Positions 1 to 38,289 of a stretch of 38,289 bases of DNA are shown here, in pieces; within the stretch, counting starts at the first letter, position 1; each line of letters opens with the position of its first letter. A program made the translations under genes and the position numbers. The notes beneath the pieces were generated by a model. It was not told where the DNA came from, searched no databases, and saw only the letters and a list, made by a program, of their open reading frames with translations. The stretch comes from Candidatus Daviesbacteria bacterium. Its GTDB lineage: Bacteria; Patescibacteriota; Microgenomatia; Daviesbacterales; UBA10151. The stretch spans positions 70,358 to 108,646 of the forward strand of contig JAUYKM010000009.1 of NCBI GenBank assembly GCA_030699125.1. Reading direction: 5' to 3'.

Positions 1-62
1 GCAGTGGATTTGATACTATCATCTGAAGTAGAACCAGCCAGAGAATGGCAGAAACACTAAAT

Positions 63-1295
63 ATGTTGGACATTAACTACATTAGAGAAAATTTGGATAA
101 AGTGAAAAAATCCATTAAGGATAGAAAATCTGATGTGGATTTGGATCAGCTTTTGAAATTAGATGAAAGAAGACGTGATTTAATATCCAAAGTTGACGAA
201 CTTCGGGCCAAAAGAAATGAAGCAGCGAAAGTAAGGGATAAAAATCAAGGAGCAAGAGTTAAGGATGAATTACAAAGTTTAGAAAAGCAATTAAATGAAA
301 CAGAGAAAAAATGGCAGGAATTAATGTATCAGGTGCCCAATATCCTAATGGAGGAGGTGCCAGTAGGGGATGCCACTAAAAATAAAATTATCAGGAAAAA
401 TGGAGAGTTACCCAAATTTAGTTTTAGCCCAAAAGATCATATCGAACTTGGGAGAAACTTAGATATTATTGATTTTGAAAGAGGTGTCAAGGTGGCAGGC
501 TACAGAGGATATTTTTTAAAAAATGAAGGGGCTAGGTTGCATTGGGCGATCCTGAATTTTGCCCTGGATTATATATCACAAAAAGGATTCAAGATTGTTG
601 TGCCGCCAGTTATTGATCGCGGTTTTGCCCTTTTAGGTGGGGGACAATTTCCCTGGGGGGAGGAGGATACCTATAAAGTAGGGGATGATAAATATTTGGT
701 GGGGACTGCAGAAATTCCTTTAATGGCGCTTCATAGTGATGAAACAATTAATGCAGCTGATCTACCCAAAAGATATATAGCCCTGTCCCCTTGTTTTAGA
801 ACGGAGATTGGTTCCTATGGTAAAGATACAAAAGGTTTATACAGGGTGCATGAGTTTTATAAAGTGGAGCAGGTTGTTTTGTGTGAGGCAGATGAAAAAG
901 AGGCCTTGGGATACTTTGAGAATTTATTAGATAATGCCGAAGGAATATTGCAGGAACTGAGTCTCCCCTATCAAGTGGTCTGTTTATCATCGGAAGATAT
1001 GGGGAAAAAAGCTGCCATAACTTATGATATAGAAACTTGGATGTCATCGCGAGAGAGTTATGGAGAGACTCACTCCAATTCTTATGTGACAGATTTTCAA
1101 ACCAGAAGGTTAAAAATAAGATACCGCAACAAAGATGGCAACACCAAATTTTGCCATGCCCTAAACAACACCGCTGTAGCATCCCCCAGGATCCTAATTG
1201 CCCTTTTGGAAAATAATCAAAGGGATGATGGATCTATAAAAATCCCGGAAGTTTTACAAAAATATACCGGCTTTTCAGAAATTAAACCGAAATGA
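63..1295 (+). CDS. serS: Seryl-tRNA synthetase; likely start at 63 (MLDINYIREN), ORF opens at 45
   Basis: Class II aaRS motifs (GTAEIPLMALH, LSPCFRTEIGSYGKDTKGLYRVHEFYKVEQV, ETHSNSYVTDFQTRRLKIRYR) and N-terminal coiled coil typical of SerRS. Confidence 0.96.
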   Translation: MLDINYIRENLDKVKKSIKDRKSDVDLDQLLKLDERRRDLISKVDELRAKRNEAAKVRDKNQGARVKDELQSLEKQLNETEKKWQELMYQVPNILMEEVPVGDATKNKIIRKNGELPKFSFSPKDHIELGRNLDIIDFERGVKVAGYRGYFLKNEGARLHWAILNFALDYISQKGFKIVVPPVIDRGFALLGGGQFPWGEEDTYKVGDDKYLVGTAEIPLMALHSDETINAADLPKRYIALSPCFRTEIGSYGKDTKGLYRVHEFYKVEQVVLCEADEKEALGYFENLLDNAEGILQELSLPYQVVCLSSEDMGKKAAITYDIETWMSSRESYGETHSNSYVTDFQTRRLKIRYRNKDGNTKFCHALNNTAVASPRILIALLENNQRDDGSIKIPEVLQKYTGFSEIKPK

Positions 1296-2539
1296 ACAAA
1301 AAGAATATTTTTCTTTGGACTTTGTATGATTTTGCAAATTCCATCTCCACAATTGTCTTCTTCCTATATTTTTCTCAATGGTTGGTTATCGATAATGGGG
1401 TTGCGGATATTTGGTATAACCTGCTTTTTACAGGAGGAACAGCACTTCTTTTAATAACTGCTCCAGTGGTGGGAATGATTGCTGATAAGGTTGGTGTTAG
1501 GATGCCATTTTTAACAACAGTAACATTTCTACAATTTATTGCTCTTCTAGGAGTAAGTTTATTAGTTTTATTTGCTCCGGTTAGCTCAGGAGTAATATTT
1601 TTGGCTGCACTATTATTTTTATTTGCCAATTATTTTTATCAATTTCAGTTTGTTTTTTATAATGCTTTCTTAAAAGAATTAGCGCCTGAAAAATTACGTG
1701 GGTTTGTATCAGGATTAGGACAGTCGTTTAATTGGTTGGGTCAAATTTCAGGACTTTTAATAACCTTGCCTTTGGCAACAGGGGCAATAGTACTTATTGG
1801 CTCACCAGGGAGAGTGCAAACGTTTTTACCAGCTACAATAGTATTTTTTGCCCTATCCTTACCAATGATACTTTTTTTTAAAGAAAGCACCAAATTTAAA
1901 AAAGTTAACATTAATTTAATGAATGAATATAAGGATTATGTTCATAATTTCATTGTACTGTGTAAAAGACCTGGGTTGGGTAGGTTTTTATTAGGTTACT
2001 TTTTCTTCAATGATGCCATGATAACAACTGTTAATAACTTCCCGATTTATTTGCAGCAGGTATTTAAAGTTACAGATACAACTAAGTCCATACTTTTGAT
2101 GGGAATTCTTGTTACCTCAGCTGTTGGTGCTTTTGTATCTGGTTGGATATCAGATAAGATTGGTCTAAAAAAGAGTCTCTTATTTATACTAGGAAGTTGG
2201 ATAGTTATTTTCCCTCTGCTCGCATCAACGACTAATTTTACTTATTTTACTATTGTTTTAGTAGCCTTAGGTTTTGTATTTGGTTCCACCTGGACTGTTG
2301 CCAGGGCTGTAATGGTATATCTCTCCCCGCCTGAGAAGCTTAACCACGCCTTTAGTTACTATACAATGTTTGAGCGTTTCTCAACATTAGTTGGTCCATT
2401 ATCTTGGGGTTTGATTACGCTGGTTTTAGTTGATTTAGGTAGTTTACGTTATCAAATAGCGATGGCTTCAATGGCGATATTTATTTTAATAGGACTTTTT
2501 ATTGTTAAAGATATTCCTGAAAGAGTTTCTAGTAGGTAA
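1292..2539 (+). CDS. MFS transporter, UMF1/Atg22-like
   Basis: About 12 TM segments, N-terminal LYDFANS motif typical of the UMF1 family; overlaps the serS stop. Confidence 0.8.
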   Translation: MNKKNIFLWTLYDFANSISTIVFFLYFSQWLVIDNGVADIWYNLLFTGGTALLLITAPVVGMIADKVGVRMPFLTTVTFLQFIALLGVSLLVLFAPVSSGVIFLAALLFLFANYFYQFQFVFYNAFLKELAPEKLRGFVSGLGQSFNWLGQISGLLITLPLATGAIVLIGSPGRVQTFLPATIVFFALSLPMILFFKESTKFKKVNINLMNEYKDYVHNFIVLCKRPGLGRFLLGYFFFNDAMITTVNNFPIYLQQVFKVTDTTKSILLMGILVTSAVGAFVSGWISDKIGLKKSLLFILGSWIVIFPLLASTTNFTYFTIVLVALGFVFGSTWTVARAVMVYLSPPEKLNHAFSYYTMFERFSTLVGPLSWGLITLVLVDLGSLRYQIAMASMAIFILIGLFIVKDIPERVSSR

Positions 2540-2543
2540 ATTT

Positions 2544-2813
2544 ATGGCTATAACTCAAGAGTTAGTAGAAGAAATTAATAAAATTAAGGAAAGAAACAGA
2601 CGGGTGGAAACAGAAAAGGCTTGGGAAACATTCTGGACCAGGAGAATAGTAGTGGCGGTTCTTACCTATTTGGTTATTTCTTCATTCTTTTTATTTGCTG
2701 GAGTGTCTCAGCCTTTTACTGGTGCCATAGTTCCTGCTTTAGCTTTTGTCCTATCCACAGCATCAGTGCCAATTTTTAAAAGCTTTTGGCTGAGATATAT
2801 TAACAAAAAGTAA
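2544..2813 (+). CDS. Small membrane protein, two predicted TM segments
   Basis: Internal ATG (MAITQELVEE) preferred to the ORF start at 2502 that overlaps the MFS gene; hydrophobic C-terminal half. Confidence 0.6.
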   Translation: MAITQELVEEINKIKERNRRVETEKAWETFWTRRIVVAVLTYLVISSFFLFAGVSQPFTGAIVPALAFVLSTASVPIFKSFWLRYINKK

Positions 2814-2825
2814 ATTCCATATTTT

Positions 2826-2939
2826 TGTCATTCCTGCGAATGTCCTTCGATCCCGAGGTCCTCAGGACCGAGGGGCAGGAATCTAATTAAAAACCAGACT
2901 AAAATGTTTAATTGGATCCCGACATTCGTCGGGATGACA
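2826..2939. repeat. Paired-hairpin intergenic repeat (REP/BIME-like), copy A
   Basis: TGTCATTCCTGCG...GCAGGAATCT, AT-rich spacer, then ATCCCGAC-ATTC-GTCGGGAT-GACA; same architecture as 32876-32946; lies between convergent genes. Confidence 0.85.
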
Positions 2940-2946
2940 GGCAATA

Positions 2947-4056
2947 TTATTGTCCTTGTTGTTGTCTTTGGCGGATTAGATCTGCTGCAGAGGTGGCTTG
3001 TGGAGTTCCTCCTGAAGTAGAAAGTTCTCCAAAACTTCCCGAACCGGTGGCCTCTGGCCGTGGAGTGGAGGTGGGAGCAACAGTTGGTGCAACCGTTGGC
3101 CTGGGTGCTGTGGTGGCTGGTACACTGGTAGTAGATTCTTCAGAGGGAGTTTGTCCAATCCCTAAAATAAAATAAGCTGATGCTCCGGCTACCACCAAGA
3201 GCAATCCTATCCCTACTCCGATAATCCACATTGGTATTCCTTTATGCTCTTCTGAAGGAATATTAGGTACATCCGGGGTGGAAGAACCTGGAGGAACAAT
3301 CAAATTTTCCGGAACTGTAACATTAGCCTGAGGATTGGCCGAAGTTTCCAGAGGGAGAGGATTATTGCCAATTAAATGGGATAAATCTGTGGGAGCAGAT
3401 TCAGAGGAAAGAATATTTGGACCCATCTCAGATTGATCAGGTTGAGGAGCTGCTGGCATTTCACCTTGAGGCATTTCAGATGATAGTGGGGGAGGGTTTA
3501 GAGGAGGTTCACCTCCTTCGTCAATAGAAGGAGTTTGAGCAGGGGACCCCCACGGATTATCAAGAGGAGATGTCCCGCCTGTTTGATTGAAAGCCTGATC
3601 GGCGGGTTGTTCCAAATTAGTGAGTTGATTTGGCCAGGTTTGTTGAGGCTCATTTCCTCCCATTGGAGGTGGCGGAGCTGGCAGTAACTGATCAGGCGGT
3701 TGGCTGGATGGTGTAGGTTCCATCTGGGGAGTTAGTGGCTGCTGATTTAGATCTGGATAATCGATTGCGGGAGTAGGTTCAGGAGGAAATGTTGACTGAG
3801 GAGCCGATGGTACAAAGGGATTTGCTTCCGGCATGGGTGGTGGAGAAGGTGGGAAGTTAGCAGTTTGCTGATTAAGAGGATCAACCGGTGGTTGAGTAGA
3901 TCCCTGGTCAACGTTACTTGTTGGCAAGGTCTGATCCACTGGAGCTGGTTGCCAGGCACTTTGATCACTTCCTGAGGGAGGTGGATACATATCCTGTGGA
4001 GTGGGAGGGGTTGGTGTTGGATTATTTGGCGAGTTTGGGTTATTAGGATTATCCAT
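2947..4056 (-). CDS. Pro/Gln/Asn-rich protein with C-proximal TM segment and Thr/Pro-rich tail
   Basis: About 270 residues of P/Q/N-rich low complexity, then MWIIGVGIGLLLVVAGASAYFILGI, then a short STP-rich tail. Confidence 0.7.
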   Translation of the reverse strand: MDNPNNPNSPNNPTPTPPTPQDMYPPPSGSDQSAWQPAPVDQTLPTSNVDQGSTQPPVDPLNQQTANFPPSPPPMPEANPFVPSAPQSTFPPEPTPAIDYPDLNQQPLTPQMEPTPSSQPPDQLLPAPPPPMGGNEPQQTWPNQLTNLEQPADQAFNQTGGTSPLDNPWGSPAQTPSIDEGGEPPLNPPPLSSEMPQGEMPAAPQPDQSEMGPNILSSESAPTDLSHLIGNNPLPLETSANPQANVTVPENLIVPPGSSTPDVPNIPSEEHKGIPMWIIGVGIGLLLVVAGASAYFILGIGQTPSEESTTSVPATTAPRPTVAPTVAPTSTPRPEATGSGSFGELSTSGGTPQATSAADLIRQRQQQGQ

Positions 4057-4161
4057 TGGGCAGTTTTGTTGTTAAAGTTAGTTTATCGAAGAGCTAACTA
4101 CTTGTCAATCGATCAAATACAGCTGGCTCTCAATTTAAATCTGGGATATAATGTTGGGACT

Positions 4162-6876
4162 ATGCTGGGTTTTTTAGGGAAGTTTTTAGATTCAAATGAG
4201 CGGGAGATTAAAAAATTATCCTCAATTATTGAAGCGATCAATTCTTTAGAGAAAAAAGTATCCAAATTAACTGATAAAGAGCTACGCGGCAGGTTTGCCG
4301 AATTTAAGTTAGAACATGAGAGAGGAAAAAGCTTGGATGAACTACTTCCCGAGGTGTTTGCTTGCGTGAGAGAAGCCTCACAAAGGGAGCTTAAAATGCG
4401 CCATTTTGATGTACAGATGATGGCAGCGATTACCTTGCATCAGGGCAAAATTGCCGAACAAAAAACCGGTGAGGGAAAAACTCTTTCCGCCACACCGGCT
4501 ATGTTTTTAAATGCCATTGCCGGTCGCGGGGTTCACCTTGTAACCGTTAATGATTATTTGGCCAAAAGGGATTGTGGTTGGATGGGGCCAATCTTTTATG
4601 CTTTGGGGGCCAGTTGCGCCACCATTGTCCATGAGCAGGCTTTTATTTATGATCCTAAACATAAAGATACTTCCTCAGGAGACAAAAGATTACAACATTT
4701 AAAGCCTGTTTCCAGAAAAGAGGCTTACGGGGCAGATATTACCTATGGTACTAATAATGAGTTTGGTTTTGATTATCTGCGGGACAATATGGCCTTTAAA
4801 TTATCTGACCAAGTTCAACGCGGACAGTTTTTTGCAGTGGTAGATGAGGTAGATTCAATTCTGATTGATGAGGCCAGAACCCCTTTGATTATCTCCCGGC
4901 CATCAATGGAGGCCACAGAAAAATATTATCAATTTGCCAAAATGGTTAACGAGCTTTCAACTTCAGATTATGTGGTAGATGAAAAATTAAAAACAGCTCA
5001 TTTGTCAGAACACGGCATCTTAAAGGTGGAAAAAATGTTGGGAGTGGATAATTTATATGAAAAAGATTTCTCCACTCTGCATCATCTGGAACAGGCTTTG
5101 AAAGCCAAAACCCTTTTTGAAAAAGATAAAGATTATGTGATTAAAGATGGAGAGGTGATTATTGTAGATGAATTTACCGGCAGGTTAATGCTGGGCAGAC
5201 GTTATTCAGAAGGGTTGCACCAAGCCATTGAGGCCAAAGAGGGGGTGCCCATCCAACAGGAATCCCAAACTTTGGCCACCATCTCATTTCAGAATTATTT
5301 TAGAATGTATGAAAAACTTTCCGGTATGACCGGTACAGCAGCCACCGAGGCTGAAGAATTCCATAAAATTTATAAGCTGGAAGTGTTGGTTATTCCTACC
5401 CACAGAAAGATGGTCCGCCAAGATCACTCTGATGTAATTTATAAAACCGGTAGTGCCAAATATACAGCTGTAGCCAATCTAGTAGAAAGCTTACATGAAA
5501 AAGGCCAACCTGTTTTAGTTGGTACCACCTCAATTGAGAAAAATGAATTTTTATCAGAGCTCCTTAAAAGGAAGGGAATTTCACATGCCCTTTTGAACGC
5601 TAAAAATCATGAAAAAGAAGCAGAAATTATTACTAAAGCAGGGGAAAAAGGGGCGGTAACTGTGGCAACTAACATGGCAGGTAGGGGTGTAGATATTATT
5701 TTGGGTAAAAATGCTGATAGTTTGGGAGGGCTTTTCGTGATCGGTACTGAGCGTCATGAATCAAGAAGAATTGATAATCAACTTCGAGGTCGTTCCGGAC
5801 GTCAGGGAGATTCGGGAGAGTCGCGCTTTTTTGTCTCCCTGGAAGATGATCTGATGAGAATTTTCGGGGGAGAACAGGTCTCCAAGGTCATGAATCTTTT
5901 GAAAATGCCGGAAGATGTACCGATTGAAAATCCCCTAGTCTCTAAAGCTATTGAGGGGGCCCAGAAAAAAGTGGAGACTCACAATTTTGATATCAGAAAA
6001 CACACTGTGGAATATGACGATGTGATGAATCAGCAGCGGCAGATTATTTATGAGATTAGAAAAAAGGTATTGGAATCAGCTGAGGGAGGAGAAGGATTAA
6101 AGACGGAGATTTTGGAAAAAATGACAAGAGAAGTTGCTAATGTAGTGACTATATATTCCGAAGAGGGAATAGATGCAAAAAAAATATCTGAGGAGATTTC
6201 CACAATTATACCTTTTGATGAGACAAGCAAGAGTGAACTGACTAAAAAAATCGGCGCATATTCTTCAATGGAAGAATTGACTAAATTTCTGACTGATCTC
6301 ACAAATGATTATTATCAAAAAAGAGAAGATCAGGTGGGAGGAGATCTGGCCAGGGAAATGGAGATTTTTGTTTTTCTTAATACTATTGATACTTTATGGA
6401 TTGAACATTTAGATACTATGGATGATTTGCGCTCCGGAATAGGTCTTCGCGGTTATGCTCAGAGAGATCCGTTAATTGAATATAAAAGAGAAGGTTTTGA
6501 TCTTTTTGAGAAGCTCATGGTAACAATAGATTATGAAATAGTGCATAGGATCTTTAAGGTGGCTGTTCAGGGTCAGGCACCTGTGGTTCGAGAACAACCA
6601 CAAGTGGTAGTGGAAAAACATCCGGAAATAGAAGTGGGAGTAAAAACTGAAGGGAAAGAAGTAGAGGAAGTGGCAGAAGGTAAGTCTCTAAATGAAGTTT
6701 TAGAATCAGAAGGAGGTACTACTAAAGTTACTATTGAAAGAGGGGGCCAGGTGGTAGCCCAAGAAACTTATGGAGATCAGGGACAACTGACCAAGCCTCA
6801 CGGGAAAGTGGGTAGAAATGATCCCTGCTACTGTGGGTCTGGTAAGAAATACAAGCGCTGTCACTACCCAAATTAA
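4162..6876 (+). CDS. secA: Preprotein translocase ATPase SecA
   Basis: MRHFDVQMMAAITLHQGKIAEQKTGEGKT, VVDEVDSILIDEARTPLIIS, TNMAGRGVDIILG, C-terminal SEC-C zinc motif GRNDPCYCGSGKKYKRCHYPN. Start 4162 preferred to 4066; TATAAT at 4147-4152. Confidence 0.97.
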   Translation: MLGFLGKFLDSNEREIKKLSSIIEAINSLEKKVSKLTDKELRGRFAEFKLEHERGKSLDELLPEVFACVREASQRELKMRHFDVQMMAAITLHQGKIAEQKTGEGKTLSATPAMFLNAIAGRGVHLVTVNDYLAKRDCGWMGPIFYALGASCATIVHEQAFIYDPKHKDTSSGDKRLQHLKPVSRKEAYGADITYGTNNEFGFDYLRDNMAFKLSDQVQRGQFFAVVDEVDSILIDEARTPLIISRPSMEATEKYYQFAKMVNELSTSDYVVDEKLKTAHLSEHGILKVEKMLGVDNLYEKDFSTLHHLEQALKAKTLFEKDKDYVIKDGEVIIVDEFTGRLMLGRRYSEGLHQAIEAKEGVPIQQESQTLATISFQNYFRMYEKLSGMTGTAATEAEEFHKIYKLEVLVIPTHRKMVRQDHSDVIYKTGSAKYTAVANLVESLHEKGQPVLVGTTSIEKNEFLSELLKRKGISHALLNAKNHEKEAEIITKAGEKGAVTVATNMAGRGVDIILGKNADSLGGLFVIGTERHESRRIDNQLRGRSGRQGDSGESRFFVSLEDDLMRIFGGEQVSKVMNLLKMPEDVPIENPLVSKAIEGAQKKVETHNFDIRKHTVEYDDVMNQQRQIIYEIRKKVLESAEGGEGLKTEILEKMTREVANVVTIYSEEGIDAKKISEEISTIIPFDETSKSELTKKIGAYSSMEELTKFLTDLTNDYYQKREDQVGGDLAREMEIFVFLNTIDTLWIEHLDTMDDLRSGIGLRGYAQRDPLIEYKREGFDLFEKLMVTIDYEIVHRIFKVAVQGQAPVVREQPQVVVEKHPEIEVGVKTEGKEVEEVAEGKSLNEVLESEGGTTKVTIERGGQVVAQETYGDQGQLTKPHGKVGRNDPCYCGSGKKYKRCHYPN

Positions 6877-6941
6877 AATTATTAAATCCTACTAAATTTT
6901 CTAGCACTTTGAATCTACGTTTTTTTAAATATCCGCAGGTG

Positions 6942-7002
6942 TCAATACAAAGACACTCAATACAAAGACACCCCAAGGGTGTACATTCAAGGGTGTACAT
7001 TC
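6942..7002. repeat. Two adjacent tandem duplications: 15-bp x2 then 14-bp x2
   Basis: TCAATACAAAGACAC at 6942-6956 and 6957-6971; AAGGGTGTACATTC at 6975-6988 and 6989-7002, all exact. Confidence 0.9.
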
Positions 7003-7033
7003 ATCTCTTTGGATATGATATAGTTTGTCCCAG

Positions 7034-7087
7034 TTGACCCATTCGACTTCGCTCAGAGTCAATACCGAATGAAATTGAGGTATTGAC
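7034..7087. repeat. Overlapping inverted repeats
   Basis: TTGAC(7034-7038)...GTCAA(7058-7062) around CATTCGACTTCGCTCAG; GTCAATACC(7058-7066)/GGTATTGAC(7079-7087) is a perfect 9-bp inverted repeat. Confidence 0.75.
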
Positions 7088-7157
7088 ATATGGGTTTTAT
7101 TGGGGTATGTTAATATTAACCTCAGATTCCACATAGGTTTGGGAAAAGAGTAATAAA

Positions 7158-7186
7158 GGTCGCCTACGCTAAAGCTTCGGCGGACC
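7158..7186. repeat. Palindromic repeat GGTCGCCTACGCTAAAGCTTCGGCGGACC
   Basis: Arms GGTC-GCC and GGCGGACC pair with one bulge; lies just upstream of the PUR-like gene. Confidence 0.65.
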
Positions 7187-7204
7187 GAAGGAAGGGGGTG
7201 AGTA

Positions 7205-7450
7205 ATGGGAATGGATAACAGTAAAAGTGAATTGAAAAAACCAGTTAAATCTTCTGTTTTAAAATGTGGGAAAAGAACATATTTTTTTGATATTTATCTA
7301 TCATCCAACAACAAGCATTATCTAAAAATAACAGAATCTAGATTTGTTGAAGAAGGACAAGACAGAAAAAGAAACACAATGTTACTTTTTCCAGATGATG
7401 CTATTAACTTTCAGTCAAGATTAACTGAAGCAGTGGAGCAGCTTGCTTAA
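7205..7450 (+). CDS. PUR-like (DUF3276-type) nucleic-acid-binding protein
   Basis: KCGKRTYFFDIYLSSNNKHYLKITESR matches the PUR/DUF3276 pattern as recalled; purine-rich SD-like GGAAGGGGGTGA precedes the ATG. Confidence 0.65.
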   Translation: MGMDNSKSELKKPVKSSVLKCGKRTYFFDIYLSSNNKHYLKITESRFVEEGQDRKRNTMLLFPDDAINFQSRLTEAVEQLA

Positions 7451-7458
7451 GTTGGACT

Positions 7459-7474
7459 ACACGACCGGTCGTGT
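7459..7474. promoter_or_regulatory. 16-bp perfect palindrome, candidate operator
   Basis: ACACGACCGGTCGTGT is self-complementary; it overlaps the expected -35 position of a TGaTACGAT extended -10 (7483-7491) before the gene at 7499. Confidence 0.5.
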
Positions 7475-7498
7475 TTCTGATGTGATACGATAAAAGAT

Positions 7499-9124
7499 AT
7501 GATGTTTTTTGTAGAATCTCTGACTTTCCTACTCTCGTCTATCTTAACGCTGTATCTAATTTACCAGAAAGCTTCCATTGTTTCTTTGCAGCAAATTACA
7601 GTTGTCATACTGCTAGTCTTAATCCTTTTTTCCAGATTCTTTTTTGCTAAAACAACTACAAAATTAGGCATTAGCTTTAAATTACTTACCTTATTTTTAA
7701 GTGCATTTTTAATACAAATTTTTATCTTTTCCACTGGAGGGTTTTACTCTCCCTTCTTAATACTCTTCCACCTTTATACTTTAGGAACCTCATTTCTACT
7801 AAATCTACAGTCTGGAATAATTTTTTTAATTTTTGCTGTGGCCGGTTTGGTTGTTGCCAGTTTAATCAGCCTTGATGTTTTAAATATTTTCCAAAATGAT
7901 CCGGGGACTGCTGCTATCTATATTGTTTCGTTTATAGTAATAATCCCGCTGGCACAACTTCTGGTTAAGAACTACCAACTAAAAGATACTGTATCTAAAA
8001 TCTTAGAAAAATATCTAAAAATTGGTGAATCAAGAGAAAGATCAATTTTAAGGGGCTTAAATGAGATGGTTATTGTGACTGACTCTTCACTGGGGATTAT
8101 CTCTATTAATAATGCAGTAGAAAAACTCTTGCGGATCTCATCTGAGGAAGTAGCAGGTCACCAACTTTTACAAGCAATCCCCATGAGAGATTCATTAGGG
8201 AATCCCCTAACTCAAGAGAAACTATCTATTGATAAGGCAATTGTCAATAAAGCTACTTACTTTATTCAAGATATCTATTTAACCACTGCTGTCAAACAAT
8301 CCGGCAAAATGGTTATACAAGTTACCCCCATAAAAGATGAAAAAGGAGGAGTAGAACAGATTGTCTTTGTCCTAACTGAGGCCCAACTTAGTAGCGGTAT
8401 TTTCAAACATCCCAATTTAGAACAGGCTATCATCAGACATAAAGAGGTAGGAGAAAATCTTAAAGTAGCTTTAATGGATGCCAGAATGCCTGATTTGGTA
8501 ATAAAGGAACAGCTTTTCACCAAAAGCGAGGAAGATCTTTTAACTATGATGGAGATAGAGGATCATCCAATAAAACAAATCTTTTCTCTAACTGATGTAG
8601 CTCATGTTTGCAGTGAAGTGGTCGACCTTAAAAAAGATTTGGCAAATGAATTTAGGGTACCTTTGAGATTTGAATTAGCTAAGAGTAAAGAAGTAGAGAT
8701 GGCCCAGATAAATCTTCAGCAAAAAAATAAACTATCATCTGCGACAGGTGTATCAGGTTTTGCAGTACCAATTGATAAGAAATGGTTAAGTTTAATTTTG
8801 CAAAAATTAACTGATGTAGCGATTCTTTTAAGTTCTGGCATAAGCTCACCGGAAGTAATCATATTTATTGAGGAAAAAAATGGAGAGGTGGAGGTAATAA
8901 TAAGGACTAATTCCCCAGTTATTTCACAAAAACAACTTCAGGAAATATTTATTCCTTATTACGGGAGTCTGGCTCAGTCAACTAATCTAAAGATGGGTAG
9001 CGGACTGGAAGGATTTATTGCCAAAAATGTGGCTGATGAGATTAATTTAATTATTTCTGCTCAGTATCAGGTCATGCCATCATATTTAACCTTTATATTA
9101 AAACTGGAGAAACGGCCACAGTAG
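7499..9124 (+). CDS. Membrane PAS-domain, degenerate histidine-kinase-like protein
   Basis: Multiple N-terminal TM segments, PAS-like ILRGLNEMVIVTDSSLGIISINNAVEKLL, C-terminal HATPase-like region with MGSGLEGFIAKNVADEI; no clear H-box. Confidence 0.65.
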   Translation: MMFFVESLTFLLSSILTLYLIYQKASIVSLQQITVVILLVLILFSRFFFAKTTTKLGISFKLLTLFLSAFLIQIFIFSTGGFYSPFLILFHLYTLGTSFLLNLQSGIIFLIFAVAGLVVASLISLDVLNIFQNDPGTAAIYIVSFIVIIPLAQLLVKNYQLKDTVSKILEKYLKIGESRERSILRGLNEMVIVTDSSLGIISINNAVEKLLRISSEEVAGHQLLQAIPMRDSLGNPLTQEKLSIDKAIVNKATYFIQDIYLTTAVKQSGKMVIQVTPIKDEKGGVEQIVFVLTEAQLSSGIFKHPNLEQAIIRHKEVGENLKVALMDARMPDLVIKEQLFTKSEEDLLTMMEIEDHPIKQIFSLTDVAHVCSEVVDLKKDLANEFRVPLRFELAKSKEVEMAQINLQQKNKLSSATGVSGFAVPIDKKWLSLILQKLTDVAILLSSGISSPEVIIFIEEKNGEVEVIIRTNSPVISQKQLQEIFIPYYGSLAQSTNLKMGSGLEGFIAKNVADEINLIISAQYQVMPSYLTFILKLEKRPQ

Positions 9125-9130
9125 AAAACT

Positions 9131-10630
9131 TTAGTCTACAAAACCCAACATCGGATCTGTTAAATTGGTATTAGCTCCTGAGCAGGCTTCACTGATGAGT
9201 TGCCTCGTCCCAACATTCTTGGGAGTAATAATGCCAATATGACCAAACTTGGCCTCAATTTCATCTTTGGCATATTCATCCGGAATAACTATGCTGTAAA
9301 CCGGGCTGCCTCGTCCGGCCACACCAATATGAGCATTTTTAAGATAGAAAAAATATCGAAAACCAACATTCTCTCCTGGTGAGGTGATATAGTTTATAGA
9401 AAAACAAGGGTAGGATTTACCTTTGGCATCATTAACAATATAATTGACAATCTCCTTTTTCTCCAGGTATCCTTTATGATAGTAATCTTGAGTGATCATG
9501 AAGTGAATATTTTTTAGAGTAATAATTAAGAAAAGAATAATAACAATCACCTTGCCTGGCGTTGAATTTTTATATACATAAAAAATAAGTAAAGTTGTTA
9601 AAAGAATGAATATTACATTTAGATTGAAAAAATAGTATTCGGAAATAATTGATGATGATACCGAGAAAAATATAATAACCCCAAAAATCCAACTATAGAG
9701 TACTGCTAATTCTTTCCATTGTATCAATTTTTTATTGATTGCCCACAGTCCAGTTAAAAGGATTGCGAAAAACAAAACTATATTTTGGAGAAAAGGGAAA
9801 TGATGAGGGACAAAAAATAAATTATGAATATTTTTTATTATCATTCCCATAACCAACTGCATCTTATAAAAACCAGTGGCGATCCCTTCCGGAGTTTTTC
9901 CGAAATTATCAATCAAACTAGTAGTTTGAACAAAGTTATTTTTAATCTCAAAAAAAGCTAAAGGAATAAAAGTGATAGTTAAACATATTACAAAAGAAAG
10001 TATCTGTTTTAGGTTTGGTATCTTTCTGGAGAGAAAAATTGCAACAGGTACCGCAATTAAAGTAGGAGCCAAAGCAATATGAATATGCCAAATCAGACCT
10101 ATTAAAATGCCCAGTACTGGTAAAACTTTAAAGTTTCCCCTGACTAACATAATGATGGTAAAAAAATACCAGATTACCCAAAGATTAGTTGGGGTGGAGG
10201 GAACAACTCTTCTATCAAGCTGGATTGTTTCTAAAAGTATTGTATAAAGAAAGGAAGCAATTAGACCAATTTGGACATTATATAATTTGCTAAAGACAAA
10301 AAAATAGCTAAAAACTGTAAGGATTCCAATAATGGTGACTGGGATAATTGCACCGACCGGATCCATGTTTGTTAATAGAAAAAATGGAGTTATGGAGTAA
10401 TAAAATAAAGAACCAATAAAAATTCCCGGGGCAGAAGTTTCCTGGCCAATCAGGCGGAGGTCCCGATTTACTACAATATCTTTAACAATCCAGGAATATA
10501 AATCTCCATCATGGGAAAATTCATACCTATCTACCACTGCATAGGTTCTAAAAAAAATTGCCAGAAGCAGTATGGTTATCAAAATAAAAATATTAGGATT
10601 TTTTTTGAAATTTTTTAAAATTTTGTTCAC
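9131..10630 (-). CDS. GT-C membrane glycosyltransferase (ArnT/GT39/GT83-like); likely GTG start at 10630
   Basis: Many TM segments, N-terminal SHDGDLYSWIVKD; TGtTACGAT box 7 nt upstream of GTG. ORF track opens at 10666 (TTG). Confidence 0.7.
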   Translation of the reverse strand: MNKILKNFKKNPNIFILITILLLAIFFRTYAVVDRYEFSHDGDLYSWIVKDIVVNRDLRLIGQETSAPGIFIGSLFYYSITPFFLLTNMDPVGAIIPVTIIGILTVFSYFFVFSKLYNVQIGLIASFLYTILLETIQLDRRVVPSTPTNLWVIWYFFTIIMLVRGNFKVLPVLGILIGLIWHIHIALAPTLIAVPVAIFLSRKIPNLKQILSFVICLTITFIPLAFFEIKNNFVQTTSLIDNFGKTPEGIATGFYKMQLVMGMIIKNIHNLFFVPHHFPFLQNIVLFFAILLTGLWAINKKLIQWKELAVLYSWIFGVIIFFSVSSSIISEYYFFNLNVIFILLTTLLIFYVYKNSTPGKVIVIILFLIITLKNIHFMITQDYYHKGYLEKKEIVNYIVNDAKGKSYPCFSINYITSPGENVGFRYFFYLKNAHIGVAGRGSPVYSIVIPDEYAKDEIEAKFGHIGIITPKNVGTRQLISEACSGANTNLTDPMLGFVD

Positions 10631-10682
10631 TAAATGCATCGTAACAGCTGAGATTTGATTGTGCAATTAGATATTGGTAAAC

Positions 10683-10742
10683 TGACACTCTAGCGAAAGT
10701 AAGAGTGTCATCCTGAGGAGCCATGAAGGCGACGAAGGATCT
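10683..10742. repeat. Palindromic repeat TGACACTCT...AGAGTGTCATCCTGAGGAGCCATGAAGGCGACGAAGGATCT
   Basis: Perfect 9-bp stem TGACACTCT(10683-10691)/AGAGTGTCA(10702-10710) followed by a TCCTGAG...GAAGGAT arm. Confidence 0.75.
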
Positions 10743-10746
10743 AAAT

Positions 10747-11511
10747 ATGAAAGTGATAGCTATTAAAACCAGAAAATTCCTGCCCCCCAAAGATGATTTG
10801 TGGAAACTTTTATCAGAAAACATTAAATTTTTAAAGGAAAACTCAATTGTGGCTGTGACATCAAAAGTAGTAGCAATAGCAGAAGGGCGATGTATTGCCA
10901 AAGATAAGGTTTCGGATAAAGATCAACTAATCATCAGTGAAGCAGATAAATATATACCGAGACATAAGTCTTATCAGCAATTGGTAATCCAGACCATTAA
11001 AAATAATATGATTATTGCTTCAGCCGGTATTGATGAAAGCAATGGGGCAGGTTTTTATATTTTGTGGCCAAAGGATCCAAAGTTTTCAGCTAAATATATT
11101 TGGCAATTTTTACGAAAAAAATATCATGTAAAAAATTTGGGAGTAATTATCACAGATTCCAGGTTAATTCCATTGCGGAGGGGAGTGGTTGGTATATCGA
11201 TTGGTTACTTTGGTTTTAAACCATTGAAAGATTATCGAAAAACTAAAGATATTTTTGGAAGAGAATTTAAAATGGAACTATCAAATCTTCCCGATAGTTT
11301 AGCATCAGCAGCTGTTCTGGAAATGGGGGAAGGTATTGAGCAACAGCCAGTTGCCATAATTGAGGATATACCCAATTTAGCGTTTATTGATCATGAATGG
11401 ATTCCCTCATCTAAGGATGATTCATTTGATATAGTGGCCCAAGAAGATATGTTTTATACCCTGATAAAATCAGTTAAGTGGAAGAAGGGTGGTGGCGGTA
11501 AAAATCAATAG
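10747..11511 (+). CDS. Coenzyme F420-0:L-glutamate ligase-like (CofE-like) protein
   Basis: SIVAVTSKVVAIAEGR, GIDESNGAGFYILWPKDP, GVIITDSRLIPLRRGVVGISIGYFGFKPLKDYR resemble CofE family motifs. Confidence 0.75.
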   Translation: MKVIAIKTRKFLPPKDDLWKLLSENIKFLKENSIVAVTSKVVAIAEGRCIAKDKVSDKDQLIISEADKYIPRHKSYQQLVIQTIKNNMIIASAGIDESNGAGFYILWPKDPKFSAKYIWQFLRKKYHVKNLGVIITDSRLIPLRRGVVGISIGYFGFKPLKDYRKTKDIFGREFKMELSNLPDSLASAAVLEMGEGIEQQPVAIIEDIPNLAFIDHEWIPSSKDDSFDIVAQEDMFYTLIKSVKWKKGGGGKNQ

Positions 11512-12406
11512 TTCTTTTTAGTCCCTCATCTAAATCAATTTTTGCTTCCCATCCTAGCTCTTTCTTGATTTTCTCAGATGATGCCACAAGTGAGGGGACA
11601 TCCCCTTTTCGTTCACCTTTATCCTCAATTTCCACTTCATATCCTAAAATTTCGGAAATTTTTCTAATCACATCTGTTACTTTAACACCTACCTCAGTAC
11701 CTACATTAAAAATATGTAGCCCTCCTAAATTGAGCGGTAAAATATGAGCAGAAACCAGGTCATCAATATAAATAAAATCTCTTATTTGTTCTCCCTTCCA
11801 AAAAAGCGGCAGAGGATTTTTATTTAAAGCAGCCCTAATAAAATTGGGGATGGCATGAGTTTCAGGCTGGTGGAGTTCCCCCGGACCATAGGGATTAAAA
11901 TAACGCAAAATGGTAACATCAAAATTATTGCGTCTGTGATAAAACATACAGAATTGTTCCATGGTCACTTTGGTAATACCATAGGGATTCTCCTGTTCTC
12001 CTAATGGGGCGTCTTCCATAATTGGCAATTTCTTGGGTACTCCGTAAACACAGGCAGAAGATGAGAAAATAATTTTTTTCACATTTGTATTTTTCATTGC
12101 TTCTAAAAGACTGACAGTACCAACTATATTATTTTGGGTAAACTCAATAGGTCTTTCAACGGATTCACCTACCTCAATTAGAGATGCCATATGTATAACT
12201 GCATCGTGTCCTGGCAGTACTTTCTCCAATCCTTCTTGATCTAACAAATCAACTTGTTCAAACTTCGTTCTAGGATCTAAAGATTCTTTATTGCCATGGG
12301 ACAAATTATCGACTACAGTAACCCCAAAACCTTGGTCAAGAAGTAGTCTTGTGACATGGGAGCCGATAAATCCAGCTCCTCCTGTAACTAATATTTCCTT
12401 ACTCAT
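11474..12406 (-). CDS. NAD-dependent sugar epimerase, UDP-glucose 4-epimerase (GalE)-like
   Basis: VTGGAGFIGSHV Rossmann motif, SSSACVYG, YGITKVTMEQ (YxxxK), GLHIFNVGTEVGVKVTDV. Confidence 0.9.
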   Translation of the reverse strand: MSKEILVTGGAGFIGSHVTRLLLDQGFGVTVVDNLSHGNKESLDPRTKFEQVDLLDQEGLEKVLPGHDAVIHMASLIEVGESVERPIEFTQNNIVGTVSLLEAMKNTNVKKIIFSSSACVYGVPKKLPIMEDAPLGEQENPYGITKVTMEQFCMFYHRRNNFDVTILRYFNPYGPGELHQPETHAIPNFIRAALNKNPLPLFWKGEQIRDFIYIDDLVSAHILPLNLGGLHIFNVGTEVGVKVTDVIRKISEILGYEVEIEDKGERKGDVPSLVASSEKIKKELGWEAKIDLDEGLKRTIDFYRHHPSST

Positions 12407-12409
12407 AAT

Positions 12410-13492
12410 TTAAAGTTGTATTTTACACTTTTCTCCCACAAAAAGCGAAGTTTTAGCGCCCCAGCCATCTTTACCAATGATTTCCGTATCAGTTCCGATT
12501 AAACTTTCATAAATGGGGCGCTTTTTTACATTAATAATTTTCACTCCGCTCATCAAAACAGAATTTTCTACTTTGGACGAAACAACCTCACAATTATCAG
12601 AAATTGAAGTAAAAGATTTAATTTCGGAATCAATTATTTTCACATTATCTCCGATAGCGGACGGCCCATTGATTTTGGAATTAACTATCGTACAATTTTT
12701 GCCTAAAGAAACTTTGCCTGATATTTTAGATGAGGAATCAATCTTACTCTCACTAGTTTCTTTTAATTTGGTTTTTAGGATAAATTTGTTGGCTTCCAAC
12801 CAATCATCAAATTTACCCGGATCAAGCCAGACCCCTTTATACTCTAATACATCTACTCTAAACCTATGATCAATTAGCCACTGGAATGGGGCACTAATTT
12901 CATACTCACCCCTGCTAGAGGGTTTAAGGGACTCTTTTCCCTTAAAACATTCAAATACCTCTTTGTCAAAAAAATATAATCCTGGTATGGCAAAATCATG
13001 AGGAGGATTTTCCGGCTTTTCTACATACTTGATAAGATGGCCCTTTTTATCAAAATAGGGTACTCCCAGCCGGGTATTTTCTTTATGATGAACCATCGGT
13101 ACCAAACCATTGGGACGTTCTCTTAGAAAGTGATCGACGAAATTTTTGATGCCATCTATAAAGATATTATCCCCAAGATGCAAAACAAATTCCTCGCCAT
13201 TTAAATATTCCTCACAGACCTGAAAAATATTGGCTAGGCCTAAAGGTTGTTCCTGCAAAATATAGCTAAATTTTAATCCCCAACGAGATCCATCTCCCAA
13301 AAAAGATTTTGCTTCCGTCAAACCTTCAGAGTTGTAGGTAATGGCAATTTCTTTAATACCACAATCAGCAATTGTTTCAATGGGGTAGAAAATTAAGGGT
13401 TTATTAGCAACTGGAATAAAATGTTTATTGGCAGAAAAAGTTAATGGCCGCATTCTGGTGCCACGACCACCGGTTGGTATTATAGCCTTCAT
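12410..13492 (-). CDS. Glucose-1-phosphate thymidylyltransferase, long form with left-handed beta-helix tail (RmlA-like)
   Basis: IIPTGGRGTRMRPLTFSANKHFIPVANKPLIFYPIE nucleotidyltransferase motif; C-terminal hexapeptide-repeat region. Confidence 0.88.
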   Translation of the reverse strand: MKAIIPTGGRGTRMRPLTFSANKHFIPVANKPLIFYPIETIADCGIKEIAITYNSEGLTEAKSFLGDGSRWGLKFSYILQEQPLGLANIFQVCEEYLNGEEFVLHLGDNIFIDGIKNFVDHFLRERPNGLVPMVHHKENTRLGVPYFDKKGHLIKYVEKPENPPHDFAIPGLYFFDKEVFECFKGKESLKPSSRGEYEISAPFQWLIDHRFRVDVLEYKGVWLDPGKFDDWLEANKFILKTKLKETSESKIDSSSKISGKVSLGKNCTIVNSKINGPSAIGDNVKIIDSEIKSFTSISDNCEVVSSKVENSVLMSGVKIINVKKRPIYESLIGTDTEIIGKDGWGAKTSLFVGEKCKIQL

Positions 13493-13746
13493 GGTATGAG
13501 TGTCCCCATAAGTAATGTTAAAATTAAGCCTGCTGTTAAAAGATACTCCAAAAAAATAAGATAAGTCAAACTTTTATCAATTTTATGATAGATTAATGCC
13601 CAAACAAGATAGATAATAACTGCAATATAAAGAGCATATAATTTTACGGAAGTTTTATGAGGTTGTGTTACAATTAAGATTAAAATAATGGATGTTACAC
13701 TCAATATAAATAGTGCATTAAATATTTTATATCTCTCTAACTTCAT
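13489..13746 (-). CDS. Small hydrophobic membrane protein
   Basis: 85 aa with about 3 hydrophobic segments; overlaps the next gene start by 4 nt. Confidence 0.6.
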   Translation of the reverse strand: MKLERYKIFNALFILSVTSIILILIVTQPHKTSVKLYALYIAVIIYLVWALIYHKIDKSLTYLIFLEYLLTAGLILTLLMGTLIP

Positions 13747-13755
13747 TTTTACTTT

Positions 13756-14739
13756 CTAAAGGATACTTCCCGGACTTGATGTTAACAAGCTAGCAGCTGC
13801 AATGGATAGAATTGACATATGAGCGATATGGTGAGAAGAAATTCTGAATATTCTTCTTCTATAAATTATAAAAAGATCCAGGGCCAAAAGAGTCGCAATA
13901 AAAGCAATCAGAGAAAAACCACTGACTCTAAAAAATTTAAAGGGATCCAGTAGTGGTTTAGTGATTTTTTCATAACCATCTACAAAAGAGTAACTACCTA
14001 TTAAAATTGGTTGTGCAGCCAATTCTTCCTTTGGAACAGCGATCTCTTTACCTGAAACAGCGACAGTAGCTACTTGTGGTGGAGCAGGCTCTTCAACTTG
14101 TGGAGGAGGATTTGGTTGAGTAGTAGGTGCAGCTTGAGTAATGTATTGTGGAGTGGTTGTGCCAAACATTTGTACAATGAGAGTAGTTTGCTGACCATCC
14201 AAAGTACCATTCACTACCGCAATACCAATATCTTTATATTTGGGGTTTAATAAATTATCCCGATGTGTTGGAGAATTCATCCAGGCAACTACCACATCAT
14301 CAGAAGAATAAAAGTTTTTGGCTAAATTTTCTCCTGCATAGACAAATTTATAACCTGAAGAGGAGATAAAATCCCAGGGGGATTTACCGGAGGGAGCAAA
14401 GTGAGCCCAATAATTCTCTGAAAACATATTCTGGGCTTTTAAAGCTGCTGCTTGGTCTAAGGCTGAATTTTCAGAAATAGGGGGAAGACCAGCTTTTTGA
14501 CGCTCAATATTGGTCAATTCAATTAGTCTTTGCTGATCAATATTGCCGGAAATTCCCAAAATTCCCGGCTGAGTATAACTTAATATGGAAAATCCTACCT
14601 GAAGCAGCATAAAAATAAAGATATATATCAGTAAGGCCTCCCAAGATATTAGATGAGCTTTTTTGTGCGTTTCTTTATGAGGAATGAACCAGTTCCTTCC
14701 TTTGGAAGTAAACCAATGGTGAATTCTTTGCCAGATCAT
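13756..14739 (-). CDS. Membrane-anchored CAP/SCP-PR1 domain protein
   Basis: LTNIERQKAGLPPISENSALDQAAALKAQNM, WAHFAPSG, AGENLAKNF, VVAWMNSPTHRDNLLNPKYKDIGIAV are CAP motifs; TM segments at both ends. Confidence 0.92.
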   Translation of the reverse strand: MIWQRIHHWFTSKGRNWFIPHKETHKKAHLISWEALLIYIFIFMLLQVGFSILSYTQPGILGISGNIDQQRLIELTNIERQKAGLPPISENSALDQAAALKAQNMFSENYWAHFAPSGKSPWDFISSSGYKFVYAGENLAKNFYSSDDVVVAWMNSPTHRDNLLNPKYKDIGIAVVNGTLDGQQTTLIVQMFGTTTPQYITQAAPTTQPNPPPQVEEPAPPQVATVAVSGKEIAVPKEELAAQPILIGSYSFVDGYEKITKPLLDPFKFFRVSGFSLIAFIATLLALDLFIIYRRRIFRISSHHIAHMSILSIAAASLLTSSPGSIL

Positions 14740-14744
14740 TAATT

Positions 14745-15047
14745 TCAGTATATCAGCTTTGTTTCATTTTTTTTACCATTAACTGGAATTCCTAAACTAA
14801 AGCCTAATGCATTAGCAACAGAAACACCTACCCTTAATCCTGTAAAAGAACCAGGTCCAATTTCCACCTCGATGCTTTTGAGAGTTTGGAGTTCAGAGTT
14901 CGTAGTTCGTAGTAATTTCATAATAAGTAGTAATAAAACCTGTGAGCCATATTTATTTTCCCGACTGACACTTTTAATCACTTTCCCGTTTTCTTTTAAG
15001 GAAACAGTTATCCTCTTTTGATCCTTAGTATTAATATACAAAATCAT
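14745..15047 (-). CDS. tsaB: Short TsaB-like protein (100 aa)
   Basis: N-terminal ASKHA fold and IGPGSFTGLRVGVSVANALGFSLGIPV TsaB signature; ends soon after the signature. Confidence 0.85.
   Translation of the reverse strand: MILYINTKDQKRITVSLKENGKVIKSVSRENKYGSQVLLLLIMKLLRTTNSELQTLKSIEVEIGPGSFTGLRVGVSVANALGFSLGIPVNGKKNETKLIY
14878..14912. repeat. Heptanucleotide tandem repeat, 5 copies (TTNNNAG), inside tsaB
   Basis: TTGAGAG TTTGGAG TTCAGAG TTCGTAG TTCGTAG. Confidence 0.8.
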
Positions 15048-15078
15048 TTCTTAATTTTAACATATAAAACTAAGATGA

Positions 15079-15107
15079 TTGACCAACTATAGGTTTCATA
15101 GTATAAT
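15079..15107 (+). promoter_or_regulatory. Sigma70-like promoter TTGACC-17-TATAAT, 9 nt before ATG
   Basis: -35 15079-15084, -10 15102-15107, ATG 15117. Confidence 0.8.
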
Positions 15108-15116
15108 ACGCGCATA

Positions 15117-15608
15117 ATGAAAATTGAACTTGATCAATTAATATATTCTGCTAAAAAAGTACTTCCTCGTTTAGGTACCTTGACTCTTTTTGCTGTCTCC
15201 AATTTAATTCCAGCAGATGCAAAAGCTCAAGATTGTCCAGTCCCTCCTGCCCCACAAAATCTTACTGTTGATATTAATCCAGGCTCAAAGAGTAGTCTTT
15301 CAGATTATTCATTTCAATTAGCAACATTTCGTTGGAATACAATTCCAAATGCTGTGTATGATTTGAGAGTAGCTATAATTGATGGTTCAGAAAATCCCAA
15401 AGCACCTCATTTTGTAATTGATGGGATACCAGAATCTTATAGAGAGCAACCCTTTCCTGATCACATAGGTAACCTTCCCGCATATAATGTAAGCGCATGG
15501 CTACATGCCAGAACTTGTAAATCTAGTTTACCAACCCCTATAAGTTTTAAAGTTTTTAGAGATGATAATACTCAAAACTCTACTAAGCCCTCTCCTGTAA
15601 ATAGTTGA
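15117..15608 (+). CDS. Secreted hypothetical protein, possible FN3-like fold
   Basis: Signal-like N-terminus ending ADAKAQ, then ATFRWNTIPNAVYDLRV; TTGACC-17-TATAAT-9-ATG promoter. Confidence 0.6.
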   Translation: MKIELDQLIYSAKKVLPRLGTLTLFAVSNLIPADAKAQDCPVPPAPQNLTVDINPGSKSSLSDYSFQLATFRWNTIPNAVYDLRVAIIDGSENPKAPHFVIDGIPESYREQPFPDHIGNLPAYNVSAWLHARTCKSSLPTPISFKVFRDDNTQNSTKPSPVNS

Positions 15609-15647
15609 AGTTATATAATTTACGTTGAGTTATAATAATTCCTCTAG

Positions 15648-16721
15648 ATGGAAAGCATTAAATCTGAGTTAGATCAGTTGAATGAAAGATTTAAAAAAAT
15701 TTATGATCAAATTGATCAGGAAACTTTACGTGGGGAAATTAGAGAACTTGAGGCTCAAACCATGAAGGAGGGGTTTTGGAATCATCCGAAGGAGTCATCA
15801 GCTATCAGTCGTCAGCTTTCAGATAAACAGAAAACGCTTAACACTCTGGAAGATTTGGAAACCAGAATCAACAATGCTTTGGAAATTTCTGAAGAAGAAT
15901 CCATGTTGGATGAGCTGAAAGAAGAAATTAACGAGGTGGCAAAAATATTAGATCAATTTGAACTTAAGTTATTCTTATCTAATCCACATGATGAATCCGA
16001 GGCCATCATTTCTGTTCACTCAGGTGCAGGTGGGGTAGAGGCCATGGATTGGGCTGCCATGCTTGCCAGAATGTATCAGAGATATTTCGAGAAAAAAGGC
16101 TGGATTTATGAGGTGACAGATGAAATAGCCGGGGAGGAGGCAGGTTTTAAGGAATTTTCTATGATAGTTCATGAACCTTTAGCTTACGGATATTTAAAAG
16201 GGGAAAGGGGAACACACAGGTTAGTTCGCCAATCTCCTTTTAATGCCGATAACTTAAGACAAACCTCCTTTGCACTGGTTGAGATTTTACCGGTTATTGA
16301 AAATCCCCAAGAAGTGGAAATAAATGAGGCAGACTTGGAATTTTCCGCATTCAGATCAGGCGGAGCTGGAGGACAAAATGTTAATAAGGTTTCTACAGCT
16401 GTAAGACTCAAGCATACCCCATCGGGGATTACTGTAACATGTCAGACTGAACGTTCTCAACTGCAAAACAGAGAGAATGCTTTAAAAATGTTAAAAGGTA
16501 AGCTTTGGCTTTTGAAAAAAGAAGAAATGGAAAGTGAGGAAAAGCAAATAAAAGGTAGCGCCACTCAGGCTTCTTGGGGAACGCAAATCAGATCTTATGT
16601 TTTACATCCCTATCATATGGTGAAAGATCTTCGAACTAATGTGGAAACCTCTGATACAGAGAGTGTTTTAGATGGAGATTTAGACCAATTTTTAGAGGCT
16701 GAAGTGAGGCGCCTACATTAA
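15648..16721 (+). CDS. prfB: Peptide chain release factor 2
   Basis: [16 protein letters not shown] motif and SPF tripeptide ([15 protein letters not shown]). Confidence 0.95.
15795..15822. repeat. Heptanucleotide tandem repeat, 4 copies (NNNTCAG), inside prfB
   Basis: TCATCAG CTATCAG TCGTCAG CTTTCAG. Confidence 0.75.
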
Positions 16722-16765
16722 ATAGCTGGACAAATAAACTTTTTTTCTGTTATGATAAATAAACT

Positions 16766-17209
16766 ATGGAAGAAAAAACTACACAAAGTAGTTCCGGCAG
16801 AATTAAATTAATGCATTTTGCCTCGGAGAATCCCCTCAAACTTTTTCTCATTGTGGTAGGCGTGACATTAGTTTTGGGAAGCATTACCGGATATATAATT
16901 TCTGGAAATTCTACTCCAGGTGGAGTAGGGGAACTCACCACCCCCAAAACAGCCAGTCAAGATACCAGGACTTTTAGAGATTTTGCCGAAGGTGTCATTA
17001 AACCCCGTCCTACACCAAAAGATCCCACCCAATATTATGAAGGAACACATACTTTAGAAAGAGAAGGAGCTGTACCGGTGGCTCTGACTTCATCTGTGGT
17101 TGATTTGTCTAAATTTGAAGGGAAAAAGGTAAAAGTTTTTGGCGAAACCCAGAAAGCACTTGAAGCAGGCTGGCTGATGGATGTAGGTAAGGTAGAAGAG
17201 TTAGAGTAG
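16766..17209 (+). CDS. Single-pass membrane protein, hypothetical
   Basis: TM segment LKLFLIVVGVTLVLGSITGYIIS, C-terminal LSKFEGKKVKVFGETQKALEAGWLMDVGKVEEL; TGGACA-18-TATGAT-9-ATG. Confidence 0.65.
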   Translation: MEEKTTQSSSGRIKLMHFASENPLKLFLIVVGVTLVLGSITGYIISGNSTPGGVGELTTPKTASQDTRTFRDFAEGVIKPRPTPKDPTQYYEGTHTLEREGAVPVALTSSVVDLSKFEGKKVKVFGETQKALEAGWLMDVGKVEELE

Positions 17210-17223
17210 TCGACAGTCTTCAT

Positions 17224-17280
17224 TCTTCAGCTTTCAGCTTTTTTAATCCTGTCTGACGACTGACGTCTGATGACTGATAG
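17224..17280. repeat. Heptanucleotide tandem repeats in opposed orientation upstream of ftsE
   Basis: TCTTCAG CTTTCAG ... CTGACGA CTGACGT CTGATGA CTGATAG, then ct-ATG. Confidence 0.75.
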
Positions 17281-17282
17281 CT

Positions 17283-17963
17283 ATGATTACCTTTGAAAAT
17301 GTTAATAAAAAATTCGGTTCAACCCAAGCCCTAGATGATGTTTCATTTGAGATTAAGCAGGGAGAGTTCGTTTTTATAGTTGGACCATCCGGTGCCGGCA
17401 AATCTACACTTCTTAAGATTATCACTCGTGAAGCCTTGCCCAATTCCGGCAAGATTTTGGTTGGTAATCAAGACATCATCAAGATGAAAACTAATGATAT
17501 TCCTAAATTAAGAAGGAAGATTGGTTTTGTTTTTCAGGATTTTAAACTGTTGGATGATAGGACTGTTTTTGAAAATGTAGCTTTAACATTGGAAGTTTTG
17601 GGCAAAACGGATGAGGAAATTTCCAAAATGGTAGAACATACGCTTAAACTGGTGGAAATTTGGCCGCAGAGAAATCTTTTTCCCAGACAGCTGTCCGGGG
17701 GAGAAGCCCAAAGGTCAGCTATTGCCAGGGCGGTCGTTTCCAAACCGGACATAGTTTTGGCAGATGAACCAACCGGAGATCTTGATCCTAAAACTGCCTG
17801 GGGAGTAATTCAGCTGCTTAACGAAATTAACTCTTGGGGTACCACGGTGATTATGGCCACCCACAATCAGGAGATAGTGAATACTTTAAAAAGAAGAGTT
17901 TTGATTCTAAAAAACGGCAAGATCACCTCCGATACAAAAGAAGGGAGATATGAAGTTAAATAG
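17283..17963 (+). CDS. ftsE: Cell division ATP-binding protein FtsE
   Basis: GPSGAGKSTLLK Walker A, LSGGEAQRSAIARAVVSKPDIVLADEPTGDLD; directly followed by ftsX. Confidence 0.93.
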   Translation: MITFENVNKKFGSTQALDDVSFEIKQGEFVFIVGPSGAGKSTLLKIITREALPNSGKILVGNQDIIKMKTNDIPKLRRKIGFVFQDFKLLDDRTVFENVALTLEVLGKTDEEISKMVEHTLKLVEIWPQRNLFPRQLSGGEAQRSAIARAVVSKPDIVLADEPTGDLDPKTAWGVIQLLNEINSWGTTVIMATHNQEIVNTLKRRVLILKNGKITSDTKEGRYEVK

Positions 17964-18836
17964 ATGAATAGATCAATAGATTATGCCAAAAAGAATATCC
18001 GCAGAACTCCTTATCAGGCTATTGCCGCATCCATGGTAATGTTTATGACCTTTTTTGCTCTGCTCACTTTTTCCATTTTGGCGTTGGGATTTCAATCAGC
18101 TTTGCAATTTTTTGAATCCAAGCCGCAGGTGATCGCCTTTTTTAAAGAAGGTACCACTCAAAGAGATGTGAGTGCTTTAGAAAATGCTTTAAAACAAGAA
18201 CCAACTGTATCAAATGTAAAATATGTTTCCAAAGAAGATGCTTTAGCTATTTATCATGAAAAAAACAAAGATGACCCTGCCCTTTTAGAGTTGGTTACAC
18301 CGGATATTTTACCCTCATCTTTGGAAATATCAGCCAAAAACCCGGAAGATTTATCTGCGCTGGCTCAAATCTTAAAAAAGGAACCGGCCATTGATGATGT
18401 GATTGTACCGGAGGATGTGGTACAAACACTAGCTTCAGTTACCAGAGTAATTAGAGTTGTGGGAATATCCACTGTTGGCTTTTTACTTATTTTTGCCGCT
18501 CTGGTGATTTTGATGGTGACCGGATTTAAAATTAGATTGAAAAGGAATGAAATTGAAATTATGAGACTTATTGGGGCTTCACCTTCTTTTATTAGAACGC
18601 CTTTCATTCTGGAGGGTGTATTTTATGGAGTTACAGGAGCTCTTGTTGCTTGGGTTTTTAGCTATACATTGATTTGGTATTTCACTCCCTTTATGCAAGG
18701 GTTTATTAAAGAAATTGGTTTTCTTCCAATTGATCCGATTTTGATGTTGATACTTTTGGGGATAAGTCTTGTTATCTCAATTTTTGTGGGAATGCTTGGA
18801 TCATATGGAGCAGTCAGACGATATTTAAAGATATGA
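17964..18836 (+). CDS. ftsX: Cell division protein FtsX
   Basis: Four TM segments, VIAFFKEGTTQRDVSALENAL extracellular domain, EIEIMRLIGASPSFIRTPFILEGVFYG. Confidence 0.93.
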   Translation: MNRSIDYAKKNIRRTPYQAIAASMVMFMTFFALLTFSILALGFQSALQFFESKPQVIAFFKEGTTQRDVSALENALKQEPTVSNVKYVSKEDALAIYHEKNKDDPALLELVTPDILPSSLEISAKNPEDLSALAQILKKEPAIDDVIVPEDVVQTLASVTRVIRVVGISTVGFLLIFAALVILMVTGFKIRLKRNEIEIMRLIGASPSFIRTPFILEGVFYGVTGALVAWVFSYTLIWYFTPFMQGFIKEIGFLPIDPILMLILLGISLVISIFVGMLGSYGAVRRYLKI

Positions 18837-18839
18837 TTT

Positions 18840-20063
18840 ATGAAGAAGCTTATCCTGTGGGCGGTAGTTTTTATTTATTTAGCTTTAACTCCTAGCCTTT
18901 CAATTTTCAATTCTACCTATGCTTTGTCACCAGATGAGTTGACAAGGGAGCTTGAGGAAAAACAAGCGGAAATTGCCAAATTAGAATCACACCTGGCTGA
19001 TGCCCGTAAACAGGAAAAAACTTTAAACTCCCAACTGGAAATTATTGATGGTCAAACAAAGGTCACCAGTTTAAAGATTGAAGAAACTAATTTAAGGATT
19101 GAGAAACTGGAAAGAGAAATAACTACCCTTTCCGGCAGGATAGACAGGATTTCCCAATCATTGGATGCCTTATCAGCCATCCTCTTAAAAAGAATAGTTC
19201 AAACTTACAAGTATAGCTCTACTTCCACCACCTTTGATTTAATTTTTTCCTCAGAAGGGGTAGCCCAACTTTTAGAAAGACTTAAATATATTCAGGTAGC
19301 ACAAGCTTATGATAAGAAAAAATTATACGAACTTCATGCTACGAGAACTGCCTATGATGAGCAAAAACAGGATAAGGAAACAAGACAGCAAGAGGCGGAA
19401 AGATTAAACAAGGAGTTGGAATCTTATAAAGTGCAGCTGGCCCGGCAAAAGGCAGATAAAGAAAATCTTTTAACAATTACCAAAAATGATGAAGCCAGAT
19501 ATCAATCATTAATTGCTCAACTCCAGGCAGAACTTGCTTCCATTGCCCAAGCTATATCAAATGTCGGGGCCAAAATTGGGCCCGTTGGTAAAGGAGAAAC
19601 GATTGCTGCTATGGGAAGTACGGGTTGCTCCACAGGACCACATCTTCACTTTGAAGTTTACGAAAATGCAGAAGTAAAAAATAATGCTATTGTCATCAAA
19701 GGAACAAATACTAGACCAAATCCAGTTAATCCCCATAATTATCTTGATAATGGCAAATTAGGTTCTCCTCTACAAGGATACCCACCTGGTGATACAATAA
19801 TTACAACAGAATTTGGTGTGTACTATATTCCAAACTTCCCACCCCATACTGGTTTAGATATTGCACCAAACGGTGGAGGAGGGTTAGGCAGAGCTATTTA
19901 TGCCGTGGACAAAGGGATTGCTTACTCAACATCGGCTACGTGTAGTTGCTATGTTAAGAATTCCTGTACCGGTCAAATGATGAGCGGTGGGAGTGCTATG
20001 GGTAAAGGCGTGGTTATAGATCATGAAAATGGCATAGTTACCCTTTATTGGCATATACTATAA
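18840..20063 (+). CDS. Coiled-coil M23-type peptidase (EnvC/PcsB-like context), apparently permuted catalytic domain
   Basis: Signal peptide, long coiled coil, MGSTGCSTGPHLHFEV preceding HTGLDIAPNG...GVVIDHENGIVTLYWHIL; downstream of ftsEX. Confidence 0.9.
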   Translation: MKKLILWAVVFIYLALTPSLSIFNSTYALSPDELTRELEEKQAEIAKLESHLADARKQEKTLNSQLEIIDGQTKVTSLKIEETNLRIEKLEREITTLSGRIDRISQSLDALSAILLKRIVQTYKYSSTSTTFDLIFSSEGVAQLLERLKYIQVAQAYDKKKLYELHATRTAYDEQKQDKETRQQEAERLNKELESYKVQLARQKADKENLLTITKNDEARYQSLIAQLQAELASIAQAISNVGAKIGPVGKGETIAAMGSTGCSTGPHLHFEVYENAEVKNNAIVIKGTNTRPNPVNPHNYLDNGKLGSPLQGYPPGDTIITTEFGVYYIPNFPPHTGLDIAPNGGGGLGRAIYAVDKGIAYSTSATCSCYVKNSCTGQMMSGGSAMGKGVVIDHENGIVTLYWHIL

Positions 20064-21286
20064 GTGTGGTGATAGTAAAGATTATCGGACTGATAATTTT
20101 CCTTTTTGTATCATTCTTCATACCGAAAAGTATTTTAGCCTCATCTGTAGTTTTAAATGAGTTCATGGTTCATCCTTCATCAGGTAATGACTGGATTGAA
20201 CTTTATAATACAACATCTAATAATTTAGACATCAATGGTTGGTCTTTTGTTGATAGTACATCTAAGATCAAAGACTTGAATGGGATAATAGAGGCTGGCG
20301 GATTTTTAGTATTTGAGGTCACTAATAGGTTAAATAATGGAAGAGATGAAATTTTTCTCAAAGATACTTCAGATACAATAATAGATAACTATTCTTATTC
20401 CTCTGATCCAGGAATCGATAATTCGATTGGCAGAATTCCAGATGGAAACAACTGGACTAACGGGATCTCTCCCACAAAAGGTTTGTCAAATGGAAATACA
20501 GAACCTAATGCTTCTCCAACCCAGACCCCGACTTCTGCTCCATCATCCACTCCCACACCAACCCCCGTTTCCTCAGCTTCATCATCTGATTTTTCCATCA
20601 GTGGAGTGCCATCTCAGATTAATTCGGATCAATCATTTAGTGTGTCAATTAATTTATCGATACCTTCTAAACCGGATACAGAATATTTTTTAACCGGAGC
20701 TTTTAAGAGTGTTGAGGGAAGTAGGTATTTTGGGTTGACTAAAACTGACTCTGGTTGGGTAGAATATAGCACTAGTAGCTCCAATCGATATAAATTAACC
20801 ACAAACAATTCTGGTAGTTGGCAGGGAGATCTGGAAGTTAAACCCGACCCAAATGATTCAAACTATAAAGGCTCAGGAGATTATATTTTTAAAGTGGGTA
20901 GATATACCTCAACTGGTTCTACTCCAACCTGGAGTAATGAAGTTACTATAAAGATTACTGGAGATAAAAGTGAAGATAATGAGCAGTCTCAATCGGAAAC
21001 AGATGAGAGGAATGAAGAAGCTGATACTTCATCAACATCAACAAATAGTTTTAACAATGCTTCAGTAGTCAGATCTCGTTCACAGGGTTCTTCATCCGAT
21101 ATTGATTATCAGATTGCCACTGTAGCCGGGGTGAGCGAAACCGCCCCTCAGATGGTAGAATCTTTTAGTAAAAATAATATTAATTGGATTTTGTGGTCGG
21201 GGTTTGGCTTTATTATTTTAGGCGGGGGGATATTTTCTTACACTTATTTTTTTAAATACAGAAGGATCAAAAAAATCAGTTTATGA
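20048..21286 (+). CDS. Lamin-tail-domain (LTD) surface protein, C-terminal TM anchor
   Basis: VVLNEFMVHPSSGNDWIELYNTTSNNLDINGWSFVDS is LTD-like; PT/S-rich linker; C-terminal TM plus basic tail. Confidence 0.82.
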   Translation: MAYTISVVIVKIIGLIIFLFVSFFIPKSILASSVVLNEFMVHPSSGNDWIELYNTTSNNLDINGWSFVDSTSKIKDLNGIIEAGGFLVFEVTNRLNNGRDEIFLKDTSDTIIDNYSYSSDPGIDNSIGRIPDGNNWTNGISPTKGLSNGNTEPNASPTQTPTSAPSSTPTPTPVSSASSSDFSISGVPSQINSDQSFSVSINLSIPSKPDTEYFLTGAFKSVEGSRYFGLTKTDSGWVEYSTSSSNRYKLTTNNSGSWQGDLEVKPDPNDSNYKGSGDYIFKVGRYTSTGSTPTWSNEVTIKITGDKSEDNEQSQSETDERNEEADTSSTSTNSFNNASVVRSRSQGSSSDIDYQIATVAGVSETAPQMVESFSKNNINWILWSGFGFIILGGGIFSYTYFFKYRRIKKISL

Positions 21287-21705
21287 AAAGATATATCAGT
21301 CATTCTGAGAAAGATACAAAAAGGATTGCCAAAAATATAGCCCAAAATTTGGGGAAGATCCATGTAATTGGTTTGAGTGGAGAGTTGGGAGCAGGTAAAA
21401 CTGTTTTTGCTCAAGGATTTGCTAAAGGATTGGGTATAAATGAGAAAATTATCTCTCCCACCTTTGTGTTAATAAGGCAACACAAAATTCCAATTTCAGA
21501 TAAAACTTTATATCATATAGATCTTTACAGAATGGAAAATACTGCCGATATCAAACAGCTGGGCCTGATAGATCTAATGGATGATCCCCGTAGCATAGTA
21601 TTAATAGAATGGGTGGAGAAAATAAAAAAGATTTTACCAAACGATGCAATCATTATTAATATCAACAAAATAGATAAAGAAAAGAGAGAATTAATAATTA
21701 AATGA
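21283..21705 (+). CDS. tsaE: tRNA t6A biosynthesis ATPase TsaE
   Basis: LSGELGAGKTVFAQGFAKGLGI, SPTFVLI, YHIDLYR, VLIEWVEK. Confidence 0.94.
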   Translation: MKRYISHSEKDTKRIAKNIAQNLGKIHVIGLSGELGAGKTVFAQGFAKGLGINEKIISPTFVLIRQHKIPISDKTLYHIDLYRMENTADIKQLGLIDLMDDPRSIVLIEWVEKIKKILPNDAIIININKIDKEKRELIIK

Positions 21706-23224
21706 TTTCTTGACGTATTTCCACTTCCAATGGTCCAACCATTTCCTTTTTGATCAATTCCAAATTATCAAAATTATCTTCCCAGGCTCTTCTCATTTTA
21801 ATTCTATCAGGCTCCTTTATTAAGAATACCAATCCTGAATAATTTTGTTTTGACCCTTCAAACTTTTCCTTGTTGCTAATATATGGGGGGACATTAGGAT
21901 GATAAGCATATTCAAAAGGAATATAGCCATATCTTTTTTGTCCATACCACCAAAATAAATATTGATATGGATAATCAATTACTGAGGGCAGATATGTATA
22001 AACTTTAAAATTTTTGCCACCGGCAAATGTATAAACAAAATCTATTGCCGCAATCTCATTTCTATATGATGAGGGATCCATATTAGGTTTTCCGAAATCC
22101 TTGGCAAAAAAATTAATTACATTAGTGGCGGCAAAAAAGATAATAAGACTACCAATCAAAATACCAATCAATTTGCCCCATATATTGAACTTTGCAAGTT
22201 GCATTAATAAAAATCCGGTTAAGATGATGGCAGCAGAAGTTTCTGCCCCCAGATGCCAGGGGTTAACAGAAACCGGTATAAAAAGAAATATGATAAAGGG
22301 TATAAAAATAAAACTTAAACAAATCATAACTATTTCATTTTTTTGTTTACCTTTTACGAATTTTATTAATGCGGGAATAAACAAAAGAATAATTGTTAAA
22401 CTGAGAGTTCGATGATTCATTAAGGTGGCAGAGAAAACATCGACAAAACTTCTAGTAAGTGATTGCAGCCGCAAAGAAATATTATATGAAGATTCTGGTT
22501 GGTTAGCTAAATAATTAATAACGGATTTAGTCATTAAGAAATCATGTCTTATATCAAAAAGAATTTGCGGTAAAAACAAAAGGATAAAAAATAGAGAACC
22601 TAGCCAAAAAATTCTGCTTCTAAAGTAGTGGAATTTTTTGTTGAGAAGTATTGACGCCGTAATAATTAGGGGTACAAAAATTCCAAAGTTCATTTCAAAG
22701 TTAAAAAATAATCCCCCCAGGAAAAAACTCGATATAGAATAAATTAATTTATTAGTTTTTAAATATTTATATATAAGGAAAATGAGTAAAGGGGAAGTAA
22801 GTGTGACGGGGTTGGGATTGAAAGCATAGACAGTAGCAAGAGAAATATAGTCAGAGGCAATCCAAAGAAGCCCAATGGGAATAATTAATATTTTGTTAAA
22901 CTCTGAAACCAGTTTCAGTAAAAAATAACCACCAATTGCCCAAAGCACAAATTGCAGGATAATAGTGGAGTATGGATGACCATCAGAGAAGATGTAAGGA
23001 ATGGCCAATAGATAATACCAGGCTGGGCCATTAAATAATCCTTCAATGGCGGAGGTTGGTCCGGTTAATCTTAATTTTTTAAGTTCCACCATCTCTCTAA
23101 CATCCACCAGATCCCGTCCGTTATCCATATTAAAAAGAAAATTACCGTTTGCTGTTAAGAATAATTTAAAGATAATTCCTAACAAGAGAATAATTATGAT
23201 AAATAAATTAATATTTTTACTCAT
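21698..23224 (-). CDS. GT-C membrane glycosyltransferase
   Basis: NMDNGRDLVDV, LTGPTSAIEGLFNGPAWYYLLAIP, multiple TM, C-terminal WWYGQKRYGYIP. Confidence 0.75.
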   Translation of the reverse strand: MSKNINLFIIIILLLGIIFKLFLTANGNFLFNMDNGRDLVDVREMVELKKLRLTGPTSAIEGLFNGPAWYYLLAIPYIFSDGHPYSTIILQFVLWAIGGYFLLKLVSEFNKILIIPIGLLWIASDYISLATVYAFNPNPVTLTSPLLIFLIYKYLKTNKLIYSISSFFLGGLFFNFEMNFGIFVPLIITASILLNKKFHYFRSRIFWLGSLFFILLFLPQILFDIRHDFLMTKSVINYLANQPESSYNISLRLQSLTRSFVDVFSATLMNHRTLSLTIILLFIPALIKFVKGKQKNEIVMICLSFIFIPFIIFLFIPVSVNPWHLGAETSAAIILTGFLLMQLAKFNIWGKLIGILIGSLIIFFAATNVINFFAKDFGKPNMDPSSYRNEIAAIDFVYTFAGGKNFKVYTYLPSVIDYPYQYLFWWYGQKRYGYIPFEYAYHPNVPPYISNKEKFEGSKQNYSGLVFLIKEPDRIKMRRAWEDNFDNLELIKKEMVGPLEVEIRQEII

Positions 23225-24734
23225 GTAAAGGCGCTCTTTTCTGCAGTTTAAGTGAGTTGTAATTTGTCTCAGTGATCAGCTCGGTTTTGCTATCTTCGGT
23301 TTGGATTTCTTCCACAAAAAATCTGGATGGTATTCCTTCCGGCGGTTCAATAATAAAGAATGATTCTGCCAATGGTTTCTGTGTTTTTGGCAGGGAATTT
23401 TCTCCCAACTGTCCTACTGGGTCTCTGCCATAAAATGAAGGGACATAACCATAATTTTTTTGTCCGTACCAGGAATATAGATAGGCCCAGGTGGTATTAG
23501 TCCAAAGAGGCAGGGTTAAGGTATTTATGGAAAATGGCTGGCCAATACTCTGCCGGTAAGTCTCATCAATTAAACTTAGCTGATTTTTTAAATTCATATC
23601 TTGTGGTATTACCAGTATAATCTCTCCCTGGGGAGCAATTTTAAAAATCATATACAGGTTGGACAATATCATAATTAAGATAAGACCAAAAGTAAGAGAG
23701 CGATTTATCCTAAGAAAATTTTGCAAAAGAATACAAACTCCTAAGATTGCCGGGGTCACTATTCCTACCATAGTATAGGTGGCATTTTGTCCACCGAATA
23801 AAAAGATGGGAAAATTTGACAATAGGCAAAAAAGAATAAACCCATAAATGTTATTGATGGATTTCTTTTGTGAAATAAATTTAATAAGTATTATTAAAAC
23901 AATTAACCCCAAGATTCCTCCTAAAAAAATATTGGAAGGAAAAAAATTGTTTGTGAATAAATTAGCAAACCGGTCAATGTAATTTAACAATAAATCGCTA
24001 AACTTGATACGGAAATTAATATCTGCGCTTTGAGAAATATTTGAGAAACCATTAAATATTTGGTTTATGGTATTAAATTTAATGGCTGAAATAATGAAAG
24101 TAATTAAAATTAATGAGGAAATAAGGATAGAGGTAAATAATTGCTGAAGGCTGACTTTTATATTAAAGATAAATTTAAAAGCAATTATGGCAAAAAATAA
24201 GAATAATGTAAAAAGTTCCATTTGTACAGAAAGCGAGGCAAAAACTGAAGTAAGAGGCAGGCCCCACCGCTCACCTTTTTGCCACCTCCTTAAGAAATAA
24301 AAAAACCAAGCGGCAGTAAAAATTACGGGGGAGGGGTTAGATAGCCACGGGCCATATTGGGTGGCCTCAAAAGAGATCGCAAAAAGAAAAGCAGCCAAAT
24401 ATGCCCAAGTGATAGATTTAAATAAATCTTTTGTCAAAAGAAAAATGGGAATAATTGATAAAGAACTAATCAAAGATAAAAAAATGGCAGCTACCCTTGG
24501 GTCTCCGCCGCTTAAACCATAAGGAATGCTTAGCAGGTAATAATAACCCACTCCGCTAAAAAGCCCATCTGTTGTTGTAGGGGGTCCTTGGATTTTTAAA
24601 TCTCCCTGCCAGATTGCCAAAGCTTGATATGCATCCCGGGCCATATCATAGTGAAAAGAAAGACCACCATCAAAAATAAAAAATATTCTTAAAATAAATG
24701 CCAAAATTATAAAAACGATGATGCCTTTATTCAT
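23217..24734 (-). CDS. GT-C membrane glycosyltransferase (paralogue of neighbour)
   Basis: HYDMARDAYQ, IQGPPTTTDGLFSGVGYYYLLSIP, C-terminal SWYGQKNYGYVP. Confidence 0.75.
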   Translation of the reverse strand: MNKGIIVFIILAFILRIFFIFDGGLSFHYDMARDAYQALAIWQGDLKIQGPPTTTDGLFSGVGYYYLLSIPYGLSGGDPRVAAIFLSLISSLSIIPIFLLTKDLFKSITWAYLAAFLFAISFEATQYGPWLSNPSPVIFTAAWFFYFLRRWQKGERWGLPLTSVFASLSVQMELFTLFLFFAIIAFKFIFNIKVSLQQLFTSILISSLILITFIISAIKFNTINQIFNGFSNISQSADINFRIKFSDLLLNYIDRFANLFTNNFFPSNIFLGGILGLIVLIILIKFISQKKSINNIYGFILFCLLSNFPIFLFGGQNATYTMVGIVTPAILGVCILLQNFLRINRSLTFGLILIMILSNLYMIFKIAPQGEIILVIPQDMNLKNQLSLIDETYRQSIGQPFSINTLTLPLWTNTTWAYLYSWYGQKNYGYVPSFYGRDPVGQLGENSLPKTQKPLAESFFIIEPPEGIPSRFFVEEIQTEDSKTELITETNYNSLKLQKRAPLHE

Positions 24735-24800
24735 TTTAAAGAAATAACGTCTTAAGAGTAGTGTACTTTGATAATTATTTCAAGTAAAATTAACTCATTA

Positions 24801-25811
24801 ATGAAACTTCTCGTTACTGGAGGTGCCGGTTTTATTGGATCTAACTTCATCCATTATCGGTTAAAAAATCATCCGAATGATCAAATAGTTAATCTGGATG
24901 TACTAACTTATGCCGGGCATTTGGAGTCTCTAAAAGATTTAGCAGGCAATGAGAACTATCAATTTATTAAGGGTGATATCACCAACTCCGAAGATGTCAA
25001 AAAGGGGATGGAGGGAGTAGAGACAGTAGTTCATTTTGCTGCCGAATCACATGTTGATCGCTCCATTGTTGACCCATTAATTTTTGTTAAAACTAATGTT
25101 CTGGGGACTGCCCAACTTTTGGAAGCGGCTTTAGATAATAAAGTGAAACGATTTCATCATGTTTCAAGCGATGAAGTTTATGGACATTTAGGACCAGAGG
25201 ATGCTGCCTTTACTGAGAATACTCCTTATCATCCACGAACACCTTATTCTGCTTCCAAAGCAGGATCAGATCATCTGGTTAGAGCCTATTTTGAAACTTA
25301 TGGTCTGCCGGTTACCATTACTAATTGTGCTAATAATTTTGGCCCCTTTCAAGATCCGGAAAAATTAATTCCCCGCTTTATTACCAATTTATTAATGGGT
25401 AAAAAAGTGCCACTTATGGGCAAAGGGGAAAATATCAGAGAATGGTTGCATACCGAAGATCATTCAAAAGCTATTGATTTGGTTTTGCAAAAGGGAAGGT
25501 TGGGGGAAACATATTTAATTCAAGGAGAAGAAAAAACTAATCTGGAAATAACCCGGATGCTTCTTAAAATTTTGGGGATGGGTGAGGATATGATTGAATA
25601 TGTTGAAGAGAGACTTGGTCATGATTTCAGATATGCTAATGATGGGTCTAAATTAAAAGCTTTGGGTTGGGAAAAGGAACACAGTCTGGAAAAAGATTTA
25701 AAAGAGGTTGTCAGCTGGTATAAAGAGAATGAGTGGTGGTGGAAGCCGTTAAAGCATGGAAGACCTAATATTGACAGGAAGGTGCAAAAAGCATATGAAC
25801 CAATACATTAA
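24801..25811 (+). CDS. rfbB: dTDP-glucose 4,6-dehydratase
   Basis: LLVTGGAGFIGSNFIHY, HFAAESHVDRSI, YSASKAGSDHLVRAY, TNCANNFGPFQDPEKLIP, C-terminal WYKENEWWW. Confidence 0.94.
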   Translation: MKLLVTGGAGFIGSNFIHYRLKNHPNDQIVNLDVLTYAGHLESLKDLAGNENYQFIKGDITNSEDVKKGMEGVETVVHFAAESHVDRSIVDPLIFVKTNVLGTAQLLEAALDNKVKRFHHVSSDEVYGHLGPEDAAFTENTPYHPRTPYSASKAGSDHLVRAYFETYGLPVTITNCANNFGPFQDPEKLIPRFITNLLMGKKVPLMGKGENIREWLHTEDHSKAIDLVLQKGRLGETYLIQGEEKTNLEITRMLLKILGMGEDMIEYVEERLGHDFRYANDGSKLKALGWEKEHSLEKDLKEVVSWYKENEWWWKPLKHGRPNIDRKVQKAYEPIH

Positions 25812-26343
25812 AACTACTTCAATACCAGGCCTCTTAATTTTGGGAAGGCCGATATTTAAAGATGAGAGAGGTTTTTTCAGAGAGATATTCCGTCAAAATG
25901 AATTGGCAGAAATGACTGGTATGAAATTTGAGACTTTACAGGTGAATCATTCTCACTCAGAAGCGAAAGTTTTAAGAGGGATCCATGCTGAAAGATGGAA
26001 TAAAATTGTCTATCCTTTAAACGGGGTAGTTTTTGTGGCGATTGTAGATATTAGAGAGAATACAGAAACTTTTGGTAAAGTGGAAACCTTTACTATAAAT
26101 AACGAAAACAGATTCGGTCTTTTCATCCCCAATGGGTTGGCAAATTCTCTATGTGTTATTTCTGATGTAGCAGTTGATTATATCTATTTAGTGGATCAAT
26201 ACTATGATGGTACAGATACCAGAGCAATTGCCTGGGATGATCCGGACCTTAAAATTGATTGGCCAATAAAAAATCCGATAATTTCAGAAAGGGATCGGAA
26301 TAATCCAAAATTAAGGGAGTTATTTCCGGAGAAATTCAAATGA
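25795..26343 (+). CDS. rfbC: dTDP-4-dehydrorhamnose 3,5-epimerase
   Basis: KDERGFFREIFRQNEL, QVNHSHSEAKVLRGIHAE, FIPNGLANSLCVISD; overlaps rfbB stop. Confidence 0.88.
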   Translation: MNQYIKTTSIPGLLILGRPIFKDERGFFREIFRQNELAEMTGMKFETLQVNHSHSEAKVLRGIHAERWNKIVYPLNGVVFVAIVDIRENTETFGKVETFTINNENRFGLFIPNGLANSLCVISDVAVDYIYLVDQYYDGTDTRAIAWDDPDLKIDWPIKNPIISERDRNNPKLRELFPEKFK

Positions 26344-27239
26344 AAGAAAAAGTATTAATCTTTGGGGGCAGTGGTCTGGTAGGCTCTCGACTTATTAAGT
26401 TACATGGTCAAAAATTTGATATCAAATCTCCAGATATGGATCAGGTAAATATTCTCAAAGAAGACCAAGTGCTAGAAATATTAAAAGATTTTGCACCAGA
26501 TGTGGTTATTAATTTCGCGGCTTTTACAGATGTACAAGGAGCAGAGGAGCAAAAAGGTGACAAGGATGGTTTATGTTATAAGCTTAATGTAGTGGGAGCA
26601 AAAAATGTGGCAAAGGCATGTCAAAGTTATAAAACCCATCTAATACATATTTCTACTGACTATGTATTTGATGGGGTAAAGGCTGTTGCACCCTATGTGG
26701 AAGAAGATACTCCAAATCCGCATAATTGGTATGGACAAACAAAATATGAGGGGGAAGAAGAGGTGATAGAAAGCGGATGCTCATCTATCATTGTTCGTAT
26801 TTCCATGCCGTTTTCTTCCCACTTTGACTTAAAACAAGATATTGCCAGAATTTTCTTAAGTCAGCTTAGAGATGGGAAGGAGATTTTTGCCATCACGGAT
26901 CAAAAAATCACTCCTGTTTTGGTGGATGATGTGGCCAATGCTTTATATGCCTTAATCCAAAAAGGGTCGGAGGGAATATATCATGTAGTATCTACAACCT
27001 GGACTACACCATTTGATTTTGCTACCCTAATTGCTAAATCTTTTAATCTGGATCAAGCTTTGATAAAATCCACTACTTTAGATGAATATAATAGAGAAAA
27101 GCAAGTCAGAATCTTAAGATATTCCTGGCTTGATCCGGCTAAATTCATTGGAGAATTTGGAGATGATATACTGCATTCTACCGAGGAAAGTATAGAAATA
27201 TTTAAAAATCAACAACTTGACCGATTTAATCGGAGTTGA
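26340..27239 (+). CDS. rfbD: dTDP-4-dehydrorhamnose reductase
   Basis: IFGGSGLVGSRL, VVINFAAFTDVQGAE, HISTDYVFDG, NWYGQTKYEGEE. Confidence 0.9.
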   Translation: MKEKVLIFGGSGLVGSRLIKLHGQKFDIKSPDMDQVNILKEDQVLEILKDFAPDVVINFAAFTDVQGAEEQKGDKDGLCYKLNVVGAKNVAKACQSYKTHLIHISTDYVFDGVKAVAPYVEEDTPNPHNWYGQTKYEGEEEVIESGCSSIIVRISMPFSSHFDLKQDIARIFLSQLRDGKEIFAITDQKITPVLVDDVANALYALIQKGSEGIYHVVSTTWTTPFDFATLIAKSFNLDQALIKSTTLDEYNREKQVRILRYSWLDPAKFIGEFGDDILHSTEESIEIFKNQQLDRFNRS

Positions 27240-27265
27240 CGAAGTAAGTCACAATCATATATAGT
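27236..27265 (+). promoter_or_regulatory. Promoter TTGACG-18-TATAGT, 9 nt before gmd ATG
   Basis: -35 27236-27241 overlaps the rfbD stop codon; -10 27260-27265; ATG 27275. Confidence 0.65.
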
Positions 27266-27274
27266 TTGAAAAAT

Positions 27275-28291
27275 ATGGCAAATAAAAAAAGAGCATTTAT
27301 AACCGGAATTTCCGGGCAGGATGGTTCATATTTAACAGAATTTCTTTTAGATAAAGGGTATGAAGTGGCAGGGTTGATGAGAAGAAATGCGGTGGGAGAG
27401 CTGGGCAACATCAAACATGTCAGAGATGAAATCAAAATTTATTATGGCGATTTAACTTCACCGGAATCTATTGCCTTGGCCTTAGTTGATTTTAAGCCGG
27501 ATGAAGTCTATAACTTGGCTTCTATGTCTTCTCCTTTAGGTTCTTTCTCTGATAAATTGGGTTCAATTCTGATAACAGGGGTGGGAGCATTGCATGTTTT
27601 TGAAAGGGCAAAACAGATAGTACCGGATGCCAAAGTTTATCAAGCTTCTACCTCTGAGATGTTTGGTGCTCCAAGTCAGGTACCGCAAAATGAAGGTACT
27701 CCATTCAATCCCACCAATCCTTATGCCGTAGCTAAAGAATATGCTCACCGGATGGCTGTTATTTCCAGAAAAGATAGCAAAGACCCTCAATTTATATCTT
27801 GCGGAATTTTATTTAATCATGAAAGTCCCAGAAGAGGCATAAATTTTGTCACCAGAAAGATTTCAGTTGCTGTTGCCTGTATTAAAAATAAAAAGAAAGA
27901 AGGCATACCGCTTAATGAAATTGGTGAACCTATTGTCCAGAATAATAAATTAAAATTAGGAGATTTGGAGGCCAAAAGGGACTGGGGTTATGCACCTGAT
28001 TATGTAGAGGCGATGTGGTTGATGCTACAGGAAGATTCGGCGGATGATTTTGTTATTGCTACCGGCGAGACCCATACAGTCAAAGAATTTGCCGAAGAGG
28101 CTTTTAAAGTTGTCGGTTTGGACTGGAAAGATTATGTTGAGAGTGATCCTCATTTTGTTCCACCTGTTCAGACAGGACCCCTTATGGGTGATGCCTCGAA
28201 AGCCAAAAAAATATTAGGATGGGAGCCAAAAACTAAATTCAAAAAATTGGTTGAGATAATGGTCAATGCCGATCTTGCTAAGTTCTCCTAG
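27275..28291 (+). CDS. gmd: GDP-mannose 4,6-dehydratase-like
   Basis: ITGISGQDGSYLTEFLLDKGYEVAGLMRR, STSEMFG, NPYAVAKEYAHRM, FNHESPRRG. Confidence 0.9.
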   Translation: MANKKRAFITGISGQDGSYLTEFLLDKGYEVAGLMRRNAVGELGNIKHVRDEIKIYYGDLTSPESIALALVDFKPDEVYNLASMSSPLGSFSDKLGSILITGVGALHVFERAKQIVPDAKVYQASTSEMFGAPSQVPQNEGTPFNPTNPYAVAKEYAHRMAVISRKDSKDPQFISCGILFNHESPRRGINFVTRKISVAVACIKNKKKEGIPLNEIGEPIVQNNKLKLGDLEAKRDWGYAPDYVEAMWLMLQEDSADDFVIATGETHTVKEFAEEAFKVVGLDWKDYVESDPHFVPPVQTGPLMGDASKAKKILGWEPKTKFKKLVEIMVNADLAKFS

Positions 28292-28313
28292 TTTCCATTA
28301 CAATCGAACAACA

Positions 28314-29498
28314 ATGAAAAGAGTGGTGGTAGTTTTGCCAACCTTTAATGAGGGGGCAAATATTGAGTCCAGCATCAAAAAAGTTTTGGAACAAGAAAAA
28401 TATTTGGATGGTTTTGAAATTCATGTTCTAGTGGCGGATGATATTAGAACAGTTGATGATACCGAAGCGATTGTTAAAAGAATAAGTAAGAAAAACAGTA
28501 GAGTTCATTTTTTAAAAGTTAAACCTGGGTTGGGGGTAGCCTTGATTACTGCTCATCAGTATTCTCTTAAAAATCTTAAGCCGGATATTATGACTCAACT
28601 TGATGCAGACGGCCAGGTAGTTCCTAATGTTTTGATAGGATTGGTAAAAACTATTGAGGAAGGATATGATTTGGCCATTGGCTCCAGATTTGTAGAAGGA
28701 GGAAGGAATCAACTTAGTTTCGGAAGAAGACTTTTTACTTATGGAGCATCCCTTTTTTGTCGAATAATGATGGGACCGTTCAACATAAAAGAGTTTACCA
28801 ACTCCGCCAGAGCCTTTACCCCCGCCCTTTTTAAAAGGTTAAATTTGGAAAGACTTCCCTGGAAAGAACAAACATTTATAGTACAACCGGCTTTTTTGCA
28901 TGAGGCAATTTTAGCAGGTGCAAAATATAAGGAAGTGCCATTGGTTTTTAAAAACAGGCTGGAAGGATATTCCAAAAATAAAGTTTTTAATTATACCTAT
29001 GATGTGGTTACTTATACAATTGATGCCAGACTCAATAGCTTAGGATTTAAATTCCCAATCTACCATATAAGCAGAAGAGCTAAAACCCCGGTAAAGTTTG
29101 GTATGGTTGGTTTTACCGGAACAGTAGTAGACTTTATTTTTTATAAGATTTTCATTAATTACTTTGGATTGCCACCAGCCACCTCCAAGGGATTTTCAAC
29201 GGAGATTGCCATCATCAATAATTTTATGCTCAATAATTTCTGGACTTTTAAATACCGAAAGACCAAAACCAATATCTGGCAGAAATTGGGAATGTTTAAT
29301 TTAGTTAGCTTAGGAGGATTAATCATGGGCGTTTTGATTGTTAAATTTTTGCATACTTCTTATGGTGATGGATTTATAGAAGTATTAGGAAGACCGATTG
29401 CCTACAATAACTTTTACTTCTTTGCCACCATCCCTTTTGTTATGACATGGAATTTTTTAATGAACCACTTTTTTACCTGGAGAAATGAAAAGGATTAA
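28314..29498 (+). CDS. GT2 (DPM1-like) fused to GtrA-like membrane domain
   Basis: VVVLPTFNEGANIESSI, TQLDADGQV, then VKFGMVGFTGTVVDFIFYKIF...NNFWTFKYR...NHFFTWRNEK GtrA pattern. Confidence 0.88.
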   Translation: MKRVVVVLPTFNEGANIESSIKKVLEQEKYLDGFEIHVLVADDIRTVDDTEAIVKRISKKNSRVHFLKVKPGLGVALITAHQYSLKNLKPDIMTQLDADGQVVPNVLIGLVKTIEEGYDLAIGSRFVEGGRNQLSFGRRLFTYGASLFCRIMMGPFNIKEFTNSARAFTPALFKRLNLERLPWKEQTFIVQPAFLHEAILAGAKYKEVPLVFKNRLEGYSKNKVFNYTYDVVTYTIDARLNSLGFKFPIYHISRRAKTPVKFGMVGFTGTVVDFIFYKIFINYFGLPPATSKGFSTEIAIINNFMLNNFWTFKYRKTKTNIWQKLGMFNLVSLGGLIMGVLIVKFLHTSYGDGFIEVLGRPIAYNNFYFFATIPFVMTWNFLMNHFFTWRNEKD

Positions 29499-30658
29499 TC
29501 AAAAAGTTCAATATTTGGTATTGGGGCGGTATTTGAAAGAATAAAGTTTTGGGCATAAAGATAAATTGCTACTAATATAATAGGTAGGATTATTTTGAAT
29601 TCTTTGCTCGTTAAAACTTTTTCAAATGCTATTAAGACAAAGGGAGTTATAGGTAAAACATAGCGGCTGATGTCACGATGAGCAATTAATATTGAAGCCA
29701 AAAGATATGTTAAGACAAAAAAGGCCATAGGGTAGAGTTTCTGTTTCCATAGCATTATTCCACCCAAAAATCCCAGAATAAATATATAGACTATATCCTC
29801 CAGCCAGATATCCCCCACCCAAAATTGGTTAATATTAAATACCTGGAAAGGAGGCAATGTTAGGTGAATATTATCACCGCTTTTAAAATAAGCCCAAAAG
29901 TCCTGATAGGTAAGGGAATACCAGAAGAATACTGCAAGTAAGGCGAGTGGAATAAAGATAAGTAATGAGTATTTACCAATTATTCGAATAATCGAAGTAA
30001 ATTGCATTTTTTGTGAGATCATTCTCCAGACTATGAAGAATCCAAAAGCAATAAAAAGTAATATTCCAGGTGGTCTGGTGATTTGGGCGGCAAATCCTGC
30101 CAAACCTGTTAAGATAATAAATAAAGCTTTGCGAGACTGTTCGAATCTCATGAAAGAATAAACGGCGGCAAGGATAAAAAAAATAAAAGTAGGTTCTGAA
30201 GATCCCACACTGTGAACAATTAACCATCTGGCAGGAAGAATTAAAAATAAAGCAGTGAGAATTAAGGGATGAGAACTTAGACGAAAATCCTTTACTAAAA
30301 GATAAAATACCCAGGCAGCCAAAACAGTTGAGCCAACAGATAACAAAAGCATTGATTTTAGAAATCCTAATACTGGTGCAAACAAGGCAATCAGTATGGA
30401 ATATCCGGGGAAATGGGAAGCAAAATAATTGGCAGGAAGAAGTTGTGGTACGGAAGCAATTAAGTTTGGGTCGTACCAAGTTTTGGCAATAATAACATAT
30501 TCCAATCCGTCAAAGTTTCTATAAATGGTGGCAAAGCCATTGGAAAAATTTAGTCCCCAGAAGGAAGGCAAAGCCAAAAGATGGGGCAGCCAAATAAGAA
30601 AGGTAACTCCAATGGTTAAAAAAGCAATTATGAGGAAATCTTTCGTTGTCTTGTGCAT
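29495..30658 (-). CDS. GT-C-like polytopic membrane glycosyltransferase
   Basis: Multiple TM segments and GT39/PIG-M-like layout. Confidence 0.6.
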   Translation of the reverse strand: MHKTTKDFLIIAFLTIGVTFLIWLPHLLALPSFWGLNFSNGFATIYRNFDGLEYVIIAKTWYDPNLIASVPQLLPANYFASHFPGYSILIALFAPVLGFLKSMLLLSVGSTVLAAWVFYLLVKDFRLSSHPLILTALFLILPARWLIVHSVGSSEPTFIFFILAAVYSFMRFEQSRKALFIILTGLAGFAAQITRPPGILLFIAFGFFIVWRMISQKMQFTSIIRIIGKYSLLIFIPLALLAVFFWYSLTYQDFWAYFKSGDNIHLTLPPFQVFNINQFWVGDIWLEDIVYIFILGFLGGIMLWKQKLYPMAFFVLTYLLASILIAHRDISRYVLPITPFVLIAFEKVLTSKEFKIILPIILVAIYLYAQNFILSNTAPIPNIELFD

Positions 30659-30680
30659 AATTTGATGTTAGCATATTAGC

Positions 30681-32873
30681 ATGTCCATTAAAAATCTATC
30701 AGTCTTTTTCCCGCTTTATAATGAGGAAGGGAACGTGGTAGAAGATGTAAAAAGAGCAGTCAAAGTTCTGGAAAAGTTAAATTTGGAATATGAAATTATT
30801 CTGATTAATGATGGCTCAAATGATAGAACAGGTGAGGTTTCTGAAAGATTAGTGAAAGAAAATAAAAGAGTTAGGGTAATACATCATAAAACCAATTTAG
30901 GCTATGGAGAGGCTCTAAAGTCCGGTTTTTATAATGCCAAATATGACGTTATTGTTTATACGGATGGTGATGGTCAATTTGATTTTGCCGAGGTGGAAAA
31001 ATTCTTAGAAAAAATTGAAGACCATGATTTGGTCTTAGGTTACAGAATCAAAAGACAGGACCCCTTTTTTAGAATAGTTTTTAAAAAAGGCTGGAAGCTA
31101 TCTCTTTTAATTTTTTTTGGATTAACTTTTAAGGATGTTGATTGCGGGTTTAAGATGGTGACTCGCAAATTTTTGGAAAATATTCCTCATCTGGAGTCTA
31201 CCAGGGGTGCCATGATTAATGCAGAGCTTGCCATTAAAGCCAAAAAAGGTGGATTTAAAGTTACCCAAGTGGGAGTGAATCACTATCCTCGTCTTTCCGG
31301 TAAACCAACAGGAGCCAGCGTGAACGTAATTTTAAGATCTTATTTTGATCTATTAAGGTTGTGGTGGAAGCTAAAAGATCAAAAAATTTTATTCATTTTG
31401 CTGCTTATGGTTTTAACACTGGCAGCTTTTTTAAGATTCTATAGATTGGAGGAGTATATGACCTTTTTAGGAGATGAGGGCAGAGATGCCATTATTGTTA
31501 AAGATATTTTGACCGGAGTTAATTTCCCTCTGATCGGTCCACCTACCTCAGTTGGCAACATCTATCTGGGTCCTCTTTATTACTATATGATGGCTATTCC
31601 CATGGGAATATTTTGGCTAAATCCTGTAGCAGCAGCGGGGATGAATGCTTTGATTGGGGTGTTAACTGTGGGACTAATTTATTATTTAGGGAAAGTTTGG
31701 TTTACTAGGGTAGCGGCTCTGATCGCTGCCTTTCTTTATACCATCTCTCCTGTGACCATTACTTATTCCCGCTCTTCCTGGAACCCCAATCCAGCTCCTT
31801 TTTTTGCTTTGATCGCAATTTTTGGACTTTATAAAATGCACAAAAGTGGTAACTTTTTGTGGCTTATTTTAGTGGGAGTATCTTTTGCCGTTGCTTTACA
31901 GATGCATTACCTGGCGCTTATTTTAATCCCCATCGGAGGAATTTTATATTTTCATGAAATTTTATACAGATTGTCTAAAAAACAATATTTTAAAAATTTA
32001 GTTTCCGGAACTATCATAGGGATTTTGGTATTTTTTCTGATGATGTCCCCACTTTTTATATTCGATCTAAAACATGATTTTTTAAATTATAAAGCTGTAA
32101 CCCATCTACTTACTCAAAGTAATACTGTGGAACCAAACCCCCTGATGAGTCTAGTTCGGGTGCCGCAATTGTTTAGTCAAAATTTAGTCTCAAGATATGT
32201 GACAGCAGAAAATACTGTGATCACTTTTTCGATAGTTATTTTAGTCGTATTTATTCTTTTCTATGAGTTGCTCAAATGGTTTAAAACCAAAATAATTAAC
32301 TGGCCTATCTTGGCTCTTTTCGTATGGATGTTTGTTGGTCTCTTGGGCCTTTCTTTCTATAATCAGGATATATATGATCATTATTTGGGCTTTCTAAATC
32401 CGACGATATTTTTATTAATCGGTTATTCATCTGCTAAAGTACTCAAATTAAAAATTGATAAGTGGATAACGATTGTTCTAGTATCAGTTCTTCTTACTTC
32501 GCTTACTTTATTGAACTTGGAAAAAAATCCTCTGAAGTTTTCTCCCAATAATCAGCTTAAAAGAACTCAAGAGGTAGCTAAGTTTGTTATTAATCAGACA
32601 GAGGGCCAGCCTTTCAATTTTGCTCTTCTTTCAGAAAATAATTACGACTCAGCCTATCAGTTTTATCTGGATCAGTGTGGTCAAAAACCCAAAGTACTTC
32701 CTTTTGAAAAAACAGAACAACTGTTTGTGGTTTGTGAAGATAAAGTTTGCGATCCTATCTACAGTCCCAAACATGAGATTGCTGCTTTTGGCTGGACTAT
32801 GGTTGAAAAAATGTGGGAAGTGGAAAGATTGAGAGTTTATAAATTAGTTCATAATCCGGAGGAGAATCAGTAA
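30681..32873 (+). CDS. Two-domain glycosyltransferase: GT2 (DPM1-like) fused to GT-C
   Basis: SVFFPLYNEEGNVVEDV...YTDGDGQFD GT2, then DEGRDAIIVKDIL...LIGPPTSVGNIYLGPLYYYMMAIP GT-C motif; no internal stop. Confidence 0.85.
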   Translation: MSIKNLSVFFPLYNEEGNVVEDVKRAVKVLEKLNLEYEIILINDGSNDRTGEVSERLVKENKRVRVIHHKTNLGYGEALKSGFYNAKYDVIVYTDGDGQFDFAEVEKFLEKIEDHDLVLGYRIKRQDPFFRIVFKKGWKLSLLIFFGLTFKDVDCGFKMVTRKFLENIPHLESTRGAMINAELAIKAKKGGFKVTQVGVNHYPRLSGKPTGASVNVILRSYFDLLRLWWKLKDQKILFILLLMVLTLAAFLRFYRLEEYMTFLGDEGRDAIIVKDILTGVNFPLIGPPTSVGNIYLGPLYYYMMAIPMGIFWLNPVAAAGMNALIGVLTVGLIYYLGKVWFTRVAALIAAFLYTISPVTITYSRSSWNPNPAPFFALIAIFGLYKMHKSGNFLWLILVGVSFAVALQMHYLALILIPIGGILYFHEILYRLSKKQYFKNLVSGTIIGILVFFLMMSPLFIFDLKHDFLNYKAVTHLLTQSNTVEPNPLMSLVRVPQLFSQNLVSRYVTAENTVITFSIVILVVFILFYELLKWFKTKIINWPILALFVWMFVGLLGLSFYNQDIYDHYLGFLNPTIFLLIGYSSAKVLKLKIDKWITIVLVSVLLTSLTLLNLEKNPLKFSPNNQLKRTQEVAKFVINQTEGQPFNFALLSENNYDSAYQFYLDQCGQKPKVLPFEKTEQLFVVCEDKVCDPIYSPKHEIAAFGWTMVEKMWEVERLRVYKLVHNPEENQ

Positions 32874-32875
32874 TA

Positions 32876-32946
32876 TGTCATTCCTGCGGAAGCAGGAATC
32901 TATACTAATAATTATTTATGGATCCCGTATCAAGTACGGGATGACA
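32876..32946. repeat. Paired-hairpin intergenic repeat (REP/BIME-like), copy B
   Basis: ATTCCTGC-GGAA-GCAGGAAT and ATCCCGTA-TCAAG-TACGGGAT perfect hairpins within TGTCA...TGACA ends. Confidence 0.88.
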
Positions 32947-32956
32947 AAGGAAACTT

Positions 32957-33724
32957 ATGAATAGCACTAAATTATCGGTGGTAATACCCTCATATAATGA
33001 GTCGGAAAACTTGAAAAAAGGAGTATTGGATGAGATTGAGGATTATTTGGAAAGGAGTGGACTGGAATATGAGGTAGTGATTGTTGATGATGGTTCAGAT
33101 GATGGCAGTAAGGAATTTGTTAAAAACTATATTTCAAAAAATACTAAATTTAAATTGATTGAAAATGCTCATGGGGGCAAAGCTATGGCGGTAATGACCG
33201 GGATGGAAAAAGCTTTGGGAGAAATTGTACTTTTTACTGATATGGATCAAGCTACTCCCATTGATCAACTGGATAAATTTATTCCCAAATTTTCCGCCAA
33301 AGGCGGACCAGCCTCTGGCTGGGATATAGTGATTGGCTCCAGAGCCGGCAGAAAAGGAGCGCCCTTTTTTAGAAAGCTTGCGGCATGGGGATTCTCTCTA
33401 CTGCAAAAAATTATCTTAGGGTTGCCCTTCAAAGATACCCAGTGTGGTTTTAAATCTTTTAATAAAAAATCAATTGATAAGATTATCCCTAAAATTAAAA
33501 AAGAATGGGGAGTGGTGCATTTTAAGGGAGGGGCAGTAAATGCCGGATTTGATGTGGAACTTTTATATTTGGCCAAAAAATATGGTTTTAAAATTGCCGA
33601 AGTGGACGTGGAGTGGAAGTATGTAGATACGGAAAGAGTACAGGTAATAAAAGATGCCGCCGCAGCCATCTATGATATGTTTAGAATCAGAATAAATGAT
33701 TTAAGAGGAAAGTACGGGCGGTAA
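32957..33724 (+). CDS. GT2 family (dolichyl-phosphate mannosyltransferase-like) glycosyltransferase
   Basis: LSVVIPSYNESENL, VIVDDGSDDGS, FTDMDQATPID, QCGFKSFNKK; contains an in-frame palindromic insert at 33293-33322. Confidence 0.9.
   Translation: MNSTKLSVVIPSYNESENLKKGVLDEIEDYLERSGLEYEVVIVDDGSDDGSKEFVKNYISKNTKFKLIENAHGGKAMAVMTGMEKALGEIVLFTDMDQATPIDQLDKFIPKFSAKGGPASGWDIVIGSRAGRKGAPFFRKLAAWGFSLLQKIILGLPFKDTQCGFKSFNKKSIDKIIPKIKKEWGVVHFKGGAVNAGFDVELLYLAKKYGFKIAEVDVEWKYVDTERVQVIKDAAAAIYDMFRIRINDLRGKYGR
33293..33322. repeat. In-frame double-palindrome insert (30 bp)
   Basis: TCCGCC-AAA-GGCGGA followed by CCAGCC-TCT-GGCTGG, encodes SAKGGPASGW. Confidence 0.85.
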
Positions 33725-34138
33725 TTTTTCATTTTTTGGAATAAATTTTATGGAAAGAGAATTAACACAGTGTCTGGTATTTTTTTCTGTCATATTCTCC
33801 CCCTTAAATTCATGACCTAAGTGAGCTCCACAATTGGCACACTGAATTTCAGTTCTTACCCCATCAGCATCAAGGATTCTTTTTAAAGAGTTTGGATACT
33901 CCTCATCAAATGAGGGCCAGCCGCATTTTGCATCAAATTTGGTTTCTGATGAAAAAAGCGGAGCATTACACTTTCTGCAGATAAAAGTTCCATCCTCATA
34001 AAAGCTATCATATTCTCCGGAAAACGGAGTCTCAGTCCCTTTTCCCTCAATAATATCTTCTTCCTGAGGAGTTAGTTTGTTATATCGCGAATGCGATACA
34101 AGAAGTTCGCGATGTAATCGTGAACGATTATACGGCAT
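33701..34138 (-). CDS. msrB: Peptide methionine sulfoxide reductase MsrB
   Basis: CRKCNAPLF, KCGWPSFDEE, CANCGAHLGHEFK, TRHCVNSLSIKFIP catalytic/zinc motifs; TATAAT 6 nt before ATG. Confidence 0.95.
   Translation of the reverse strand: MPYNRSRLHRELLVSHSRYNKLTPQEEDIIEGKGTETPFSGEYDSFYEDGTFICRKCNAPLFSSETKFDAKCGWPSFDEEYPNSLKRILDADGVRTEIQCANCGAHLGHEFKGENMTEKNTRHCVNSLSIKFIPKNEKLPPVLSS
34080..34132. repeat. Palindromic element inserted in frame near the 5' end of msrB, flanked by TTATA duplication
   Basis: TTATA at 34080-34084 and 34128-34132; hairpins TATCGC-GAAT-GCGATA (34083-34098) and GTTCGCGAT-gta-ATCGTGAAC (34105-34125). Confidence 0.75.
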
Positions 34139-34160
34139 GGTTACATTATAACTTCTTTTG

Positions 34161-34600
34161 TGCTTTAATATGGGAAGAACATTACCGAAAAAATAAATTT
34201 GATGTAAACAAAATAAGCCCGTTATAAACAGTCTTGATTTTTTCGTAAACTCAAAAAATAAGCCCCCTATAAGCTAGGTGAGTTTCCTCACGCAAGGCAT
34301 GAAGCCTGCTTTCACTTATAGAGAGCTCGAATACATTCTTATAATACCACTTTTTAAGAAATATCAGTATATACCAAATAAATAACCTCAAGGTGATATA
34401 TTTAGCCCTCCTTGACAAGTATTATATCGATAACTAACTATACCCTAGCCCTTAGTCCCTACCCATACTTCCGAAACTTTAGAACGAGGGTATCTCAAAA
34501 CATGACTTTTTGCTAAAATAAGCCATGAATGTTTACCCTGAGCATAGTCGAAGTGCTATAGTACTGAGTGTCATCGAAGTATGCTTTAATATGGGAAGAA
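34161..34600. repeat. 19-bp direct repeats bracketing a ~400-bp non-coding segment
   Basis: TGCTTTAATATGGGAAGAA exact at 34161-34179 and 34582-34600. Confidence 0.85.
34253..34334 (-). ncRNA. Candidate structured RNA: three-way junction with 14-bp closing stem and U-tract
   Basis: Minus strand GAGCTCTCTATAAG pairs with CTTATAGGGGGCTT (including three G-U), internal AGGC-TTCAT-GCCT and GTGAG-GAAA-CTCAC, followed by ATTTTTT; TGgTATTAT extended -10 at 34341-34349. Confidence 0.5.
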
Positions 34601-34603
34601 AAT

Positions 34604-34804
34604 ATGAGTTTAAATGAAGCAGATACAAGAGCAAAATTAATAACTACAGTCTTAACGCTTGTTGTAGGTGTAGGCAGTTTAATACACTTCTTGGAAGGTA
34701 ATAATATAGACGATGAGCCCGTTAAAATACCATTCACACCAACCTATACAATAACAAACTCAAGTTTTATTGGTACTGCCAGTACTACTACAACTACTTT
34801 GTAA
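34604..34804 (+). pseudogene. ORF starting with an HsdR-like N-terminus fused to unrelated sequence
   Basis: MSLNEADTRAKLI matches the recalled start of type I restriction HsdR subunits, then TM-like TTVLTLVVGVGSLIHFL. Confidence 0.5.
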
Positions 34805-34813
34805 ATTAAAAAT

Positions 34814-35220
34814 ATGGAACAGACAAAACAAAAAATTAAAGAGCTTATCGATAAGTATATACAAGTTAAAGATTCTGGAAAATTAAAAAGTTATAGTGAA
34901 GAAGATACAAAAAAGGGTTTCATTGAACCTTTATTCGAAATTCTTGGATGGAATATAGGAAATAAGAACGAAGTTTCAACATATATAAGATAGATCATTC
35001 AGATAGAAAGCAGGGAGAAGATTATAATAATCTCTCATTATATGCGAAAAAAATGTTGGATATTTATAGAAATCTTCATAATGAAACTGAAGACTCAAAT
35101 AAATGGCAAGGATTGAAAGATGAAATAGAAAAACTTGATAAAAAAATTGATGAAGAAGTTTATAAACTCTACGGCCTAACGCCGGAAGAAATTGCAATTA
35201 TGGAAGAAGGTTTAAAGTAG
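34814..35220 (+). pseudogene. Internally deleted type IIG/Eco57I-like restriction-methylase remnant
   Basis: MEQTKQKIKELIDKYIQVKDSGKLKSYSEEDTKKGFIEPLFEILGWN then, in another frame, FNIYKIDHSD...EIEKLDKKIDEEVYKLYGLTPEEIAIMEEGLK stop. Confidence 0.7.
35163..35188. repeat. 26-nt repeat copy 1 (within methylase remnant)
   Basis: TAAACTCTACGGCCTAACGCCGGAAG, identical to 36824-36849. Confidence 0.9.
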
Positions 35221-35267
35221 CTCTTCGTATCTTGACTTTCGGGTAATTTTTGGGGTAATGTAAATCA

Positions 35268-36098
35268 ATGGATGCAAAATTAGTTGTTTTTGAAGGCAAG
35301 AAAATCCGCAGGCAATGGGATAAGAAGACCGAGAAATGGTTCTTCTCGGTGGTGGATGTAATTCAGATTCTCACTGATAGTACTATACCCCGAAGATACT
35401 GGTCCGATCTGAAAAACAAACTTATTCAGGAAGGAAGCGAGGTGTACGAAAAAATCGTACAACTGAAACTCGAATCACCGGACGGGAAAAAATATTTGAC
35501 TGATGTTGCTGATGTAGAAACGCTCCTCAGACTTATCCAGTCTGTACCAAGTCCAAAAGCAGAACCAATTAAACTTTGGCTTGCGAAAGTAGGATATGAG
35601 AGGTTGCAAGAAATAGCCGATCCAGAAAAATCCATAAACAGAGGAAGAACAAATTGGCAGAAATTAGGCAGAAGCCAGAAATGGATTCAGCAAAGAATGA
35701 TGGGTCAGGAAACCAGAAATAAGCTTACGGATTACTGGAAAACCCATGACGTCAAGAAAGAGAATGAGTATGCAATTTTAACAAATATTATTCATCAGGA
35801 ATGGAGTGATTTATCAGTTAAAGACCATAAGAACTTAAAAGGGTTAAAAACAGAGAACCTGCGCGACCATATGACGGAGGCAGAACTCATCTTTACGGCA
35901 CTGGCAGAATTATCAACCAGGCAGATTGCTGAAAATATGCAAACAAAGGGCTTGGAGAAAAATAAAATTCCGGCCAAAAAAGGCGGACGGATTGCTAAAA
36001 ATGCCAGACTGGAATTGGAACAAAGAAGCGGTAAAAAAGTTGTTTCAGGAGAAAATTTTAAGCTACCAGGAAAAAGCAAACCTAAAAAGTTACAATAA
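35268..36098 (+). CDS. BRO-N family / DinD-like protein (phage antirepressor-like)
   Basis: VFEGKKIRRQWDKKTEKWFFSVVDVIQILTDS BRO-N motif; C-terminal DinD-like RDHMTEAELIFTALAELSTRQIAE. Confidence 0.82.
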   Translation: MDAKLVVFEGKKIRRQWDKKTEKWFFSVVDVIQILTDSTIPRRYWSDLKNKLIQEGSEVYEKIVQLKLESPDGKKYLTDVADVETLLRLIQSVPSPKAEPIKLWLAKVGYERLQEIADPEKSINRGRTNWQKLGRSQKWIQQRMMGQETRNKLTDYWKTHDVKKENEYAILTNIIHQEWSDLSVKDHKNLKGLKTENLRDHMTEAELIFTALAELSTRQIAENMQTKGLEKNKIPAKKGGRIAKNARLELEQRSGKKVVSGENFKLPGKSKPKKLQ

Positions 36099-36102
36099 AC
36101 TT

Positions 36103-36177
36103 ATGTCTCAATATTACAATCCAAATCGTAAGAGAAATTTATATGATAAGGATTCAAGCTTTACAAATTATTTATGA
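36103..36177 (+). pseudogene. 24-codon remnant resembling the N-terminus of a CPR PD-(D/E)XK nuclease
   Basis: MSQYYNPNRKRNLYDKDSSFTNYL; stop overlaps the next gene start (ATGA). Confidence 0.4.
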
Positions 36178-36782
36178 ATAAAATCTTTTTAGATATAGAA
36201 ACAATTCCTGCTCATGAGAATAACCATGAACTCCTGCGTGAAATCCACCGCAAAAACACAGAGAAAAATTCAAGGATAGAAAAAGACTTTAAAAAATATT
36301 TAGCCCAAACTTCTTTTGATGGCGGGTTTGGTCAGATAGTCTGTATCTGTTATTCGATAAATGATGAGGCTATTGAAACATTAACTGGAAATGAAACTGA
36401 GATACTTCAAAAGTTTTGGAAAGTTGCAAAAGATATAGATTTGTTTATTGGGTTTAACATAATGGAGTTTGACTTGAGATTTATTTATCAAAGATCGATT
36501 GTGTTAAAAGTAAAACCAACAAAAGTTTTGAATTTTGCAAGATACAGAAATGATCCTATATATGACATTATGCACGAATGGAAAAGATGGAATATGACAA
36601 CTTCTATCTCCTTGGATACACTTGCAAAGATCCTTGGATTGCCCACCTCAAAAGATGGTGGTATTGAAGGGAAAGATGTAGCCCAAGCATACAAAGACGG
36701 AAGGATTGAAGAAATTTGTGAATATTGTGAGAGAGACGTCGAACTCACCAGAAAAATCTATAAAAGAATGATGTTTGAGTAA
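36174..36782 (+). CDS. Predicted 3'-5' exonuclease, DnaQ/PolB-exo-like (RNase H fold)
   Basis: FLDIETIPA (DxE), LFIGFNIMEFDLRFI, YCERDVELTRKIYKRM (Exo III). Confidence 0.85.
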   Translation: MNKIFLDIETIPAHENNHELLREIHRKNTEKNSRIEKDFKKYLAQTSFDGGFGQIVCICYSINDEAIETLTGNETEILQKFWKVAKDIDLFIGFNIMEFDLRFIYQRSIVLKVKPTKVLNFARYRNDPIYDIMHEWKRWNMTTSISLDTLAKILGLPTSKDGGIEGKDVAQAYKDGRIEEICEYCERDVELTRKIYKRMMFE

Positions 36783-36798
36783 ATAGCGAAAACCTTTA

Positions 36799-36902
36799 CA
36801 CACCTTGGAGGTGTGCAGAATAGTAAACTCTACGGCCTAACGCCGGAAGGACGTCAAACCAAGTCAGACTTGGTCAAACTTGGTAGTCGAGTTTGACTCG
36901 AC
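36799..36902. repeat. Cluster of three hairpins plus 26-nt repeat copy 2
   Basis: CACACCT-TGG-AGGTGTG (36799-36815), repeat 36824-36849, ACCAAGT-CAG-ACTTGGT (36858-36874), GTCGAGT-TTG-ACTCGAC (36886-36902). Confidence 0.85.
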
Positions 36903-36939
36903 ACATTGGGATTTTAGACGAGATGGTATAATCAAACCC

Positions 36940-37278
36940 ATGATTATTACCAAAACAGTTCCCTTTACAAAGGATGAGATTAAAAAACTTCTTGAGGTAT
37001 TTGATATTTATATAAAGACGGTTATAGATATTAAGAAAAAAATCTGTTCTGCTGGATGCGACAGACATTTTGAATCAGAAGAGATACTATTAGAAAATGG
37101 ATCAAAGCAATCCAATATTTGGGGCGGAGGGATAGATTTAGAAACTAAGCTAATAGATTATAATTCTTTTATCAATATCAGGCCCAATGACAACAATACC
37201 AGTAATGAGATACAGGATGCTAATATAAGAGAGCAGTATAAAAAACTAACAGAGTATTTCTTTCAGGAGATTATATGA
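36940..37278 (+). CDS. DUF5674-like protein
   Basis: MIITKTVPFTKDEIKKLLE, AVG-like DRHFESEEILLENGSKQSNIWGGGIDL, NIRPNDNNTSNEIQDANIREQYKKL; TGgTATAAT 7 nt upstream of ATG. Confidence 0.75.
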   Translation: MIITKTVPFTKDEIKKLLEVFDIYIKTVIDIKKKICSAGCDRHFESEEILLENGSKQSNIWGGGIDLETKLIDYNSFINIRPNDNNTSNEIQDANIREQYKKLTEYFFQEII

Positions 37279-37553
37279 ACAGAACAAAATTAGCAATTGA
37301 GTCTTTATCTATGGATTTAAAAAGGGTAGCCTTAGGTTATCATAGAGGATCTGATAATATGGCCAGGCGTTTTACAGAGGAGGCAATAAAAAGGAATGAG
37401 GAGATTGAAATATCAGAAGTAAAACTTTATCTTAAAAAGTTTATTAAATCCTTACCTAAAATATTAAACCAAAAAGATAAACAAAAATTAGCAGAAGATG
37501 TTCTGACTTACAGTGTAATCTTCCAAAATTATACTACCACCCAATTTCCGTGA
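37275..37553 (+). CDS. Small helical hypothetical protein downstream of DUF5674-like gene
   Basis: ATGA overlap with the upstream gene; helical composition. Confidence 0.55.
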   Translation: MNRTKLAIESLSMDLKRVALGYHRGSDNMARRFTEEAIKRNEEIEISEVKLYLKKFIKSLPKILNQKDKQKLAEDVLTYSVIFQNYTTTQFP

Positions 37554-37641
37554 GATTTTATCAACTATATAATGAGCTTATGGTTGATATTTCCCCAGAA
37601 AAATTTCAGCAATTAAATGTTTATTTGTTTCAAAGTTATTT

Positions 37642-37670
37642 TTGACTTCATAATTTAGCCTTGATATAAT
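37642..37670 (+). promoter_or_regulatory. Promoter TTGACT-17-TATAAT, 8 nt before ATG
   Basis: -35 37642-37647, -10 37665-37670, ATG 37679. Confidence 0.8.
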
Positions 37671-37678
37671 CTGGTTCT

Positions 37679-37924
37679 ATGGGTGAGAGAAGAATAGAAA
37701 CTATAGAGGAACAAGTTTTTATCCCTATTTTTGGGGAGGATAATCATTTTCCGCCTGCTCCTGACTCTGCAGTTTTGGAATACCGAAGGTTACAGAAAGA
37801 ATGGTTAATGAATTTTCCCAGATCAGAAGGAATAGAGCCAAGAGTTTTTCTATATCCTCAAACAAGAGATGGCAGAACAGTTTATGTTGTGGCAAAAGAA
37901 ATCATCATTTCTGAGCCGACATGA
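37679..37924 (+). CDS. Small hypothetical protein
   Basis: 81-aa ORF preceded by a consensus promoter. Confidence 0.55.
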   Translation: MGERRIETIEEQVFIPIFGEDNHFPPAPDSAVLEYRRLQKEWLMNFPRSEGIEPRVFLYPQTRDGRTVYVVAKEIIISEPT

Positions 37925-37952
37925 CAAAAAGAAGTAAGTGTAAAATAGAAGT

Positions 37953-38289
37953 GTGAATATTTTAAGAAAAGATCTGCTGATAATTTTGCTGCTTACTACA
38001 TTGTCTCCTTTATTTTTTTACAAATTAGGTCAAAGTTCACTTGTTTCTTTTGATGAAGCCTGGTATGGTTCTATTGCCAAAAATATTTTAAAAAGTGGGG
38101 ATCCAATCAATCTGATTTGGAACGGGCAAAGCTACAACGATCATCCACCTATCGGATTTTTATTTATAGCTGCCAGCTTAAATTTATTTGGAGATAGCGC
38201 TTTTTCAGTTAGATTACCTGCAGCAATCTTGGGTTTATTATCTTTGAGTCTGGTTTATCTTTTAGGAAAAGAATTATTCGGCAGACTAG
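37953..38289 (+). CDS. GT39/GT83-like membrane glycosyltransferase, N-terminal part, truncated by window end
   Basis: GTG start; SLVSFDEAWYGSIAKNILKSGDPINLIWNGQSYNDHPPIGFLFIA has the conserved DE and H-PP loop motifs. Confidence 0.8.
   Translation, partial: MNILRKDLLIILLLTTLSPLFFYKLGQSSLVSFDEAWYGSIAKNILKSGDPINLIWNGQSYNDHPPIGFLFIAASLNLFGDSAFSVRLPAAILGLLSLSLVYLLGKELFGRL

Follow-up and report, generated by a model that had tools for sequence, protein, structure and literature searches.

The window analysed here, a stretch of 38,289 nucleotides from Candidatus Daviesbacteria (contig JAUYKM010000009.1), contains on its minus strand (34253-34349) an RNA that, according to its sequence and fold, forms a compact three-way junction and possesses a putative promoter of its own. 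The extended -10 element, the long stem, both enclosed hairpins and the terminal AUUUUUU on which the original prediction was based were all confirmed in the sequence (Table 1), with 14/14 positions of P1 paired, and a genome search together with a covariance model found a single copy of the RNA in this genome. Directly beyond it, the plus strand (34168-34227) translates to IWEEHYRKNKFDVNKISPL-stop, which is the tail of a group-A DUF3800 protein (cf. FYHSKNKFDVTKISPL); the DUF3800 gene is thus reduced to its last 15 or so codons, and the family search found no match to PF12686 elsewhere in the genome. The partial copy of the 3' arm and tail that had been noticed at 34204-34229 is real and turned out to be the end of this lost gene, i.e., the DUF3800 stop-codon end on the other strand, duplicated at a distance of about 45 nt from the complete RNA, though it may instead be the gene end of a second, truncated unit. 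A 22-nt direct repeat flanks both the remnant and the RNA and is possibly the scar of an insertion or a recombination.

Table 1. Features of the RNA locus, with positions counted from the first letter of the window
Feature	Position	Strand	Basis or remark
ncRNA, predicted transcript	34253..34334	-	5' leader of about 6 nt, three-way junction, U-tract; fold, homologues, covariation
Extended -10, TGgTATTAT	34341..34349	-	sequence; promoter position kept across homologues
Possible weak -35, CTGATA, spacer of 15 nt	34362..34367	-	pattern match only
P1 5' arm, GAGCUCUCUAUAAG	34315..34328	-	fold; double changes at all 14 pairs in 27 sequences
P1 3' arm, CUUAUAGGGGGCUU	34260..34273	-	in homologues, its complement encodes the final KISPL-stop of DUF3800
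J1/2, UGAAA, conserved junction strand	34310..34314	-	alignments
P2 hairpin, GCAGGC-UUCAU-GCCUUGC	34292..34309	-	most conserved element; alignment and covariation
P3 hairpin, GUGAG-GAAA-CUCAC	34278..34291	-	pairing kept, sequence variable, GNRA-type loop common
J3/1, CUAG, conserved junction strand	34274..34277	-	alignments; common to DUF3800-IX
Terminator tail, AUUUUUU, 3' of P1	34253..34259	-	sequence; T-rich in all 19 cellular copies
DUF3800 gene remnant, last codons, HYRKNKFDVNKISPL-stop	34180..34227	+	translation compared with intact homologues ending, e.g., in FYHSKNKFDVTKISPL-stop
22-nt direct repeat, copy 1	34161..34182		borders the remnant on its left
22-nt direct repeat, copy 2	34582..34603		95% identical to copy 1

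The fold of the window RNA reaches -34.1 kcal/mol, as compared to -21.8 +/- 3.4 kcal/mol for shuffled sequences (z = -3.6; 1/200 shuffles equally good). By itself, this energy is modest evidence, and the RNA is considered real because homologues exist. A nucleotide search of 94 relatives yielded five clear copies at 83-93% identity, a first covariance model (six sequences, run on 385 genomes of the class) ten copies, and a second one (twelve sequences, run on a phylum sample) further copies, such that 19 copies in total are found by the covariance models in the sampled Patescibacteria genomes. A covariance-model search of relatives had been named as a check on the prediction, and it did recover homologues with compensatory pairing in P1. 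Double-sided changes were found at 7 pairs among the first 6 genomic copies and at 17 pairs among 12 sequences; with 27 sequences, 20 of the 25 pairs covary and 94.5% of the cells are paired, and neither any of 500 shuffles nor any slid register was as good. Homologues and covariation rule out a chance hairpin. An RNA on the opposite strand is ruled out as well, since the model assigns 103 bits to the minus strand and 12 bits to its reverse complement, in agreement with the orientation originally deduced from the letters. One further candidate (L162/G725, 29.7 bits) was put aside as doubtful.

Across the copies, P2 (GGCUUCAUGCC), J1/2 (UGAAA or UGAUA) and J3/1 (CUAG) form a conserved core, whereas in P1 and P3 the sequence drifts and the pairing is retained (the copy in G094 has three mismatches in P1). 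A P1 whose sequence is free to change, combined with a constant core and constant pairing, is compatible with protein binding. Concerning transcription, a sigma70-like site with at least 8 of 12 matches is situated 8-18 nt 5' of P1 in 15/19 cellular copies, as opposed to 11% of positions drawn at random from these loci, and under a stricter threshold (at least 9 matches) the proportions are 68% and 2.8%. In every one of the 19 cellular copies, T occupies 4 to 7 of the 8 positions following P1, and the U-tract is found only on the strand of the RNA. Together with the compensatory pairs, these promoters and U-tracts of the homologues support the earlier view of a promoter-driven, self-terminated noncoding RNA. 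Only a few nucleotides make up the 5' leader, and coding sequence of DUF3800 forms the 3' flank; with the promoter that close to P1 and the end T-rich, there is no space for a guide on either side.

Adjacent to the homologues, where tnpB had been suspected, the conserved neighbour is a DUF3800 gene (PF12686; Pfam E-values of 1e-7 to 5e-9). It is arranged tail-to-tail with the RNA in 12/19 cellular copies, mostly with an overlap at its stop codon, which amounts to about 15 nt in intact loci, where the complement of the P1 3' arm encodes the protein's C-terminus KISPL-stop. In the class, all eight DUF3800 proteins at least 55% identical to that of G036 have the RNA (one of these loci, in G067, is cut by the contig end), and so do four more intact close genes of the phylum sample (12/12 overall) as well as a thirteenth close gene (G694), which is broken. 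The association is asymmetric: among the 12 intact genes and 19 cellular RNAs, a close DUF3800 gene was never seen without the RNA, whereas the RNA often occurs without the gene. We therefore regard it as very probable, judging from these sequence comparisons, that the window RNA belongs, as the noncoding partner of a convergent DUF3800 gene, to a two-part module and was orphaned here by decay of the gene.

In more distant DUF3800 groups, other convergent structured RNAs are situated at the same place, and junction-like folds with a UAG strand are also formed by the 3' flanks of the DUF3800 genes in groups B, C and D. Two group-D flanks (L049 and L050) exhibit a different convergent hairpin RNA (P1 of L050: CCUCAUGUG...CACAUGAGG), apparently a further RNA type. 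A group-B DUF3800 gene in L164 (G556), which possesses an RNA of its own type, is immediately preceded by an orphan group-A RNA. In four loci, restriction-modification genes (type ISP or Eco57I) adjoin the DUF3800 gene or the RNA; in G443 and G057 they neighbour DUF3800, and in G036 a DUF3800-IX RNA.

No intact gene accompanies seven of the 19 cellular RNAs (G000, G094, G390, G407, G467-C36, G556-C21 and G694), four of them with clear gene remnants. In G407 (L157), a type ISP restriction-modification gene is split (165-1556 / 1771-3072) by the RNA plus a DUF3800 tail; on sequence grounds, the module most plausibly inserted there and subsequently decayed. The orphan RNAs could merely be decaying remnants, as the P1 mismatches in G094 illustrate.

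Concerning the protein, which comprises about 260 residues as compared to about 75 nt of RNA, an AF2 model of the G036 representative (pLDDT 88.7) has RNase HII (1uax) as its best structural match (E 1.9e-4, probability 1.0) and also exhibits weak matches to Argonautes, i.e., a distant PIWI similarity, while a sequence search found no solved structure. The partner is accordingly predicted from this model to have an RNase H fold, in agreement with the fold stated for DUF3800 in the literature (PMC10910872), and 19 diverse members all share the residues D14, E15 and D204. DUF3800 also occurs as an accessory in some Cas12a2, VI-F and V-A2 CRISPR loci. The PADLOC model DUF3800_VII matches the protein at 2.1e-31. 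We take this model to represent an effector class of type VII retrons, and in these retrons an RNA-containing complex restrains the effector. Inspection of the ORFs within about 1.5 kb of the RNAs, made without a family search, revealed no reverse transcriptase.

As to named families, the statement that none could be recognised holds insofar as Rfam gives no match anywhere in the window at gathering level and, at E-values up to 10, no relevant match around the RNA or for its first homologues; the RNA does nevertheless belong to a recognisable kind, that of the DUF3800-associated RNAs. Like these in the broad sense, it combines linkage to PF12686 (12/12 close relatives; in the window itself only as a remnant) with a covarying structure. 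Most similar is DUF3800-IX (RF02968), which likewise consists of a long P1, J1/2 (CGAA), P2, P3, J3/1 ((C)UAG), P1' and a T-rich sequence, and whose junction signatures GAA (J1/2) and UAG (J3/1) are present in the window family. A convergent DUF3800 gene accompanies it in four of five inspected loci (one of them frameshifted), the fifth being an orphan. Despite this general similarity, P2 and the P1 sequence differ, the partner proteins fall into different DUF3800 groups, and the gathering cut-off of DUF3800-IX (36.8 bits) is not reached by the window RNA or its first homologues. Conversely, the covariance model of the window family does not recognise the two above-cut-off DUF3800-IX copies, although it gives weak positional matches beside some other DUF3800 genes. 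DUF3800-IX itself is found above threshold in G036 (L070, beside the frameshifted gene) and as an orphan in G220 (L071, 5262-5329, minus strand), and beside the gene of G057 as a sub-threshold match. DUF3800-VIII (RF03075) shares the three-way junction with J1/2 CGAAg and J3/1 GUAG, but the two are not recognised as one family by sequence. The junction layout held in common with DUF3800-IX and DUF3800-VIII marks the window RNA as a further type: on comparative grounds, it is a DUF3800-associated RNA set apart from those in Rfam, and a published motif absent from Rfam may overlap with it. A hammerhead-like or other ribozyme was also considered and rejected, as no Rfam ribozyme matches at the RNA, and to our knowledge its core is unlike the ribozyme families (hammerhead and others).

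Copies of the RNA also exist in viruses. Pattern scans followed by the covariance model identified nine virus records with the RNA and without DUF3800, which represent eight distinct sequences, two of the records being overlapping pieces of one phage. The first of these scans had given 51 matches, mostly due to chance, the two overlapping records being real; among candidates picked by the core pattern only, P1 pairing is bimodal, with a real group and a chance group. Covariation in the eight distinct viral RNAs extends to 20 of 25 pairs, with 94.4% of the cells paired, and by this pattern the viral copies are evidently under selection as RNA. PF12686 has no match in the nine records; these are all fragments, so that a DUF3800 gene could lie outside them. 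A scan of the viral collection with a few peptide patterns did not find the group-A protein, a DNA search found no close relatives in isolate phages or plasmids, and in plasmids only one distant DUF3800 was found.

In three related phages (L150, L173 and L175), the RNA follows directly 3' of the major capsid gene in a gap of about 90 nt and shows compensatory changes in P1. This gap contains no obvious promoter or terminator, so the RNA would there belong to an operon transcript. Another copy is carried by L118, a phage that also possesses terminase and DnaB-type genes. In L148, a DUF3800-VIII-like RNA (1362-1449; 29.7 bits, which is below gathering, and E 0.0019 for the stretch) follows immediately after the RNA; upstream there is a TATAAT box and downstream a hairpin resembling a terminator. 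From its sequence, this second RNA is probably a DUF3800-VIII RNA. In the record L176, the RNA is preceded at a short distance by another strong hairpin (AUGAGGGGG...CCCCCUCAU), which may be a further RNA of this kind, and in L201 (G746) two int-alpA RNAs (RF02996, above cut-off; 271-344 and 2198-2263) and a tRNA surround it.

The following mechanism might account for this distribution. By means of its invariant core (P2 loop, J1/2 UGAAA, J3/1 CUAG), the folded RNA would bind the DUF3800 nuclease and, once bound, would keep it inactive in the manner of an RNA antitoxin; protein and RNA would together constitute a mobile, probably anti-phage module, and phage RNAs without the gene would act as decoys that titrate DUF3800 or keep the module off. 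A gene never found without the RNA, and an RNA often found without the gene, are expected of an antidote and not of a pure cofactor, albeit from small numbers, and this asymmetry, the RNase H fold and the restriction-modification neighbours together favour a nuclease-restraining RNA and a phage decoy. We give the overall explanation (two-part module, orphan in the window, RNA inhibitor, phage decoy) an even chance. That the RNA holds DUF3800 inactive in a mobile module and is copied alone by phages as a decoy falls slightly short of that, binding, inhibition and titration being the steps that we infer. More tentative still is the fullest form, in which the nuclease is an anti-phage one and the solo RNAs of unrelated phages, one of them beside a second type of DUF3800 RNA, serve as anti-defence decoys.

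The nearest known parallels are type III toxin-antitoxin systems, in which a structured RNA (ToxI) likewise accompanies a nuclease gene. There are, nevertheless, fundamental differences: the RNA of type III loci consists of tandem repeats upstream of the toxin on a shared transcript, whereas in the window family it is single, convergent and provided with its own promoter, and the convergent overlap of about 15 nt, not being the classical type III layout, speaks against inhibition and decoy. Type III toxins have the ToxN fold, instead of which the DUF3800 partner has the predicted RNase H fold. Two precedents for the phage side are pseudo-ToxI, a stand-alone RNA mimic by which a phage escapes a type III system (PMC3475682), and the Racr RNA anti-CRISPRs, where viruses carry solitary copies of an RNA used by the host system (PMC10651486); Racr mimics a CRISPR repeat, whereas the viral copies of the window family are DUF3800-associated RNAs.

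The main rival of the inhibitor reading remains an RNA that acts as activating cofactor or scaffold of a DUF3800 ribonucleoprotein nuclease, its phage copies sequestering the protein or having been co-opted. Tight linkage of gene and RNA, the strongly conserved core and the RNase H fold with its distant PIWI similarity would all suit such a role, for which RAGATH-18, a motif named before its partner was known, offers a precedent, having later been identified as the IS607 TnpB scaffold (PMC11061315). We nonetheless consider it rather unlikely, because no guide-like variable segment adjoins the RNA, it is less expected that a pure cofactor would repeatedly outlast its gene in intact form, and the solo phage copies would still require a decoy role. 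The comparison with omega-RNA and the RAGATH-18 reRNA extends to a compact structured RNA linked to an RNase H-fold nuclease gene; the window RNA differs by the missing guide segment, the opposite orientation and the different protein family. The origin initially proposed, a right-end omega-RNA scaffold left behind by a lost TnpB/IS605 element, would explain a compact structured RNA beside a decayed gene, and a lost gene does lie nearby. It is DUF3800, however, and not TnpB, its homologues run opposite to the RNA, no guide-like stretch is present, and neither a TnpB-type domain over the cut-off in this genome nor an Rfam omega-RNA match was found, so that hardly any weight is left for this origin.

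Two further readings do without an inhibitor. The RNA, or its DNA, might primarily be a phage element for processing or regulation of the capsid operon, of which the DUF3800 modules recognise or have captured a copy. This is suggested by the three related phages that retain it behind the capsid gene with compensatory P1 changes, where it could act in cis, e.g., in mRNA processing. Other virus copies are situated elsewhere, including the promoter-preceded tandem with a DUF3800-VIII RNA, and the cellular copies come with a promoter and a U-tract of their own, which makes the phage-element origin improbable. Slightly less probable again is that the RNA affects the DUF3800 mRNA purely in cis, either as a convergent antisense RNA or by providing a shared terminator. 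The overlap at the stop codon of intact loci would fit it; a U-tract confined to the strand of the RNA and a most conserved part that is the core outside the overlap would not, and antisense action is unlikely because phage and orphan copies occur without such an mRNA.

The motifs themselves are known, and the few openly available papers found on DUF3800 assign no function to the DUF3800-associated RNAs. The pair described here is unusually compact, shows a clear asymmetry as to which half is dispensable and occurs naturally as RNA-only copies in phages, such that inhibition versus activation, as well as blocking by phages, can be tested directly. If the decoy reading is true, these copies would join pseudo-ToxI and Racr as a further class of RNA mimics in phages.
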